Source of the DNA: Effusibacillus dendaii
GTDB taxonomy: Bacteria > Bacillota > Bacilli > Tumebacillales > Effusibacillaceae
Direction: 5' to 3'
Assembly (NCBI RefSeq): GCF_015097055.1
Contig: NZ_AP023366.1
Location: forward strand, 2,817,001 to 2,881,000
Length of the DNA stretch: 64,000 bases
In this document: positions 1 to 64,000 of the stretch, one piece after another
Numbering within the stretch: the stretch's first letter is position 1
Layout: each line of letters opens with the position of its first letter
Notes under the pieces: generated by a model
What the model was told of the DNA's origin: nothing
Databases searched by the model: none
Seen by the model: only the letters and a program-made list of their open reading frames with translations
Position numbers and translations under genes: made by a program

Positions 1-1
1 G

Positions 2-259
2 TATATCGGTAAGGACGAAGAAGGCCGGGAAAAAATTTTTATGCAGGTGTCCCGGTTTGTGGAAAACGGACAAGCCAGGCAGCAGGAAATTTTGTACGAC
101 CGGGAGATTGGCTGGTTGAACCCGGAAATCATTCGGGGCGTGGATCGGGATGCGTGGGAAGAGAAGCAGCTTCGCTGGTTTTTGGACACACATCCGGACC
201 TGGTAGAACGGGAAAAAGCGTTTCTGAAAGAGTGGGAAAAACAAAATTCCGAAGGGTAA
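2..259 (+). CDS. 3' end of an unidentified gene (cut by window edge)
   Basis: The frame is open from the first bases and ends at TAA 257-259, so this is the C-terminal 85 residues of a longer protein; the ATG at 41 is probably internal because the frame reads through it without a nearby ribosome binding site. The visible part is charged and soluble, with no membrane segment and a lysine/glutamate-rich tail. I do not recognise the family. It is followed directly by an intrinsic terminator, so it is the last gene of its transcript. Confidence 0.6.
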   Translation, partial: YIGKDEEGREKIFMQVSRFVENGQARQQEILYDREIGWLNPEIIRGVDRDAWEEKQLRWFLDTHPDLVEREKAFLKEWEKQNSEG

Positions 260-271
260 AGCAAGCGATTG

Positions 272-297
272 GCATGCGAAAAACAGCATGCTTTTTT
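272..297 (+). terminator. Intrinsic terminator
   Basis: GCATGC arms at 272-277 and 286-291 enclose an A-rich loop and are followed by six T. It closes the transcript of the partial gene that ends at 259. Confidence 0.75.
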
Positions 298-394
298 GTA
301 TGAGTACAAAAATGGAAGATGGATTACGGAATGAACAGTGTCTTTGTGATAAACTGGGGATGAATTTGCGGATTCCATAGGGGGAGGGAATGAA

Positions 395-949
395 ATGAGC
401 AAAAGAGTGTTGATTGTTACGGGGGACGCAGTGGAAGTATTGGAATTGATGTATCCGTATTACCGTTGTTTGGAGGAAGGCATCGACGTCACGATCGCAT
501 CTCCCAACAAGAAAAAATTGTATACCGTTGTTCATGATCGCACGGAAGGAATTGAAACATCTACGGAAAAACCGGGTTATGCAATTGACTCCCATATCTC
601 ATTTCGGGATGTGAATCCGGCTGACTATGACGGTCTGATTATCCCGGGCGGACGGGCGCCTGAATACATCCGGCTCGATCCGAATCTGCCAAAGATCATC
701 GCGCATTTCTTTGAAGCAAATAAACCGATCGGAGCCATTTGCCATGCCGCTCAAGTATTTACGGTCGTAAAACCGTATCTGGAGGGACGTAAGGTGAGTG
801 CCGTGATCGGTATTAAACCGGATGTGGAAGCTTGCGGCGCCACTTACGTAAATGACCGTGTGCATGTGGACGGACAGTTGGTTTCCGCTTTCGCATGGCC
901 GGATTTGCCAGGATTCATGCGGGAATTCTTCCGGGTATTAAACCGATAA
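395..949 (+). CDS. DJ-1/PfpI family protein
   Basis: A 184-residue single-domain protein of the DJ-1/PfpI (class I glutamine amidotransferase-like) superfamily, of usual family length. The strand-loop IIPGGRAPEY (about residues 82-91, with conserved Glu90) and the nucleophile elbow AICHAAQ with Cys116 are the family hallmarks. Members act as cysteine proteases, deglycases or chaperones; which applies here cannot be read from sequence. ATG 395 is preceded by a GGGGGAGGG ribosome binding site. The gene stands alone between two terminators. A 42-bp stretch (575-616) recurs with 38 identities at 2527-2568, where it is a remnant of a paralogue. Confidence 0.9.
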   Translation: MSKRVLIVTGDAVEVLELMYPYYRCLEEGIDVTIASPNKKKLYTVVHDRTEGIETSTEKPGYAIDSHISFRDVNPADYDGLIIPGGRAPEYIRLDPNLPKIIAHFFEANKPIGAICHAAQVFTVVKPYLEGRKVSAVIGIKPDVEACGATYVNDRVHVDGQLVSAFAWPDLPGFMREFFRVLNR

Positions 950-965
950 AGGACGGAAAGACAAT

Positions 966-1007
966 AGAATAGAAAGAGCCGCCAGTTTGGGCGACTCTCT
1001 CTATTCT
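966..1007. terminator. Bidirectional terminator
   Basis: A long hairpin with AGAATAG and CTATTCT outer arms and a GCC/GGC inner stem lies between the convergent DJ-1/PfpI and MFS genes. It can serve both strands. Confidence 0.65.
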
Positions 1008-1027
1008 TGTCCCATTTAGATCGGATA

Positions 1028-2422
1028 TTACAGCGAGCGGGAAGTGCCGGAAGCTGCAGAGTCCGCTTCGCCAGGCTGGTTGACAGCTTCCAGTGACCGT
1101 CCGGTCGTACGAGGTCCTAAAATGCCAATGTCTAACATGATCAGAACCATGGCGGCTGCGACCACACCAAACATACTGGTTGCCCCGTAATTTTTCAGTA
1201 CCGGCAGCATTACCAACGGCATCAAACCACTTGTCAAACGGCTCAGGCTGTAAGCGGTACCAGCCGCCGTAGCGCGAATCGAAGTAGGGAAAATTTCAGC
1301 CTGGTAGGTATGCAACCCATTGGAAAACACGTTGCTGATTAACGTATACAGGAATCCGAACAGAACAATGCTGTTTTCTGAAGTGGAATACCCGAACAAC
1401 AGACCGAACACCGCCATACCCAACGCGGAAAAAACAATTAACCATTTGCGGTCGATTCGCTCAATCACAAACAGAGAAAGGAACGAACCGATCGGGTAGC
1501 CGATAAAGGTCAAAGCGGTAAATTCCAGCGAACTGACAATCGTGTATCCTTTTTGGCCCAGAACAATCGGAACCAGTGAACCGAATCCGTAGTATCCGAT
1601 GGTTTGCAAAATTTGGAAGATCCATAACATCACCGTTCGTTTCCGATAAGTCGGACTGAACAACAGACGGGTCGGAACGGACGTTGCCCGGTGAGTTTCG
1701 GAAACAGCAGATGCGCGGGAAGCGCCAGAAGAAGTCAACCGATTGTTCTTCTCAAACTGATCGACCAGTTGATGGGCCTCCTGTACACGTCCAACCGATT
1801 CCAGCCAACGGGGAGATTCCGGAAGACTGCCGCGAAGCAGCCAGATGATCACCGCTCCGATTGCTCCAATTACAAACAGCCAACGCCAGCCGTCGAATCC
1901 CATTGGCTGCATGGGCACCAATCCACGCGCTAGGAACCCGATACAAGGAACTCCGAGAAACCCAAACGTATACGCCCAAGCAATGTAACGACCGCGATTT
2001 TTGGCGGGCAGAAGTTCGCTTAAATACGTGTCACTGAGCGGCAGTTCCGCACCGAGTCCAAGACCAGCCAGAAAGCGGAACAGAATCAGCAAAGTCGCGT
2101 TGGGGCTAAATGCACCAAGAAATGTAAAAATCGAATAAATGCCAAGATTGATCATAAACGCTTTTTTGCGGCCGACGCGATCGGCCAGGTTGTTTAGCAC
2201 AATGGATCCGATAAACATGCCGAGGAAACTCGATCCCAATAACAAAGGGAGCTGTGCGCTGCTCACATGGAACTGTTTCGTCAAAACGGAGCCCAGTGTA
2301 CCTGACAGAAAAATGTCATACAGATCGAAAAACATACCAATTCCAATCAAAAACATGGCTTTTCTGTGTACAGGACTAATCGGAAGACGATCCATACGCG
2401 ATGAAACGGATTCTGCCTGCAT
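1028..2422 (-). CDS. MFS transporter (sugar/metabolite:H+ symporter type)
   Basis: A 464-residue major facilitator protein with about 12 predicted membrane segments. The loop 2-3 signature is ADRVGRKKAF, and the second half carries ERIDRKWLIV at the equivalent loop. The first helix has FDLYDIF, as in the aromatic acid/metabolite:H+ symporter group. The start is placed at ATG 2422 because GGTGGTGG lies just upstream; the frame is open for 44 more codons upstream, but that extension does not look like coding sequence. Substrate unknown. It is transcribed in the same direction as the lrg locus but separated by about 130 bp. Confidence 0.85.
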   Translation of the reverse strand: MQAESVSSRMDRLPISPVHRKAMFLIGIGMFFDLYDIFLSGTLGSVLTKQFHVSSAQLPLLLGSSFLGMFIGSIVLNNLADRVGRKKAFMINLGIYSIFTFLGAFSPNATLLILFRFLAGLGLGAELPLSDTYLSELLPAKNRGRYIAWAYTFGFLGVPCIGFLARGLVPMQPMGFDGWRWLFVIGAIGAVIIWLLRGSLPESPRWLESVGRVQEAHQLVDQFEKNNRLTSSGASRASAVSETHRATSVPTRLLFSPTYRKRTVMLWIFQILQTIGYYGFGSLVPIVLGQKGYTIVSSLEFTALTFIGYPIGSFLSLFVIERIDRKWLIVFSALGMAVFGLLFGYSTSENSIVLFGFLYTLISNVFSNGLHTYQAEIFPTSIRATAAGTAYSLSRLTSGLMPLVMLPVLKNYGATSMFGVVAAAMVLIMLDIGILGPRTTGRSLEAVNQPGEADSAASGTSRSL

Positions 2423-2526
2423 GAAACCACCACCTAGAGAAAATATTTTAATTACATAATAGAATTTTTTAAACAATAAGAAAAGGATTGACAAATAAGA
2501 ACCCCCCATTATAGGGGCATTTTCTA

Positions 2527-2568
2527 GGTTATGAGATTGAATCCCACATCTCATTTCGGGATGTGAAT
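2527..2568 (+). pseudogene. DJ-1/PfpI gene fragment
   Basis: Fourteen codons (GYEIESHISFRDVN) match GYAIDSHISFRDVN of the intact DJ-1/PfpI gene at 575-616, with 38 of 42 bases identical. Nothing recognisable as that family follows, so this is a remnant of a second paralogue cut off at about 2568, where sequence antisense to truncated lrgB begins. Confidence 0.6.
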
Positions 2569-2919
2569 GATTTCAGGACTTAGATGGACACATTTTCCCA
2601 ATAAAGCAGTGGAAATGATGGCAATGAATGCGCCTGCCAACAAACTTGCTACTATGGCAGTGCCATATTTTTTCAATAAATGACTGTATTTGTACAATGG
2701 AATAGCGAAAGCAACCGTTGCCGGACCCAACATGTCGTTTAACCACTTAGCTCCCGACAAATAATCAGTATAGGATACGTGGGTAACAGACAAAAACAGC
2801 ACCAAAATGAATACGCTTGTAATCATTGGTGACAACCAGACAAATGACCAACGGCGATAGATTTTTATGGTTGCATAATAAACCGCTATGGTGGTAATAA
2901 GACTTATAATCCCTATCAT
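2551..2919 (-). pseudogene. lrgB: Truncated LrgB/CidB-like membrane protein
   Basis: The 122-residue frame matches the N-terminal half of LrgB/CidB proteins (usually about 230 residues): several hydrophobic segments and the conserved stretch LGPATVAFAIPLYK at about residues 65-78. Its final residues (about EIIHIPK) are read antisense through the DJ-1/PfpI fragment, so the C-terminal half was lost by deletion. The start overlaps the lrgA stop by 4 bp (ATGA), the usual operon arrangement. LrgB/CidB partners the holin-like LrgA/CidA in murein hydrolase control and export of pyruvate or other small acids; this copy is probably inactive. Confidence 0.8.
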
Positions 2920-3290
2920 TTGGAGTTCGCCTCCTTACGATGCTTCATTAGAAATTCCGTTATTATATCTGTGAGTGTCATAACAATTAGAGTACTAAAC
3001 ACTATATCAATTAAAAGTCTAAAACCCTCAGTCGTTAATAATTCTCCGTATTGTACGATTCCAACAGAAGATGGAATGAAGAATAAAAGTAATGCTGCAA
3101 GAAGCCAATTCGCTCCCGCTTCGAGCCATTCCAACCGAACAATTTTTAATTTAAGCAGAATAAATACCAAAATCAGTGCCAGTATACTTCCTGGAATTTT
3201 TAAATTGATTTTATGCGCTATATAATTTACAAGGCACGAAAATAAAACCAATCCCAAGACTTGCACGATAACTTTAATAAATCCCCTCAT
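2916..3290 (-). CDS. lrgA: CidA/LrgA family holin-like protein
   Basis: A small membrane protein (about 124 residues) with four hydrophobic segments and the family stretch INLKIPGSILALILVFILL. ATG 3290 is chosen because AAGGG sits eight bases upstream; the frame is open further up to 3374. CidA/LrgA proteins resemble phage holins and act with CidB/LrgB in control of autolysis and small-acid transport. The gene is intact, but its partner is truncated and the divergent LysR gene is broken, so the system is unlikely to work as a unit. Confidence 0.85.
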   Translation of the reverse strand: MRGFIKVIVQVLGLVLFSCLVNYIAHKINLKIPGSILALILVFILLKLKIVRLEWLEAGANWLLAALLLFFIPSSVGIVQYGELLTTEGFRLLIDIVFSTLIVMTLTDIITEFLMKHRKEANSK

Positions 3291-3403
3291 TTCGATCATC
3301 CCTTCGTGAATAGCATCAGTATACGAAGGGATGATAGATACGTAAAATACATATATAGAATATAAATTATGCAAAAAATCTATGGATTGAGAGGGGGCTT
3401 TTC

Positions 3404-3961
3404 TTGGATCTTCACCACTTGAATTATTTCATTGAAACAGCAAAGCAAGGGAGCTGTTGCCGTAGCTGAGGGTGTGGAAGAGGGAAATTTGACCTGGGAG
3501 TTGTATTGATGCCGATAAATGACGCCATGTTTGATTCGTTCTCCTTTGTCAGTGAAAACCTCATGCTGCTGGTTCATCCAAACCACCGTTTAGCGGATAA
3601 AAGAGAGGTTTCTTTATCTGAATTAGTTAACAAGTCATTCATTTGATTCCGTGAGGATTTTGCTTTGCATGATCGGATTATCAACGCTTGTGTTCAATTG
3701 GGCTATACCCCAAAAGTGGCATGCAAAAGTTCTCAATGGGATTTTATTGGAGAGATGGTGGCTGCCGATCTTGGCATTGCATTGCTGCCCGAAATCATTT
3801 GCAAGAAACTTTCTGACAAGGAAGTCGTGATCATTCCCTTGCTGGACTCCATTCCTTGGAATTTATGCATGATATGGCCAAAAAATCAATATGTTTCTTT
3901 CACTACCAAGGAATTCATTAAGGTAACACGCTCTCTGCTGGAACAACCAATATCGTCTTAG
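3404..3961 (+). pseudogene. Broken LysR-family regulator of the lrg/cid locus
   Basis: After a GAGGGGG site, TTG 3404 opens a typical LysR N-terminus (LDLHHLNYFIETAKQGS). After 17 codons most of the DNA-binding and hinge region is missing; from about 3485 the effector domain resumes (KFDLGVVLMPINDAMFDSF) and runs to 3961. A stop TGA at 3644-3646 interrupts this part too. A LysR gene divergent from cid/lrg genes is the classical CidR arrangement, so this is probably a dead cidR-like gene. Confidence 0.8.
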
Positions 3962-4088
3962 ACCCTTTATAGAAATAATTGTGCTAGCCAATGTATATGG
4001 CTGCATCCGCGCCTTGTATTGATCTTTAAAAGTTAGTATACAAACCCGGAGGTCATTGTAAATAATTGTAACTATTTGTCGTTTTTTG

Positions 4089-4139
4089 TTGACTTAGGAT
4101 AATTTTAGCTCTTTAATTAGTGGAAGAAGGAGGCGATAT
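4089..4139 (+). promoter_or_regulatory. Overlapping SigA-like and SigD-like promoters of the chemoreceptor
   Basis: TTGACT (4089-4094), 17 bp, then TTTAAT (4112-4117) fits a SigA promoter. TTAA (4113-4116), 15 bp, then GGCGATAT (4132-4139) matches the SigD motility consensus (TAAA-N15-GCCGATAT) at seven of eight -10 positions. SigD control is expected for a chemoreceptor. Confidence 0.5.
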
Positions 4140-4210
4140 CAGAGTCGTTATAGGAGGTATGACAGAATATTCCATTCGACAGCTAGGGAAACTACAATTG
4201 ATGAGGTGGG

Positions 4211-5968
4211 ATGTTTTCAGTGCAATGGCTAGGTATGAACTCATTACGAACTAAATTTATCTTTGTTTGTCTTCTTCTTCTTGCAATTCCAAGCATCGTT
4301 GTGGGAACTATTGGATATCAGGAGGCAAAAAATGGATTGGATCAAGCCGGACGCGTACAATTGAAAAATGACGTTCGGCTTGTGATTTCCATGATTGATG
4401 CTCTCAATCGCCAGGTTGACAGCGGAAATTTAAAGCTCGAGGATGCCCAGGAACTCGTCAAACAAGAAATTTTGGGTGCGAAACCGGCGAATGGGTATCG
4501 ACCGATCAATACACGGTTTGATCTCGGGGCAAACGGATTCTTTTTTGTACTTGATAAGCAAGGGATGTCGCTTGCAAGTCCAACATCCGAAGGGAAAAAT
4601 TTATGGAGTTCGCAAGCGAAAGATGGCACGTTTTTTATACAGGACGTGATTAAGGCCGGTTCGAACGGGGGAGGTTATACAACTTACGAGTGGCCTCTCG
4701 CATCCAATCCAAACAAAACTGACATTAAAATTACTTATTCCGAAATGGACCCGCATTGGGGATGGATTGTATGTGCCGGTTCCTATTTGACAGACTACAA
4801 CGGTGCAGCCAACCAAATATTATATTTTTTGTTAATTGTCCTTGGCGTTTCCTTAATTGTCGGGGCCGTGATCACATGGGTATTTGCAAAACGCATTACA
4901 ACGCCCATTCTGCAAATTGCGAAGCAAGTGGAACAGGTGTCTAATGGTGATCTAACAATTGAACCTGTAGAAGTAAAAAATCGGGATGAAATCGGCAGTT
5001 TGGCAAGAGATTTTAATGTAATGCTGACATCCCTTAAAAAGATAATTCGGCAAGTGGCAACCAGTGCGGAACAGGTCGCGGCATCCTCGGAAGAATTGAC
5101 GGCTGGGTCGGAACAAACCACTAGGGCAACGGAGCATGCGGCTACTACAATTCAGCAAATGGCAGTAGGATCCGAGCAAATCACCCGTTCGATCGAGGAC
5201 ACCGATCAAACCGTTGCCCAAATGGCATCGGTGGTGAAGAAAATTTCAGTCAATGCCAATCATGTTGCAACTTCTGCAATCCAAGCATCAGATATGGCGC
5301 AAGAAGGTCATATCGCAATCAACAGTGCAGTGGAACAAATGAATTCGATCAGCAACACGGTACGCGGGTTGTCCGACGTGGTCAAAGGGTTGGGCGAACG
5401 ATCCGATCAAATCGGGGATATTATCGGGGCCATTACAGGGATTGCGGAACAAACGAATCTGCTGGCGTTAAATGCTGCGATTGAAGCGGCAAGGGCAGGT
5501 GAACATGGCAGAGGATTTGCAGTGGTTGCCGACGAGGTACGAAAACTGGCAGAACAATCCGCGCAGTCCGCTCACCAAATTGAAGATTTAATTGGTACAA
5601 TCCAAAACGAAATCAAAAGTGCGGTTCGCGGTATGGAAATCGGCTCACAGGAAGTTGCGAAGGGGATTGAAGTGGTCCAGGTGGCGGGTGATTCTTTCGA
5701 TAAGATTGAAGACTCCGTGAATCAGGTGACCACCCAAATTCAGGAAGTTTCTGCTGCTGTACAAGAAATGTCAGCAGGAGCCGAAGAATTGGTAAAAACG
5801 ATTCACCGGATTACAACCGTTATGGAAGAATCAGCAAGCGGTATCCAGAATATATCGGCGACGTCCCAAGAGCAATTAGCCTCAATGGAGGAAATTGCCT
5901 CTTCTGCGAGTACCCTATCAAAAATGGCGGAAGAACTGCAGAAAGTAGTACAAAAATTTAAGTTGTAA
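4211..5968 (+). CDS. Methyl-accepting chemotaxis protein
   Basis: A 585-residue transmembrane chemoreceptor. In order: TM1 (about 17-38), an extracellular Cache-type sensor (about 40-195; [10 protein letters not shown] and [10 protein letters not shown] are typical of sCache_2), TM2 (about 200-225), HAMP, then the cytoplasmic coiled-coil signalling domain with the conserved hairpin tip at about 412-447 ([18 protein letters not shown] followed by [16 protein letters not shown]). It senses a small external ligand, unknown here, and controls CheA. ATG 4211 follows a GAGGTGGG site with almost no spacing; ATG 4235 is an alternative start. It is monocistronic, with a motility-type promoter upstream and a terminator downstream. 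Confidence 0.93.
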
Positions 5969-5996
5969 GCAGTGGAATAAGAAATCAAAAGCGCAC

Positions 5997-6032
5997 TTTC
6001 AAAGAGGTTGGCGGAGGTCAGCCTCTTTGAAA
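5997..6032 (+). terminator. Intrinsic terminator of the chemoreceptor gene
   Basis: TTTCAAAGAGG and CCTCTTTGAAA form an 11-bp stem just after the stop codon, followed by TTTG. Confidence 0.75.
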
Positions 6033-6382
6033 TTTGTTTCGTATTTTTAGCGCAGTAAGCGCATGATTGGTTGTTGTCCCATTATTCGGGGGTTCGGATT
6101 TTACTCTTATTTCCGTTTTATGCTTTATTGCAATTGGGCAGCTCTTCTAAGATTATGTACCCATATTCCGAACCCTATCCAGGGTTTAGTGCCGACAAAG
6201 CCCCTATACCGGCTTCGACCTAAACCGTACTCGGGATTGTAGGACGACCTCTATGAGTTAGATGCTTTTCTGTAAATGGCTGAAGGAAACGTTTATTGTC
6301 TAGTAAAACGTTTTGAAAATACTATAAGTTTATGCCAGAATACGATATCCTTGGTATAAGATCCAGTCGGGAGAGGATACCA
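6033..6382. other. Intergenic region, probably transposon debris
   Basis: No gene is recognised in these 350 bases. On the minus strand there are short open stretches that read like the C-terminus of a transposase, broken by stops, but I cannot name a family. The last 60 bases before 6383 probably include the left end of the IS630-type remnant. Confidence 0.35.
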
Positions 6383-6610
6383 ATGGCCGCCTACTATAAA
6401 AAACCTGTACTTGTACTTTCAGAAGAAGAACAGACTATGCTTCGACAAATCAGTCAATCTCGAACCGCCCAAGTTTGTCACGCTGAACGTGCTCGTATGA
6501 TATTGCTTGATGCTGAGGGCCTGAGTGTGCCCAAGATGGCTGCTCAATTACACACGAACGTACCTAAGGTAGACCGCTGCCGCGAGATTTGGACATACCT
6601 TCTATTTTGA
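6383..6610 (+). pseudogene. IS630-family transposase, N-terminal remnant
   Basis: ATG 6383 follows GGGAGAGG. The first 65 or so codons match the winged-helix start of IS630 transposases: SQSRTAQVCHAERARMILL, then AEGLSVPKMAAQLHTNVPKV. The frame then drifts and stops at 6610 without any of the DDE catalytic domain (full length about 350 residues). Dead element. Confidence 0.75.
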
Positions 6611-6787
6611 GTCATTTTCGTTACATTTCGTATCAAGCTTTTCTCCCTGTCGTTGGCCATTGACGGTGAGCCTCCCGAAATCAAGGTCGATGCGAATGTT
6701 TTGAACTCAGGACTCTCTTGACGCACCGGCAGGTGCGAGTATACTCGATCGTTCTGACCGTAAATGGTATGCTACGCCCAACTCAAC

Positions 6788-7560
6788 CTACACTCGTATG
6801 GCTTTTACTGGCATCAACCCATTTTCTATATGCTGCTGATAGAACGATTTAGGTGATAAATAATGCAAACTTGAGTGAATTCGCCGATTGTTATAATACT
6901 CCTTGTATTCTACGACGGCTCGATATGCTTCTTAATACGTTTGAAATTCGTATCGAGATAAACAGTCTTCCTCAAACCAACGATGAAATGCCTCCCTGTG
7001 ATATATCCATATTTGATATCCACTTCCCATAGCTGATTGGGGGCTGTAATGTCTCGGTTCCTGGATAGATGGATTTCCTTTCCCGTTGGGGTTTTAAAAT
7101 ATCCAGCTCTTTACAGAGTCGATAGACTCGTTTCTTATTGATGACAAGGCCATATTCCTGTCGTAAATGATGTGTGGGTTTCATATATCCATAGGAATAT
7201 CCGTCACCTGCGATCGCTTCCATGATCCATTCCTTGATCTGTTCATCACTGACTTTCTTGCCTTGTTTTGTGAAACAATATCCTGGAATGGGGCGACCGA
7301 CGGGTTTCGAATCGTGTTTTTCTTTCTTCTTCGGCGGCTGCAACCAGTTATAATACGTGGATCGAGAAACCCCACAATGCGGAGTACGATGGAAACACTG
7401 TACCCGTCCGTGATCCACTTATGCGCTATTTTCAAGTCTGTCAGCAAGTGAGGGTTTTTCTTTTTTACGAGATCACGCGAGATGGCAATTTCTAACTCCT
7501 TTTCACCTCATAGTTTACGACAAAGCAATTGCTCTGTTTTTTCATAATTGTAAAAGTACT
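6788..7560 (-). pseudogene. IS3-family transposase remnant, frameshifted and internally deleted
   Basis: Read from 7560 down on the minus strand, this is an IS3-type OrfB in pieces: EKTEQLLC, then LLTDLKIAHKWITDGYS, a frame change to GVSRSTYYNWLQPPKK, then DEQIKEWIMEAIAGDGYSYG and NKKRVYRLCKELDILKPQRE. Near 6985 the sequence jumps from the start of the catalytic core (DIKYGYITG) to the tail (HRWFEEDCLSRYEF, EYYNNRRIHSSLHYLSPKSF), ending at the stop codon 6788-6790. Most of the DDE core is lost. No clear terminal repeats were found. Confidence 0.8.
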
Positions 7561-7723
7561 CCTCCTGCTAAACTTCACAACCTAGGCCTGGTCGCACCGA
7601 AAGTTGAGTAATTTATTAAAATAAAATTTTATTCCAAATATTACCTTTTAAAGAGGCGAAACAAAATCTGTAGCAGGATTTTGGAAAATAGCAGCGAATG
7701 ATTTACAAAAGGCGGTGAAAATG

Positions 7724-7882
7724 ATGGACATATCGTCACTCCAATCTCAAGTTCAACTGTTGCTGCAGAAAAAGGCTATGAATATGGAAACAACAAACAT
7801 GCAAAATCTACTGGCAGCGTTGCCGCAGACTGTATCGATAAACGAACCTGGTAAAGGACAAAATGTCGATATTCGAATTTAA
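7724..7882 (+). CDS. Small YjfB-like motility-associated protein
   Basis: A 52-residue protein starting MDISSLQSQVQLLLQKKAMN and ending GKGQNVDIRI. The MDI start, a short amphipathic helix, and the C-terminal GKxxDIRI match the YjfB family (putative motility protein, SigD-regulated in Bacillus subtilis). ATG 7724 is chosen over the adjacent ATG 7721 because AGGCGGTG ends seven bases upstream. A terminator follows. It survives intact between dead insertion sequences. The exact role of the family is unknown. Confidence 0.7.
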   Translation: MDISSLQSQVQLLLQKKAMNMETTNMQNLLAALPQTVSINEPGKGQNVDIRI

Positions 7883-7906
7883 AAACAAGACGTACTGCGA
7901 AATGAC

Positions 7907-7931
7907 AGCATCGTGAAAGCGGTGCTTTTTA
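7907..7931 (+). terminator. Intrinsic terminator
   Basis: AGCATCG and CGGTGCT (one G-T pair) form a stem followed by TTTTTATTTT, closing the small YjfB-like gene. Confidence 0.7.
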
Positions 7932-8108
7932 TTTTGCAGGTATTTCATACTCAACAAAGGTATATAGTTCAGTAGACGTGCAACAAAGAATTACGATGAA
8001 ATGGTTCTCCAACAAAAGGTACAAGTCAAGGAAAGAGCTGTGAATAGCGTGATTAAAAGCCTCGGGTGGATTGTAATTCCACTGCCGGTTTTGGGGGAGG
8101 GTGATAAT

Positions 8109-8330
8109 ATGTGGTGGTTGCATGTGGGAGTCTCATTGTTTCTGGCATTCTCGGACTTGCTCGGGGTCAGCGGAGCCGTTCAATCCCCTAAAACATCGCA
8201 CAAGTACATAAATGCAGCCCATGTTTCAACTCACAAAGCAAGCGCTTATACCAAGAAAAACCATACCTATGCAAGCCCATATTACCGTATAATCGCCAGT
8301 CACACCAAGATACGGTATCGCGCAAGGTAG
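8109..8330 (+). CDS. Small hypothetical protein, possibly secreted
   Basis: A 73-residue frame beginning MWWLHVGVSLFLAFSDLL after a very strong GGGGGAGG site seven bases upstream. The first 26 residues are hydrophobic and could be a signal or anchor; the rest is rich in His, Ser, Thr, Tyr and Lys. The frame is open 36 codons further upstream, but there is no ribosome binding site there. I do not recognise a family. It ends 55 bp before an insertion sequence and may be truncated. Confidence 0.35.
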   Translation: MWWLHVGVSLFLAFSDLLGVSGAVQSPKTSHKYINAAHVSTHKASAYTKKNHTYASPYYRIIASHTKIRYRAR

Positions 8331-8384
8331 CAAAGCGGTATGGCTCACGACTTAGTCCGGGGATTTTTTCATAATCCGAGACTA

Positions 8385-9950
8385 CTAGAAGTCCGGTGAA
8401 AAAGCCCGCCTTAGCAGGCTTTTACCACGGGTTTGCCGAATTGATACTATAACAAACCATCGAAAGAGTGATTGAACATGAAAGCTCGTAAGTCATCGGC
8501 CATCCAGCCTCAGATGTTCCAATTTGTGGACATGGACGAACTGGTGCCCAAAAAGCATATCCTGCGCCAACTGAACGAAGCGCTTGATTTTTCCGTTGTC
8601 CATGACTGGGTGGCGCCGCTGTACACGGAACGTACCGGCCGCCCGGCGGCTGACCCGGAGCGGATGGTTCGATTGATGCTGCTTTCCTACCTGTTCAACC
8701 ACTCCGAACGGGAATTGTATCAATTGCTATCTATGCATGCGGGCTATTTGTGGTTTTGCGGGCTGGATTTCGAATCCGTTCAGCGACCGAGTCCGAACCG
8801 CCCCTCCCTTCCGGATCGAACGACCTTGGTTAAGACCCGCAAATTGTGGCGAAAGCATGGGATTTTCGAGCAAATGATGATCCATGTTGTCGATCAGTGC
8901 ATTGCGGCTGGCTTGGTAAAACCGGACGTCCACGCAGGGGTGGACGGATCGCAGGTACGAGCCAACGCATCCGTTCACAGTCTGCAGGAAATCACATTGG
9001 CCCCGGTGCATTCCATTGAGGAGTACTTGTCAGAATTAGCTCGTCAGGATCAAGACGAAATGCCTGTGGACCCGAAAAAGGAGGATTCCGATCCCCCTCC
9101 GTCGTCCTCCGTAAGGTCCGCTTCAGAGACGACACGCTTACAAGAAGAGGCTGTCCATGAAGACTTTCACGGTAAGAAGTTTTCCAATGCGACACACCGA
9201 AGCGTAACCGATCCGGACGCCCGGTTATACAAGAAGAGCAAAGGGCAGGAAGCCTATTTGCGCTATTTGGTCCATAACGTCGTCGATGTGACTTCCGGCG
9301 TCATTTTGTCAACGCAGGCAAGTCTTGCGGCGGGCACGGCGGAACGGGAGATCAGCCTTCGACAACTGACAGCCCTTCGTTTTCAACATCCGACGATTCG
9401 GATTCGCACCGTATCCGCCGACAAAGCATATGGAACCCCGGAATATCTTGGCGCATTATTTGCACAAGGGATGATTCCGCTCGTTTCGCTTCGGAATCTG
9501 GAACTGGAACCGATCCCAACCTGGAAGAGACAAACCCATGAGGCGGAAAAACAGCAAAAAAGAGAGGTCAAAGTACAAGAAGTTCTGATCAAAAACAAAG
9601 CCAAACGAATCCAACTGGAAGGCAAGTATCGACAGATCCAAAAAAGGCGTACTCGTTGCGAACATGCCTTTGCAGAAGCAAAAACGGTGCACGGGCTGGA
9701 TCGTGCACGGAGTAGGGGTCTGGAGAATATGCAAGAGCAGACACTGCTGACCGCCATCGTCCAAAATCTGAAAAGGTTATGCCGGTTTAAGAAAAAACGA
9801 CCTCAAACCGGTAGTTTGGCATGCCAAAATCCGGAATCCGTGATCAGGGAAGAAACTCTAACCTCTGCCATTTCCAGGTTATGTTCAGCTATTTTTTCGT
9901 GCATAAGGCCATTCCACACCGTAAACCGGCATTTTTCACCGGACTTCTAG
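8385..9950 (+). mobile_element. IS1182-family insertion sequence, apparently complete
   Basis: The 1566-bp element is bounded by perfect 19-bp inverted repeats: CTAGAAGTCCGGTGAAAAA at 8385-8403 and its reverse complement at 9932-9950. The outer CTAG is itself a palindrome, so it may be a 4-bp target duplication with a 15-bp true repeat. It encodes one full-length transposase. It lies between a small ORF and a broken methyltransferase gene. Confidence 0.88.
8478..9950 (+). CDS. IS1182-family transposase
   Basis: A 490-residue DDE transposase. The N-terminal region (MFQFVDMDELVPKKHILRQL, GRPAADPERMVRLMLLSYL) is the DUF772-type domain of this family. Catalytic residues are likely the Asp in HAGVDGSQVRANAS, the Asp in TVSADKAYGTPEY and the Glu in CEHAFAEAKTVHGL. 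ATG 8478 is used; TTG 8472 is in frame. The reading frame runs into the right inverted repeat, whose terminal TAG is the stop codon, so the last residues (HFSPDF) are encoded by the repeat. No frameshift seen, so the element may be active. Confidence 0.9.
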   Translation: MKARKSSAIQPQMFQFVDMDELVPKKHILRQLNEALDFSVVHDWVAPLYTERTGRPAADPERMVRLMLLSYLFNHSERELYQLLSMHAGYLWFCGLDFESVQRPSPNRPSLPDRTTLVKTRKLWRKHGIFEQMMIHVVDQCIAAGLVKPDVHAGVDGSQVRANASVHSLQEITLAPVHSIEEYLSELARQDQDEMPVDPKKEDSDPPPSSSVRSASETTRLQEEAVHEDFHGKKFSNATHRSVTDPDARLYKKSKGQEAYLRYLVHNVVDVTSGVILSTQASLAAGTAEREISLRQLTALRFQHPTIRIRTVSADKAYGTPEYLGALFAQGMIPLVSLRNLELEPIPTWKRQTHEAEKQQKREVKVQEVLIKNKAKRIQLEGKYRQIQKRRTRCEHAFAEAKTVHGLDRARSRGLENMQEQTLLTAIVQNLKRLCRFKKKRPQTGSLACQNPESVIREETLTSAISRLCSAIFSCIRPFHTVNRHFSPDF

Positions 9951-9981
9951 GACATAGCCTCGTATGTCTAAAGTCTAAATG

Positions 9982-10765
9982 CTACTCTTTGAAAGCATAT
10001 AGTTTACTTATCGAGGAACTGTTCGATTTTTGTAAGTATTTCTTGCATCGATCTTTGCGGTCTTGAAGTTTTAAAGCCCAAGATCTACCAGGATGTATTA
10101 CATCCCAAAGAGACCGTTTCTGGTTGTATCGGCCACTCCCTGGGTCGTAAAGTACACTGCCATCCAAACGAACCAACATGTTCTCTCCACCGGGAACCCC
10201 ATGATCCCCAGCCTTCAATGTCTTAGCAGGTTCGTCCAATAAACTTCCTGTATGCCCTGGGTATACTCTCGCACCGGGTCGATATTCATGGTTAGGAATC
10301 ATATTGCCAATGTCCTCAAATTCAGGATTAGGCAGGACGGTTTCCGGATATGTAATTTGAAGTAAAATGTACTCTAAATATGTACTGAATGATTTCCTAA
10401 GCAAACCCTTTACATTTTCAATCAAGATAACTTCCGGCCGTATTTCTCGAACGGCTCGAATCATTTCCGGAAACATATCCCTTTCATCTAGGTATCCCTG
10501 ATGTTTACCGCCAATGGAAAAAGGTTGACATGGCGGACCGCCTGCTAGTAGATTTATTTTTTTCAGCGTAAGGAGAAAAATCAAACTTACGAATGTCAGT
10601 TTCAAATAGCGACCAGTTGATCACTGCCTGATTGCGTCTAATTGTATTGCAAGCATCTTTGTACCTTCGAGAATATTCGAATTGCCCTATTCGTTTTTTC
10701 TTACGATTCCAAAATTCCCGAAATGGACCCGAGAGGTTGGTGAGGTGTGTCTTAGTGGTCGTCTC
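9982..10765 (-). pseudogene. Broken C5 cytosine DNA methyltransferase
   Basis: On the minus strand an N-terminal piece (REFWNRKKKRIGQFEYSRR, then NWSLFETDIRKFDFSPYAE) changes frame in an A-run near 10560 and continues as LLAGGPPCQPFSIGGKHQGY, which is motif IV with the catalytic PCQ Cys, then IRPEVILIENVKGLL (motif VI, ENV). After about residue 85 the sequence jumps to the C-terminal region (YPGHTGSLLDEPAKTLKAGD, GVPGGENMLVRLDGSV) and then loses frame. Motif I and most of the target-recognition region are missing. It is a solitary remnant; no partner endonuclease is visible. Confidence 0.8.
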
Positions 10766-11078
10766 TTCTTAATAAATGACCGGAAAGGTTTCCAACTTTC
10801 TTTTTTCACAAGAGGGGCATGTTATTTCATGCAGGTTTTTCGCTGCACCAGGAAGGCGTTTTTGGAGTGGTTGATGAAGGAGCAGGTGACGAGATTGTAC
10901 AGGTCGTGCGTTTCTTGTGGAAACGGGCGAAAATTCAGTCAGGGTGACCCATATAATCATGGATCAAAACATCACGAAGAACCGCCATTTGTCACCAAGG
11001 TACATTATATTATCAACCGATCAAGCAAAAGGTCGAATTCGATCCAATTCAAAATAGAGATAGCATTAAAATTTTTTG
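10766..11078. other. Intergenic region without a recognisable gene
   Basis: Short frames are open on the plus strand (a 137-codon one spans 10682-11095), but codon use and composition do not look coding and the frame is antisense to the methyltransferase remnant at its start. One alternative frame near 10830-10930 looks weakly protein-like (GVFGVVDEGAGDEIVQVVRF) and could be debris of a lost gene. Confidence 0.3.
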
Positions 11079-11107
11079 TTGAGTTTTGTTGGTAATTGAT
11101 ATATACT
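11079..11107 (+). promoter_or_regulatory. SigA promoter of metNIQ
   Basis: TTGAGT (11079-11084), 17-bp spacer, TATACT (11102-11107). It lies about 45 bp before the riboswitch aptamer. Confidence 0.7.
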
Positions 11108-11154
11108 GCGGTTGATTAAACGAGATGTAAAACCAAATAGATTTGGTTACTTCT

Positions 11155-11279
11155 TCTTATCAAGAGAGGCGGAGGGACAGGCCCAATGAAGCCCGGCAAC
11201 CGGCCCTGCAGGCAATCAGCGTGAAGGGTATGATGGTGCCAATTCCTTCAGAACCTGAGGTTCTGGCAGATGAGAAGGG
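11155..11279 (+). promoter_or_regulatory. SAM-I (S-box) riboswitch
   Basis: Conserved S-box blocks are present in order: CTTATCAAGAGAGGCGGAGG, GGGA/CAGGCCC, AAGCCCGGCAACC, then GGTGCCAATTCC and the closing GATGAGAAGG that pairs with the 5' arm. It precedes a terminator hairpin and metNIQ. By family knowledge, SAM binding stabilises the terminator and turns off methionine import when SAM is plentiful. Confidence 0.95.
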
Positions 11280-11291
11280 ACGTTAAGATAT

Positions 11292-11326
11292 CCCCTTTTT
11301 CGTTTGCGAAAAAAGGGGTTTTTTCG
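11292..11326 (+). terminator. Riboswitch expression-platform terminator
   Basis: CCCCTTTTT and AAAAAAGGGG form a stem around CGTTTGCG, followed by TTTTTTCG. It sits between the aptamer and the metN ribosome binding site, as expected for a transcription-attenuating S-box. Confidence 0.85.
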
Positions 11327-11344
11327 TTTGAAGGGGGTGGAACA

Positions 11345-12370
11345 TTGATTCAGTTACAGAATCTTCATAAGGAATACCGGGCGGGGAAACACTCAATTCC
11401 GGCTCTGACAGGAATTAATATGAATATAGAGAAAGGCGAAATCTTCGGTGTAATCGGTCATTCGGGCGCAGGGAAGAGTACACTGATTCGCTGTATCAAT
11501 CTTTTGGAGCGGCCGACATCTGGAAAAGTAATTGTAGACGGTGTCGACCTGACTTCACTGGATGCCCGCAGTCTGCAGGAGCAACGGCGCTATATGGGGA
11601 TGATTTTCCAGCATTTCAATCTGCTGTCCTCCGCCACAGTTGCCGAAAATGTCGCGTTTCCACTGGAACTGGCGAAACGGCCAAAGGTCGAAATCCGGCG
11701 TAAGGTGAACGAACTGCTTGCACTTGTGGGGCTGGAAGCCCATCAGGATAAATATCCTGCGCAGTTGTCCGGCGGGCAGAAGCAGAGGGTGGGGATAGCC
11801 CGGGCATTGGCAAACGACCCCAAAGTTTTATTATGTGATGAGGCGACTTCCGCTCTGGATCCCCAGACCACAAATTCGATCCTGACTTTGTTACTGGATA
11901 TCAATAAAAAACTTCACATTACCATCGTGCTGATTACGCATGAAATGCATGTCATCCGATCGATATGTGACCGCGTGGGGGTGATTGACGGCGGGAAAAT
12001 TGTAGAGATGGGAAAGGTGGCTGATGTTTTCCTTAAACCGCAGCATTCCACTACCCGTGAATTTATTGAACAGGTGGCGGATTTTGCGGATTTGCAGGAA
12101 GCGGTGGTACGGGAAAAATCAGCCGAACAGCGTACGATTGTCCGGATCACCTTCCTGGGTGAGCAAACCTACCAGCCCATTTTGTTCCAGACGATGAAGG
12201 AAACCGATGTGCCGTTCAGCATTCTGCAGGGGACGATCTCCCGCATGAAGGATACACCGTATGGACAACTGGTAGCTGAACTGGAAGGCGACGAAAGCAG
12301 GGTGGAAAACGCAGTGAAAATGCTTCGTTTGCACGGACTCGATGTGGAGGTGATCGAATGGGCTGGCTGA
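11345..12370 (+). CDS. metN: Methionine ABC transporter, ATP-binding protein
   Basis: A 341-residue ABC ATPase: Walker A GHSGAGKSTL, Q-loop region, signature LSGGQKQR, Walker B VLLCDEATSALD, and a C-terminal NIL regulatory domain (about residues 265-341) characteristic of MetN. The start is TTG 11345, after AAGGGGGTGG; the frame extends upstream through the terminator, which rules out the earlier ATG. It energises uptake of L- and D-methionine with MetI and MetQ. metN overlaps metI by 13 bp. Controlled by the SAM riboswitch upstream. Confidence 0.95.
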   Translation: MIQLQNLHKEYRAGKHSIPALTGINMNIEKGEIFGVIGHSGAGKSTLIRCINLLERPTSGKVIVDGVDLTSLDARSLQEQRRYMGMIFQHFNLLSSATVAENVAFPLELAKRPKVEIRRKVNELLALVGLEAHQDKYPAQLSGGQKQRVGIARALANDPKVLLCDEATSALDPQTTNSILTLLLDINKKLHITIVLITHEMHVIRSICDRVGVIDGGKIVEMGKVADVFLKPQHSTTREFIEQVADFADLQEAVVREKSAEQRTIVRITFLGEQTYQPILFQTMKETDVPFSILQGTISRMKDTPYGQLVAELEGDESRVENAVKMLRLHGLDVEVIEWAG

Positions 12371-13026
12371 GTTTTCAGAATCTGGACTGGCTAGAGATCG
12401 GCACAGAAACGGTAAATACCCTTTCGATGCTGGTTTGGTCGACATTCTTTGCAATCGTCATCGGATTGCCGCTGGGCGTGCTACTGTTCCTCACTTCCCG
12501 TGGACAACTGCTGCAAAACCAGACGTTTTATTCGATCGCTTCCATCGTTGTTAATATTTTGCGGTCCGTACCCTTCATCATCCTGATGATTTTGCTGATT
12601 CCCTTTACCAAAATCATCATGGGAACTTCGATGGGAGTCGAGGGAGCCATCCCGTCGCTTGTGATAGGAGCGGCTCCGTTCTTCGCTAGAATGGTAGAAA
12701 TCTCTCTGCGTGAAGTGGATCGGGGAGTCGTGGAAGCAGCCCAATCGATGGGCGCCACCAACTGGCAGATTATCTGGAAAGTGTTGCTGCCGGAAGCTCG
12801 ACCAGGATTGATTGCGGGAATTACAATGACTACTGTCGCCCTTGTTTCTTACACGGCAATGGCGGGTGCAGTGGGGGCAGGCGGTCTCGGGGACCTTGCA
12901 ATCCGATACGGGTATCAGCGTTTTCAGACTGATGTGGCAGTCGTCACGGTGATTATTCTGCTGATGTTGGTTCAGATGATACAGACATTTGGCGATTGGT
13001 TGGTGCTGCGATTCAGCAGAAAATGA
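12358..13026 (+). CDS. metI: Methionine ABC transporter, permease
   Basis: A 222-residue permease of the binding-protein-dependent type, with about five membrane segments and the EAA loop (EAAQSMGATNWQIIWKVLLP) that docks on MetN. The start lies inside the end of metN (ATG 12358), giving translational coupling. Usual length for MetI. Confidence 0.95.
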   Translation: MGWLSFQNLDWLEIGTETVNTLSMLVWSTFFAIVIGLPLGVLLFLTSRGQLLQNQTFYSIASIVVNILRSVPFIILMILLIPFTKIIMGTSMGVEGAIPSLVIGAAPFFARMVEISLREVDRGVVEAAQSMGATNWQIIWKVLLPEARPGLIAGITMTTVALVSYTAMAGAVGAGGLGDLAIRYGYQRFQTDVAVVTVIILLMLVQMIQTFGDWLVLRFSRK

Positions 13027-13081
13027 TCCACCAAAGTATAAGTTTGGCAGAACTGAATTAAAATGGAAGGGGAAACAGAAC

Positions 13082-13906
13082 ATGAAAAAATGGCTTGTGC
13101 CTGCATTGTCCTTAACACTTGCATTCTCTCTGGCGGGATGCGGCAAGAAAGAGGCAGCAGCTCCGGTTCAAGGTGCGGACAAAAAAGAAGTGACCGTTAA
13201 AGTGGGGGCTACTGCAGTACCACATGCTGAGATTTTGAAATCCATAAAAGACAAATTAAAGGAACAGGGTGTAAATCTTGAGATTAAGGAATTCTCCGAC
13301 TATGTGCAGCCCAACGTCCAGCTTCAGGAAAAGCAGTTGGACGCAAACTTCTTCCAGCACGAGCCCTATCTGAATGACTTTAATAAGAAAAACAAAGCCG
13401 ATCTGGTGAAAGTAATAGGTGTTCATGTAGAACCGTTTGGAGTCTACTCGAAGAAAATCAAAAATCTTAATGAACTGAAAGAAGGCGCGAAAGTAGCCAT
13501 TCCGAACGATGCAACCAACGGCGGTCGCGCCCTCCTGCTGCTGGAGAAAAAGGGTCTGATCAAGCTGAAGGAAAACGCGGGAATTACCGCTACAGTCAAG
13601 GATATTACTGACAATCCGAAGAAGCTTGAATTCAAACAGTTGGAAGCTCCGATGCTGCCGAGGGCGCTCGATGATGTGGATATTGCGCTGATAAACACGA
13701 ACTATGCGCTGGAAGCCAAGCTGAACCCGACAAAAGATTCTCTTGCGATTGAAGGCAGTGATTCTCCTTATGTCAACATCCTGGTTGCCCGTCCGGATAA
13801 CAAGGATTCGGAAGGCATCCAGAAGTTGGCAAAAGCTTTGAACAGTCCGGAAGTAAAGAAATTTATTCAAGAGAAATATAACGGAGCGGTTGTACCGGCA
13901 TTCTAA
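13082..13906 (+). CDS. metQ: Methionine-binding lipoprotein
   Basis: A 274-residue substrate-binding lipoprotein (NlpA family). The signal peptide MKKWLVPALSLTLAFSLAGC ends at a lipobox (LAGC), so it is anchored to the outer face of the membrane. Family stretches include VKVGATAVPHAEIL, QPNVQLQEKQLDANFFQHEP and VAIPNDATNGGRALLLL. ATG 13082 is preceded by GGAAGGGG. It is the third gene of the S-box operon and is followed by a terminator. Confidence 0.95.
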   Translation: MKKWLVPALSLTLAFSLAGCGKKEAAAPVQGADKKEVTVKVGATAVPHAEILKSIKDKLKEQGVNLEIKEFSDYVQPNVQLQEKQLDANFFQHEPYLNDFNKKNKADLVKVIGVHVEPFGVYSKKIKNLNELKEGAKVAIPNDATNGGRALLLLEKKGLIKLKENAGITATVKDITDNPKKLEFKQLEAPMLPRALDDVDIALINTNYALEAKLNPTKDSLAIEGSDSPYVNILVARPDNKDSEGIQKLAKALNSPEVKKFIQEKYNGAVVPAF

Positions 13907-13926
13907 TCATCTTAAATCAAGCACAA

Positions 13927-13964
13927 GCCATAGCTCGGTATTCAACCGGGCTATGGCTTTTTTG
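13927..13964 (+). terminator. Terminator of metNIQ
   Basis: AGCCATAGCTCGG and CCGGGCTATGGCT form a stem of about 13 bp followed by six T. Confidence 0.9.
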
Positions 13965-14029
13965 ATCGTGGTAAGATTATCGGCGCTGTTGGCAGAAAAC
14001 GGCGACTTTCAGCAGTTGATAAAGGATTC

Positions 14030-14905
14030 TGATCTTTTTGTTTTTTTGCTTCTTTGAAAACCAAAATCATTAAAAATGACAGAATAATCACCAGCATCCG
14101 CATAAAACACTTAAATCTACCCAAAAATAACGCAAACTGCCCCCGCGTAATCCCATTCCCCTAAAAAACTTGAAATACCATGTTACGGGAATGATGTCAC
14201 TGATTTTTTGAACCGATTCAGGGAACAGCGCAATAGGAGAAATCACCCCGGATAACAAGAAGGCGGGAGAGACTAACAATTGCGCTCGTCCTGAGGCCTT
14301 GAACTGATTGGGAGCATTCCAGCCCACTACAAGCCCCAACAAGGAGCTGATCAAACAAAATAATGCCAACGGAATCATAAACGCTAACGGGTTCCCGACA
14401 AAACGCAAGCCCTCTACTTGTTTCAAGGCTGCTAACGACAAAATCATCGAAATCAGATAGACAAAGGTGTATGGCAACACTCTCAAAAAGAGGCCAGCAG
14501 GACGCATGATTTCCTCTGCCAGTTTTCCTTCTTCCCTTAAACGAGGCACGATGGTGATCGTACCTCCATATAAAATACCTAGTGAGAGAATGCTGATATA
14601 CCCGATATCCAAAAGATTTATATAGTCGTTCGTGGGATTAAACAGCAAGCGTTGTTGTAGGGTAAGGCTTGATACCATACCTCCGATCTGTTCGTTCGAC
14701 ATCCCCATGGCTTTCAACTTTCCCAGTGCAGGAGCGCTGGAATTTTCAGCAGCTAGGCCTTCCACCAGCGCAGACCTTAAATTGCTGGTTGCCGAAGGGA
14801 TTGTATAGTCCACCAAGAAACCGATATTGCTAGGCTTCCCCTGATAACGATTTTGTTCTAATCCATGTGGAAGATATAACACTGCCATATAGGTTTCATC
14901 TCACG
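14030..14905 (-). pseudogene. ABC-2 type permease remnant
   Basis: The minus-strand frame matches the middle and C-terminal part of ABC-2 permeases of the YhgE/Pip or drug-export type: AVLYLPHGLEQNRYQGKPSN, an extracellular segment, then about five hydrophobic helices (GYISILSLGILYGG; RPAGLFLRVLPYTFVYLIS; LLVSPAFLLSGVISPIALFP). The N-terminus with the first helix is missing; at 14905 the sequence joins directly to the HlyD remnant. Near 14100 the frame changes, and the true C-terminus (RMLVIILSFLMILVFKEAKK) is in another frame down to about 14030. Confidence 0.75.
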
Positions 14906-15874
14906 GCTCATTCGCAGACTTGCAAACTGTGGAGCTGCCGTAATAAACCTTACTTTTCCGTCAATATCCCGGTTGGCAGAAATTAAATGTCCGGTAACTT
15001 TGCCGTCTACCTTAAATTTATTCATCTGTTTTTCATCGACATAAAAGTCATAGTACACTTGATTTGTCTCTAATGCGATAACGGGAGAACCAGCTGACAC
15101 ATTTTCCCAAACCTTTGGAATCACATTTACAACAAGTTGATATTCATGGCATTGTTGTTCAAATCGCCCTGCGCCTGTGCGACAGCATCGAGCCCCAGCC
15201 TGACTTTTTCCGTGGCTTGATGTGCCTGGTCTTTATCCTGCTGCTGAGCGCCGGCTGACATTGTTGATAGGTTGCTTCTTGTTGCTGCAACGTATTTTGA
15301 GCTGAGGTCAGTTGCAGTTGGGCAGAATCCAATGTAGTTTTAGGAACCGCTCCACTATCGAACAATGCTTTTGTCCGATTGTAATTTAACTGCGCATTAT
15401 TGAATGTTTCTTTTGCTGCTTCAACCGCTAATCTTTGCTTTTCCATATCCTCTTCTCTAGGCCCCTGTAATACCTTACTCTCGTTACTTTCAGCCGTAGC
15501 AATATTCAGCTCAGCTTGAGCCGCATGCGTTCTGATTTTTTCTTGATCAACCCGGATTGAATCCTCTGTTTGTTTAATTTTAATATCTGTCGACTCGATA
15601 TTGGATTTGAGTTGCGCGATTTGTAAATCAATATCTGTTGGGTCAAGCGTCATTAAAACATCGCCCTTTTTTACCCTTTGTTCTTCCTGGACTTTCACAT
15701 CCGCTACCTTCCCACTTACCTGCTGGAAGGACACATTGACCTGCCCAGCGGTAAGAATACTTCCTTTTTGCTCTAAGGCCAAAGAAACGGCGTCCTTCCC
15801 GCCTATCCACAAACCGAGACTTCCTAAACAAAGAGCTATCGTTAAAATAAGAATGATGACAGTATTTTTTTCAT
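14906..15874 (-). pseudogene. HlyD-family efflux adaptor, frameshifted and truncated
   Basis: A membrane-fusion/adaptor protein: N-terminal anchor (NTVIILILTIALCLGSLGLW), biotinyl-lipoyl-like part (VSGKVADVKVQEEQRVKKGD), a long coiled coil (about residues 85-200) and a second lipoyl half (VSAGSPVIALETNQVYYDFY). There are at least three frame breaks: an A-run just after the ATG at 15874 (seven A where eight are needed), one near 15258 and one near 15128. At about 14906 it is fused by deletion to the middle of the ABC-2 permease. Together they were an ABC efflux system. Confidence 0.8.
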
Positions 15875-16005
15875 GTATTCCACCTGCTCCCATCACGTTT
15901 TCCTATTTTCATCATAAGCTTTATTTTACATAATATCTAATTTATAATTGATCATAAAATGATTACTTACAGTATATAAAAAGAATGGTTAAGGAGACGT
16001 TAGTT

Positions 16006-16881
16006 ATGGAACTGCTCCAGCTGCAATATTTTCAAACTGTTGCCCGACTGGAACATATGACACAAGCAGCCGATGAACTGAACGTCACACAACCGGCTCT
16101 CAGCAGGACAATTTCTCGATTGGAAGAAGATCTTGGGGTTCATTTATTCGACAGGAAAGGCCGTCAAATTCGGCTGAATTCATTCGGGAAAGTATTTCTT
16201 AGCCACCTGGAAAGAGCTTTTGCAGAATTAGAAGAAGCGGAACGTAAAATTCGGGATTTGGCAGGACTTGATCAGGGTATTGTTTCAATCGGTATAACGA
16301 ATGCAAGTATACTGCCGGCATTATTAAGTTCGTTTTTGGCCCGACACCCGGAAGTTCATTTCCGTCAGTACCTTCAATCACCCTTAATTCTGAGGCGCCA
16401 ACTTGAGAATGGAGAGGTTGATTTTTGTATTTCCAATACACCTATAGAAGGTACTGATATTGAATGGAAAAAACTGGTAACGGAAGAACTTTTATTGCTT
16501 GTTCCGCGAGAGGACCGTTTTATTCACAGAAGTGAAATATATCTCCGTGAGGTTGCAAATGAAAATTTCATCAATATGCATACCAGTTATGACATTCGAG
16601 ATATCACAGATAAATGTTTAGAAGCAGGCTTTACGCCAAACATAACACTTGAAGGAAACGACCCGTTAGTAATTGGAGAAATGGTTAGTTTAGGTCTCGG
16701 AGTGTCTTTTGTCTCTGAACTGACGTGGAGGAGAGTGTCTGACCTGTTGCAAAACAGATTGCATGTATTGCGAATCATTGAACCAAATTGTCAACGAACC
16801 ATTGGCGTGGCGCGATTAAAAGGGCGTTATTTATCCAAAGCGGCGCAAGCTTTTTATCATTTTATGACAAATTATTTCTAG
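16006..16881 (+). CDS. LysR-family transcriptional regulator
   Basis: A 291-residue regulator: N-terminal winged HTH (LQLQYFQTVARLEHMTQAAD, NVTQPALSRTISRLEEDLG) and a C-terminal substrate-binding domain (about 90-291). ATG 16006 is selected because AAGGAGACG lies seven bases upstream; ATG 15985 is in frame but has no such site. It diverges from the dead HlyD/ABC-2 efflux genes, which it probably once controlled. The co-inducer is unknown. Confidence 0.9.
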   Translation: MELLQLQYFQTVARLEHMTQAADELNVTQPALSRTISRLEEDLGVHLFDRKGRQIRLNSFGKVFLSHLERAFAELEEAERKIRDLAGLDQGIVSIGITNASILPALLSSFLARHPEVHFRQYLQSPLILRRQLENGEVDFCISNTPIEGTDIEWKKLVTEELLLLVPREDRFIHRSEIYLREVANENFINMHTSYDIRDITDKCLEAGFTPNITLEGNDPLVIGEMVSLGLGVSFVSELTWRRVSDLLQNRLHVLRIIEPNCQRTIGVARLKGRYLSKAAQAFYHFMTNYF

Positions 16882-17071
16882 CTTTAAGGTCTAAATCGCT
16901 GTGTAAATCCCCAGGGGTTCAAAATCCAAGATAACACCACAACAGTCTTTTATTACCAGCCTTTTAATGGGATAATTTTAAAAAGGGCAAGATATTACAA
17001 GCGCGAGGATGGGAGTCATCAAGTTCAAAAATGGGCAACAGGATCCATGTTGCATGTATGGAGGAATCATA

Positions 17072-17674
17072 ATGACACTAAAAATTCAAGTATATTCCGA
17101 TTATGTCTGACCGTACTGCTTTATAGCGGAGTTTCCGCTGCAGGAGGCAATTAAGGGAAAAGACGTGGAAGTTGAATGGATGCCATTTGAACTGCGTCCC
17201 TATCCAAATGAAACGCTTCGTCCGGAAGGAGAGTATTTACAAAAGGGATGGGAAAACAATGTGTATCCAACCGCTGAACGTTTTGGCGTGAAGATTGTAT
17301 TGCCGAAGGTATCCCCGCAACCTTATACGCATTTAGCATTTGAGGGCTTTCAATATGCGAAAGAGCATGGCAAGGGGAATGAGTACAACCATCGTATGTT
17401 CACAGCTTTTTTCCAGGATGAACTGGATATTGGAAAAATTGATGTGCTTACCAGGTTGGCTGGTGAAATTGGGCTCGATCAGAAAGAGTTTCGTGATGCG
17501 TTGGAAACACGAAAATATAAAGAAGCGCACCAAAAGGAATTGCAACATGCGTATGAGGGAGTACAGATTACAGCCGTTCCCACATTTATTATCGGGCGGT
17601 ATCAGATTCCGGGACTTCTTCCGAAAGAGCAGTTAGAGAAAGTGATTGATGAAGAAATAGCGCGATGCAGATGA
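17072..17674 (+). CDS. FrnE/DsbA-like thioredoxin-fold oxidoreductase with in-frame TGA (candidate selenoprotein)
   Basis: ATG 17072 follows GGAGG by nine bases and opens MTLKIQVYSDYV, then TGA at 17108-17110, then PYCFIAEFPLQEA and on to TGA 17672-17674, 200 residues in all. The family motif at this place is CPYC; TGA replaces exactly the first, nucleophilic Cys (residue 13), leaving UPYC if read as selenocysteine. The rest is intact: helical insert, cis-Pro loop AVPTFIIG (about 170-177), C-terminal helix, and family length. A hairpin 20 nt beyond TGA fits the bacterial SECIS model (separate entry). The protein is cytoplasmic (no signal peptide). The alternative is a single TGC-to-TGA nonsense mutation, plausible in a window rich in pseudogenes. 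Confidence 0.65.
17108..17139 (+). promoter_or_regulatory. Candidate SECIS element behind an in-frame TGA
   Basis: TGA (17108-17110) is followed at 17125-17139 by AGCGGA-GTT-TCCGCT, a perfect 6-bp stem with a 3-nt loop beginning GT. There are 20 nt between TGA and the loop. Published descriptions of bacterial SECIS elements ask for a stem-loop at roughly this distance with G among the first loop bases. The same bases encode AEFPL, so a chance hairpin is possible. Confidence 0.45.
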
Positions 17675-17675
17675 G

Positions 17676-17695
17676 GGCGGAAATTCCGCCTTTTT
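17676..17695 (+). terminator. Intrinsic terminator
   Basis: GGCGGAA and TTCCGCC (17676-17690) form a compact stem followed by five T, directly after the FrnE-like gene. Confidence 0.8.
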
Positions 17696-17726
17696 AACAT
17701 ATTTGCTTGGAAAGAGGGTTATCTGG

Positions 17727-18614
17727 GTGAATGCAGGTTATATATATGCCATTTTAACGTATGCGATTTGGGGGGTGCTGCCCATGTACTGGAAACTGTT
17801 TTCAGAAGTCAGCGCATGGGAAATTTTATCCCATCGCATTATCTGGTCGGTGGTTTTTGTTCTGTTGCTTGCGGCTGTTTTAAATAAACGGAATGCAATT
17901 AAAGCAGCAATTCCGGATTGGAAAAGCAAGGGACTCGTTATGATAAGTTCGATTCTTATTAGCGCAAACTGGGTCACTTACATTTGGGCAGTTAACAACG
18001 GACATATGGTGGAAGCCAGTCTTGGATATTACATGAATCCGCTTGTTAGTGTTTTGCTTGGTGTATTTTTTCTGCGGGAACGGTTACGGAAACTGCAGTG
18101 GGGTGCGATCGGTCTGGCGACAATGGGTGTATTGATCCTGACGTTCAGCTACGGACACTTTCCGTGGATCGCGCTTTCGTTAGCTTTTTCGTTCGGTTTC
18201 TATGGATTAGCCAAGAAGAAGGTTCGGGCCGATACAATAGCTGGTTTAACCCTTGAAACCATTGTGGTATTTCCGCTTGCTTTGATTTATTTGATTGGAT
18301 TCGAACATGGAGGAACCGGGTGGCATGTATTGTCCGGCTGGCAAATGATTGTGCTTCTCTTGTCTGGGGTTGCGACAGCCTTGCCTCTCTTGTGGTTTGC
18401 AGAAGCTACGAAACGATTACCATTGTCTGTGCTAGGATTTATTCAGTATTTATCACCAACTATTACTCTTCTATTAGGTTTGTTTGTGTACCATGAAGAC
18501 TTTACGAAAACCGATATCCTCAGTTTTGGACTTATTTGGATTGCATTGGTAGTATATATGTTCCAAATGACACGAAAACAAGCAACGCATCGTATAGAAG
18601 CAACGGGTGTTTAA
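17727..18614 (+). CDS. rarD: RarD-type EamA family permease
   Basis: A 295-residue protein with about ten membrane segments in two EamA halves. The N-terminal sequence AGYIYAILTYAIWGVLPMYW and the segment ISANWVTYIWAVNNGHMVEA are characteristic of RarD (chloramphenicol-sensitive RarD family). Transport function is poorly defined in the family. GTG 17727 is chosen because AAAGAGGG lies nine bases upstream; the TTG at 17703 lacks a site. Confidence 0.88.
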   Translation: MNAGYIYAILTYAIWGVLPMYWKLFSEVSAWEILSHRIIWSVVFVLLLAAVLNKRNAIKAAIPDWKSKGLVMISSILISANWVTYIWAVNNGHMVEASLGYYMNPLVSVLLGVFFLRERLRKLQWGAIGLATMGVLILTFSYGHFPWIALSLAFSFGFYGLAKKKVRADTIAGLTLETIVVFPLALIYLIGFEHGGTGWHVLSGWQMIVLLLSGVATALPLLWFAEATKRLPLSVLGFIQYLSPTITLLLGLFVYHEDFTKTDILSFGLIWIALVVYMFQMTRKQATHRIEATGV

Positions 18615-18686
18615 CGGGGACATTATGTCGGGTATTAAATTGGGACTTGATCAAAGGCCCGACTCAGGATATTTTTATATTGAACA

Positions 18687-18705
18687 TTCATTATAAATAA
18701 ATGAA
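18687..18705 (+). promoter_or_regulatory. Inverted repeat before the first TetR gene
   Basis: TTCATT and AATGAA arms separated by seven bases lie directly before the ribosome binding site of the TetR-family gene. Autoregulatory operators of TetR proteins are often placed like this; the assignment is inference. Confidence 0.35.
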
Positions 18706-18715
18706 GGAGAACGTG

Positions 18716-19306
18716 ATGCCAAAGGTTGGTATGAAGGAAGTGCGTCAGCAACAAGTGATCGAGGCAACTATGCGTTGCATTGTGAAAAAAGGCCTCTCCC
18801 AGATGTCAATGAAGGATATTGCTGTGGAAGCAGGGGTCAGTACGGGTATCATATACCACTATTTTAAAAATAAAGAGGATTTGTTGCTGCAGGTGCTTAA
18901 AGAATCCTTTCGCAAATCGCACGAACGAGTGATGGATACGGTGGAGCCATTGCGGCAATCCAGGGAAAAGCTGTTGAAACACCTGGAGAACATTAACGCT
19001 GTTCCGAAAGAGAACCCCGATTTTTACATTGTGTTACTCAACTACTTAGGCCAGGCTCCTCATAACCCTGAGATTCATAAGATCGTCACCAAGTTTCTCA
19101 GTAACCTTACATCCTATGCCAACCGGTATTTATCAACTGATTTAACCGGCGGCACCTTTGCCGATGTCCGACTCTGGCATCTTCCTACGATCCTTTTGGC
19201 GCTCGGAATGGGACTCGGCATCATGTGGACGCTCGATCGCAACTCATTTTCAATTGAGGAGATGGACGTAAGTCTAAAGGACCTCATTAGCAGATACATT
19301 GACTGA
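18716..19306 (+). CDS. TetR-family transcriptional regulator
   Basis: A 196-residue repressor with an N-terminal HTH (about residues 5-55: MKDIAVEAGVSTGIIYHYFK, KEDLLLQVL) and a helical ligand-binding domain. ATG 18716 has GAAGGAG at a good distance; ATG 18701 overlaps that site. It stands at the head of an acyl-CoA gene cluster and is followed after 58 bp by a crotonase gene, so an acyl-CoA ligand is a reasonable guess. Confidence 0.9.
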   Translation: MPKVGMKEVRQQQVIEATMRCIVKKGLSQMSMKDIAVEAGVSTGIIYHYFKNKEDLLLQVLKESFRKSHERVMDTVEPLRQSREKLLKHLENINAVPKENPDFYIVLLNYLGQAPHNPEIHKIVTKFLSNLTSYANRYLSTDLTGGTFADVRLWHLPTILLALGMGLGIMWTLDRNSFSIEEMDVSLKDLISRYID

Positions 19307-19364
19307 CCATCCGCACAGCACGGCGCCGCAATGAATCGACATACTACCCAAAGGAGGTCAATCA

Positions 19365-20141
19365 ATGGAAATCCTCGTTGAGAAAAAAGGAAAAGTTTGT
19401 ACGATTATCATCAATCGTCCTGAGGTACGCAATGCTGTCAACCGGGAAACGGCGCAACAGCTCGCGGACGCATTTCGCGTATTTGAAGCGGACAAGGAGT
19501 TGAACGTAGCAGTGCTCTGTGGCGCGGGTGGCACGTTTTGTGCCGGCGCGGACTTGAAGGAAGTTGCAAAATTGTCGGAAGATGGTGGGAACAGGCTGGA
19601 GCCAGACATGTTAAAGGATGGGCCAATGGGGCCTTCCCGTATGCATCTGTCCAAACCGGTCATCGCCGCGGTCTCGGGATACGCGGTAGCCGGAGGATTG
19701 GAATTGGCGATCTGGTGCGATCTGCGTGTAGTTGATCGTGACGCCGTATTTGGAGTGTTCTGTCGCCGTTTCGGTGTTCCGTTGATCGACGGGGGCACAC
19801 AGCGCCTGCCTCGACTGATCGGCATGAGCCGCGCCCTTGATTTGATTCTAACGGGCAGACCGGTCGGGGCAGAAGAAGCGCTTGCAATCGGGTTGGCCAA
19901 CCGGGTAGTTGACCCCGGTACGGCAAGGAAAGAGGCGGAAACGTTAGCTGCCCAAATTGCGGAATTTCCTCAGATTTGTATGCGAAGTGACCGAGAGGCG
20001 GTCTATCGTGGATTTGACATGGACTTTGGCAAGGCAATGCAGTTGGAGTTCATGTTAGGCTTGCATTCGATCCGGAGCGGGCAAACAGAGGAGGGCGCCA
20101 AGCGATTTTCAGATGGACAAGGCAGGCATGGGGAGTTCTAA
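19365..20141 (+). CDS. Enoyl-CoA hydratase/isomerase (crotonase family)
   Basis: A 258-residue crotonase with both oxyanion-hole elements: CGAGGTFCAGADLKEV (about 51-66) and ISGYAVAGGLELA-type sequence VSGYAVAGGLELAIWCDLRV (about 103-122). The catalytic-loop region is FGVPLIDGGTQRLPRLIG; the usual first catalytic Glu position is occupied by Val-Pro-Leu-Ile-Asp, so the exact reaction (hydratase, isomerase or lyase) is open. An AAGGAGG site precedes ATG 19365. It is followed closely by an acyl-CoA ligase. Confidence 0.9.
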   Translation: MEILVEKKGKVCTIIINRPEVRNAVNRETAQQLADAFRVFEADKELNVAVLCGAGGTFCAGADLKEVAKLSEDGGNRLEPDMLKDGPMGPSRMHLSKPVIAAVSGYAVAGGLELAIWCDLRVVDRDAVFGVFCRRFGVPLIDGGTQRLPRLIGMSRALDLILTGRPVGAEEALAIGLANRVVDPGTARKEAETLAAQIAEFPQICMRSDREAVYRGFDMDFGKAMQLEFMLGLHSIRSGQTEEGAKRFSDGQGRHGEF

Positions 20142-20193
20142 TTTGCACTGTAGGGATTTTTGTTACAAAAAATTACATGGGGAGGAATGTAGG

Positions 20194-21747
20194 ATGTACG
20201 CAGCCGAACTGATCAAACGAGGGGGAAAATCTTTTCCGAATCATAAAGCGGTCACCTACCAAGGTGAAACGCTCACATTTGATCAAGTGCTGAGAAACAG
20301 CAACCGGTTGGCTAATGGGCTTTTGCGGTTAGGGCTGAAAAAAGGGGATCGCGTGGCATTCTTGCTTGCAAACTCTGTGCAAAGTGTGGAAATTGACTTC
20401 GCACTGCTGTTGGCCGGATTCGTGCGGGTTCCGCTGAACACGCGGCTGTCTGAGGACGAACATTTTCATATGATCAACGAGACGGAGGCGAAGGCGATTC
20501 TATTTACGGAAGAGTTCCTGGAACGGGTAACAGCCCTTAAGCTAAGGCTCCCAGGTGTGGATCTTTTTTGCCAGACGAATGGCTCTGTCAGATTGTCTTG
20601 GGTGACAGGGTCAGCTGATCTCGTCCAAGGCAGCACGGAAGATGAACCGCCCATAATCGTGGGTGAACAGGATCTGGCCACCATACAGTATACATCAGGG
20701 ACAACAGGGAAGCTAAAAGCGGCTGTACATACGCAAGAGACGTGGTCTGCGATTTGCAATAACATTTTGTCCTCACTCGACATCATGGAAGGGGATATCA
20801 TGCTGCATGCGGCACCGATGACGCACGCATCCGGCACACTCGTGCTGCCGCACTGGGTTCGTGGTGCTACTAACGCCGTCCTACCCGGATTTAACCCACA
20901 AGAGTACGCTGAATGTATCCACCATCAGAAACCGACAACACTCAACCTTGTTCCCACGATGATTGTCATGCTATTAAACACTCCGAACATAGAACAATAT
21001 TCTTTCGAATCGGTGCGAAATATAATCTACGGAGCATCTCCCATGCCGCGAGAAGCGTTACGGCGAGGACTGGCGCTCTGGGGTCCCAAGTTTATACAGT
21101 ATTATGGACAGACGGAGGCACCTTTAATTTTGACGCTGCTGGGGAAAAAAGAGCATCTTGGGGATGACGCACAAACAGAACAACGGCTGCTGTCTTGCGG
21201 TCGCCCGGTTGCTTCCGCACTTGTAAAAATTGTTGGGGAGGACGGGGAGCCGGTGGCAACCGGGATGACTGGTGAAATTGCGGTGAAAACGGACCAGGCG
21301 ATGGTCGGGTACTGGAAAGCTCCGGAATTGACGGCTGATACGATCCGGGACGGGTGGGTGTATACACGGGATATGGGGTATCTAGACGAGGATGGATATT
21401 TGTTTCTCGTTGACCGCAAATCGGACATGATTATTACCGGTGGGTTTAATGTATATCCCCGTGAGGTGGAGGAGGTGTTGTATCAACACCCTGCTGTTAT
21501 GGAAGCGGCGGTCGTTGGCGTACCGGATGAAAAATGGGTCGAATCGGTCAAGGCATTTGTCGTGCTTCGACCGGGAAGCACAGTGTCGGAAGACGAAATC
21601 ATCGCTTTTTGCAAAGAACGGCTGGCATCGTATAAAAAACCGTCCAGTGTGGAGTTTGTAGAATCCCTGCCCAAAAGTGCTGTAGGCAAGGTCGTAAGGC
21701 GCTTACTCCGGGATCCTTACTGGGAAGGGAAACAGAGAAAAATCTAG
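20194..21747 (+). CDS. AMP-forming acyl-CoA ligase
   Basis: A 517-residue adenylate-forming enzyme. Core motifs: TIQYTSGTTGKLKA (P-loop A3), IQYYGQTEAP (A5), GYLDEDGYLFLVDRKSDMI (A7-A8 with the hinge after DRK) and PKSAVGKVVRR with the catalytic A10 Lys. It activates a carboxylic acid to its CoA thioester via an acyl-adenylate. Neighbouring crotonases suggest degradation of an unsaturated or aromatic acid, or a fatty acid. ATG 20194 follows GGGGAGGAATG; the earlier in-frame ATG at 20113 lies inside the crotonase gene. Confidence 0.93.
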   Translation: MYAAELIKRGGKSFPNHKAVTYQGETLTFDQVLRNSNRLANGLLRLGLKKGDRVAFLLANSVQSVEIDFALLLAGFVRVPLNTRLSEDEHFHMINETEAKAILFTEEFLERVTALKLRLPGVDLFCQTNGSVRLSWVTGSADLVQGSTEDEPPIIVGEQDLATIQYTSGTTGKLKAAVHTQETWSAICNNILSSLDIMEGDIMLHAAPMTHASGTLVLPHWVRGATNAVLPGFNPQEYAECIHHQKPTTLNLVPTMIVMLLNTPNIEQYSFESVRNIIYGASPMPREALRRGLALWGPKFIQYYGQTEAPLILTLLGKKEHLGDDAQTEQRLLSCGRPVASALVKIVGEDGEPVATGMTGEIAVKTDQAMVGYWKAPELTADTIRDGWVYTRDMGYLDEDGYLFLVDRKSDMIITGGFNVYPREVEEVLYQHPAVMEAAVVGVPDEKWVESVKAFVVLRPGSTVSEDEIIAFCKERLASYKKPSSVEFVESLPKSAVGKVVRRLLRDPYWEGKQRKI

Positions 21748-21767
21748 TGGCTTTTCCCACTGCCAAA

Positions 21768-22100
21768 CTAGATGCTTGTACCTGGTTTCCGGACAATCGT
21801 TGATTTGCGAATCTCATTTCCCATGCGGCCTGTCAGGATGTAGCCATACATTTGAAAATCGGCCCGCAGAGACCACCAGGGATGTCCGAAAGTAGCAGGC
21901 TTATTTCCTTCAAAGACAAAGTGGCTAAACCAGGCAAATCCATAGACGATTACCGGTGCAGCCATAACAAACCACCATATATGAGTAATAAATGCTGCGA
22001 TCAGGCAGAGATATACGCAGGTTGTACCGACAAAATGCAGCAGTCGAGTGGCGAATTTAAGATGCTGTGAAACATAATGTATAAACGGTTTTCTTTTTGG
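21768..22100 (-). pseudogene. DUF962 (Mpo1-like) membrane protein without a clear start
   Basis: The minus-strand frame is open from 22100 to the TAG at 21768 and reads QHLKFATRLLHFVGTT, two hydrophobic segments, then FVFEGNKPATFGHPWWSLRA and FQMYGYILTGRM, all hallmarks of DUF962 proteins (about 100-110 residues). No ATG, GTG or TTG exists between the upstream stop (about 22101) and the conserved QH, so the first few codons and start are lost or an unusual codon is used. The ATG at 21965 is inside the second membrane segment and is not a credible start. Confidence 0.6.
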
Positions 22101-22164
22101 TTAGGTCAATAAAGTTGAATGAAATAAGAATTTCTCAGGAATCCACTATTAAAGGAGCAACTAT

Positions 22165-23469
22165 ATGAACAGGCCGTTTCGTTATGTGATCATGGGTATG
22201 ATTGTATTGATGACCGTTATTAATTATGTGGATCGCGGCGCCATTTCCTATGCGCAGGCAGCGATTATTAAAGAATTTGGCCTAAATCCGGTAACATGGG
22301 GAGATGTATTAGGTTACTTCGGATACGGCTATATGTTTGGAGCATTGTTTGGCGGGGCCTTGGCGGATAAGAAGGGACCCAAATTTGTATGGCTGTTGGC
22401 GGGGACGTTGTGGTCGATTTTTGAAATCGGGACAGCTTATGCTGGAAATATTGGGATGGCCCTGTTTGGCGGAAGCGCGTTGGCCGGTTTTGCGCTGTTT
22501 CGAATTTTGTTCGGGTTGACAGAGGGTCCTGTTTTCTCAACGATCAATCGGACGATGGCGAACTGGGCAGCTCCGAAAGAACGTGGGTTTGCCGCATCGA
22601 TTGGGCTCCTGGGAACGCCGCTCGGGGCGCTGTTAACAGCCCCGATTGCGGTCGCTCTATTGTCGATTGTAAATTGGCGAACGATGTTTATCATTCTGGG
22701 TATTGCCGGTCTCCTCTGGGTTTTGATCTGGTCCCGTATGTTTACCGATTTACCCGAAAATCACCCGCGCGTTTCCAAAGAAGAAGTAGCGGAAATTCGT
22801 TCGTCAAAAGAATTGTTAAACACTGAGGTGACGTTGGAACAGTCGAACCGAGCTCATGTTCCGTGGTATCACTTTTTTAACAATCCCACTTTGATTATGA
22901 ATGCGGTGGGGTACTTTGCTTTCCAGTATGTTAACTTTTTGATTTTGACCTGGACACCCAAATACCTGCAGGATACGTTCCATTTCAAATTGGCCTCCCT
23001 TTGGTATTTAGGAATGATTCCTTGGATAGGGGCGTGCTTTACTGTTTTGTTAGGCGGCAGACTTTCTGATTTTCTGCGCCGCCGTACAGGAAGTTTACGG
23101 GTTGCCAGATCCGGGCTTGCGGTTATTTCTCTTTTGTTAACTGCGATCTGTTTTCTTTTGATTCCAACTGTTCACAGTGTGGGAGCCGTCTTACTTTTGA
23201 TGGCTGTTGGAAATGCGTTCAATTTCTTGCCGAATTCGGTTTATTGGACGGTCATTGTCGATACGGAGCCTTCAAAAGCGGGGACATTTGGCGGAGTTAC
23301 TCATTTCTTTACAAATATTGCAACCGTTGTAGCACCGACTTTGACAGGCAGACTCGTTGCAGGCAGCGGTTATCAGGCGATGTTCGTTGCCGCTGCGGTT
23401 GCCGCTGCAATTGGCATGATCGCGATGATGTTTGTGAAGCCTGGAAGGAGGGAGAATCCCGTTGGGTAG
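22165..23469 (+). CDS. MFS transporter, anion:cation symporter type
   Basis: A 434-residue 12-TM major facilitator. NYVDRGAISYAQAAIIKEFG in the first helix region and GALADKKGPKFVW in loop 2-3 are typical of the ACS family (hexuronate, glucarate, 4-hydroxyphenylacetate and similar organic anions). It lies between the acyl-CoA ligase and a second crotonase, so it probably imports the acid that is then activated. An AAAGGAGCAA site precedes ATG 22165. Confidence 0.88.
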   Translation: MNRPFRYVIMGMIVLMTVINYVDRGAISYAQAAIIKEFGLNPVTWGDVLGYFGYGYMFGALFGGALADKKGPKFVWLLAGTLWSIFEIGTAYAGNIGMALFGGSALAGFALFRILFGLTEGPVFSTINRTMANWAAPKERGFAASIGLLGTPLGALLTAPIAVALLSIVNWRTMFIILGIAGLLWVLIWSRMFTDLPENHPRVSKEEVAEIRSSKELLNTEVTLEQSNRAHVPWYHFFNNPTLIMNAVGYFAFQYVNFLILTWTPKYLQDTFHFKLASLWYLGMIPWIGACFTVLLGGRLSDFLRRRTGSLRVARSGLAVISLLLTAICFLLIPTVHSVGAVLLLMAVGNAFNFLPNSVYWTVIVDTEPSKAGTFGGVTHFFTNIATVVAPTLTGRLVAGSGYQAMFVAAAVAAAIGMIAMMFVKPGRRENPVG

Positions 23470-23489
23470 CAATTCGGAATCATCGCATA

Positions 23490-23514
23490 TATAATTAAAA
23501 GACCGGATGGTCTT
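23490..23514 (+). promoter_or_regulatory. -10 element with overlapping TetR-type operator candidate
   Basis: TATAAT at 23490-23495 is followed at 23499-23514 by AAGACC-GGAT-GGTCTT, a perfect 6-bp inverted repeat. It precedes the second crotonase gene, which shares a transcript with a TetR gene. The -35 element is weak. Confidence 0.4.
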
Positions 23515-23599
23515 AGGATAGGACTTTTTTACAAAGAAGCAGGAAATGGGGTTGTGATTGGAGTAAGAATAAGGAATCTTATAAACCGGGGGGTTGTCT

Positions 23600-24388
23600 A
23601 TGTCAGAATTAATGATTGAAACACAAAACGGGATTCGGACACTGCGGCTCAATCGTCCGGAACGGCTGAACGCTTTCACTTCTCCGTTAAGCTCTCAATT
23701 GATCGATGCGTTGCAGCAGGCGTCTGCCGATGACGAAGTACGTGTTGTTGTCATCACGGGAGAAGGACGAGGATTTTGCAGCGGGTTGGATTTGACGGCT
23801 GTAAGCGAGTTGACGAGCAGGCAGAAAAGCCGCCACGAGCGTCTTGATGATCTCGAATGGGTAGGGCGCCTTACGTTAAGCATTGTACATAACGACAAAC
23901 CGGTTATTGCTGCCATTAACGGTGCGGCGGCAGGAGCGGGGCTGGCGATGGCTTTGGCATGTGATTTTCGAGTGCTGAAAGCAAGTGCCAAGATTACCAC
24001 TGGATATATTCGAAACGGCCTGAGTCCGGATGCGGGAATGACCTATTTTTTGCCGCGCCTGGTAGGATTGGCGAAAGCAACCGAGTTGATTTTGACGGGC
24101 AGAGACATTTTGGCGGAGGAAGCGGAACGGCTGGGGCTAGCGAATGCTGTATTTGAGGAGGAGGAATTTGAAGAAGGCGTTCGCCGGTTTGCGGAAACGC
24201 TGGCGGCAGGCCCGCCGATCGCAATGACTCTTTCCAAGCGGATGTTGGCGGAAGCGCAGGACGCAGATCTGGTAACCCAACTGAAGCGTGAACTTGCTTC
24301 GATTCACAAATGTTTTGCCAGCGGAGACACACGTGAAGCAGTACAGGCTTTTCTGGAAAAGCGCCGTCCGGTATTTCGCGGTGAGTGA
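23600..24388 (+). CDS. Enoyl-CoA hydratase/isomerase (crotonase family)
   Basis: A 262-residue crotonase: LRLNRPERLNAFTSPLS near the N-terminus, ITGEGRGFCSGLDLTAV and INGAAAGAGLAMALACDFRV as oxyanion-hole elements, and NGLSPDAGMTYFLPRLVG in the catalytic loop, as in PaaG-type isomerases that have Asp in place of the first catalytic Glu. ATG 23600 follows CGGGGGG. The stop lies 20 bp before the TetR gene that follows, so the two are likely co-transcribed. Confidence 0.9.
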   Translation: MSELMIETQNGIRTLRLNRPERLNAFTSPLSSQLIDALQQASADDEVRVVVITGEGRGFCSGLDLTAVSELTSRQKSRHERLDDLEWVGRLTLSIVHNDKPVIAAINGAAAGAGLAMALACDFRVLKASAKITTGYIRNGLSPDAGMTYFLPRLVGLAKATELILTGRDILAEEAERLGLANAVFEEEEFEEGVRRFAETLAAGPPIAMTLSKRMLAEAQDADLVTQLKRELASIHKCFASGDTREAVQAFLEKRRPVFRGE

Positions 24389-24408
24389 CGGTACGCCCGA
24401 GGATAACA

Positions 24409-25014
24409 ATGCGAAAAGGCGAACGAACCAAACAAATGATCCTTGCGGAATCGGTGAGTTTGTTTAACCAACAAGGGTACTTGGCATCTTCCATTTTTGA
24501 TGTGATGAAAAAAACCGGATTGAAAAAAGGGGGCATCTACAACCACTTTGAGAGCAAAGAAGAATTGGTCCGGCAAACGTTTCAGTTTGCTGTCGATCAG
24601 ATTCGCAAACATATCCGAAATACGATAAAAGAAAAAGAAACAGCGGCAGATCGCTTGCTGGCGGTGATAACCGTTTTTCAGGATTTGGCCGAAGATCGTC
24701 CTATACCGGGCGGCTGTCCCATCATGAATGTGGCCATCGAATCTGACGATGCGCACCCTGCTTTGTGTAAGGAGGCGCGGGACGCCATGGATGGTTTGCG
24801 GTCGCTGATCGAGTCTACCGTAAAAAAAGGAATCCAAAGAAGGGAAATCCGTCCAGAAGTAAATGGGCAAGCTGTTGCGACCGTTTTTGTGTCGATGTTA
24901 GAAGGGGCTTTGATGCTGAGCCGGTTATACGTAGACCCGCAATACATGCGGGATGCGGTGGATCATTTGAAGAAATACGTTCAGACACTGCTGCAATGTG
25001 AAACCATTTGGTAG
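24409..25014 (+). CDS. TetR-family transcriptional regulator
   Basis: A 201-residue repressor: HTH at about 8-55 (SSIFDVMKKTGLKKGGIYNH), then a C-terminal domain with GGCPIMNVAIESDDAHPAL, as in the YxaF/LmrA type. ATG 24409 has GAGG six bases upstream; the GTG at 24385 overlaps the crotonase stop. Probably controls the second crotonase promoter, which has a matching kind of inverted repeat. Confidence 0.88.
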   Translation: MRKGERTKQMILAESVSLFNQQGYLASSIFDVMKKTGLKKGGIYNHFESKEELVRQTFQFAVDQIRKHIRNTIKEKETAADRLLAVITVFQDLAEDRPIPGGCPIMNVAIESDDAHPALCKEARDAMDGLRSLIESTVKKGIQRREIRPEVNGQAVATVFVSMLEGALMLSRLYVDPQYMRDAVDHLKKYVQTLLQCETIW

Positions 25015-25022
25015 GAAAAAAA

Positions 25023-25072
25023 GAGGGAGCTGTCCCTCAAGGATATTACTACTTTTGAGACAGCCCCGTACT
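25023..25072 (+). terminator. Terminator, probably bidirectional
   Basis: GGGAGCTGTCCCTCAA pairs with TTGAGACAGCCCC across a 14-base loop. It lies between the TetR gene and the convergent YheC/YheD remnant. Confidence 0.7.
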
Positions 25073-25313
25073 TTTTCGGGGCCGTTGCCTATCCTTATCA
25101 TCGTTTCCAATCGAGGATACCTGAATTACGCCAACCCCACGGCTGCCACCGAGAGGTTTGAGGATCACCTGGCCAGATTTCTCGATAAGTGCCCAAACGT
25201 TGCTTCGCGTCATCCAGCGTGTTTCCGGCACATGTGGGGCTAATTGTTTCGATCCTATTAAGCATTTGTGTTTTTTCATTTTTGTTCTGCCTATGAGTGC
25301 CACCTTTCGGCAT
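25049..25313 (-). pseudogene. YheC/YheD-family gene remnant
   Basis: ATG 25313 follows AAAAGGAG and opens one frame (MPKGGTHRQNKNEK), but the family sequence is in the next frame: KMKKHKCLIGSKQLAPHVPE, TRWMTRSNVWALIE, VILKPLGGSRGVGVIQVSS. So there is a frameshift in the A-rich first 15 codons. The homology ends after about 65 residues at SIGND, where the rest of the ATP-grasp domain is deleted. It is a degraded tandem copy of the intact gene upstream. Confidence 0.75.
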
Positions 25314-26059
25314 TAACGACTCCTTTTGTAAGCCAAAATTCGACGATACATCTTTTTGCTCTTCAGCTTGAGGAAATGGGACATCGATGGATAAAGATTC
25401 GCTTCAATGATCCAGACACGGCCCTTTCGATCAAGCGCCATATCCAATCCGTAGATACGATGGCGCGGGAATAATTTGCTGAGTATCTCGGCGGACAGTA
25501 TCGCTACCTTATTAACGTTCGATTGCAAGGTTCGTTTGGAAAAATCTTTTAAAGAGGAGCGTTTAAGGGCAGTTTTCACTCGCAGCAGCGTTCCTTTACT
25601 CCTTCCAATGTTTGAGACGATGTAACCTTTACCGGCTACTTTGGCCACTTTTGCAGTGACCTTCCATAAATTAGAGTTTCTTTTCCGCTGAACAATCACC
25701 CGCATGTCAAAAGGACGGCGCCCAACTTTCGCACGGGAAATCCAACGTTGGACAATATAGCTGCGGATCCCCATTCTTTTTCTTAAATAGCGATACGTTC
25801 GACGCTTGCCACGCAGTTTTATTTTTCTTTTCTCGACGTGTAACTTGTATTTACCGTTTCCCGGATCTGATACCAGAATTACGTTGCGCCCCCGCCTGCC
25901 GCGTGTCGGTTTCACGACTGCCCGCCCATATTTGTCCATAAAATGCCAGAAAGAGCTTTTCGTCATCAATTCGGTTTCCGGAAGGTAAGGAGCTAATTCT
26001 TCGAAACTGCGCATGAACTTGTATTTGAGCCATTTATTTCTTCTGGCCGATTTTCTCAT
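25313..26059 (-). CDS. YheC/YheD-family ATP-grasp protein
   Basis: A 248-residue basic protein of the YheC/YheD family (spore-coat-associated in Bacillus subtilis, ATP-grasp fold). Family stretches: LAPYLPETELMTKSSFWHFM, GRAVVKPTRGRRGRNVILVS (ATP-binding glycine loop), SYIVQRWISRAKVGRRPFDM, and DMALDRKGRVWIIEANLYPS (metal-binding Glu-Ala-Asn). It is shorter than the 360-450 residue relatives because it has only the ATP-grasp domain. The start lies 3 bp after the stop of the AEP transaminase gene with AAGGGCGG inside that gene, so it is the fourth gene of the phosphonate operon. A ligase role on an aminophosphonate is inference. Confidence 0.85.
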   Translation of the reverse strand: MRKSARRNKWLKYKFMRSFEELAPYLPETELMTKSSFWHFMDKYGRAVVKPTRGRRGRNVILVSDPGNGKYKLHVEKRKIKLRGKRRTYRYLRKRMGIRSYIVQRWISRAKVGRRPFDMRVIVQRKRNSNLWKVTAKVAKVAGKGYIVSNIGRSKGTLLRVKTALKRSSLKDFSKRTLQSNVNKVAILSAEILSKLFPRHRIYGLDMALDRKGRVWIIEANLYPSMSHFLKLKSKKMYRRILAYKRSR

Positions 26060-26062
26060 CAG

Positions 26063-27187
26063 TCAGCCGCCCTTTCGCAATGGATACCCGATGCCTCTCA
26101 AATATTGTTCCAGCAACTCCAAAAAAGCTTCGATATCTTTGTAAGTTATATCTCCGATATTGGCGATCCGAAACGTATTTAATTTCTCAAGCTTGCCCGG
26201 ATAAATCGTAAAACCTCTGTGGTAAAAATAATCATGCATTTTCTGAAAATCATAACCGGCGCAATCCGGTTCGATAACAGAAGTAACGAGTTTGGAATGG
26301 TGCTTTTCCAAAACTATATGTTGCAATCCAAAGCGAGCGATACCGTTGGTTAAGGTTTTCCATGACTTTGCATACCTTGCGTATCTTGCTTCTATACCTT
26401 CCTGTTTTAATTCTTCGATGGCCTGTTTCAGGGCGTACAGGGTTTGTACCGGCGGTGTGAAGCGCATTTGGCGGTTTTCTGAAAAATACTTGTATTGGGT
26501 GTACAGATCCAGGTAATAATTTCTCGGTTTGTTGTGGCGTACGTTTTCCAATTTGCTTTTGTCCGCGATGACAAACGAAACCCCGGGCATGCCTTGAAGA
26601 TTTTTGTTCGAGCTTGCAGCCATGTAACTGACGTTCATTTTCTCCATTTGAATAGGTATGGCCCCATATGAGCTGATCGCGTCCACGATCAGATCTACGT
26701 GATGTTTTTTGCACAGTGCTCCAATCGACTCGATATCGTTTAATAGACCGGTAGTGGTCTCGTGGTGAACTACGGCGAGATGGGATACATTTCGGTTGGT
26801 ATTTTGGATCAATTTTTCTAAAGCGGCCAAATCGATCGCTTCATCAGGTCGGCTGCGAAATTCAAGGAAATTCGAACCGTATGCGGCCGCAATTTCACAC
26901 ATCCGTTTTCCATACGCGCCATTATTAATAATGACCACGACATCCTCATCGACCACAGAACTTAAAATCGATTCAACGGCCGCCGTTCCCGAACCGCCCA
27001 ACAAAATGGCGCTATAATGCTCCGGATCTGCAACAAACCGGGTCAACTCCGTCGATACGTATTCCATCAGAATGCCAAATTCCGTTTCGCGCGGACAAAT
27101 ATCCGGAACCACCTGGGCGTATTTTACGGTATCCGTCGTTGTGGCAGGACCAGGATTGAGCAAAATGTTTCTTTTTATCTTCTTCAT
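26063..27187 (-). CDS. phnW: 2-aminoethylphosphonate:pyruvate transaminase
   Basis: A 374-residue class V aminotransferase: NILLNPGPATTTDTVKYAQV at the start, LLGGSGTAAVESILSSVV (PLP phosphate site), DAISSYGAIPI, and the PLP lysine in AASSNKNLQGMPGVSFVIA. It interconverts phosphonoacetaldehyde and 2-aminoethylphosphonate. Since PEP mutase and phosphonopyruvate decarboxylase precede it in the same operon and no phosphonatase (phnX) is present, it should run in the biosynthetic direction. It overlaps the preceding gene by 4 bp. Confidence 0.92.
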   Translation of the reverse strand: MKKIKRNILLNPGPATTTDTVKYAQVVPDICPRETEFGILMEYVSTELTRFVADPEHYSAILLGGSGTAAVESILSSVVDEDVVVIINNGAYGKRMCEIAAAYGSNFLEFRSRPDEAIDLAALEKLIQNTNRNVSHLAVVHHETTTGLLNDIESIGALCKKHHVDLIVDAISSYGAIPIQMEKMNVSYMAASSNKNLQGMPGVSFVIADKSKLENVRHNKPRNYYLDLYTQYKYFSENRQMRFTPPVQTLYALKQAIEELKQEGIEARYARYAKSWKTLTNGIARFGLQHIVLEKHHSKLVTSVIEPDCAGYDFQKMHDYFYHRGFTIYPGKLEKLNTFRIANIGDITYKDIEAFLELLEQYLRGIGYPLRKGG

Positions 27188-28347
27188 GTTTGGTCCACCC
27201 CTCTTAACCTGGGGGACTTACTGTGCAAAAACATCTGCAGCCGTTCTTTCACCGCATGTGGTTTTATGCCAGGACGACCGAGCGACTCACGGGAACCTGT
27301 GGCAATCTTCATATGGAGGAAGGTCAACCCTTTTGTTGTTTTCCACTCCTTGATGGAGGTTTCCAGCTCTTCCAAGCTGTGAACGTAAATGGATTTCATG
27401 TAGCCGCAGGAAGCGGCAATCTCCACAAAATCGATATTGTGCGAAACCGTTTTTTGTCCGCCTGTCGAATCGTGGGCGTTATTGTCAAGCAAAATATGAA
27501 GCATATTGGGGGGGTGATAGTATCCGTTTATAGCTAAACACCCCATGCGCATAAGCAGGGAAGCGTCTCCATCAATAACGACGATATCGGTGTTTTGTTG
27601 GGTCAGTGCCAGACCCAGTCCAAGGGAACTTACACACCCCATGGAACCCACCATATAAAAATTGCTTTTATCATCTTCGATTTCATACAATTCCCGCCCG
27701 GTTTTTCCAGTTGTGGCAAGCTGGACAGTTGTACTGTCTTTCATGGCATTAATCACAGACAGTGCTTCATAGCGGGAAGGCAATTGGTCCGCCTTGTTTT
27801 TAACTTGTTTAACTTGATTCGGTGTCAGGAATTGTTCCTGTTTTTGCAATATCTCTTGTTCAAATGTTCCTTTTTTCACCACAAAGAAAAAAGGGAGATT
27901 CTGCTCTATCACATGTGCGGCGTGTACCAGTTGCTGCTTCGCTTCCGCCAAATCGGAAGACAGAAACTGCCACTGCACCTGCATCAGTTCCAACATCTGC
28001 GTTGTAATTTGCCCCATTAATTCATGCTGCGGTTCGTCAGGCACACCCGGTTCGCCGCGCAGACTGACAAATCCGAGTAACGGAATCCGAAACGGATAGT
28101 TGAGCGACACCAAAGGTGAAACCGCATTCGTCAGACCCGAATTTTGCATCAGAACAACCGGTCTTTTTCCTCCCAAAAAGGCTCCAGACGCAATCGCCAT
28201 CGCATCCCCCTCGTTAGTCGCCCCAATATATTCGCATTCATTGATGGCGTAATTAATCAGGTTTTTCAGAAATGAGCACGGTACCCCGGTATAAAACGTA
28301 AACCCTAATTTTTGCAATGCTTCTCCGAATCTTTTTGTATGGATCAT
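27184..28347 (-). CDS. aepY: Phosphonopyruvate decarboxylase
   Basis: A 387-residue ThDP enzyme with the short two-domain layout of phosphonopyruvate decarboxylases (no central FAD-like domain). The N-terminal half has the catalytic Glu in [14 protein letters not shown]; the C-terminal half has the ThDP motif [13 protein letters not shown] running to [11 protein letters not shown]. It converts phosphonopyruvate to phosphonoacetaldehyde and CO2, the irreversible step that drives the pathway. It overlaps both neighbours by 4 bp (ATGA), indicating translational coupling. Confidence 0.93.
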
Positions 28348-29243
28348 AGGCGATCACCTTGCATCCTTTTCGTGTAAGGGAGATACTTCCGTTCTGCCGC
28401 TTGAAGCTCCTCCGCCTGCTGCAGCCGAAAAATCTCTTCCACGGTTGCAACGCGGCCTTCTACATCTACCAAACTTTCATCTCGAAATATTTTTTGAGAT
28501 ATCTTTTGCATGGCGTCAATGGATGCCCGCAAATTATGATTGGCCCAGATTACAACAGCGACCCCCATTTCTTGAAATCGGCCTGTCGGAGTGGAATAAT
28601 ATTTGGTAGGCACAATGATCACGGGATGTCTTCCGTTCCATTCTTTCATAAATGATTCAATTTCCGTGATGTCCGACCTTTTGCTGTGGATCAGGATGGC
28701 GTCCGCACCTGCCTGCCGGTAAGCTTCTGCACGCTTCACTGCCTCTTCCAGGCCATAGCCCGCAATAAAGGCCTCGACTCTTGCTGCAACTATAAAATCT
28801 TCATCAATTTGGGAGTCCTTCATCGCTTTAATCTTGCCGCAAAACTCATCGATATCGGCAAGGGGTTGGGCTTCGCCATTAATAAAAGAGTTTATTTTCG
28901 GAAAGAGCTTATCTTCAATACATACCCCTGCGATTTGGCGCTGCTCCAATTTTTTCACCAATCGTCGCGCATTATTGAAGTTTCCATATCCGGTGTCTCC
29001 ATCCAACAAAATGGGAATCGTCGTCGCATCGCTCATAAACTCCAATACATCCAGCACCTGCGTCCACGAAGCTTCATTGTTGTCCCTTACACCCATTGAC
29101 GCCGATATTGACAATCCGCTGGCCCAAATCCCTTTAAATCCGGCCTCTTCCACAATTTTTGCCGACAAACCGTTATGGGCCTCCATTAAAAACTCAAGGT
29201 CTTGCGAATGGATCAACCGCTTCAATTGAGCTGTTTTTTTCAT
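28344..29243 (-). CDS. aepX: Phosphoenolpyruvate mutase
   Basis: A 299-residue enzyme of the PEP mutase/isocitrate lyase superfamily. The signature [11 protein letters not shown] (EDKxxPKxNS) distinguishes PEP mutase from other members; [20 protein letters not shown] is the metal-binding DGDTGYG loop. It makes the C-P bond by rearranging PEP to phosphonopyruvate, so it commits this cell to phosphonate synthesis. Start ATG 29243 has AGAAGGG at correct spacing; ATG 29252 is too close to it. First gene of the operon. Confidence 0.95.
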
Positions 29244-29357
29244 TGCATGCATCCCTTCTGTAACTTAACTTGGCTCTATATCCCTTTTTTTACATATATG
29301 AATTTCTCCCATGGTTGGAAAGGCGTATGTTGATTAAAGAAAAAAAAGGTTAAAATC

Positions 29358-30626
29358 GTGCATAACATAAGTCAAATGGGGCGTTCTGGCTGTAACAGAG
29401 AGGAGATGGAGCCGATTTTTCTTAGGCCAAGTGGGATAAGGGGAGACAAAAACAAAAAATCTGTGGTAGCCCTTGCCTTGATAACCGCTGTTTGTTTGCT
29501 GGGGGATTCTATGTTGTATGTGGTGTTGCCCACGCATTGGAAGGAGGCAGGGCTGACGTCATTGTTGGAAGTAGGGGTGCTTTTATCCATCAACCGGTTT
29601 GTGCGGCTGCCTTTAAATCCGCTGATTGGATTTCTTTATAAAAGGATCCGTCTTAAAAATGGAATTTTGTTTGCGGTTGTGCTGGCGGGAATCACAACCA
29701 CGTTATACGGATATGCCAAAGGGGTTTGGTTATGGATCGTTTTGCGATCCATGTGGGGGCTGGCGTGGTCGTTTTTCAAATTGGGAGCCTATTTGTCAAT
29801 TTTGAAGCTGTCGACCGACCGAAATCGGGGAGAACGGATGGGAACCTATAACGGGATGTACCGGATAGGGAGTCTGATTGGCATGCTGGCCGGGGGTGTG
29901 CTTGCAGACATTTACGGAATTCGTTTGGTGGCAACCGTTTTTGGGATACTTGCTTTTTTGGCAGTGCCTTGCGTGTTTCGATACCTGTCCCACTTTAACG
30001 AATCGGAATCTCCCGAAACTGCCGCTGTTATTGGAGAGATCGACAGGCCCCTGATGAATAGAGGTCTGTTAGGGATTTTTGTGACCGTGTTTCTGGTCGG
30101 CATGTCGCTGGATGGAATGGTTACAGCCACTTTGAGCCACATCATAGAAGTGTATTATCCGAATCTCGTAATTGCGGGAATGGCACTGGGGGCTGCTACA
30201 GTGGCGGGGAGCCTGCAAGCGGTTCGATGGTGTTTGGGACCATGGCTTTCACCGTGGATCGGAAAAGTTACGGACGGGAGGGTGGGACGGAAACGGATTT
30301 TGGTAATGTTGCTCGGTTTGTCATCTGTGTTTCTGGGGTTGGTACCGGTTACGATGCCGATTCTTATGTGGTTGATGGTTGTATTGTCCATACTTTTGGT
30401 TGCCAGTATGCTGGTGACCGTAATGGACGCGTTCGTCTCAGATCTTGCGGAGGGTTCTTCTAAAATCGCGATCATGACCTTTTACACGGTCGTTATGGAT
30501 ACCGGAGCGGCACTCGGTCCATTTTTAGGGTACGCGGCTGAGCGTTTGGCGGGGGTGTCTATGATCATTTGGGGAACCACGGGAATCATGGCGATTTTGG
30601 CTGTGGGTTGGTATCAAGCGAAATGA
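29358..30626 (+). CDS. MFS transporter divergent from the phosphonate operon
   Basis: A 422-residue MFS protein with 11-12 predicted membrane segments and a cytoplasmic N-terminus rich in Arg and Lys. Typical loops are GFLYKRIRLKNGIL and GKVTDGRVGRKRILVMLL. GTG 29358 is the upstream start; ATG 29406 is an alternative, but GAGAGGAG touches it. The divergent arrangement with aepX, 114 bp apart, suggests it may export the phosphonate product or a related compound, but direct evidence is lacking. Confidence 0.82.
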   Translation: MHNISQMGRSGCNREEMEPIFLRPSGIRGDKNKKSVVALALITAVCLLGDSMLYVVLPTHWKEAGLTSLLEVGVLLSINRFVRLPLNPLIGFLYKRIRLKNGILFAVVLAGITTTLYGYAKGVWLWIVLRSMWGLAWSFFKLGAYLSILKLSTDRNRGERMGTYNGMYRIGSLIGMLAGGVLADIYGIRLVATVFGILAFLAVPCVFRYLSHFNESESPETAAVIGEIDRPLMNRGLLGIFVTVFLVGMSLDGMVTATLSHIIEVYYPNLVIAGMALGAATVAGSLQAVRWCLGPWLSPWIGKVTDGRVGRKRILVMLLGLSSVFLGLVPVTMPILMWLMVVLSILLVASMLVTVMDAFVSDLAEGSSKIAIMTFYTVVMDTGAALGPFLGYAAERLAGVSMIIWGTTGIMAILAVGWYQAK

Positions 30627-30634
30627 TCTGCATG

Positions 30635-30688
30635 AAAATTCCCCCTTTACAAACAATAGGCATGAATTGTTGTGAAGGGGGAGTTTTT
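30635..30688 (+). terminator. Terminator of the MFS gene, overlapping the next gene's ribosome binding site
   Basis: AATTCCCCCTTTACAAACAAT pairs with ATTGTTGTGAAGGGGGAGTTT over about 18 bp, followed by TTTTT. The 3' arm contains AAGGGGGA, the likely ribosome binding site of the deacetylase gene. Confidence 0.75.
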
Positions 30689-31507
30689 CTGCATAAATCA
30701 CGTACGTACATTTCGATTGCTGTTGTCAGCGTATTGTTATTGGGGTGTGCTACAACATCTGCGCCCACCCCAAAAAATGGCAATCAGCAAATACGCCACC
30801 AGGCGGCAGTCACGCCCGATCTGGCAGGTGGTTCAGAAGCGGAGAATCGGACAGTAGATCGCAGATTATCAGTAACCATTCCGGGTATTCTTTTCCATTC
30901 GGGAACAGGTCCTGGCAAACATGTGGCGCTCACATTTGATGATGGTCCAGATGTGCATACGACCGCTCAAGTTCTTGATATTCTAAAGCAAAATCGGGTT
31001 CCTGCGACATTTTTCCTGATCGGCAATCGGGCCAGCGCACACCCTGAAATGGTCAGGCGGATTGTACGGGAAGGACATGCGATTGGAAATCACTCATGGG
31101 ATCATCCAAAACTGATCAAACTGACACCTGATCAGGTGCGAGGTGAAGTGAATCAAGCGGAAACGGTTTTACAGCAGATAGTGGGGTATCGACCGTCTAT
31201 TTTCCGTCCGCCTTACGGTTTGACGAATCCAGCAATAGTCAATGAAATTGGCGGTATGGGATATAAAATCATCGACTGGTCGGTCGATACAAGAGATTGG
31301 GCAGGCACACCGCCGGCGCAGATGCTCGCCTATATCCACCAGGAACTGCGTCCTGGCGGTATTATTCTACAGCATAGCGCGGGTGGCAAAAATGACAACC
31401 GGCAGAATACGATCGATGCATTGCCTCAAATCATTGCCACATTGAAGCGGCAGGGGTATACGTTTCTAACGGTTCCGCAAATGTTAAACATCAGACCGGC
31501 GATGTAA
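30689..31507 (+). CDS. Polysaccharide deacetylase lipoprotein
   Basis: A 272-residue NodB-domain (CE4) deacetylase. Signal sequence HKSRTYISIAVVSVLLLGC ends in a lipobox (LLGC). Catalytic and metal motifs: ALTFDDGPD (30935-), GNHSWDHPKL and FRPPYG, plus the late IILQHSAG. It should remove N-acetyl groups from peptidoglycan or another surface glycan on the outside of the membrane. The start is uncertain: CTG 30689 has AAGGGGGA six bases upstream; ATG 30662 is in frame (adding MNCCEGGVF) but has no site and lies inside the terminator stem. Confidence 0.88.
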   Translation: MHKSRTYISIAVVSVLLLGCATTSAPTPKNGNQQIRHQAAVTPDLAGGSEAENRTVDRRLSVTIPGILFHSGTGPGKHVALTFDDGPDVHTTAQVLDILKQNRVPATFFLIGNRASAHPEMVRRIVREGHAIGNHSWDHPKLIKLTPDQVRGEVNQAETVLQQIVGYRPSIFRPPYGLTNPAIVNEIGGMGYKIIDWSVDTRDWAGTPPAQMLAYIHQELRPGGIILQHSAGGKNDNRQNTIDALPQIIATLKRQGYTFLTVPQMLNIRPAM

Positions 31508-31522
31508 TCGCCGGTCTTTGTA
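31493..31522 (+). terminator. Terminator of the deacetylase gene
   Basis: AGACCGGCGA and TCGCCGGTCT form a 10-bp stem spanning the stop codon, followed by TTGTATTTT. Confidence 0.8.
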
Positions 31523-31532
31523 TTTTAGACTC

Positions 31533-31561
31533 TTGCAACAAATAGTTATGATGCTTATAAT
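31533..31561 (+). promoter_or_regulatory. SigA promoter of the phnDEC-type operon
   Basis: TTGCAA (31533-31538), 17-bp spacer, TATAAT (31556-31561), close to consensus. I did not see a clear PhoP box. Confidence 0.75.
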
Positions 31562-31611
31562 TATGGGAAATTAATAGTGGAATAATCAACTTTTAAACGG
31601 AGGTTAGAAAC

Positions 31612-32547
31612 GTGAAAAGAAAGGCAAAATTATCACTTGGTTTTATTTTTGCTTTCTTATTGGCTATGGTAGTGACTGCTTGCGGCGGAGGCAATAATGC
31701 AGGCGCCCCGGCCGACCAAAATAAACAAGCTGCACTGCAAAACAACAATAGTACCTTTACGTTTGGCATTATTCCGGCCGAAACCAAAATTGGCGACGAT
31801 GTCTTGAAAAAACTGGAAACCTATTTGACGGGAAAATTGGGCCGACCGGTAAAAGCCAGTACCTACCCGAACTATAACGGGGTTGTCGAAGCGCTCAACT
31901 ACGGCAAGCTGGACCTGGCGTACCTCGGGCCGCTTACTTATGTGATGGCGCACAATGAAAGCGGCGCTCAGGCGATTTTGGCCAAAACCTATGACGGCAA
32001 ACCGTTTTATCATTCGTTAATTATTGTGCCGGCAGATTCTCCATATAACAGTATTGATGATCTTGTGGCGAATGCGGGAAAAATTTCGTTCGCCTTCGGG
32101 GATCCCAACTCCACTTCCGGTTCCTTGGTTCCCAGCATGAAATTAAAGGAATTGGGCGTCTACAAGGGACCAAACGACAGCAAATTCAAGAAAGTGACGT
32201 TCACCGGCGCCCATAATGTAACAGCTGTCGCAGTTGCCAGCAAGCAAGTGGATGCGGGTGCCATCGACAGTGCTTATTTTGACTCGATGATTCGAGATGG
32301 CAAAGCGAAAAGAGAGGACTACAAGATTATCTGGACATCGGAAGATTTGTTCCAATATCCGTTTGTGATTCGCAAAGGAACCGACAATGACACGATTGCC
32401 AAATTGCAAGATGCTTTTATATCGCTGAAAGATCCGGATATCTTAAAATCGTTTGCCGCAGATGGTTTTGTAAAAGCCAGCGACAAAGATTATGATTCGA
32501 TCCGCAAGGCTGCTATTGCGGACGGTCGCATTAAGCCGAAACAATAA
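31612..32547 (+). CDS. phnD: Phosphonate/phosphite ABC transporter, substrate-binding lipoprotein
   Basis: A 311-residue PhnD-family binding protein. Signal peptide with lipobox VTAC (about residue 23), then TFGIIPAETKIGDDVLKKLE and the family segments NGVVEALNYGKLDLAYLGPL and FAFGDPNSTSGSLVPSMKL. GTG 31612 follows CGGAGG. PhnD, PtxB and HtxB are homologues that bind phosphonates, phosphite or hypophosphite; the adjacent PtxD-like enzyme makes phosphite the likely ligand. First gene of phnD-phnE-phnC. Confidence 0.92.
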   Translation: MKRKAKLSLGFIFAFLLAMVVTACGGGNNAGAPADQNKQAALQNNNSTFTFGIIPAETKIGDDVLKKLETYLTGKLGRPVKASTYPNYNGVVEALNYGKLDLAYLGPLTYVMAHNESGAQAILAKTYDGKPFYHSLIIVPADSPYNSIDDLVANAGKISFAFGDPNSTSGSLVPSMKLKELGVYKGPNDSKFKKVTFTGAHNVTAVAVASKQVDAGAIDSAYFDSMIRDGKAKREDYKIIWTSEDLFQYPFVIRKGTDNDTIAKLQDAFISLKDPDILKSFAADGFVKASDKDYDSIRKAAIADGRIKPKQ

Positions 32548-32576
32548 GGCAATAACCGTTAAAGTGAGGATTTACA

Positions 32577-33341
32577 ATGGACTTACGACGGAAAGTACAG
32601 CGATGGGTTATACTCATCGCTGTATTGTTAATCATATTATGGAGTGCAATTGGGACGGAAAGCGATCCTCGCCGTTTGCAAGACATCGGGTTGACATTCA
32701 AATTCATTGCGGATAAATGGTTTCCGCCCGATTGGTCAACTCTCAAGGAAGCTGCTGGATTGGGAGTGTTAACCGCTCAGATTGCTATCATGGGCACGTT
32801 CTTTGCAGTCGTTGTCGCATTGCCGCTTGCGTTTCTGGCAGCTTGGAATACTGCGCCGAATCTTGTGGTATACAACGTCATGCGAACGATTTTAAGCTTT
32901 ATACGGTCTGTGCCCGAAATTGTATGGGGATTGTTATTTGTGCCGACTTTGGGATTGGGGCCTTTTGCCGGCGTAGTAGCCATTTTTTTACACAATGTCG
33001 GGGTGCTTGGCAAATTGTTGTCCGAGTTGGTCGAGTCGGCCGAACAAGGGCAGCAGGAAGCTGTCGCATCCACGGGAGCGGGCTGGCTGTTGGTGATTCT
33101 ATACGGAATTATCCCGCAGATTATTCCTAATATATTTTCGCATTATTTTTACCGGTTGGAAGTCGGGGTACGCACATCTCTCATCCTTGGTTTCATAGGA
33201 GCCGGTGGGATTGGAAACAAGCTGTTCATTGACTTTAACCTGCGGGAATATGCTGCCGTTTCCGTGGATGTTTTGGTGATTATGATTTTGGTTTTGGCAG
33301 TTGACTATTTTGGCGCGCTTATTCGTTCGAGGGTGATCTGA
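32577..33341 (+). CDS. phnE: Phosphonate/phosphite ABC transporter, permease
   Basis: A 254-residue permease with about six membrane segments and the EAA loop VESAEQGQQEAVASTGAGWL of PhnE/PtxC proteins, followed by RTSLILGFIGAGGIGNKLF. It forms the channel for the PhnD ligand. It starts 30 bp after phnD, and its stop TGA overlaps the phnC ATG by one base. Confidence 0.93.
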   Translation: MDLRRKVQRWVILIAVLLIILWSAIGTESDPRRLQDIGLTFKFIADKWFPPDWSTLKEAAGLGVLTAQIAIMGTFFAVVVALPLAFLAAWNTAPNLVVYNVMRTILSFIRSVPEIVWGLLFVPTLGLGPFAGVVAIFLHNVGVLGKLLSELVESAEQGQQEAVASTGAGWLLVILYGIIPQIIPNIFSHYFYRLEVGVRTSLILGFIGAGGIGNKLFIDFNLREYAAVSVDVLVIMILVLAVDYFGALIRSRVI

Positions 33342-34135
33342 TGTTAATAATCCAGGATTTGAAAAAAAAGTATGCCAAAAGCCCCAGACCGGCTCTGGAT
33401 GGTATTAACCTGACTGTCGAAAAAGGGGAATTCATTGCCGTACTAGGTTTAAGCGGTGCGGGAAAATCCACTTTGATACGCTGTATCAATCAATTGGTTC
33501 TTCCGACATCAGGGGAGATTTTGTGGCATGATCAGCCGGTTCTGGGGAAGCGTGGAAAAGCTCTGCGAGCTTATCGGCGGCAGGTAGGAATGATATTTCA
33601 AAACTTTAATTTGATCGATCGGCTTTCCGTGCTGCAAAATGTTTTGGCAGGGCGTTTCGGAACGACCCCGATGTGGCGGGTTCTATTGCAGCAGTACACG
33701 CGCGAAGATCTGCAGATAGCGGAAGAAGCGCTTTTACGCGTCGGAATGGTGGAGTTTAAGCGAGTGCGGGCCGATCAACTAAGCGGCGGTCAGCGTCAGC
33801 GTGTAGCGATAGCTCGCGCGTTGGCCCAGAAACCGGAACTGATTCTGGGGGATGAACCGATTTCCAATTTGGATCCGGTTACGGCTGTAGATGTCATGGA
33901 ACTTTTGAAAAGCATCAACGAAAAAGAAGGAATTACCATGATACTCAACCTGCATAGTGTGGAAATTGCTGTACAGTATGCCAACCGAATCATAGGCATT
34001 GCCAATGGTCAGGTGGTGTACGACGGGAGTCCGGAGGGGTTGAGTGAGACGGTGTTGGCCCAGATCTATAAACCGGATCGAAAGGTGGATCCGGCTGTGA
34101 CAACCAAGGCGATCAAACTGTTGTCCCGTATATAA
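33341..34135 (+). CDS. phnC: Phosphonate/phosphite ABC transporter, ATP-binding protein
   Basis: A 264-residue ABC ATPase of PhnC/PtxA type: Walker A GLSGAGKSTL, signature LSGGQRQRVA, Walker B LILGDEPISNLDP (DEPISNLDP is a PhnC hallmark) and the His switch LNLHSVEIA. It overlaps the phnE stop by one base. Last gene of the operon, followed by a bidirectional terminator. Confidence 0.94.
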   Translation: MLIIQDLKKKYAKSPRPALDGINLTVEKGEFIAVLGLSGAGKSTLIRCINQLVLPTSGEILWHDQPVLGKRGKALRAYRRQVGMIFQNFNLIDRLSVLQNVLAGRFGTTPMWRVLLQQYTREDLQIAEEALLRVGMVEFKRVRADQLSGGQRQRVAIARALAQKPELILGDEPISNLDPVTAVDVMELLKSINEKEGITMILNLHSVEIAVQYANRIIGIANGQVVYDGSPEGLSETVLAQIYKPDRKVDPAVTTKAIKLLSRI

Positions 34136-34140
34136 AACGA

Positions 34141-34177
34141 ACCACCACTCGAATTGGTTTTCGGATGGTGGTTTTTT
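34141..34177. terminator. Bidirectional terminator between phnC and the ptxD-like gene
   Basis: ACCACCA and TGGTGGT arms with inner CGAATT/GGTTTTCG pairing, followed by TTTTTT. The two genes converge on it. Confidence 0.8.
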
Positions 34178-34180
34178 AAT

Positions 34181-35194
34181 TCAGGGCAGCAGCTTTGGCG
34201 GGTTTACCCGATTGACTGCACCGGATGGAATCTGTCCGTGTAACGCTGCCAGAAGCTGATTGGCGCTGGAAACAGCCAAACGTTCGCGCGCTTCTATTGT
34301 ACCGGTGCCGATGTGGGGGGTAAACACCGTTTTTTCCCGCATTTCCAGTAGGGAGGACGGAATGTACGAGGGTCGCTGCGGCACCATTCGATCTTCAAAT
34401 TCAAACACATCTGCCGCATATCCCTGCAACCTGCCATCATCGAGCGCTTCTGCAACCGCTTGCTCATCCACTATGGAACCGCGCGAGATGTTAATCAGAA
34501 AACTTCCCGGTTTTACCTGTTGTAGTTCGTTACGGCTTAGCAGATGGATCGTGTCCGGTTGTAAATTGACAGCTACCACGAGAAAGTCGCTTTGATTCAG
34601 CAATTCTTCCAAAGGCTTATAGACAGCGCCCAACTCTTGCTCAGCGGCAGTTTGCCGTACCACATCGTAGTAGCAGATTTCAGTATCAAATCCTTTCGCC
34701 CGCCGGGCGATCGCTTGCCCTATGGCACCAAATCCGATAATCCCCAACCGGCTGTGGTGAAAATCCCGTCCCAAAAAATTGGTGGCATGCCATCCGTTAA
34801 ATTTACCGCTGCGAATAGAACTGTCGCTGGGAAGGATATTGCGGGCCAGAGAAAGAATCAAACCAATCGCGATATCCGCCGTAGAATCGGTCAAGGCGTC
34901 GGGATTAATCGTAACAAGGATATTTTGTGCGGTGCATGCTGTCACATCGATGTTGTCATACCCTTTTCCAAAGCTGCTGATTACGCGTACATTGGGAATC
35001 GATTGAACAATCTGACCGTCAATCGTATCGCACATAAAGATCAGCAGAGCATCCGCCTCTTTCGCGCGGGAAATAAAATCCTGCTTTGAAAGAGGAGTGG
35101 TTCCGTTGTAGTAATCCACGTCACAATATTGCCGAATCATGTCCACTCCGATTGGAGGCATCCACTGCGAGATAAAAACCTTCGGGCGATACAT
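34181..35194 (-). CDS. ptxD: PtxD-like phosphite dehydrogenase (D-2-hydroxyacid dehydrogenase family)
   Basis: A 337-residue NAD-dependent dehydrogenase. Rossmann motif GFGAIG with Asp about 18 residues on (YYD), favouring NAD. Catalytic set: Arg in NISRGSIVDE, Glu in ADVFEFED, His in TPHIGTG. From memory of Pseudomonas stutzeri PtxD (Met53, Lys76, Trp134), matching residues are seen here in LLIFMCDTID, SSFGKGYDNIDV and GKFNGWHATNF, and the segment GYAADVFEFED...RPSYI parallels PtxD closely. PtxD oxidises phosphite to phosphate. The convergent phnDEC-type importer supports this; an ordinary hydroxyacid dehydrogenase is the alternative. Confidence 0.8.
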   Translation of the reverse strand: MYRPKVFISQWMPPIGVDMIRQYCDVDYYNGTTPLSKQDFISRAKEADALLIFMCDTIDGQIVQSIPNVRVISSFGKGYDNIDVTACTAQNILVTINPDALTDSTADIAIGLILSLARNILPSDSSIRSGKFNGWHATNFLGRDFHHSRLGIIGFGAIGQAIARRAKGFDTEICYYDVVRQTAAEQELGAVYKPLEELLNQSDFLVVAVNLQPDTIHLLSRNELQQVKPGSFLINISRGSIVDEQAVAEALDDGRLQGYAADVFEFEDRMVPQRPSYIPSSLLEMREKTVFTPHIGTGTIEARERLAVSSANQLLAALHGQIPSGAVNRVNPPKLLP

Positions 35195-35289
35195 GCTTTT
35201 CTCCTTTCAACCTTCTTGATGATGGAACCATCATAGCAAACCGGAAATTTTATTACAATCATTTCCAAGCGGACATAACGATTGGTTAT

Positions 35290-35884
35290 TCCTCTATAAT
35301 ATTACGGTATTTCCTGGATGAATATCACATTCTGACCGTCACGCACCAACTTTTCCCCATGATGTTGTCAACGACTGGCACAGTCATTGTAAGCGTGGCT
35401 ATGGGGTATTGGATTGCCGTGCGATGTGGGATGAATGTTGCCAGCGGCGTATTTGGAAATGTCCCGGGCGGATTGGTGCAGATGGTGTCGTTAAGTCAGG
35501 AAATTCAAAATGTGGATGTTACAGCCGTAACGCTTATGCAGACCATGCGTCTCTTGACAATCGTTTTTCTGGCACCTTTTCTGGCTGTTCACTGGATCAG
35601 GCATGATACTGCCGTTACAGACCAAACGTATTCCATGATTTCAAGTGCACTCCCGACAATCACTCATGTGGCGCTCTATTTGGTGATTGCTATCCTCGGG
35701 GCTTGGGCAGGACGGCGAATCCATCTGCCTTCTTCTCACATTTCCGGCCCCTTGCTGGCAACAGCGATTGCATCCATCTGGTTAGGCGGAGGAGCTCCGC
35801 ACGTACCTCCCGCATTGGTTAACCTGTCGCAATTGTTCATCATCATGTTTGTAGTGTCACCGATTCTTACGACCTGGTTTTGGC
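35290..35884 (+). pseudogene. AbrB-type (PF05145) membrane protein remnant
   Basis: The frame matches the middle and C-terminal part of AbrB-family transporters (formerly called ammonia monooxygenase-like): YHILTVTHQLFPMMLSTTGT, GVFGNVPGGLVQMVSLSQE, HISGPLLATAIASIWLGG. The N-terminal third is missing, and at about 35885 the frame passes into the start of an alpha/beta hydrolase gene, so both ends are deletion junctions. Open length is about 190 codons against about 350 for the family. Confidence 0.7.
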
Positions 35885-36802
35885 GGGGTCCGCTTGCATT
35901 ATGTTTGCGAAGGAAGCGTTGGTGAAGGAAACGGAGCAACCGTACTTCTTTTGCATGGTTGGCCGGGCTTTTCGTATGATTGGCGTCGCATCATTCCGGA
36001 ATTATCCCAATCGTTTCGTGTGATCGCTCCCGATTTTCGGGGATTCGGGAACTCGGATAAACCAAACGGAGATCCGGCAGAGTTTTATACGCCACAGGTC
36101 CTTGCAAAGGATTTGATTGCACTGCTTGACCATCTTAAAATTGGGCCGGTCATCATCGTGGCACATGACATTGGGTCAACGGTAGCACAGGTAATGGCGA
36201 GAGAGTATCCGGATCGGGTGCAATCCTTGCTCCTGCTGAATCCCCCCTACCCGGGAATTGGCGACAGACGTTTTCTTCCTTCCGCGCAAAAAGAGTTCTG
36301 GTATCAAAATTTCCATAATCTGCCAATCGCAGAACAACTTGTCGGGTATAATCGGGCTACGGTAAAAATCTATCTGACCTATTTTTATAATCATTGGACC
36401 GGCAGAAAGGACGCTTTGCGGGAGGAAGAACTGGAAGTCATCATCGATATGTATGCGAAACCGGATGCTTTTGCAAAAAGCATTTACTACTACAGAGCTC
36501 GTGCAGGTGCCCGAAAGGGCGAAGGAAATTAGGAGGGTTTACGTTGGACATTATTACTGTCGCATCCCTCGCGGATGCGTGGATTGAAATGGTCTGCGGA
36601 TCCGGGCAGTATGATCATCAAGCAGCCAACCCGGATTTTATGGGGAGAGGCCGATCCGGTCATTTTAGCCGCTTGGTCAGATCGGGTGCAGGAATATTTT
36701 CCAGACGTTTCGCTTCGCATTCTGCCTGGTGTGGGACATTTTGTTCCGTTTGAAGCGCCAGACGAGATTCTTGCTGAAATCGCAAAACTGAATTTGCCTT
36801 AA
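35885..36802 (+). pseudogene. Alpha/beta hydrolase interrupted by a CRISPR-repeat-bearing insert
   Basis: The hydrolase frame starts within the AbrB junction (GGVRLHYVCEG), so the first few codons may be lost. It then has LLLHGWPGFSYDWRR (oxyanion HGWP), APDFRGFGNSDKP, and the nucleophile elbow IIVAHDIGSTVAQ, with Asp in place of the usual nucleophile Ser context as in haloalkane-dehalogenase/epoxide-hydrolase relatives. After SIYYYRARAGARKGEGN a stop TAG (36530-36532) and about 26 foreign codons intervene; the same frame then resumes at SMIIKQPTRILWGEADPV and ends GVGHFVPFEAPDEIL with the catalytic His. Removing the insert would restore a near-complete protein. Confidence 0.8.
36559..36590 (+). 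CRISPR. Solitary type I-C-like CRISPR repeat inside a hydrolase gene
   Basis: A 32-nt unit: GT, stem CGCATCC (36561-36567), loop CTCGC, stem GGATGCG (36573-36579), then TGGATTGAAAT. Length, 7-bp palindrome and the ATTGAAAT tail match type I-C repeats of Bacilli (the Bacillus halodurans repeat has the same design). No second copy is found 60-75 bp to either side, so there is no array. The 36 bases upstream (about 36523-36558) could be a single spacer. Confidence 0.7.
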
Positions 36803-36840
36803 AAATTCATTTATCCTACATGAAATGGCAGGTGGTTCGT

Positions 36841-37163
36841 ATGGCAAACGTAAGTGTACTGGGCACAGGTCGCATGGGAAAAGGTCTTGTCAAAGTGCTG
36901 TCGCCCTATATGTCCGAAATCCGGTGGGGGTCTCGTTCGGTTGAACGGGCGGCCAAATTAATCGAAGAAAACAATTATAAAAACGTGCAAGCGGTGACCT
37001 ACGAGGAGGCTTTGGATTCGGAAGTGATTTTCCATTTTGGTAACGGATTGGGGAACATCGGCTGCCGAAGAATTGCAAAAAACACTGCCCGATACGATTG
37101 TGGTGGGAGCTTTCAAAAATACATTCTTTATGTGTCATTTCGTTTGTTCGGGATGGATGAATA
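36841..37163 (+). pseudogene. NAD(P)-binding reductase fragment (F420-dependent NADP reductase-like)
   Basis: ATG 36841 follows AGGTGG and opens a Rossmann start MANVSVLGTGRMGKGLVKVL with GSRSVERAAKL. After EEALDSEVIFH the frame breaks at about 37035; the expected continuation (SAAEELQKTLPDTIVVGAFK) is in another frame. Homology stops near 37130 where the antisense LysR remnant begins. Full-length relatives are about 200 residues. Confidence 0.7.
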
Positions 37164-37980
37164 GAACCTGTCAAAAACAGCCTTCGTACGAGAGAAAAGA
37201 TGAATGGTTCGCGTGACCGGATTCCCTTTAATCTTTTTATACACGATGTTTTTAAGTGAAACATGGGATACCACCATTTCCGGAACAAACGAAATCCCCA
37301 TACCGTTTGCCGAATAGCTCAAAATCGACTCATTAAGCGGTGCTTCAAAAGAAACGAGTGGCGCCACATCGTGTTTTTGAAAGCCCGCTTCCAATGGGTC
37401 GCGGATATCACAAGGAGATTGCGGGAGAATCATTTATTCCGCATGGAAATCCTTCATCTCCAGCCATTCTTTGTCAACGAGCGGATGATTGTCCGGCAGC
37501 GCGACTACGTACGGTTCTTCAAACAAGTACAGATGCTTCAGGTTTCCGTATTGATGACGGTCCTGGACAATTGCCAGGTCAAGCTCGCCGGATTGCACCT
37601 TCTCCAGTAATTCATCGCTTGTGTTTTCGACGAATGTCTTTAATTTCATGGAACCCAGCAGATTCATTACTGTCGGCAAATAATAGGATGAAATGCTTGG
37701 CAAAGCGCCAATCCGAAACTCTTCTGGAAGCACGAATTCCTCCAAAACCATATCGACTTCCTGGATTAACGGCTCGATCCGCGCATAGAACTGTTTTCCC
37801 TTTTCTGTAAGATTGATTCCTTTTGAAGTTCGTTCAAAAAGGGAAATCTGCAGGGTTCTTTCCAAAATTGAAATTTGTTTGCTCAAAGCGGGCTGTGAAA
37901 CAAACAATGCCTCTGCAGCTTTCGAGAAACTTATGTTTGATTAATGCAATAAAATATCGTAACTGCTGTATGGTCACCAT
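37128..37980 (-). pseudogene. LysR-family regulator with a frameshift and an in-frame stop
   Basis: Starting at ATG 37980: MVTIQQLRYFIALIKHK, then a one-base loss near 37925 shifts the frame; the HTH continues as KAAEALFVSQPALSKQISIL. The frame then runs through the effector domain until TAA 37434-37436, after which it reopens in the same frame (CDIRDPLEAGFQKHDVAPLV) and ends at 37128. Total length would be about 283 codons. It sits beside the glutamate-synthase-like gene in the same direction, but its target is unknown. Confidence 0.8.
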
Positions 37981-37998
37981 GCTGTTTTCCCCTCTCGG

Positions 37999-39603
37999 TT
38001 ATCCTACAATGCCCTTCCCATCGGCTAGGTGCCCACCGCTATCGTTAGGGAGCGGAAACAGTTCGCTCAACCGGATTGTCCGTCCCCGGTCATCTTTAAA
38101 TACGATATGCTCCCGGCTGAATTTGCGAGGCGTATCGATACCGCAGGCGGCTGCCAGTGCGTATAGGCCTTGCCGCATGCTCAATATATAATTCATGACA
38201 CGCCACTGTTTTTCTTCCGGAACCAGCGCGTCCTGATATTTCGGATGAGTAGTCGTGATACCTGTCGGACACCTTCCAGTATGGCACTGCATCGCCATGA
38301 TACAGCCGTTTGCCACCATAAAACCGCGTGCGGAATTCACAGCATCGGCTCCCATCGCCAAAGCGACAGCTACTTTATCTGCCGATATCAGTTTTCCGGA
38401 GGCAAAGATTTTGAATTTATCACGGACGCCGTATTTATAAGCCGCGTCTACGAACGTAAGCAATGCGGGGTACAGCGGAAGCCCCATCGAATCCGCCATC
38501 GATTTGTAAGTCGCCCCAGACCCTCCTTCGCCGCCGTCCACCGTTATAAAATCGGGGAAAATGCCCATCCGCAGCATGGTCTGAAACAACGTATCCAGTT
38601 GGTGGGAGGAACCAACCACGATTTTAATGCCAATCGGCTTGCCGCCCGCTTCTTGCAACAAATGGACAAAGTGCAGCAGTTCCTCTGTATTCTTTAGAAA
38701 AGAAAAACGATTGGGGGAATTGATCGTTTGACCGACCGGCACTTTCCGAATGGCGGCTACCTTTGGAAGAACTTTTGAACCTTCCAGATGACCGCCGCGA
38801 ATTTTGGCTCCTTGTGCCAGTTTCAGCTCAAACGCTTTTATGGAAGGTTCGGCCGCCTTTTGCAAAAACTCTTCCATTGAGAAATGTCCGTTTTCGTATC
38901 GAAACCCAAACAGTCCGGGGCCAATCTGGGCTACGACGTCAGCGCCTGTTTGCAGATGTTCCGGCGCAACGCCGCCTTCCCCCGTATTGATCCAGGAACC
39001 GCCAGCCTTCTGCACGCCATTGCCTGTGGACAGAATATAATGTTCTCCTACCGCTCCGTAAGAGGTTGCAGAAGCGCCAAACATCCCGCGCAGTTTCCAG
39101 GGCTGTTTGCGTTCCGGCCCGATGATGATGGCGTCTTCCTCCGGATACAGCCAGCGGACTGTTTCATCTGCCTCGATATGTTCATGTCGTGTAAACAAAC
39201 CCTCTTTATCAATCTTGTATTTCATGGCATGAATTTTTTCCTGATTGTCAACGCGCAATTCCTCTGTAAGCAAGGGGAATAAGGCGTTGGCAAGAAAATA
39301 GCCCGATTTTTCAAAATCGCGTTTGGAACCGAAACTGACCAAATCATTGCGATATTTTGCCGAAAAGACAACACCGAGAAAATCGCTGCGTGAAAAAGGC
39401 TGACTTTCATTGTCGCTGTCGAACAGATATTGCCTGAATTCAGGACCCAATTTCTCCAGAAAATAACGCAGCCATCCTAAATACGGATGGGCGCGGATGA
39501 TAGAATGCTGAGGTTTTCGGGAAGCGATGTACAAAAACAGCAACAAACAGGCGGGCCCGACTAAAAATACCACCATCAGGATGATCAGGATTGCAGCGTT
39601 CAT
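37999..39603 (-). CDS. FMN-binding glutamate synthase family protein
   Basis: A 534-residue protein: an N-terminal hydrophobic anchor (AAILIILMVVFLVGPACLLL), then a GltB-type FMN/Fe-S TIM-barrel: GFRYENGHFSMEEFLQKAAE, LEGSKVLPKVAAIRKVPVGQ, FITVDGGEGGSGATYKSMAD (FMN phosphate loop), and CIMAMQCHTGRCPTGITTTH (cysteines for a 3Fe-4S cluster). It corresponds to stand-alone YerD-like proteins that lack the glutaminase domain; their physiological reaction is not settled. GAGGGGG precedes ATG 39603. It is intact although its neighbours are broken. Confidence 0.92.
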   Translation of the reverse strand: MNAAILIILMVVFLVGPACLLLFLYIASRKPQHSIIRAHPYLGWLRYFLEKLGPEFRQYLFDSDNESQPFSRSDFLGVVFSAKYRNDLVSFGSKRDFEKSGYFLANALFPLLTEELRVDNQEKIHAMKYKIDKEGLFTRHEHIEADETVRWLYPEEDAIIIGPERKQPWKLRGMFGASATSYGAVGEHYILSTGNGVQKAGGSWINTGEGGVAPEHLQTGADVVAQIGPGLFGFRYENGHFSMEEFLQKAAEPSIKAFELKLAQGAKIRGGHLEGSKVLPKVAAIRKVPVGQTINSPNRFSFLKNTEELLHFVHLLQEAGGKPIGIKIVVGSSHQLDTLFQTMLRMGIFPDFITVDGGEGGSGATYKSMADSMGLPLYPALLTFVDAAYKYGVRDKFKIFASGKLISADKVAVALAMGADAVNSARGFMVANGCIMAMQCHTGRCPTGITTTHPKYQDALVPEEKQWRVMNYILSMRQGLYALAAACGIDTPRKFSREHIVFKDDRGRTIRLSELFPLPNDSGGHLADGKGIVG

Positions 39604-39662
39604 GTAAAGAACCCCCTCTTTCCTGAAAATTTTGCATGCAGTTTAATTGTAAACCAACAATA

Positions 39663-39697
39663 AATCCCCATGCCACCTAAAAATGGTGATATGGGGA
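39663..39697. terminator. Hairpin, possible terminator
   Basis: ATCCCCAT and ATGGGGAT arms with inner CCACC/GGTG pairing lie between the S15-type remnant and the glutamate-synthase-like gene. There is no long T tract, so its function is uncertain. Confidence 0.4.
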
Positions 39698-39715
39698 TAT
39701 TGGGGCTACGCTCTG

Positions 39716-40542
39716 TTATTTGCGCGGAATTGGTTTGTCGTTGCCAAACATGCCCTCGCCTGGCAGCACAGGAAAGAAAATGGCGGACGGATGATCGCTG
39801 TCATGATAAATCGTATTCTGCGCAATCACCACATCGTTCGGGCCGTCAATTCCCTCGCGATGTCCCGTGTTGGTGTTGCGGTCGAACCGAGGACAGTTGG
39901 AGCTGGCGATGTCCACCCGGATCCGGTGTCCCTGCTTGAACTGGCGGCTGATTCCGACCAAGTCCACAGTAACGGGATAAATCTCACCGGATTTCATCAG
40001 TTCTATTTTATCCTGTCCGTTCCGGAACTTCGCTCTGATAATTCCGGCTTCCAAATTGTAGACGTGCCGTCTGGAGCGACATACGTAATTTTGACTGTAA
40101 AATCGGTATCGCCCTTCGTTTGCAGACCGGTGTAACCGGACAATGTTCCCGCCTGTCCGTTGCTCCAATCCTGTTTGGCCGCCCATTCGATTGTGTTATA
40201 TCCATCTTTACCGTCATTTGTAAAAGGATAATAGATTCCTTCCGACAAACCTCTTCCCCGAACATCCTGAACGACGACCGCATAGCCATGTTGGGCAAGA
40301 TATACGGCTGTGCTGACAGGGGCAGCTGTATTGCTTGGCTTTCCATACGGAGTCCGGATGACCAGGGTTGGGAATTTGGGTCCACCGTTGGAAGGAAGAT
40401 ACAGGTCGGTTGCCAAACTGACTCTATCTCTCATGGGAACCATCAAGATTTTGCTGGACAGTGTAGGAGGCAGTGGCCTGACTCGCCTTATTGTTGGCAG
40501 GCGGTGTTTGTGGAGGGGCTGGTTTGTTTGGCGCATCGGCAA
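39716..40542 (-). pseudogene. CocE/NonD (S15) hydrolase remnant with internal deletion
   Basis: N-terminal part: ILMVPMRDRVSLATDLYLPS, FPTLVIRTPYGKPSNTAAPV, AVVVQDVRGRGLSEGIYYPF. At the expected nucleophile region (normally GxSYxG) the sequence jumps to LQTKGDTDFTVKITYVAPDG of the C-terminal jelly-roll domain, deleting the catalytic core. A further frame change leads to VYNLEAGIIRAKFRNG and ISRQFKQGHRIRVDIASSNC, ending at 39716. Full-length relatives have about 550-600 residues. Inactive. Confidence 0.8.
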
Positions 40543-40638
40543 ATACGTAGGATATAACTACCAACGCTATTATATTTAGAAAATTGCGATAGATGCTAGA
40601 GGTGTAAACTGTAGTTTATTGGTGGTGGGGAGGAAGTA

Positions 40639-42375
40639 TTGCCTCAATTCCGAATATTGTATATAGAGAAATCGGATGAAATGGGGGTAGACCGAATGTT
40701 AGGAAGAGACGTTTTTCTGAGTGCGCTGCGAGAATATGGGGTCAAGTATCTGTTTGGGAACCCGGGAACGACCGAGCTTCCGGTGATGGATGGATTGGTG
40801 GATTACCCCGACATTGAATACATATTGGCACTGCATGAGGACATTGCTGTCGGAATGGCGGCTGGTTATGCGCAGGCAACCGGTAAACCGGGAGTTGTCA
40901 ATCTGCATGTGGCTCCCGGCCTTGCGCATGGCCTTGGGAATATTTACGATGCGTACAAAGCAGGTGTTCCGCTGATCATAACCGCTGGCCAGCATGAAAG
41001 CCGACTGGCGATTCAGGAACCCGCCTTATGGGGTGATCTCGTATCGATGGTGAAGCCTTATACAAAATGGTGTTGGGAAGTTCAAAAAGTGGAGGAGCTG
41101 CCGATAGCCCTGCAGCGTGCGTTTAAAGTGGCGATGACCGAACCGCGCGGGCCTGTCTTCCTGTCTCTGCCAGGCGATGTAATGATGCAGGAGGTCGATG
41201 CCAAACCATTGCCGCTTACCACGATCCGACAAAGAAACACACCGGCCCGGGAAGATTTGGAGCTGGCAGGCGAGCTGCTTTTAAAGGCGAACAACCCTGT
41301 GTTTCTGATCGGAGATCGTGTGGGACGTATGAATGCGGTGGAAGAGACGGTTCGCTTGGCGGAGCTTACCGGCGCGAAAGTGTATGGGGAGCACCAAAGT
41401 TCCGGCTATAACTTCCCCTACCGGCATCCGCAGCATCTGGGGCGATGCCTGCCAAACGGCCCGTTTATCCGTACGATTTTGGCCGATGCGGATGTGGTGT
41501 TGATGCTTGGCATCAGCAGCCAAGCGCCGTTGCTTTATTTTGCCGAACCGCTTGTGGGTGAAACGGCAAAAGTGATTCATATAGACTGCAGTGAATGGGA
41601 ACTTGCGAAAAATATGCACGTGGACTGCGCCATCCTGGCGGACATTAAAAGCACAATCGCAGCGTTGAACCGTTTCCTGGATGGGAAAATCAGTACGCAG
41701 ACCGAAGTAGCCGCAGCGATCGGCCAGCGTCGCCATGCGATAGAGCAGTTGAAGCAGGAGCGTTTCCGGCAGTTGCAAAAAGAAGCCGCCGACACGAAGG
41801 ATCAGGTTCCGCTTTCGCCTGCGTTTGTGATGGAGCAGTTAAACCGATTTTTGGACGATCGGACGTTTGTGGTCGACGAATCGGTGACAACGGGGAGATA
41901 TGTGCACAGTTATCTGGATATTCGGCGGCCCAACAGTTTGATCAGCTTGAAAGGCGGCGGACTTGGATATGGCATGCCTGCCGCGCTGGGAGCACAGTTA
42001 GCGCGTCCTGATGAACGGGTCGTAGCAATCATTGGGGACGGATCGGCGCTCTACTATATTCAATCGTTGTGGAATGCGGCCAAGTATCAGCTGCCGGTTG
42101 TGTTTCTGATTGTGAACAACACCAGTTATATGATCCTGAAAGGCGGTTTGCAAAGAATGAACGGTTCCGCCGCACAAAAAGGGGTTTATCCGGGCATGGA
42201 TCTGGTGGGACCGGAAGTGGATTTGACAGCCTGTGCCCGTTCGTTTGGCGTTGAGGCGATTCGGGCGGAGAAACCGGAAGAATTGCAGCACGCGCTGCAA
42301 CACGCGTTTTCAGAGCGTCGTCCGATTTTAATCGATTGTGTGATAGACCGGACGGTCAAGGTTTTTTTGCAGTAG
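40639..42375 (+). CDS. ThDP-dependent decarboxylase, benzoylformate-decarboxylase-like
   Basis: A 578-residue three-domain ThDP enzyme. The PYR domain has the catalytic Glu in ALHEDIAVGMAAGYAQATGK and FGNPGTTELPVMDGL; the PP domain has GGGLGYGMPAALGAQLA and IIGDGSALYYIQSLWNAAKY leading to VNNTSYMILK. Overall layout and INLH-like VNLHVAPGLAHGLGNIYDAY are closest to benzoylformate decarboxylase (MdlC) rather than acetolactate synthase; the substrate could be another 2-keto acid. TTG 40639 follows GGGGAGG by five bases; ATG 40681 is an alternative. It stands alone, with no mandelate genes nearby. Confidence 0.85.
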   Translation: MPQFRILYIEKSDEMGVDRMLGRDVFLSALREYGVKYLFGNPGTTELPVMDGLVDYPDIEYILALHEDIAVGMAAGYAQATGKPGVVNLHVAPGLAHGLGNIYDAYKAGVPLIITAGQHESRLAIQEPALWGDLVSMVKPYTKWCWEVQKVEELPIALQRAFKVAMTEPRGPVFLSLPGDVMMQEVDAKPLPLTTIRQRNTPAREDLELAGELLLKANNPVFLIGDRVGRMNAVEETVRLAELTGAKVYGEHQSSGYNFPYRHPQHLGRCLPNGPFIRTILADADVVLMLGISSQAPLLYFAEPLVGETAKVIHIDCSEWELAKNMHVDCAILADIKSTIAALNRFLDGKISTQTEVAAAIGQRRHAIEQLKQERFRQLQKEAADTKDQVPLSPAFVMEQLNRFLDDRTFVVDESVTTGRYVHSYLDIRRPNSLISLKGGGLGYGMPAALGAQLARPDERVVAIIGDGSALYYIQSLWNAAKYQLPVVFLIVNNTSYMILKGGLQRMNGSAAQKGVYPGMDLVGPEVDLTACARSFGVEAIRAEKPEELQHALQHAFSERRPILIDCVIDRTVKVFLQ

Positions 42376-42420
42376 CCTATCCAATCGTAGGCCGCTTTCA
42401 GCTTGGAACTTGTTGCAAGG

Positions 42421-42449
42421 AGTCGGCGGTTTGATCTGCCGACTTTTAC
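42421..42449 (+). terminator. Intrinsic terminator
   Basis: AGTCGGC and GCCGACT arms, loop GGTTTGATCT, followed by TTTTA. Confidence 0.8.
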
Positions 42450-42621
42450 ACGCAGAGGGTTATAAACTGGTCGGACGAGCGGTAAGGTCGTGTTTTCGGC
42501 GGGCGATAGGAATTTATATCATGTATCCTATTGATTAGGCAGGAAAAAACTTTTTTTTGGCGAAGCGTTTATTTTCGGCAGTTGATTGATTATTTCTCGA
42601 CATAAAGGAGCCACTCAAAAA

Positions 42622-43206
42622 ATGAGCCTGACAGGTTATAAAGAACTTTTCTACGGGATGTTTCGGACAGGTATTTTAGGGTATGGAGGAGGTCCATCGG
42701 TTATTCCCTTGATCCGGCATGAAGCAGTGAACCGCTATAAATGGATCAATGATGAAGAATTTGGTGAAATCCTGGCATTGGCAAATGCGCTTCCCGGTCC
42801 GATTGCAACTAAAATGGCGGCGTATCTGGGGTATCGGGTGAAGGGGTCGTCCGGAGCGTTGGTAGCGGTGCTTGCTCATATTTTTCCGACTTCGATTGCG
42901 ATGGTGCTGTTTTTTGGCCTATTGGACTTCTTCCGCAGTTCAAAAGTGGTCGAGGGAATGATTAATGCGGTTGATCCGGTGATTGCCGTCATGCTCGGAT
43001 TAATGGCATATGAGTTCGCCCAAAAGGCGTGGAAAGGGCTCGGCAAATTTTTGACGATCGGCTTTCTTTTACTGGTATTTTTGCTGCTCGCTGTGTTTCA
43101 TGTACATTCGGCTCTCGTCATTATTCTGTTTCTGGCCTATGGGTCCGTACATTTTCGCTTGATGGATCAGATTCAAAAGCGTAAACAGGAAGGGGGAGCC
43201 CGATGA
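42622..43206 (+). CDS. Chromate transporter, first half (short-chain ChrA)
   Basis: A 194-residue membrane protein of the CHR family: FRTGILGYGGGPSVIPLIRH, EFGEILALANALPGPIATKM and about six hydrophobic segments. In this short-chain form, two genes together replace one long ChrA. ATG 42622 is preceded by AAAGGAG. The TGA overlaps the next ATG by 4 bp. Such pairs export chromate in tested cases; the natural substrate may be another oxyanion. Confidence 0.92.
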   Translation: MSLTGYKELFYGMFRTGILGYGGGPSVIPLIRHEAVNRYKWINDEEFGEILALANALPGPIATKMAAYLGYRVKGSSGALVAVLAHIFPTSIAMVLFFGLLDFFRSSKVVEGMINAVDPVIAVMLGLMAYEFAQKAWKGLGKFLTIGFLLLVFLLLAVFHVHSALVIILFLAYGSVHFRLMDQIQKRKQEGGAR

Positions 43207-43742
43207 GTTTGCTGTTTTTGTTTTGGGGTTTTTTCATCGCTAACCTGTTGGGGTACGGGGGCGGTCCTGCTTCGATCCCCTTGATGCAGCAAGAAATTGT
43301 GACTCATTACGGCTGGTTGACCAATTCCAAATTTGCTGACGTATTGGCACTGGGCAACGCATTGCCGGGACCGATTGCCACCAAAATTGCCTCTTTTGTC
43401 GGATATGCTGTTGCCGGCTGGTTGGGATTGTTAATTGCTCTGGCTGCAACCGTAATTCCGTCTGCGGCAGGCTTGATTCTCCTGCTGCGTTTACTTGATC
43501 GGTACAGGCAATCTTCTGTCGTGAAAGGAATGACGCTGCTGATCCAGCCCGTGATTGCGGTGATGATGATGATTTTGACATGGCAGTTGGGGCGGGACTC
43601 AATAGAAGGATTGGGATGGTTGCAAACACTGATTATAGCGGCAATCTCATTATGGGCCATGACAAAAGGACGCATCCATCCGGCGTTAATCATCGTGGCC
43701 GCATTCCTGTATGGGGGCATTTTTTCTTCCGGGATTTTGTAA
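43203..43742 (+). CDS. Chromate transporter, second half (short-chain ChrA)
   Basis: A 179-residue CHR-family partner with the same motif set: NLLGYGGGPASIPLMQQEIV, FADVLALGNALPGPIATKIA. It overlaps the first half by ATGA, so both are translated together and probably form a heterodimer with opposite membrane orientation, as described for paired CHR proteins. Confidence 0.92.
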   Translation: MSLLFLFWGFFIANLLGYGGGPASIPLMQQEIVTHYGWLTNSKFADVLALGNALPGPIATKIASFVGYAVAGWLGLLIALAATVIPSAAGLILLLRLLDRYRQSSVVKGMTLLIQPVIAVMMMILTWQLGRDSIEGLGWLQTLIIAAISLWAMTKGRIHPALIIVAAFLYGGIFSSGIL

Positions 43743-43823
43743 ACAACGGATATTTTCAGTTATACTAAACACAGTAAATTCTATTTAAAACTATTCTTTA
43801 TATTGCAGACTCGGGGCGTTAAA

Positions 43824-45410
43824 ATGCGTAAAGAAGCATGGTACATCACAGAAGCCAAACAAAAATGTGCGGTACAGGGCCTGGATCCGCAGTCTGTTCC
43901 TTCGTATGGGATAGTTTCAGTTGACGAATTTCGGGAGAAGTCAGAAAACTTCCGTGAAATTCTGACTGTAACCGATTTTTTTATTAAAAAGGTGCTTGAA
44001 CAGATGGAAGGAACCCCTCTGGTCGTGGTGTTTTCCGATGAGCAGGGAACGGTTCTCGGTCTGGCCGGGGACGAGAGCATTACACATATGATCAACCGGT
44101 TGGGAATCAGGAAAGGAATCCAGCTTCGGGAAGAGTTGAGCGGGGTCAACTCGGCAGGGCTCGCGCTTCGATATCAACGGCCCATAGAGTTGGTAGGCGA
44201 AGATCACTTTCATGAATGTTTGCGCAACGTTGTTTGTTGTTCGGTGGTTTTACGAGACTTGGAAACCGATCGTCTGTTGGGTGCCCTGACGATTATGACA
44301 ACGATTGAGCACCAAACTCCCTTGCTTCTGACAATGCTTTGCACGGTCGCCGATTCGATTGAGAGGGAACTGCTGCTTCGCAAACAGAATGATCGGCTTC
44401 ATGTGCTGTTTGAACTGAATCCGGACATCATTTTTTCGATTGATCTCGATGGGAATTTTGTCAGCGTGAATCCCGCTTTTACGAAGATCACCGGATATCT
44501 GCCGGAGGAAGTTGTCAATCGACCGGGTGTTTCGATTGTGGCACCCGGGCAGCGGAAGATGGCGAAGGAATATTTTCAAAAGGTTATGCAAGGAGGGTCG
44601 CAGACTGTCGAAGTGACTGTCCTGCACAGGTCGGGAGACCGGATAGAAGTGAAAATCAGGGCGCTGCCCATTCTGCAGGATGGCAGAATCAACGGCGTGT
44701 ACGGTGTTGCCACAGACGTTACCGAGCGGAAAAGATCGGAAGAGCTTTTGCGAAAGCACGAGATGATGTCTTTTATTGGGGAATTGGCTGCCGGGGTGGC
44801 GCATGAAATACGTAATCCCCTGACAGCGATCAGAGGGTTCGTCCAACTGATGCAGTCAATGGGAAGTGAATATCACAAGTACCATGAAATCATGCTGTCC
44901 GAACTGGACAGAATCAACAGTATTGTCGGCGAGCTTTTGATGCTAGCCAAGCCGCAGGCCACCCGTTTTGAGAAAAGAGACCTCGGAACGATTCTCGATA
45001 ACATTACGATACTGTTGAACGCTCAAGCGATTCTTCACAATGTGCAGATCGTTACAGAAATGGAAGCGGATTTGCCCCTCGTCAGATGTGAAGAAAACCA
45101 AATCAAGCAGGTTGTGATCAACCTTCTAAAAAACGGAATTGAATCGATGCCAAATGGCGGGCAGATTGTCGTACAAATTTGTCGACACGGTGACGATCAG
45201 GTGCGCATCCGGTTTATCGATCAGGGGCAGGGAATTTCGGAAGAACGTTTGGCAAAGCTGGGAGAGCCTTTCTATACAACGAAAGATAAAGGAACCGGAT
45301 TAGGATTGATGGTCAGTTTTAAGATTGTGGAGAATCATCGCGGTCAGATTAAATTCCAGAGTAAAATCAATCAGGGAACGATTGTCGATGTTTTTTTGCC
45401 GATTGACTGA
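43824..45410 (+). CDS. PAS sensor histidine kinase (orphan, sporulation-kinase type)
   Basis: A 528-residue soluble kinase. In order: a GAF-like N-terminal region (about 35-195, VVVFSDEQGTVLGLAGDE, LGALTIMT), one PAS domain (about 205-315, HVLFELNPDIIFSIDLDGNF), HisKA with the phospho-His in ELAAGVAHEIRNPLTAIRGF, and HATPase (NLLKNGIESM, GQGISEERL, GTGLGLMVSF). The H-box HEIRNPLTAIRGF is that of KinA/KinE-type sporulation kinases. There is no response regulator next to it, consistent with feeding a distant phosphorelay. ATG 43824 is preferred over TTG 43803, though its ribosome binding site is weak. Confidence 0.88.
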   Translation: MRKEAWYITEAKQKCAVQGLDPQSVPSYGIVSVDEFREKSENFREILTVTDFFIKKVLEQMEGTPLVVVFSDEQGTVLGLAGDESITHMINRLGIRKGIQLREELSGVNSAGLALRYQRPIELVGEDHFHECLRNVVCCSVVLRDLETDRLLGALTIMTTIEHQTPLLLTMLCTVADSIERELLLRKQNDRLHVLFELNPDIIFSIDLDGNFVSVNPAFTKITGYLPEEVVNRPGVSIVAPGQRKMAKEYFQKVMQGGSQTVEVTVLHRSGDRIEVKIRALPILQDGRINGVYGVATDVTERKRSEELLRKHEMMSFIGELAAGVAHEIRNPLTAIRGFVQLMQSMGSEYHKYHEIMLSELDRINSIVGELLMLAKPQATRFEKRDLGTILDNITILLNAQAILHNVQIVTEMEADLPLVRCEENQIKQVVINLLKNGIESMPNGGQIVVQICRHGDDQVRIRFIDQGQGISEERLAKLGEPFYTTKDKGTGLGLMVSFKIVENHRGQIKFQSKINQGTIVDVFLPID

Positions 45411-45443
45411 AAAATAAAAAGTCCGCTACCGGAAATCGCGGAC
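45405..45443 (-). terminator. Terminator, mainly for the minus-strand protease gene
   Basis: GTCCGC and GCGGAC arms (45421-45443). On the minus strand the stem is followed by TTTTTATTTTT, fitting the protease gene that ends at 45455. Confidence 0.75.
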
Positions 45444-45454
45444 ATGAATGGCGT

Positions 45455-46492
45455 TTACAGATTTTGCAGCGCGCTATTGAATTGGTTTTCGTACTCTTGC
45501 AAACTCATCTGGTAGATATTTTGAAAACTGCGGTCGACACCGACAGAGACCGCATCGCTCAAAAACTGTTTGAAATTCTGGCTGCCGCTGGTATTGATCA
45601 AATTTTTCACCGCCAGATAATCTTGCCATTCGACATTGTAGGAAGCGTTCAGCATATCACTCTCACTGGCGGATAGCGGAAGCAGGCTGCCCGTTTGAAT
45701 TGCCTTACGCAGCTGACTGTTAAGAGCGTTTGTTTCCCGCTGCACTGCGTCGCTGTTTAACTGCGCTTCAGCGGTCAACCCCATTTGCCAGGCGATTCCC
45801 TCATTGATCCACGTCGGCAGTTGGTCGCCAATCCCCATCTGATTGAACGCCACATGCGTCAATTCATGTGTCAGCACGTTTGCAAGAGAAGACTTATCTG
45901 GTGACATATACAAAGGAATCCAAATTTGCGATCCTACCGTAATACCGCCTGTTTGTGCGACGATAGAGGGAATTTCATTTGCTTGAAAACCCGCTTGTGC
46001 CAATGCGTCCCTATAGGTACGGCGAGACGAGTACAGAACAATGCTTGCATTTGGAGTTTGACCGGAAATATTTTGGGCAAGAATCGGCAGCGAGATTTGA
46101 CGAATGATGCGGGCAGCCGATTGCAGCGTCTGTTGGGAAACGTTCGAATCCCCTGCGCTGATTTCAATGCCCGACTGCGTAACGCTGCCGCCGGATGGAG
46201 CGGAAGGCAGTCTATGGATGCCGGAATGACGCACCAAATTTTGGTCATTCAACAATTGGTTGATATGATCCATATCATTCAGAACGCGCTCCAATTGCTG
46301 GCTCACCGTTTGCTGTTGCGGGTCGGATTGGAGCAGGGAATTCAGTAAAGTGTTCCAATCATTCCAGAATTGCTGTTCGATTTGCTGGATCTGCTGCGGG
46401 GTATATTGTATTTGTTGGATGATTGGTGCCGATTCAATCTGCCCATGTGCCGGAAAGGCAAAAATCAAACCGGCCAACATCAACCCTTTCAT
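45455..46492 (-). CDS. Secreted zinc metalloprotease (peptidase MA-like)
   Basis: A 345-residue exported protein. Signal peptide MKGLMLAGLIFAFPAHGQ, a Gln-rich helical stretch (about 20-80), then a gluzincin domain with LTHELTHVAFNQMG (HExxH) and the downstream LPTWINEGIAWQM with the third metal-ligand Glu. The C-terminal half is helical. ATG 46492 has AAGGAGG eight bases upstream; the ATG at 46519 does not. Its substrate is unknown, probably a cell-wall or surface protein. Confidence 0.85.
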   Translation of the reverse strand: MKGLMLAGLIFAFPAHGQIESAPIIQQIQYTPQQIQQIEQQFWNDWNTLLNSLLQSDPQQQTVSQQLERVLNDMDHINQLLNDQNLVRHSGIHRLPSAPSGGSVTQSGIEISAGDSNVSQQTLQSAARIIRQISLPILAQNISGQTPNASIVLYSSRRTYRDALAQAGFQANEIPSIVAQTGGITVGSQIWIPLYMSPDKSSLANVLTHELTHVAFNQMGIGDQLPTWINEGIAWQMGLTAEAQLNSDAVQRETNALNSQLRKAIQTGSLLPLSASESDMLNASYNVEWQDYLAVKNLINTSGSQNFKQFLSDAVSVGVDRSFQNIYQMSLQEYENQFNSALQNL

Positions 46493-46590
46493 AAAATCGG
46501 CCTCCTTACAACGGAACATTCAACTAGTCTAGTTCATAGATGATCTTGGCAAACAATCCTTAAAAAATATTTAAATGGAATGAACGATTG

Positions 46591-47325
46591 TCAACGCGCG
46601 ATAAATAATTCCACACGGCGGTTCATCGCCCGATTTTCTTCGGTGTCGTTGTTTGTTACCGGGCGATATTCTCCGTATCCGGTTGCACTGAAATTTTTCG
46701 GATCCAGCCTGGGATTCTTCAATAATTCTTTCATAAAATTGATTGCCCGCTTGGCGCTCAAATCCCAGTTTGAGTCGAACTCCGAGTTGTGAATAGGAAC
46801 GTTGTCCGTATATCCGGAAACTGCCATTTGTCTTGGAAATTGAGCCAAAATCTCAGACATCGTGGTAGCCAGTTTTCTCGTTTCCGGTCGTATATCCGCA
46901 CTGCCTGAACGGAAAAAGGCAACATCCCGGATGATTACGTTCAGTCCATCCGGAAGCATCACCGTCTCTATCTGTCCCGTCAATTGATTCTCTTTAATAT
47001 AAGCGTCCAACTTTTGTTTCAACTTGTCAAGATCTTCAGGTTTTGCAGTTGTATCGGGGTGTTGTGTCTGGTTTTTGGCCGATTCTGGCGGCTGTGCAGA
47101 GGTGGGGTTCGGTGACTGAACCGGACTAGGCTGTTCAAATATTCGTGTTCCACCGTTTAATGCCGAGTCAAACGATTGTACCATCTGTTCAAATTTTTTC
47201 GCGTCAATCGTACTCATGGCAAACAACACAATAAACAGGGCCAATAATAGAGTCAACAAGTCCGAGTAAGGAAGCAGCCAGGTCTCGTCAATATGATTTT
47301 CATGCCGATGCCGTTTTTTGCTCAT
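46591..47325 (-). CDS. motB: Flagellar motor stator protein MotB
   Basis: A 244-residue stator: short cytoplasmic N-terminus, single TM segment with the proton-binding Asp in WLLPYSDLLTLLLALFIVLF, a Pro/Gln-rich linker (about 80-115), and an OmpA-like peptidoglycan-binding domain (VSGYTDNVPI, SAKRAINFMKELL, GYGEYRPV, NRRVEL). It anchors the motor to the wall. Overlaps motA by 4 bp. Confidence 0.95.
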   Translation of the reverse strand: MSKKRHRHENHIDETWLLPYSDLLTLLLALFIVLFAMSTIDAKKFEQMVQSFDSALNGGTRIFEQPSPVQSPNPTSAQPPESAKNQTQHPDTTAKPEDLDKLKQKLDAYIKENQLTGQIETVMLPDGLNVIIRDVAFFRSGSADIRPETRKLATTMSEILAQFPRQMAVSGYTDNVPIHNSEFDSNWDLSAKRAINFMKELLKNPRLDPKNFSATGYGEYRPVTNNDTEENRAMNRRVELFIAR

Positions 47326-48128
47326 GCTTCAATCTCCTTTGCGACTGCATCGGCGTCATTCGATTCTTCTGATGATCGTTCGTTGACCGGCAGATAACTC
47401 AGCAGTTTTTCTTCGATTGCTTGCGGAGTTTCGCCCGACTGTATCGATAAAATCCCTTCCATGGTGATGATCTTCAGTTCGATTTCCTCTTTTGATTTCC
47501 GTTTCAATTTGTTGGCAAACGGATGCCACAATACGTAACCGGTGAAAATCCCCAGCAGGGTGGCGATAAATGCGGCTGAAATGGAATGTCCTACCTGTTC
47601 CACGTTTTTCAAATTGCCCAGCGCGGAAATCAGACCGACCACTGCCCCCAACACCCCGAGTGTCGGCGCATAGGCGCCAGCTTGTGAGAAAATTTGCGCT
47701 CCGACTGCATGACGTTCTTCCATGGCTGCAATTTCTTCTTCCAGCACGGCGCGGATATAATCAGATTCGCCGCCGTCAATCACCATCTGCATACCTTTTT
47801 TGACAAACGGGTCTTCATAGTCGAGCACTTTTTCTTCAAGACTCAGGATGCCCTCACGACGGGCAACAGAAGCCCATTCGGACAATTGTTTAATCAAAGC
47901 TTTTTTATCCGGAAGCTTTTGTTCCGTAAAAATCATTTTGAACAGCTTAGGGATTTTCTTGATGTCCTTCATTGGGAACGCAATGAGAACAGCAGCGGTT
48001 GTTCCGACAAGTATAATCAGAAATGCGGCCGGATTCACCAATGCGCTAAGGCTGGCTCCCTTTAACACCATGCCTGTTCCGACCGCAATTACGCCGAGAA
48101 TAATACCAATAACTGATGATTTGTCCAT
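47322..48128 (-). CDS. motA: Flagellar motor stator protein MotA
   Basis: A 268-residue protein with four membrane segments: MDKSSVIGIILGVIAVGTGM at the start, AAFLIILVGTTAAVLIAFP, and the pair QAGAYAPTLGVLGAVVGLIS and GHSISAAFIATLLGIFTGYV that carry the conserved prolines and torque-generating loop. ATG 48128 follows AAAGGGG; the open frame upstream (to 48251) is not coding-like. It forms the proton-driven stator with MotB. Proton rather than sodium use is inferred from MotAB-like sequence. Confidence 0.94.
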   Translation of the reverse strand: MDKSSVIGIILGVIAVGTGMVLKGASLSALVNPAAFLIILVGTTAAVLIAFPMKDIKKIPKLFKMIFTEQKLPDKKALIKQLSEWASVARREGILSLEEKVLDYEDPFVKKGMQMVIDGGESDYIRAVLEEEIAAMEERHAVGAQIFSQAGAYAPTLGVLGAVVGLISALGNLKNVEQVGHSISAAFIATLLGIFTGYVLWHPFANKLKRKSKEEIELKIITMEGILSIQSGETPQAIEEKLLSYLPVNERSSEESNDADAVAKEIEA

Positions 48129-48232
48129 CCTCATTCCCCTTTGACCGTGTGAAATGCTGATCCCGATAATTAAATTCGACAAAAAAATACATATTCCTAC
48201 AAAATAAAGGTAAAAAAAGGTATAAGAGAACG

Positions 48233-48262
48233 AAAAAAACCGACATATCACTTATATGTCGG
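48233..48262 (-). terminator. Terminator of the lipoprotein gene
   Basis: On the minus strand CCGACATATAAGTGATATGTCGG forms a stem of about 9 bp followed by TTTTTTTCG. Confidence 0.8.
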
Positions 48263-48297
48263 CTTTGTTGACAGTCGCAGCATGTGCGGTTGTTGTG

Positions 48298-48720
48298 TTA
48301 TTTCAATTTGCCTTGCAACTCTTTGAGCGCTTTCGAGAGTTCGTCTGACGACTTGGCAAGCGCTGCCCTGTCTTTCGGATCGAGCGCCATGGGGATCGTG
48401 CTCGTAATCAATCCGTTGATTTTCTCATAGTCGGAAGGGGATTGCGCTTTAACGTCGTTTGCAATATCGTTCCAAAGTTTTTGCACGTCATCCCCGTATG
48501 ATTTGGTGTCGGCTGCTTTATTGGCGTTCGCATTGGAGAGTTGTGCCATAAAACTCAGCATGCTGGCGACTTTCATTTGAACCGGAGAACCTGTCTGTGC
48601 GGGTTGTGCCGCTTTTTGAGTGGTCCAATACAGATTCGGGTTGGCGGCGGGCTGACTGCCTGCGCAACCGGCAAGACCGACCGCTGTAAGAAGCAGCACA
48701 GATGTCAACAATCGTTTCAC
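48298..48720 (-). CDS. Small lipoprotein of unknown function
   Basis: A 140-residue lipoprotein: signal MKRLLTSVLLLTAVGLAGC with lipobox LAGC, then a mature part that is almost wholly helical, with a Lys/Asp-rich C-terminus (SSDELSKALKELQGKLK). GTG 48720 follows GGGAGGATG. No family is recognised. It is monocistronic with its own terminator, upstream of motA in the same direction but separated by 170 bp. Confidence 0.8.
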   Translation of the reverse strand: MKRLLTSVLLLTAVGLAGCAGSQPAANPNLYWTTQKAAQPAQTGSPVQMKVASMLSFMAQLSNANANKAADTKSYGDDVQKLWNDIANDVKAQSPSDYEKINGLITSTIPMALDPKDRAALAKSSDELSKALKELQGKLK

Positions 48721-48895
48721 GAAAACATCCTCCCTATTTAATGTTTAAAATCAATTCAAAGGTAGTTTACATCCAAATGATACAATAAAAATCGGACTTG
48801 GGAAACAATCTATAAAGACACCCTGTAAAGACGCCCAATGCAGTGGATTGGCAGAAGCGCGGTAAAGAGAAACAGAAAATTTTTCAAAAAGGCTA

Positions 48896-48960
48896 TCGAA
48901 ATCAGATTGAAAATCATCTATAATACATATGGAATATCATTTAATGAAACGGCGTTTCAT
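48896..48960 (+). promoter_or_regulatory. Promoter and palindromic operator candidate of acnA
   Basis: TCGAAA (48896-48901), 17-bp spacer, TATAAT (48919-48924). About 20 bp further, ATGAAAC-GGC-GTTTCAT (48944-48960) is a perfect 7-bp inverted repeat, and ATGAAAC occurs once more three bases on (48964-48970). A site just downstream of the start point suggests repression. The spacing resembles IclR-type operators, but the regulator is unknown. Confidence 0.5.
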
Positions 48961-49012
48961 AGTATGAAACAAATAAATCGCGATGCGTGGTTGCATCAAG
49001 GGGGGTATTGAC

Positions 49013-51727
49013 ATGGCGGCTCAAGACAAATTTTCTGCTCGTCGTCAACTGCAGGTAAACAATAAAACCTATACGTACTACTCGTTGCCTGCGTTGCAAG
49101 AAAACAAACTCGGTGATATTGCCAAACTGCCTTTTTCCATCAAGGTTCTTCTGGAAGCGGCTGTACGTCAGTTTGACGGTGTAGCAATTACCGAAGATCA
49201 CGTTAAAAAAATTGCGAACTGGGCGAACGAACGTGACTTCAACCAGGAAATTCCATTTATGATGTCGCGCATCGTTCTGCAGGATTTTACAGGAGTGCCG
49301 GCAGTCGTTGATCTGGCTGCGATGCGTTCTGCGATGCAGAAAATGGGGAAAAATCCGGACAAGATCAATCCGCTTGTGCCGGTTGACCTTGTAATAGACC
49401 ACTCGGTGATGGTCGACGTGTTTGGTTCGAAAGACGCGCTTGAGCAGAACATGAAGCTGGAATTTGAACGAAACGGAGAGCGTTACCGTTTTCTCCGCTG
49501 GGCACAGACCGCTTTTAACAATTTCCGGGCGGTTCCGCCAGCAACCGGTATTGTTCACCAGGTGAACCTGGAATATTTGGCATCTGTGGCCATGACAAAA
49601 GAAGAAAACGGGGAGCTGCAAGTATTCCCTGATTCGCTTGTAGGAACAGACTCTCATACGACCATGATTAACGGCCTTGGCGTTGTCGGATGGGGCGTTG
49701 GCGGTATCGAGGCAGAAGCGGGTATGCTGGGGCAACCGCTGTATTTTGTAATTCCGCAAGTGGTCGGTTTTAAATTGACCGGCACATTGGCAGAAGGCGC
49801 GACCGCAACTGACTTGGCGCTTACAGTTACCAACATGCTGCGGAAAAAAGGCGTAGTTGGCAAATTTGTTGAGTTTTACGGACCGGGCATCAGCTCCATG
49901 AGCTTGGCAGACCGCGCTACGGTTGCCAACATGGCACCGGAATACGGCGCAACGATGGGATTCTTCCCGGTTGACCAGGAAACACTCAACTATCTCCGCT
50001 TGACGGGACGCGATGAAGAACAAATTGCGTTGGTGGAAGCCTACTATAAAGCGCAAAACATGTTCCGTACGGACGATATGGCAGATCCGGTATTCACCGA
50101 TACGATTGAACTGAATCTGGCAGATGTGGTTCCTTCTTTAGCCGGTCCGAAGCGTCCGCAGGATCGCATCGAATTGACAAAAATGAAGGAAAACTTCAAC
50201 TCAACGGTCCGGACGCCAGTCGATCAAGGCGGCTTTGGATTGTCAGAGGCAGATCTGAAGAAAGAAGTGGAAGTGAAGCATCCGAACGGGCAAACATCCA
50301 AGTTGCGCAACGGTGCGGTCGTTATTACCGCGATCACCAGCTGTACCAACACATCGAATCCGAGCGTTTTGATTGCAGCCGGTCTGCTGGCTAAAAAAGC
50401 GGTTGAAAAAGGACTCCAAAAACCGGCTTACGTAAAAAGCAGCTTAACCCCTGGTTCTCGCGTTGTTACCGACTACCTGATTGAAGCGGGTCTGATGGAC
50501 GCTCTGGAAGCGGTTGGTTTCCATGTAGCCGGGTATGGTTGCGCAACCTGTATCGGGAACTCCGGTCCGCTGCCTGATGAAATCAGCCAAGCGATTGCCG
50601 ACAATGATCTGACTGTAGCGGCTGTCTTGTCGGGCAACCGGAACTTCGAAGGACGGATTCATCCGCAGGTGAAAGCGAACTATCTGGCTTCGCCGCCGCT
50701 CGTTATTGCATACGCGCTGGCTGGCACAGTCGACATTGATATGGCTAATGAACCGATCGGCTATGGAACCGACAACCAACCGGTTTATCTGAAAGACATT
50801 TGGCCGTCTTCGGAAGAAATCAAAGCGGCGATCAGCAAAGCGGTTCGTCCGGAACTGTTCCGTCAACGCTACAGTAATGTGTTCAGCGGAAACGAAATTT
50901 GGAATCACATCGATTCTCCGGAGGGCATGCTCTACAACTGGGATGAGAATTCGACCTATATTCAGGAACCGTCATTCTTTAAAGATCTTGGCGAACAATT
51001 GAACAGCATTTCGAATATTAATGGTGCAAAAACGCTTCTGCTGTTGGGCGATTCGGTTACAACTGACCACATCTCCCCGGCGGGCAGCATTAAGGCAGAC
51101 AGCCCGGCAGGCCGTTATCTGCAGGAACATGGCGTGAAGCCGGTTGATTTCAACTCTTACGGTTCTCGCCGAGGCAACCACGAAGTGATGATGCGCGGCA
51201 CATTTGCGAATATCCGCATCCGTAACCATGTGGCTCCCGGAACCGAGGGCGGCGTAACGAAGTACTTGCCGACGGGCGAGATTATGTCCGTCTATGACGC
51301 TTCGATGAAGTATCAGGAAAACAAAACTCCGCTGATTGTGATTGCGGGTAAAGAATACGGTACCGGAAGTTCCCGTGACTGGGCGGCAAAAGGAACCTTC
51401 CTGCTTGGCGTAAAAGCGGTTATCGCAGAAAGCTTCGAACGGATTCACCGCAGCAATCTGGTCGGCATGGGCGTGCTTCCGCTGCAATTCACAGACGGCC
51501 AAAGCTGGCAGTCGCTCGGCATCAAAGGTGATGAAACGTTTGATATTAGCGACCTGTCTGATTCGATTAAACCGGGTGCAAAAGCGAAAGTTACAGCCAC
51601 CCGTCCGGACGGCTCGAAATTCGAATTTGACGTGCTCGTTCGTCTTGACAGCGTCGTTGAAATCGATTACTACCAAAATGGCGGCATTCTGCAAAAGGTA
51701 TTGCGCCAGTTGGCAAAGCAAGCCTAA
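49013..51727 (+). CDS. acnA: Aconitate hydratase A
   Basis: A 904-residue aconitase/IRP-type enzyme of full length. It interconverts citrate and isocitrate in the TCA cycle. Cluster ligands are Cys444 in [13 protein letters not shown] and the two Cys of [18 protein letters not shown]; other motifs are [20 protein letters not shown] and [18 protein letters not shown] 49013 follows AAGGGGGG. It is monocistronic with a terminator. In Bacillus the homologue (CitB) is also an RNA-binding regulator when its cluster is lost; whether this holds here is unknown. Confidence 0.97.
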
Positions 51728-51756
51728 ATTCTGCTTGTTGAAATGAAAAATTCCCA

Positions 51757-51786
51757 AATTCCCATCTGTCAAAGATGGGAATTTTT
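51757..51786 (+). terminator. Terminator of acnA
   Basis: AAATTCCCATCT and AGATGGGAATTT form a 12-bp stem ending in TTTTT. Confidence 0.9.
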
Positions 51787-51865
51787 ACGTTTAAGCGTCC
51801 AGCAGGCGCCTTAGTCTGTGATACAATGTGTTTGTACATACAACCATTCGTTTGGGGGGATTCTT

Positions 51866-52852
51866 TTGAGCAAGTTCCGTGCATTGGTCGTGAATAAGAC
51901 GGAAGATTCTTTTACTTTAAACGTTCAGGAACTATCAATGGAGGATTTGCCGGAAGGCGAGGTAACGATTCGGGTTGCGTATTCGAGCGTCAACTATAAA
52001 GACGGTTTGGCCTGTTCGCCAAACGGTAAAATCGTCAGATCGTATCCGTTTGTGCCTGGTATTGATTTGTCGGGCACGGTTGTATCGTCTGCCGATAGCC
52101 GTTTTAAAGAAGGGGACGAAGTGATTGTCACCAGCTATGAACTGGGTGTTTCCCATTTCGGGGGATTCAGTGAATACGCTCGTGTTCCCGCAAAATGGGT
52201 GGTTCCGTTGCCGAAAGGGCTTACTTTAAAAGAGGCGATGGCATTGGGAACAGCAGGATTTACCGCCGCGTTGTCCGTGCAGCGATTGGAGGAAAACGGG
52301 CTGCTCCCCGATCAAGGAAAAGTGATTGTTACCGGCGCGACAGGCGGTGTCGGAAGTACGGCCGTCTCCATGTTGGCGAAGCGCGGTTACCATGTCGTTG
52401 CCAGTACGGGCAAATCATCCGAACATGGATACCTCGAGCAATTGGGGGCAAAAGAAATTATTGGCCGTGACGAAGTGTCAGACACCAGCCGCCCTTTGCA
52501 AAAAGAATTATGGGCGGGTGCGGTCGATCCGGTCGGCGGAAATACATTGGCATATTTATTGAGCACCACCAAGTACGGCGGTGGCGTGGCGGTCAGTGGT
52601 TTGACAGGAGGAGCGGATCTGCACACTACCGTGTTCCCGTTCATATTGCGAGGGGTAAACCTGTTCGGAATCGATTCTGTTTATTGTCCGATGGAAACCC
52701 GCTTAAAATTGTGGGAACGAATGGGGTCTGACTTAAAGCCGGAAGGATTGTTAGACAGTATCGGATATGAAATTGGTCTTAGCGAACTGCCCGATACGGT
52801 GGCGAAGATTTTAAAAGGAGCCGTTCGCGGCCGGACAATAGTCGCTTTGTAG
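51866..52852 (+). CDS. Acrylyl-CoA reductase-type quinone oxidoreductase (YhdH/AcuI family)
   Basis: A 328-residue medium-chain dehydrogenase: SSVNYKDGLACSPNGKIVRS, PFVPGIDLSGTV, the NADPH loop VTGATGGVGSTAVSMLAKRG, and VAVSGLTGGADLHTTVFPFI, all hallmarks of the YhdH/YhfP/AcuI group. AcuI reduces acryloyl-CoA to propionyl-CoA; other family members have unproved substrates. No zinc-site cysteines. TTG 51866 is the start, with GGGGGGA seven bases upstream. Terminator downstream. Confidence 0.9.
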   Translation: MSKFRALVVNKTEDSFTLNVQELSMEDLPEGEVTIRVAYSSVNYKDGLACSPNGKIVRSYPFVPGIDLSGTVVSSADSRFKEGDEVIVTSYELGVSHFGGFSEYARVPAKWVVPLPKGLTLKEAMALGTAGFTAALSVQRLEENGLLPDQGKVIVTGATGGVGSTAVSMLAKRGYHVVASTGKSSEHGYLEQLGAKEIIGRDEVSDTSRPLQKELWAGAVDPVGGNTLAYLLSTTKYGGGVAVSGLTGGADLHTTVFPFILRGVNLFGIDSVYCPMETRLKLWERMGSDLKPEGLLDSIGYEIGLSELPDTVAKILKGAVRGRTIVAL

Positions 52853-52880
52853 GGCAAAGGGATTTACAACAGAAGATAGG

Positions 52881-52910
52881 GTCGTCACGCAGCAGCGTGG
52901 CGACTTTTTT
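52881..52910 (+). terminator. Intrinsic terminator
   Basis: GTCGTCACGC and GCGTGGCGAC arms around AGCA, followed by TTTTTTG. Confidence 0.9.
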
Positions 52911-52964
52911 GCATAAAAAAGAGGTATTTTTCAGAAACTATACAAATATGTAGTAATACAGATG

Positions 52965-52993
52965 TTTACAAATTAATACTGTTATAGTACAAT
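52965..52993 (+). promoter_or_regulatory. SigA promoter of the small zinc-ribbon gene
   Basis: TTTACA (52965-52970), 17-bp spacer, TACAAT (52988-52993), 37 bp before the start codon. Confidence 0.65.
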
Positions 52994-53029
52994 GAATTCA
53001 AGAAACGAGATCAAAGGGGCGGATCCAAA

Positions 53030-53185
53030 ATGTCAATCGCGGAATTCTATGGCTGGACCACAACACAACAAACCGGTATTCGGAAAATCATCTCGGAGTG
53101 CACAAGTTGCGGATCGGAAATGAACCAGCAGCGAGAAGCCGTCATGTATGAATGTGAACGGTGCATGAATGAACAAACTGAATAA
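53030..53185 (+). CDS. 51-residue zinc-ribbon protein
   Basis: ATG 53030 follows AAAGGGGCGG by about eight bases; the frame reads MSIAEFYGWTTTQQTGIRKI and ends MNEQTE at TAA 53183-53185. Two CxxC pairs (Cys24/Cys27 and Cys42/Cys45) make a short zinc ribbon. It has its own promoter and terminator. I do not recognise the family; small ribbon proteins of this kind often bind nucleic acid or a partner enzyme. Confidence 0.75.
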   Translation: MSIAEFYGWTTTQQTGIRKIISECTSCGSEMNQQREAVMYECERCMNEQTE

Positions 53186-53225
53186 ATGAAGCGAGCAGTG
53201 ACTGGAGAAAACTGACGAAATAAGG

Positions 53226-53265
53226 GCTCTTACATTGTGTATTGATCACGATGTAAGAGTCTGTT
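53226..53265 (+). terminator. Intrinsic terminator
   Basis: CTCTTACATTGTG pairs with CACGATGTAAGAG (one G-T pair) and is followed by TCTGTTTTGG. Confidence 0.8.
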
Positions 53266-53571
53266 TTGGTTTAAGACTCAGAGAGTTGCTTCACTAATGG
53301 GGAATAGCGCAATACGATTTTTCGGATACAATATCCCCTTTAATCAGCACCAATTTTGAAACTGTTTTCTAACCATGGCGGCAATATATTTGCGTTTTTC
53401 ATAATCGAATTCATTGCCGCACCTTCACTGCTGTCAGTTTAAACGGGAATCGGCTTTCCCTTGTATGGATTTTTCTCCAAGCCACCATTTATCTGGAAAT
53501 TTTAAAAATTTCATTAACCACAATTTCTGGATTACGGACAGGAAATAAGGGAACAATCAACTGAGAAAAAC
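53266..53571. other. Intergenic region, possible minus-strand gene debris
   Basis: No intact gene. On the minus strand short stretches in different frames look protein-like (for example SIMKNANILPPWLENSF near 53370 and SRFPFKLTAV near 53440) but are broken by stops. Function unknown. Confidence 0.3.
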
Positions 53572-53622
53572 ATTATTATAACACCTTTAGGTGTTATAAT
53601 AATCATGACACTTAAAGGTGTC
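53572..53622. repeat. Perfect palindrome followed by a second copy of its core
   Basis: ATTATTATAACACC (53572-53585), loop TTTA, GGTGTTATAATAAT (53590-53603): 14-bp perfect arms. At 53607-53622 GACACTTAAAGGTGTC repeats the core in reverse orientation (GACACCTTTAAGTGTC on the other strand). Two matching ACACCTTTARGTGT sites look like a tandem operator. Confidence 0.6.
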
Positions 53623-53655
53623 GTTTTAATTTTGGAGGTATATAAAGGTAAAGGA

Positions 53656-53690
53656 ACCGAGATGCGTGAGTTGACGCTCTCGGTTTTTAT
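53656..53690 (+). terminator. Hairpin with T-rich tail
   Basis: ACCGAGA and TCTCGGT arms with inner GCGT/ACGC pairing, followed by TTTTAT. It closes a very short unit that holds GGAGG (53634-53638) and a 30-codon frame from ATG 53605, but no recognisable gene. Confidence 0.55.
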
Positions 53691-53804
53691 ATTTTGAATA
53701 CAAAGCAAAAAATCCCCCCAGAACTGAACTCCTTTCCTTAGCGAGACATAGCACGACTTGGCGGCTTTGGTGCCCAAGCGTGACTTGTGCCCTTTGGGTA
53801 CTTG

Positions 53805-54614
53805 TCACATATTCCAAAACTGGCGGGCGTTTTCAGCATACACTTTCTGTAAAACAGCGTCCTCCAAATTCAGACCGTCAATCAAACTTCGCACATCGGT
53901 CGCCCACCCGTTCAAAAACGGCAAATCGCTGCCAAACAAAATCCGGTCGGAATAACGCGTGATCCAATCCTTCAACTGCTCCTGGGAAACGCTTTCTTCC
54001 AAGCTGGCAGGGTTGATGGCGGCTGTGTCAAACACAACACCAGGCAACTGTTCAGCCAGTTGAAAAAATTGTTCCGACTCGTAAAGCCCCAAATGTGCCA
54101 CTTGCACACGAAGTTCGGGAAAACGATCCATCGTCCGCGCAAAATACGCAAAACCCACTTTCCCCGTATAATCGACCGGTGCTGTACCCGCGTGAACCAC
54201 CAATGGGCGGTTGTATCGAATCAGTGTTTTGTAGAGAGGATCGAGCCGTTTATCGTCCATCGTGATGTTTTGTACCGCACAATGCAGCTTCATGCCGGCA
54301 AACCCAAGGTCCCCCAAACATCGTTCCGTTTCTCCCTCTACGTCATCTTCATGATGTACACAGCCAACCGGCACGATTTTCGGTGTTTGTTTGACCATGG
54401 CGGCCAACCAATCGTTCAGATCTTTCGCCATGCCTGATTTGTGCACATATAACAATACAAAATATCGGTCATATCCCTGTTCGTTCTGATAATCAAACAG
54501 ACGGTCCGCATTCCATCCATGATAAGGGATGTCCCATTCCCTATTGTTCTGAAACCATTTGTAAATGGCAGACATCAATCGTTCGGGGAATGCGTGCATA
54601 TGTGCATCGATCAT
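53805..54614 (-). CDS. Amidohydrolase-2 family metal-dependent hydrolase
   Basis: A 269-residue TIM-barrel amidohydrolase. Metal ligands: the N-terminal MIDAHMHAFPE (HxH), His in LVVHAGTAPVDY, His in VQVAHLGLYESEQFF and Asp in ILFGSDLPFLNG. Family members are decarboxylases or hydrolases of cyclic and aromatic acids (ACMSD-like), and the substrate here is unknown. It starts at ATG 54614 and diverges from a thiolase gene 150 bp away. Confidence 0.85.
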   Translation of the reverse strand: MIDAHMHAFPERLMSAIYKWFQNNREWDIPYHGWNADRLFDYQNEQGYDRYFVLLYVHKSGMAKDLNDWLAAMVKQTPKIVPVGCVHHEDDVEGETERCLGDLGFAGMKLHCAVQNITMDDKRLDPLYKTLIRYNRPLVVHAGTAPVDYTGKVGFAYFARTMDRFPELRVQVAHLGLYESEQFFQLAEQLPGVVFDTAAINPASLEESVSQEQLKDWITRYSDRILFGSDLPFLNGWATDVRSLIDGLNLEDAVLQKVYAENARQFWNM

Positions 54615-54765
54615 ACGTGCTCACCCTGTTTCTCCAATTCTGAAAAATTTGTTTTCTCTGTATTTATACTTAGACGTAAACGACCCGATTCCTTTTGTTT
54701 TCTGTTTATCCTGAATAAAAATTCATTTAAAATAGAAAGTGAGTGAATTTAGGGAGGGATTGGGA

Positions 54766-55941
54766 ATGAAAGAGGTATATCTGGTTTCCGCCGTCCGGTC
54801 TGCGATCGGAACGTTTGGCGGCGGTTTTAAAGAAATGATGCCAAGCGAATTGGCAGTCCCGATTTTGCAGGAAGCGGTGAAACGGGCGGGTATTCAACCG
54901 GAACAGGTGGATGAGGTGATACTCGGCAACTGCATTCAACGAACGGATGAACCGAACGTAGCAAGAACAGGCGCTCTGAAAGCCGGATTTCCGATCACGG
55001 TGACCGGTTACACGATTCAGCGCCAATGTGCGTCCGGCTTGCAGGCGATTCTTAGCGGCATGCAGCAGATTCAAACGGACAACGCGGACATTATCGTTTC
55101 GGGCGGCGTGGAAGTAATGAGTTCCAGTCCCTACGTGTTGAAACAGTACCGTTGGGGCGGACGCATGCAGCATGGCCAGGTGACCGACACCGTTTGGGAA
55201 ATTCTTGAGGATCCGATCCTCCATATTATGATGGGGGAAACGGCAGAACGGGTGGTTGAAAAATACGGCATCAAGCGGGAAGAACAGGATGAACTGGCGT
55301 TCCAAAGCCACAAGAAAGCAGCGGCAGCACAGCAATCAGGCCGGTTCGACCGGGAGATCGTGCCGGTTGTAGCGAAAGCAGGCCGGGGTACAGTCGAAGT
55401 TTCGAAAGATGAACATGTGCGTCCAGATATTTCCATTGAAAAATTGGCTTCCTTAAAACCGACATTCCGCAAAGACGGAACGGTAACAGCCGGCAACGCA
55501 TCAGGCATTAATGATGGAGCGGCGGCTGTCGTTCTCATGTCAGGTGAGAAAGTAAAACAGCTGGGCGTTAAACCATTGGCCAAATTGGTGGCCAGCACAG
55601 TTGCCGGGGTGGAACCGGATTTGATGGGATATGGACCTGTTCCGGCCATCCAAAAATTGCTGGCCAAAACGGGCATGCAAAAAGAGCAGATCGATCTCTG
55701 GGAAATCAACGAAGCATTTGCCGGTCAATATTTGGCGGTAGAAAAACTGCTGGAACTGGACCGTTCAAAAGTGAACGTGAACGGTTCCGGAATTTCGTTG
55801 GGACATCCGGTCGGATGCACAGGGGCTCGGATTACCACCACACTGGTGCATGAATTGCATCACCGGAACAAGCCATACGGCATCTCGTCCCTTTGTGTCG
55901 GCGGGGGCATTGGCGTCGCACTGCTTTTGGAAAAGATGTAA
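54766..55941 (+). CDS. Acetyl-CoA acetyltransferase (thiolase)
   Basis: A 391-residue thiolase of usual length. Catalytic residues: nucleophile Cys88 in IQRQCASGLQ, His in NEAFAGQYLAV (general region) and GISLGHPVGCTGARI, and the second Cys in SLCVGGGIGVALLLE. It condenses or cleaves acetyl-CoA/acetoacetyl-CoA, or works in beta-oxidation. ATG 54766 has AGGGAGGGA upstream; the GTG at 54739 does not. No other fatty-acid genes adjoin it. Confidence 0.93.
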   Translation: MKEVYLVSAVRSAIGTFGGGFKEMMPSELAVPILQEAVKRAGIQPEQVDEVILGNCIQRTDEPNVARTGALKAGFPITVTGYTIQRQCASGLQAILSGMQQIQTDNADIIVSGGVEVMSSSPYVLKQYRWGGRMQHGQVTDTVWEILEDPILHIMMGETAERVVEKYGIKREEQDELAFQSHKKAAAAQQSGRFDREIVPVVAKAGRGTVEVSKDEHVRPDISIEKLASLKPTFRKDGTVTAGNASGINDGAAAVVLMSGEKVKQLGVKPLAKLVASTVAGVEPDLMGYGPVPAIQKLLAKTGMQKEQIDLWEINEAFAGQYLAVEKLLELDRSKVNVNGSGISLGHPVGCTGARITTTLVHELHHRNKPYGISSLCVGGGIGVALLLEKM

Positions 55942-56037
55942 GCCAAACGGAAACAGCCGCAAAGGGCATCACATTCTGGCTGTGTGCTGCGTAAGTTGGA
56001 TAGGGATCCAATTTATGGAGTGTCAGGAGGTGCCACC

Positions 56038-56424
56038 GTGAATGAGGTTGTGATGAATTTGGTGCAGCAGGCAGTGGCGATTTTGCTGCAAATCTTGCTG
56101 ATTGGGGTGTTGGCAGGTTTAGTTTGGATCCGAAGTGAATTAAAGAATTATATTGTACAACACACTACAGCCAAAGAGCGTGATTTGATTGCGCGCATAG
56201 GGCAAGAAGCGTTCACCTATGCGGAAACCGTTTTTGCCCAGTCGGACGGACCAGCGAAGCTGAATGAAGCAATCAAATACATGTTGGATGCTTTAGCGCG
56301 CCAAGGGAAGTCGATTCCGATGAAAGAGGTGCGTTCGGCCATCGAGTCCGCGTGGATGAGTGACAAGCGGGCCACCGGCCAGACATCCGGTAAAAGTGCG
56401 CCTCTACCGCCACCAGCCGCCTAA
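56038..56424 (+). CDS. Holin-superfamily-like small membrane protein
   Basis: A 128-residue protein with one N-terminal membrane segment (AVAILLQILLIGVLAGLVW) and a soluble helical part with IARIGQEAFTYAETVFAQSD and KLNEAIKYMLDALARQG, resembling phage holin LLH-type proteins. GTG 56038 has AGGAGGTG five bases upstream. The C-terminus is Pro/Ala-rich. No phage genes are nearby, so its role outside a prophage is unclear. Confidence 0.65.
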   Translation: MNEVVMNLVQQAVAILLQILLIGVLAGLVWIRSELKNYIVQHTTAKERDLIARIGQEAFTYAETVFAQSDGPAKLNEAIKYMLDALARQGKSIPMKEVRSAIESAWMSDKRATGQTSGKSAPLPPPAA

Positions 56425-56488
56425 TCGTCGTTTTGTGCGGGAAAACAAAAAAGTAGGATATAATAAAAAAATCACTGTACAGGAAATG

Positions 56489-56517
56489 AAAGTCGATGTC
56501 CATGTCGACTTTTCTTT
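56489..56517 (+). terminator. Intrinsic terminator
   Basis: AAAGTCGA and TCGACTTT form an 8-bp stem around TGTCCATG, followed by TCTTT. Confidence 0.7.
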
Positions 56518-56518
56518 A

Positions 56519-56639
56519 ACAGCTCAGAAAGTATAAAAATGTGATATTTTATCACCATTTTTATACTTTCGGCTGTCGAAAAAGGCTTCTCTGGCAGACG
56601 CCGCTTCTTCTTGATTATGCTTCGATTGAAGCCTTTTTT
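56519..56639 (+). other. Two consecutive strong hairpins, possible structured leader RNA
   Basis: First hairpin (56519-56576): outer ACAGC/GCTGT, then GAAAGTATAAAAATG/CATTTTTATACTTTC and inner TGATA/TATCA, about 25 paired positions. Second (56581-56639): AAAGGCTTC pairs with GAAGCCTTT across about 38 bases, followed by a T-run, like a terminator. They occupy the leader of the DUF445 gene, whose ribosome binding site (CGGAGG) follows at 56643. Confidence 0.5.
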
Positions 56640-56656
56640 ATTCGGAGGTCAAATGT

Positions 56657-57781
56657 ATGGTCATGGCTGCAATTACCATTATCGTGGGAGCTGTAATCGG
56701 GTTTGTCACCAATTTGCTTGCCATCGTTATGCTGTTTCGTCCCTGGCGGGAATGGCGGATTCTTGGTGTCAAAGTTCCGTTTACACCAGGCTTGATACCA
56801 AAGAGGCAAGCTGAAATTGCGAAAAAATTGGGAGAGGTTGTAGAAACCCATCTGCTAACAGAGGAAGCCGTCCAGACCGTACTCAGCCGTCCCGAATGGG
56901 TGGCGGAAATCCGCTCCCAAGTCATGCAATTGCTGGAACGTGTATTGTCAGAGGAGCGGACGCTTGGCAATGTACTGCGAAAAATCAGCGGTTGGACAAG
57001 CGAACAGGTAGCTTTTCAGGTGGAACGCCTATTGTCCCAAGCCTTTCAAAGTGTGATCTTGGGTCTGGAAAGCAAACAGCTGCGGGATGTGTTGTCTCCC
57101 GGACTGCAACAGGGAATTGCGGACAGAATCGGTGTCTTGGCTTTGGAGATTCAGAAAAAGACGGCTGCCTGGCTGGATTCAACAGATATCAAAGATTTTA
57201 TCAGTCAAACGATTCAGCAGATGCTGCTAAACGGCGGTATGTTGGGGAAAATGGCTGTTATGTTTGTGAATGAGGAGAAACTTACAGAAGAGATGATCCC
57301 GCATCTCAAAAAATGGGCGGACAGTCTGGAGACGTTGATTTTTATCGAAAGTATACTGTATCGGGAATGGGACGAGCTTCTTCACCAGAATGCAGTTGAA
57401 TTACTGCAAAAGTTCACAGGCAGGAACGAACTGGATGTGCCAGCTCAGACCGAGGCTGTTTGGGATCGGTTGACAGAACGAATGTTGGCTGCAGATCTTC
57501 TGATTTTGTTTGAAAAGCATAAAGATATATTGGAGAATATCGTAAACACTCTGTTGGTTCGGGTTCAACAGTCATCTGTAAGCTGGCTTACATATGTGAT
57601 GCGCTCTCTTCAGATCAACCAAATCGTAGAGCGGCAAATCGCGTCTTTCCCCTTGCCGAAACTGGAGTTTTTAGTCGTCAGTATTGTCAAAAAAGAGCTT
57701 CAGATGATTACCTGGTTGGGAGCTCTGCTCGGTGGACTAATTGCATTGGTTCAAGTATTATCAGTAATGAGGATAGAATAA
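56657..57781 (+). CDS. DUF445 family membrane protein
   Basis: A 374-residue protein of the DUF445 family (YheB/SbtA-like in Bacillus): N-terminal membrane segment with [20 protein letters not shown], then [20 protein letters not shown], a long helical middle, and a C-terminal membrane segment ([16 protein letters not shown]). Function is unknown. ATG 56657 has CGGAGG eight bases upstream. The structured leader RNA before it may control its expression. The next gene starts 26 bp downstream. Confidence 0.88.
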
Positions 57782-57807
57782 TTCCAAAAAACGGGAGGAG
57801 TGTACAG

Positions 57808-58491
57808 ATGAAAATTACATACTTGGGACATTCTTGCTTTCTTGTAGAAGCGGGCAGCAAAAAAGTGATTATTGACCCTTTCTTGACCGGAAATCCGACG
57901 GCAGCGGTTAAAGCGGAAGACATTAAGGTGGATGCGGTACTGGTCACACATGGTCATGCCGATCATTTAGGCGATTCGATCGACATTGCAACACGCAACG
58001 ATGCACCGATTATCGCGCCTTTTGAATTGGCTGCGTACTGCGCCAGCAAAGGGGCGCCGATTCATCCTATGCACCTTGGCGGAGCGCACCAGTTTGATTT
58101 TGGCCGCATCAAGTTGACGATTGCGTTTCACGGTTCCGCTATAGAGGATCCAAACGGTATGATTTACGCTGGTAATCCGTCGGGTATTCTGTTAACGATG
58201 GAAGGCAAAACGTTCTATCATGCGGGCGACACGGCGCTGTTCAGCGATATGAAACTGATTGGTGAATTGAATAAAATCGACGTTGCCGCATTGCCGATCG
58301 GCGATAACTTCACGATGGGCCCGGATGATGCCGTACTGGCTGCCAACTGGATCGGCGCGAAGAAAGTGATTCCGATGCACTACAATACGTTCCCGTTGAT
58401 CGAACAAGACGCGGAAGCGTTTGCCGCCAGATTGCAGCCGGCAGGCATTGAAGGTCTGGCCCTGAAACCGGGACAATCAATCGAAGTATAA
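57808..58491 (+). CDS. UPF0173 metal-dependent hydrolase (beta-lactamase fold)
   Basis: A 227-residue metallo-beta-lactamase-fold protein of usual length. Metal ligands: [10 protein letters not shown] (HxHxDH), His in [20 protein letters not shown] and the C-terminal [12 protein letters not shown]. It corresponds to YtkL of Bacillus. The physiological substrate is unknown. GGGAGGAG precedes ATG 57808; it is likely co-transcribed with the DUF445 gene. Confidence 0.93.
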
Positions 58492-58507
58492 ACGAACCAA
58501 TAGGGCA

Positions 58508-58543
58508 AAAACAACCAGCTTCCGAAGAATGCTGGTTGTTTTT
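58508..58543. terminator. Bidirectional terminator
   Basis: AAAACAACCAGC and GCTGGTTGTTTT around TTCCGAAGAAT, between convergent genes, with A-run and T-run at either side. Confidence 0.9.
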
Positions 58544-58556
58544 CTGTTCCATGTTT

Positions 58557-58805
58557 TTAATGTTTGGATACCAGATTCACCATCATACGGGCGAGATTTT
58601 CTTTCTGGTCCGGATTTGTATCCCACAACTGTTTCAGCAAGCGTTCCTGCGGGTTTTCCGGATCGACCTTGTTAGCCAGGTATTCGCCCATGCGAACCGC
58701 AACGTCTGCAATTTGCTGATCGTTCATGCCAACCGCGTGAGCTTGCTCTACCTTATTGCCAAGAAACTCTTTCCAACGGCTAAAATCGTCAAGAACGGAA
58801 GCCAT
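58557..58805 (-). CDS. DUF3243 family protein
   Basis: An 82-residue helical protein matching DUF3243 (YmfJ-like): FSRWKEFLGNKVEQAHAVGM, IADVAVRMGEYLANKVDPEN and a C-terminal LARMMVNLVSKH. No catalytic residues are known in the family. GGAGGGG precedes ATG 58805. Monocistronic, sharing a bidirectional terminator with the UPF0173 gene. Confidence 0.85.
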   Translation of the reverse strand: MASVLDDFSRWKEFLGNKVEQAHAVGMNDQQIADVAVRMGEYLANKVDPENPQERLLKQLWDTNPDQKENLARMMVNLVSKH

Positions 58806-59166
58806 TTGAAAATCCCCTCCTGCAGTGAGATTTTGTTGGTTCTGACACAGGTACTATTCCACCAACCGGGAAATTATATACATGGCAGGACTGTCACAAA
58901 GTCGTAACGTCTTTGTAATATTCCTGTAATAATTCATCTTTATAATGATTTTATCGACATAACCCCCTTTCTTTAATATATAGTGGCGCTGGCCACTATT
59001 TTTTTGTTGACGGACCGATTCACTCACCAAAATGAACACTTAGGTGGGTGTGTGTCCTTGTGGCATACAGTGGTTCCGGATTTTTCAATTTTGCTGCGTG
59101 AATCGAGGCATACTCGTCCATGCTCCCTCATACAAATATGTCAAGCTGTGTGGGAGAGGTGGAGAA

Positions 59167-59463
59167 ATGAGGCAAAACCAGTCATTACGTTCGTTTGTGT
59201 ATATGGGATTGGGATTGGCAATCCTGTTTTATGCCATTCCTCAGCTTCCTAAGTTTTCCTGGACGCTGGCCGGTCTGTTTTCTGTCATCTGGCTGTTATT
59301 CGGAATCCTGGTTGTGGGGGCGAACCTGTATTACCTGATTGGTGTCGACAAAGAACGAAGACGTCGCCAAGAATTTCAGAAATCGTGGGAAAAGCAGGTG
59401 GCGCGGACGGCCGCACGCTTGCAGTATGAAAGGCGCAGAAGACGTATGTTACGCTCCCGTTAG
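59167..59463 (+). CDS. Small membrane protein of unknown function
   Basis: A 98-residue protein with two hydrophobic segments (YMGLGLAILFYAIPQL and WTLAGLFSVIWLLFGILVVG) and a strongly basic, Arg-rich cytoplasmic tail (QYERRRRRMLRSR). ATG 59167 follows GAGAGGTGGAGA. Position between UPF0173 and the YtoI-like gene recalls the ytkL-ytoI-ytpI-dnaE neighbourhood of Bacillus, but the sequence is not clearly YtpI. Confidence 0.75.
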   Translation: MRQNQSLRSFVYMGLGLAILFYAIPQLPKFSWTLAGLFSVIWLLFGILVVGANLYYLIGVDKERRRRQEFQKSWEKQVARTAARLQYERRRRRMLRSR

Positions 59464-59479
59464 ACGGGATGCCAGCAAA

Positions 59480-59516
59480 AAACGGAGTGCCCGCTTGGGG
59501 CACCCGTTTATTTTTT
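59480..59516 (+). terminator. Intrinsic terminator
   Basis: AACGGAGTGCCC and GGGCACCCGTT arms around GCTTG, followed by TATTTTTT. Confidence 0.85.
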
Positions 59517-59644
59517 ATGGTGAAAAATGATAAATTGCATTGATCAAGAAACTGCGGATAGAAGTCTTTTGTAAGTTGCTGATTGTAACTCTGCACTATT
59601 ACAGTTTATACTAATGATATATAACAACCATTCGGAGGGAACGA

Positions 59645-60958
59645 ATGTCGACTACAAAGCATGAACAAATTCTTGAATATATTGAAAGTTTGGAGATTGG
59701 TTCAAAAATTTCGGTCCGGCAAGTAGCGAAACACATGGGGGTTTCGGAAGGAACAGCGTATCGGGCGATCAAAGAGGCGGAAGTTCGAGGGATTGCCACC
59801 ACGATTGAACGTGTGGGCACGGTACGGATTGAAAAACAGCAGAAGAAAGACATCGAACGGTTGACCTATGCGGAAGTGGTTAATATTGTGGACGGCACTG
59901 TGCTCGGTGGCGCCAACGGTCTGCATAAAACATTGCAAAAATTTGTGATCGGCGCGATGCAGGTGGAAGCGATGGTGAAATATATCGATCCGGACAGCTT
60001 GCTGATCGTCGGCAATCGTGATCAGGTGCACAAAATCGCCCTTGAACAAGGAGCCGCTGTGCTGATTACCGGCGGTTTTGATGCCAGCCCTGTCGTGAAA
60101 GCTTTGGCTGACAAACTGGAACTGCCCATCATTTCATCCGCCTATGACACATTTACGGTGGCAAGTCTGATCAACCGCGCGATTTACGACCGATTGATCA
60201 AGAAGGATATCGTGATTGTCGAGGATATTTTACAAGGACAGGAACCGGCCGCTGTGATGCATCCGCAGCAAACGGTCGCTGACTGGCATCAATTGGTGGA
60301 AAGTACCGGCCATTCTCGGTTTCCGGTTGTCGATTCGACCAGTCGGGTGGTGGGAATGGTTACGTCGAAAGACGTTTCCGGTCAAGCGGATGACACGGTA
60401 ATTGAAAAATTAATGACGCGCAATCCGTTCACTGTGACGCCCAAAACGTCTGTCGCATCAACAGCGCACAAAATGATCTGGGAAGGGATCGAGCTGCTGC
60501 CCGTAGTGGATGGTCGAAAATTGGTCGGGGTCATCTCGCGGCAGGACGTTATCAAAGGATTGCAATACATTCAGAAACAACCGCATACAGGAGATACGAT
60601 TAAAGACTTGATCCTGCGCCATTTCCGGGAAGAACGGCATGACGACAAATCGGTGGCGCTGGTGGGAGAAGTGACGCCGCAAATGACGAACTCATTGGGC
60701 GGCGTGTTGTCAGGGGTTTTGATGACTCTGATCAGCGAAGCGGGAAAACTGGCCATCCGCCGGTTCAAAAATACGGACATGTCGGTCGAAAACGTAACCG
60801 TATTTTTTCTGAGACCGATCCAGATCGATTCGGAGATTACGATACGAGCCGAAGTGATTGATCTGGGACGAAAATTCGGAAAGGCGGACATTGAAATTTT
60901 TCATGAAGGAGAGCGGATGGCAAAAGCATTGTTAACCGCTCAGGTATTGGATCGTTAA
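59645..60958 (+). CDS. ytoI: HTH-DRTGG-CBS-hotdog regulatory protein (YtoI-like)
   Basis: A 437-residue multidomain protein. N-terminal winged HTH (VRQVAKHMGVSEGTAYRAIK), a DRTGG domain (about 75-185), two CBS repeats (about 190-310: HPQQTVADWHQLVEST and RNPFTVTPKTSVAS, each ending in DVSG/DVIKG), and a C-terminal hotdog thioesterase-like domain (about 330-437, DKSVALVGEVTPQMTNSLGG). This order is that of Bacillus YtoI. CBS domains usually bind adenine nucleotides; the target genes are unknown. CGGAGGGAACGA precedes the start. Confidence 0.88.
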   Translation: MSTTKHEQILEYIESLEIGSKISVRQVAKHMGVSEGTAYRAIKEAEVRGIATTIERVGTVRIEKQQKKDIERLTYAEVVNIVDGTVLGGANGLHKTLQKFVIGAMQVEAMVKYIDPDSLLIVGNRDQVHKIALEQGAAVLITGGFDASPVVKALADKLELPIISSAYDTFTVASLINRAIYDRLIKKDIVIVEDILQGQEPAAVMHPQQTVADWHQLVESTGHSRFPVVDSTSRVVGMVTSKDVSGQADDTVIEKLMTRNPFTVTPKTSVASTAHKMIWEGIELLPVVDGRKLVGVISRQDVIKGLQYIQKQPHTGDTIKDLILRHFREERHDDKSVALVGEVTPQMTNSLGGVLSGVLMTLISEAGKLAIRRFKNTDMSVENVTVFFLRPIQIDSEITIRAEVIDLGRKFGKADIEIFHEGERMAKALLTAQVLDR

Positions 60959-61039
60959 GCTGGGAAGATCAACAGCCGTTTCAACAGCGCGGTTTGTTGC
61001 CTGTCGGCAGTGAGGAAAGCCGTTGGTCGGGCCGCGCCG

Positions 61040-61072
61040 TTTTGGATGCGGCTTGTTTTTTTGGCTTTTTTG
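61040..61072 (+). terminator. Intrinsic terminator
   Basis: GCCGCGCC and GATGCGGC arms, with a T-rich tail (TTGTTTTTTTGG). Confidence 0.75.
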
Positions 61073-61251
61073 CGGTGTGATTGCGGTGCGGGTTAAAAAT
61101 TGCATGGTGAAAAAGAACCGGCTGCGGTGCCGAATAACCGAACTCGTTTTGCCTGGTCATTTGCCCACCCCCGTTGCTACTATATGCGGCAAATGAAGGA
61201 ATATGTTACAATAAAAATGCGAACATACGATCGTTTCGGAGGAGATTTCAC

Positions 61252-64000
61252 TTGCATTCGTTTGTTCATTTGCATGTCCATTCCGAATACAGCCTGTTGG
61301 ACGGAGCATGCCGGATCGACCATCTGTTGGACCGCGCATCCGAACTGGGAATGCACTCGATTGCGTTAACCGATCATGGTGTCATGCATGGCGCGGTCGA
61401 ATTTTATAAAAAAGCGAAAGCGCGCGGCATCCATCCGATTATCGGATGTGAAGTGTATGTAGCGAGAACGTCGATGCAGGAAAAAGCGGGCCGCCAAGAC
61501 AAGCCGTACCATCTCATTTTACTGGCGGAAAACGAAACGGGGTACCGTAATCTGCTTGCGATTGTATCGGAAGCGCACCTGCAGGGGTTTTATTATAAAC
61601 CGCGGACAGACAAACAGTTTTTGCGGGATCATAACGAAGGGCTGATTGCACTGTCTGCCTGTTTGGGCGGGGAATTGGCAAGTCGGATTTTGCAGGGAGA
61701 TGTGGCAGGCGCGAAGCAGGCAGCTGTTGAGTACAAGGAGATATTTGGGAAAGACCGATTTTTTATCGAGCTGCAGGACCACGGATTGCTGGAAGAAAAG
61801 CAGGTCAACCGGCACTTGATCGAGCTATCGCGCGAATTGGGCTTGGGGCTTGTGGCGACGAACGACGCGCACTATTTGCGGCGGGAAGACGCTGGTGTGC
61901 ATGATGTGCTGCTCTGCATCCAGACTGGCAAAAACCTTCAGGATGAGGACCGTATGCGCTTTCCAAGCGATGAGTTTTATCTGAAGAGCGGCGCGGAGAT
62001 GGAAGATCGGTTCCGGTATGTGCCGGAAGCGTTGGAGAACACATGGAAAATCGCGAAACGGTGTCAGGTCGATTTGCATCTCGGCGAAACGCATCTGCCG
62101 CAGTTTGATCTGCCGGATGGGCATACTGCCGATTCGTATTTGACGCTGCTTTGTGAGCAGGGGCTGATCGAACGCTACGGAGCGGAAAATCTGGCCAGCG
62201 CGATGCCGGACGCCTCTCTTTCGAACAGGGCGGCGTTCGGGAAGACCAAAGAGGCGGATGGCGACATTATGGAGCGCGCCAGACAGCGTCTCCACTACGA
62301 GTTATCGGTGATTCGGCAAATGGGATTTGCCGGGTACTTTTTAATTGTTTGGGACTTTATGCGGTTTGCGCATGAGCGGGGAATCTCGACAGGGCCTGGA
62401 AGAGGGTCGGCGGCAGGCAGTCTGGTTGCTTACGTGCTGCGGATTACCGATGTAGATCCGCTTGCCTACAATCTGCTGTTTGAACGATTTCTCAATCCGG
62501 AACGGGTGTCATGGCCGGATATTGATATTGATTTCGATTACGAAAGGCGTTCCGAAGTGATCGACTATGTCACGGAAAAATACGGCGAAAACCGGGTGGC
62601 GCAGATTGTCACGTACGGAACGATGGCTGCCCGCGCCGCCATTCGCGATGTGGGGCGGGTAATGGACGTTCCGTTGCCAGACGTGGACCGGGTCGCCAAA
62701 CTGGTCCCCCATTCACTCAGCATGACAATTGAGAAAGCGCTGCAGATCGAACCGGCACTTGGCAAGCTGTATGAGGAAAACGAAATGGTCAGACGGCTGC
62801 TCGATACGGCAAAAGCGATTGAAGGATTTCCCCGCCACACGTCGATCCATGCGGCAGGCGTCGTCATATCAAAAGAGCCGTTAACCCGCTATGTGCCGCT
62901 GTCGCGAGGCGCCGAAGGCGGTGTATTGACACAGTACGCGATGGAAGATTTGGAAGCGGTCGGGCTTTTAAAAATGGATTTTCTCGGTCTCCGCAATTTG
63001 ACGATCATTGATCAGACGCTGGAAATGGTCCGGCTGGAACATGGAATCGAAATTGATTTTACAAGGATGGATATGAACGATCCGGCTACGTATCAATTGT
63101 TGGCCCGCGGCGATACAGATGGCTGTTTCCAGTTGGAATCGGACGGAGTCAAAAATGTGTTGCGGGAACTGAAACCGACGGAGTTTGAAGATATTGTGGC
63201 GGTCATCTCGCTTTATCGGCCAGGTCCGATGGAAAATATTCCGACCTATATTGCAGCCAAACACGGACGAATTCCGGTCAGTTCGCCGCATCCTGACCTG
63301 CATCCGATTTTGCAGGATACGTATGGGATTATCGTTTACCAGGAGCAGATTATGCAGATCGCGTCCCGGATGGCCGGATTTTCGTTAGGGCAGGCCGATC
63401 TGTTGCGGCGTGCGGTAGGCAAGAAAAAGCGGGATGTTCTGCAGCAGCAGCGGGAACTGTTTGTCACTGGTTGTGTGCAAAATGGGTATGCGGAATCGAT
63501 TGCAAACGATGTGTACGATTTGATCGTGCGGTTCGCCGATTACGGATTCAACCGGTCGCATGCGGTGGCCTATGCGGTGATTGCGTACCGGACCGCTTAT
63601 CTGAAAGCGAACTACCCGGCCGAATATATGGCAGCCCTGCTTACTTCCTGGCTGCATTCGAGCAACAAAGTGGCCCAGTATGTGGATGACTGCCGCCGCA
63701 TGGGGATTCAGGTGCTTCCGCCCGACGTTAACCAAAGCGAGTACCGGTTTGCGGTTCGCAATGGTCAAATCCGGTTTGCTCTGGCGGCTGTCAAAAATGT
63801 GGGAATCACCGCCATTCAATCGATCCTTCAAGCGCGGAAAAAGGGGCCGTTTGCTGACCTGCTCGATTTTTGCCGGCGAGTGGATTCGCGCGTTTGCAAC
63901 CGGCGGGTGATCGAAAGTTTGATCCGCAGCGGCGCGTTTGATTGGATGGGACACGGCCGTCGTTCGCTTTTGGTATCGCTGAATGATGCGATCGAGCGGG
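61252..64000 (+). CDS. dnaE: DNA polymerase III subunit alpha (right end beyond window)
   Basis: TTG 61252 follows GGAGGAG by eight bases; the frame is open to the window end, 916 codons of about 1150. N-terminal PHP domain (VHLHVHSEYSLLDGACRIDH, LTDHGVMHGAVEF, GLVATNDAHYL), then the C-family polymerase core: GYFLIVWDFMRFAHERG, STGPGRGSAAGSLVAY, and the catalytic aspartates of WPDIDIDFDYERR, then GFPRHTSIHAAGVVISKEP. It is the DnaE type (PHP first, no N-terminal OB or exonuclease insertion as in PolC), so it may be the error-prone or primer-extending polymerase alongside a PolC elsewhere. In Bacillus dnaE also lies near ytoI. Confidence 0.97.
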   Translation, partial: MHSFVHLHVHSEYSLLDGACRIDHLLDRASELGMHSIALTDHGVMHGAVEFYKKAKARGIHPIIGCEVYVARTSMQEKAGRQDKPYHLILLAENETGYRNLLAIVSEAHLQGFYYKPRTDKQFLRDHNEGLIALSACLGGELASRILQGDVAGAKQAAVEYKEIFGKDRFFIELQDHGLLEEKQVNRHLIELSRELGLGLVATNDAHYLRREDAGVHDVLLCIQTGKNLQDEDRMRFPSDEFYLKSGAEMEDRFRYVPEALENTWKIAKRCQVDLHLGETHLPQFDLPDGHTADSYLTLLCEQGLIERYGAENLASAMPDASLSNRAAFGKTKEADGDIMERARQRLHYELSVIRQMGFAGYFLIVWDFMRFAHERGISTGPGRGSAAGSLVAYVLRITDVDPLAYNLLFERFLNPERVSWPDIDIDFDYERRSEVIDYVTEKYGENRVAQIVTYGTMAARAAIRDVGRVMDVPLPDVDRVAKLVPHSLSMTIEKALQIEPALGKLYEENEMVRRLLDTAKAIEGFPRHTSIHAAGVVISKEPLTRYVPLSRGAEGGVLTQYAMEDLEAVGLLKMDFLGLRNLTIIDQTLEMVRLEHGIEIDFTRMDMNDPATYQLLARGDTDGCFQLESDGVKNVLRELKPTEFEDIVAVISLYRPGPMENIPTYIAAKHGRIPVSSPHPDLHPILQDTYGIIVYQEQIMQIASRMAGFSLGQADLLRRAVGKKKRDVLQQQRELFVTGCVQNGYAESIANDVYDLIVRFADYGFNRSHAVAYAVIAYRTAYLKANYPAEYMAALLTSWLHSSNKVAQYVDDCRRMGIQVLPPDVNQSEYRFAVRNGQIRFALAAVKNVGITAIQSILQARKKGPFADLLDFCRRVDSRVCNRRVIESLIRSGAFDWMGHGRRSLLVSLNDAIER

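Follow-up and report, generated by a model that had tools for sequence, protein, structure and literature searches.

The stretch of DNA analysed here, hereafter the window, comprises 64,000 nucleotides of the Effusibacillus dendaii genome (contig NZ_AP023366.1, positions 2,817,001 to 2,881,000), and carries on its forward strand, at 17072-17674, a gene for a FrnE/DsbA-like protein. The gene starts with the ATG at 17072, runs for 200 codons and terminates with the TGA at 17672-17674; the sole other stop in its frame is a TGA at 17108-17110, which leaves 199 sense codons. A likely ribosome binding site, GGAGGAAT (17060-17067), is located 4 nt ahead of the ATG, and GGAG occurs upstream of the start in eight of the ten closest genes with an equivalent TGA, the window gene counted in. 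A promoter scan found no sigma-70-like promoter upstream of the gene, and directly 3' of its stop (17650-17700) GGCGGAAATTCCGCC followed by TTTTT resembles a terminator by eye, though the scan did not call it. An open reading frame also exists mechanically from downstream starts such as the GTG at 17165, from which a 169-residue protein devoid of the active site would be made; however, both the N-terminal strand and the (U/C)PxC motif upstream of this GTG are kept in 18 aligned proteins, and it is the upstream start that the shared GGAG precedes, so that initiation at such a site is exceedingly improbable.

The surroundings of the gene include apparent remnants. On the reverse strand, pieces of an HlyD-like protein and of an ABC-2 transporter lie in separate frames (14088-15896), apparently a broken export operon, and a single frame (9982-10605) combines fragments of a C-5 cytosine methylase and of an Eco29kI-type restriction enzyme, probably what is left of a restriction-modification system. 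A SAM riboswitch (88 bits) at 11154-11276 is placed directly upstream of an ABC transporter operon, which we presume to serve methionine uptake. LysR and EamA neighbours, sought around 102 homologues (with 1.5 kb of flank at some loci), amounted, besides the gene's own locus, to three partial LysR matches and one EamA match.

When the internal TGA is read through, the product begins MTLKIQVYSDYVUPYCF, where the TGA codon replaces the first Cys of a CxxC motif (position 13) and the resolving Cys16 is encoded by the TGC at 17117-17119. The readthrough protein scores 101.7 bits against the Pfam model PF01323 (DSBA; cut-off 25.6), and FrnE is its best match among solved structures (E 7e-17). It thus combines the PF01323 domain with UxxC, the mark of the DsbA-like selenoprotein family, and FrnE as nearest relative places it in the corresponding subfamily. 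Proline 170 (codon 17579-17581, in Val-Pro-Thr) is invariant in the 18 aligned proteins and is taken, from what is known of the family, to be the cis-Pro. Among the NCBIfam models none exceeded its cut-off for this protein, the best being NF041057 (27.9 bits versus 190). The C-terminus reads IARCR-stop, without the CxxxxC that is an optional feature of the FrnE subfamily; the tails of the nine closest TGA orthologues contain CGxDGC in eight cases and CEINGNC in one. The original prediction, made from the letters of the DNA, had described a FrnE/DsbA-like gene of 200 codons with a good ribosome binding site, a single in-frame TGA giving UPYC and a cis-Pro loop, all of which stand; its count of 198 other intact codons falls one short.

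Downstream of the internal TGA, at 17125-17139, lies the hairpin AGCGGA-GTT-TCCGCT, with a perfect 6-bp stem and a 3-nt loop that opens with GT. It had been presented as fitting the bacterial SECIS pattern, with a stem that starts 20 bases after the TGA; stem, loop and coordinates were right, but 20 nt is the distance to the loop and the stem starts after 14 nt. The model of the bacterial SECIS given in the part of a recent review that we draw on comprises a stem of 4-16 bp, a loop of 3-9 nt with G in its first two positions, a distance of 16-37 nt from the UGA and a minimum free energy of at most -7.5 kcal/mol (PMC13188914). The window hairpin agrees with it, as anticipated: once the adjoining T-G pair is counted it has 7 pairs and reaches -8.2 kcal/mol, and its loop GTT lies 20 nt from the UGA; the 6-bp core by itself, at -7.2 kcal/mol, slightly misses the energy bound. 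An equally good hairpin appears in 2% of the synonymous reshuffles of the gene, and the frequency is 0.2-3.2% for nine of the ten closest TGA genes and 8.3% for that of genome G054.

A broader comparison was built from 118 loci, from which four without the motif (L095, L114, L136, L168) and 12 duplicates were removed, leaving 102 sequences (29 TGA, 73 Cys). The Ala-Glu codons that follow the active site are GCGGAG in all 29 TGA genes and in 2 of the 41 Cys genes encoding Ala-Glu there (Fisher p = 1.1e-17, kinship ignored). With G-T counted as a pair, the in-register stem is complete (six pairs) in 26 of the 29 TGA genes and in 1 of the 73 Cys genes; the three remaining TGA genes form five of the six, so that at least five pairs are present in every TGA gene, the window gene included, and each of these genes opens the loop with G. 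A looser free search, accepting any stem that scores at least 6 and has a suitably spaced loop G, retrieved 25/29 TGA and 7/73 Cys genes. The pairing couples bases that could vary silently with bases that are fixed, and is therefore more than a by-product of the protein sequence. Relatedness inflates the uncorrected p-values, and comparisons were therefore also drawn between independent TGA/Cys pairs on well-supported branches: GCGGAG falls on the TGA side in 4.9 of five such pairs on average, never the opposite, and the complete stem in 3.9, where five pairs allow a smallest p of 0.0625 and are unable to reach 0.05. The hairpin accompanies the TGA, and that of the window gene goes beyond chance.

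Is the TGA itself conserved? A protein search of 61 genomes (the host and 60 relatives) returned 12 matches at 54% identity or above, the window gene among them, of which ten carry TGA and two Cys at the same codon. The gene therefore has an in-frame UGA at a redox-active position occupied by Cys in homologues, as expected of a bacterial selenoprotein. In a wider survey of 398 sampled genomes of the class, at a threshold of E <= 1e-60, a homologue was present in 46 (48 matches), and 19 of these genomes, spanning 13 family groups, have a copy with the active-site TGA; of the 27 others, screened for internal stops, 26 show none and one (G230) shows two TAG. A sequencing error at this codon is very unlikely given the identical TGA in 19 genomes. 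Separately, the TGA in the match of genome G058 lies outside an active site.

The conservation of the TGA also bears on the simplest alternative, namely that a Cys-type FrnE gene recently became a pseudogene here through one substitution from TGC to TGA. The two codons do differ by a single change, the fragmented transporter operon lies close by, and two homologues in other genomes are visibly broken: one (L171, in G171, as which the L168 dropped above was later read) carries TGA at the Sec site and, further on, TAG in place of the conserved Trp of EWMPFE, and the other (L169, one of two copies in G343) has a second TGA at that same Trp, both being either decaying copies or errors. Against this, the same TGA recurs across the 13 family groups, the hairpin accompanies TGA among the homologues, and the window gene has no other stop in its 200 codons. 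Furthermore, dN/dS downstream of the TGA is about 0.08-0.17 in six unsaturated pairs of TGA genes (between the window gene and three relatives the silent sites are saturated, pS 0.76-0.88, with dN 0.17-0.21); with dN far below dS, the frame is selected as protein. There is hardly any chance, in our estimation, that the gene is a mere relic of this kind.

The host genome, a single contig of 3.45 Mb, encodes the full Sec set: SelA (609.9 bits), SelB (400.9 bits, about 21 kb before the window gene), SelD (421.6 bits) and a tRNA-Sec (anticodon TCA; 66.4 bits against a gathering score of 47). SelD has its own in-frame TGA, in KAGUGCK, and the TGA positions of both SelD and the window gene are, as we understand it, those of the known Sec sites of their families. 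A formate-dehydrogenase-like gene, matched in pieces that each remain under the family cut-off, carries a TGA in QARIUHS, and two other genes above that cut-off have no internal stop. Because of the TGA codons in SelD and in the formate-dehydrogenase-like gene, the cell very probably uses Sec in other proteins too, as far as sequences can tell.

The machinery and the TGA also go together across genomes. Among the 46 genomes with a homologue, SelA and tRNA-Sec were found in the identical 28; each of the 19 TGA genomes is among them, as are 9 of the 27 that lack the active-site TGA (Fisher p = 1.8e-6, kinship ignored). When the 11 genomes that supplied sequences for the search model are set aside, the figures are 9/9 versus 8/26 (p = 3.4e-4). 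In the close-relative survey SelA exceeded its cut-off in 32 and SelB in 31 of the 61 genomes, the only disagreement being G004, which has the TGA gene, SelA and tRNA-Sec and where no SelB exceeds the cut-off, perhaps owing to an assembly gap. UGA readthrough occurs in bacteria, and the codon might be decoded as another amino acid, or simply read through, without Sec. Nothing specific favours such a decoding; the same gene terminates with TGA, the TGA genomes invariably possess SelA and tRNA-Sec, and the hairpin matches the published SECIS model, all of which makes it very improbable.

The reading as a selenoprotein is supported altogether by the recurrence of a catalytic-site TGA across many species, the hairpin tied to it, the full Sec set and the purifying selection downstream. 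The original prediction had proposed to look for the Sec machinery, for TGA/Cys pairs in related species and for the balance of silent and replacement changes after the TGA, and had held that decay of this copy relative to Cys-bearing relatives would speak against it: the first three were borne out, many relatives share the TGA, and no other decay is seen. We are thus highly confident that the gene codes for a probably cytosolic FrnE-type DsbA-fold oxidoreductase with Sec as the attacking residue, its UGA being read through tRNA-Sec, SelB and the hairpin. In this process tRNA-Sec and SelB would bind the hairpin, from the 15th to the 29th base after the UGA, and insert Sec at 17108-17110.

As regards function, the literature excerpts considered describe FrnE proteins as DsbA-family enzymes that carry CxxC and are predicted to be cytoplasmic, many of them with a C-terminal CxxxxC; that of Deinococcus radiodurans (DR_0659) is a proposed disulfide reductase in which the CxxxxC helps to regenerate the active site, and the absence of the tail, as in the window gene, is described for D. 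maricopensis FrnE (PMC8945050). The window protein resembles DR_0659 in that FrnE is its best solved-structure match and through the CxxxxC tail of eight of nine close TGA orthologues, and differs from it in having Sec where DR_0659 has Cys. In Listeria monocytogenes, Lmo1059 belongs to the DsbA family and has CPFC, the first Cys of which is reported, in the portion of the article cited, to be required for GSSG reduction and diamide tolerance (PMC10715225); both proteins are DsbA-family, a likeness by label only, and Lmo1059 is a Cys enzyme. By analogy with that first Cys, the attacking role would fall to Sec13. The family as a whole leads us to predict disulfide reduction or isomerisation in the cytoplasm, in which Sec13 would attack and Cys16 resolve, and possibly a role as a guard against thiol oxidation.

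The window gene is one of three Sec-type DsbA-fold genes in the host genome. The other two (L047, C1:1677887-1678447, SDFLUPFC; L048, C1:2131267-2131764, FDFNUPFC) also belong to PF01323 and have TGA in place of the first Cys of CxxC; reshuffling yields hairpins as good as their best in 4.8% and 1.5% of trials, respectively, and they are probable selenoproteins of other subgroups. Paralogues with an active-site TGA in G006 and G046 have best hairpins no better than chance (P 0.67 and 0.42), and their SECIS, if any, would therefore be of another shape. In a genome of the same genus, a further DsbA-like gene (L062, G003:C23) carries TGA in FDYNUPYC.

When mapped onto the tree built from the 102 sequences, the Sec and Cys labels need at least 11 changes, five of them forced by well-supported branches. 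The named Bacilli with TGA are Aneurinibacillus terranovensis, Bacillus dakarensis, Salinibacillus xinjiangensis, B. timonensis, Fictibacillus arsenicus and three Bacillus sp.; outside Bacillota, TGA members come from four Planctomycetota MAGs and one Acidobacteria MAG. These five genes constitute one group (support 85/86), which sits in a region of the tree with weak support (77/92) whose remaining members are Bacilli or same-class sequences, a nesting which suggests that the Sec form was transferred between Bacilli and non-Bacillota. In turn, a Cys gene of Fictibacillus phosphorivorans (L128), sister to the TGA gene of F. arsenicus (L132, loop GGC), has kept the stem TAGCGGA/TCCGCTA with loop AGC, the first loop base G being replaced by A; as the sole Cys gene, of 73, with a complete in-register stem, it looks like a recent change from Sec to Cys that left a relic SECIS.

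The kinship of the window gene with the published DsbA-like selenoproteins rests on its PF01323 match and on the label COG2761, which we take to be the FrnE group. That family shares with it the DsbA fold, the UxxC, the stem-loop downstream and the existence of Cys homologues: it was reported from the Sargasso Sea in 2005, with widespread Cys homologues (PMC1088965, the only work found to join COG2761 and selenoprotein), counted in 2006 (PMC1794560), tabulated in 2016 with 45 genes in 41 organisms (PMC5029168) and listed in a 2026 review as 'DsbA-like protein form 1' (PMC13188914), as far as the sections drawn upon go. The gene is thus an added member of an already published family, and of the "new selenoprotein" originally predicted the noun holds, by all that the sequences indicate, and the adjective does not. 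Titles and abstract openings yielded nothing on bacterial FrnE for selenoprotein with FrnE, and nothing on point for YwbO with DsbA. The sections considered of the publications on DsbA-like selenoproteins, supplements aside, make no mention of a spread in Bacilli, of three Sec-type DsbA-fold genes per genome, of repeated Sec/Cys switching or of a relic hairpin; the spread, the switching and the relic may partly be in print already, the 2006 table, in the part seen, counting three selenoproteins in Bacillales (PMC1794560).

An apparent pseudogene becomes in this way a probable selenoenzyme, which ordinary gene calling would shorten, and the fact that no NCBIfam model exceeds its cut-off suggests that many genes of the clade are cut short in annotation. 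The closely related Sec and Cys genes, L128 included, constitute good material on the gain and loss of selenium at one active site. Taken jointly, we consider it an even chance that Sec-FrnE is widespread and mostly unannotated in Bacilli, that Sec and Cys repeatedly interchange, that the Sec form and its hairpin have moved between Bacilli and Planctomycetota/Acidobacteriota, and that the same cells can hold Sec-type DsbA-fold paralogues, so that cytosolic disulfide control may include a selenium-based branch there.
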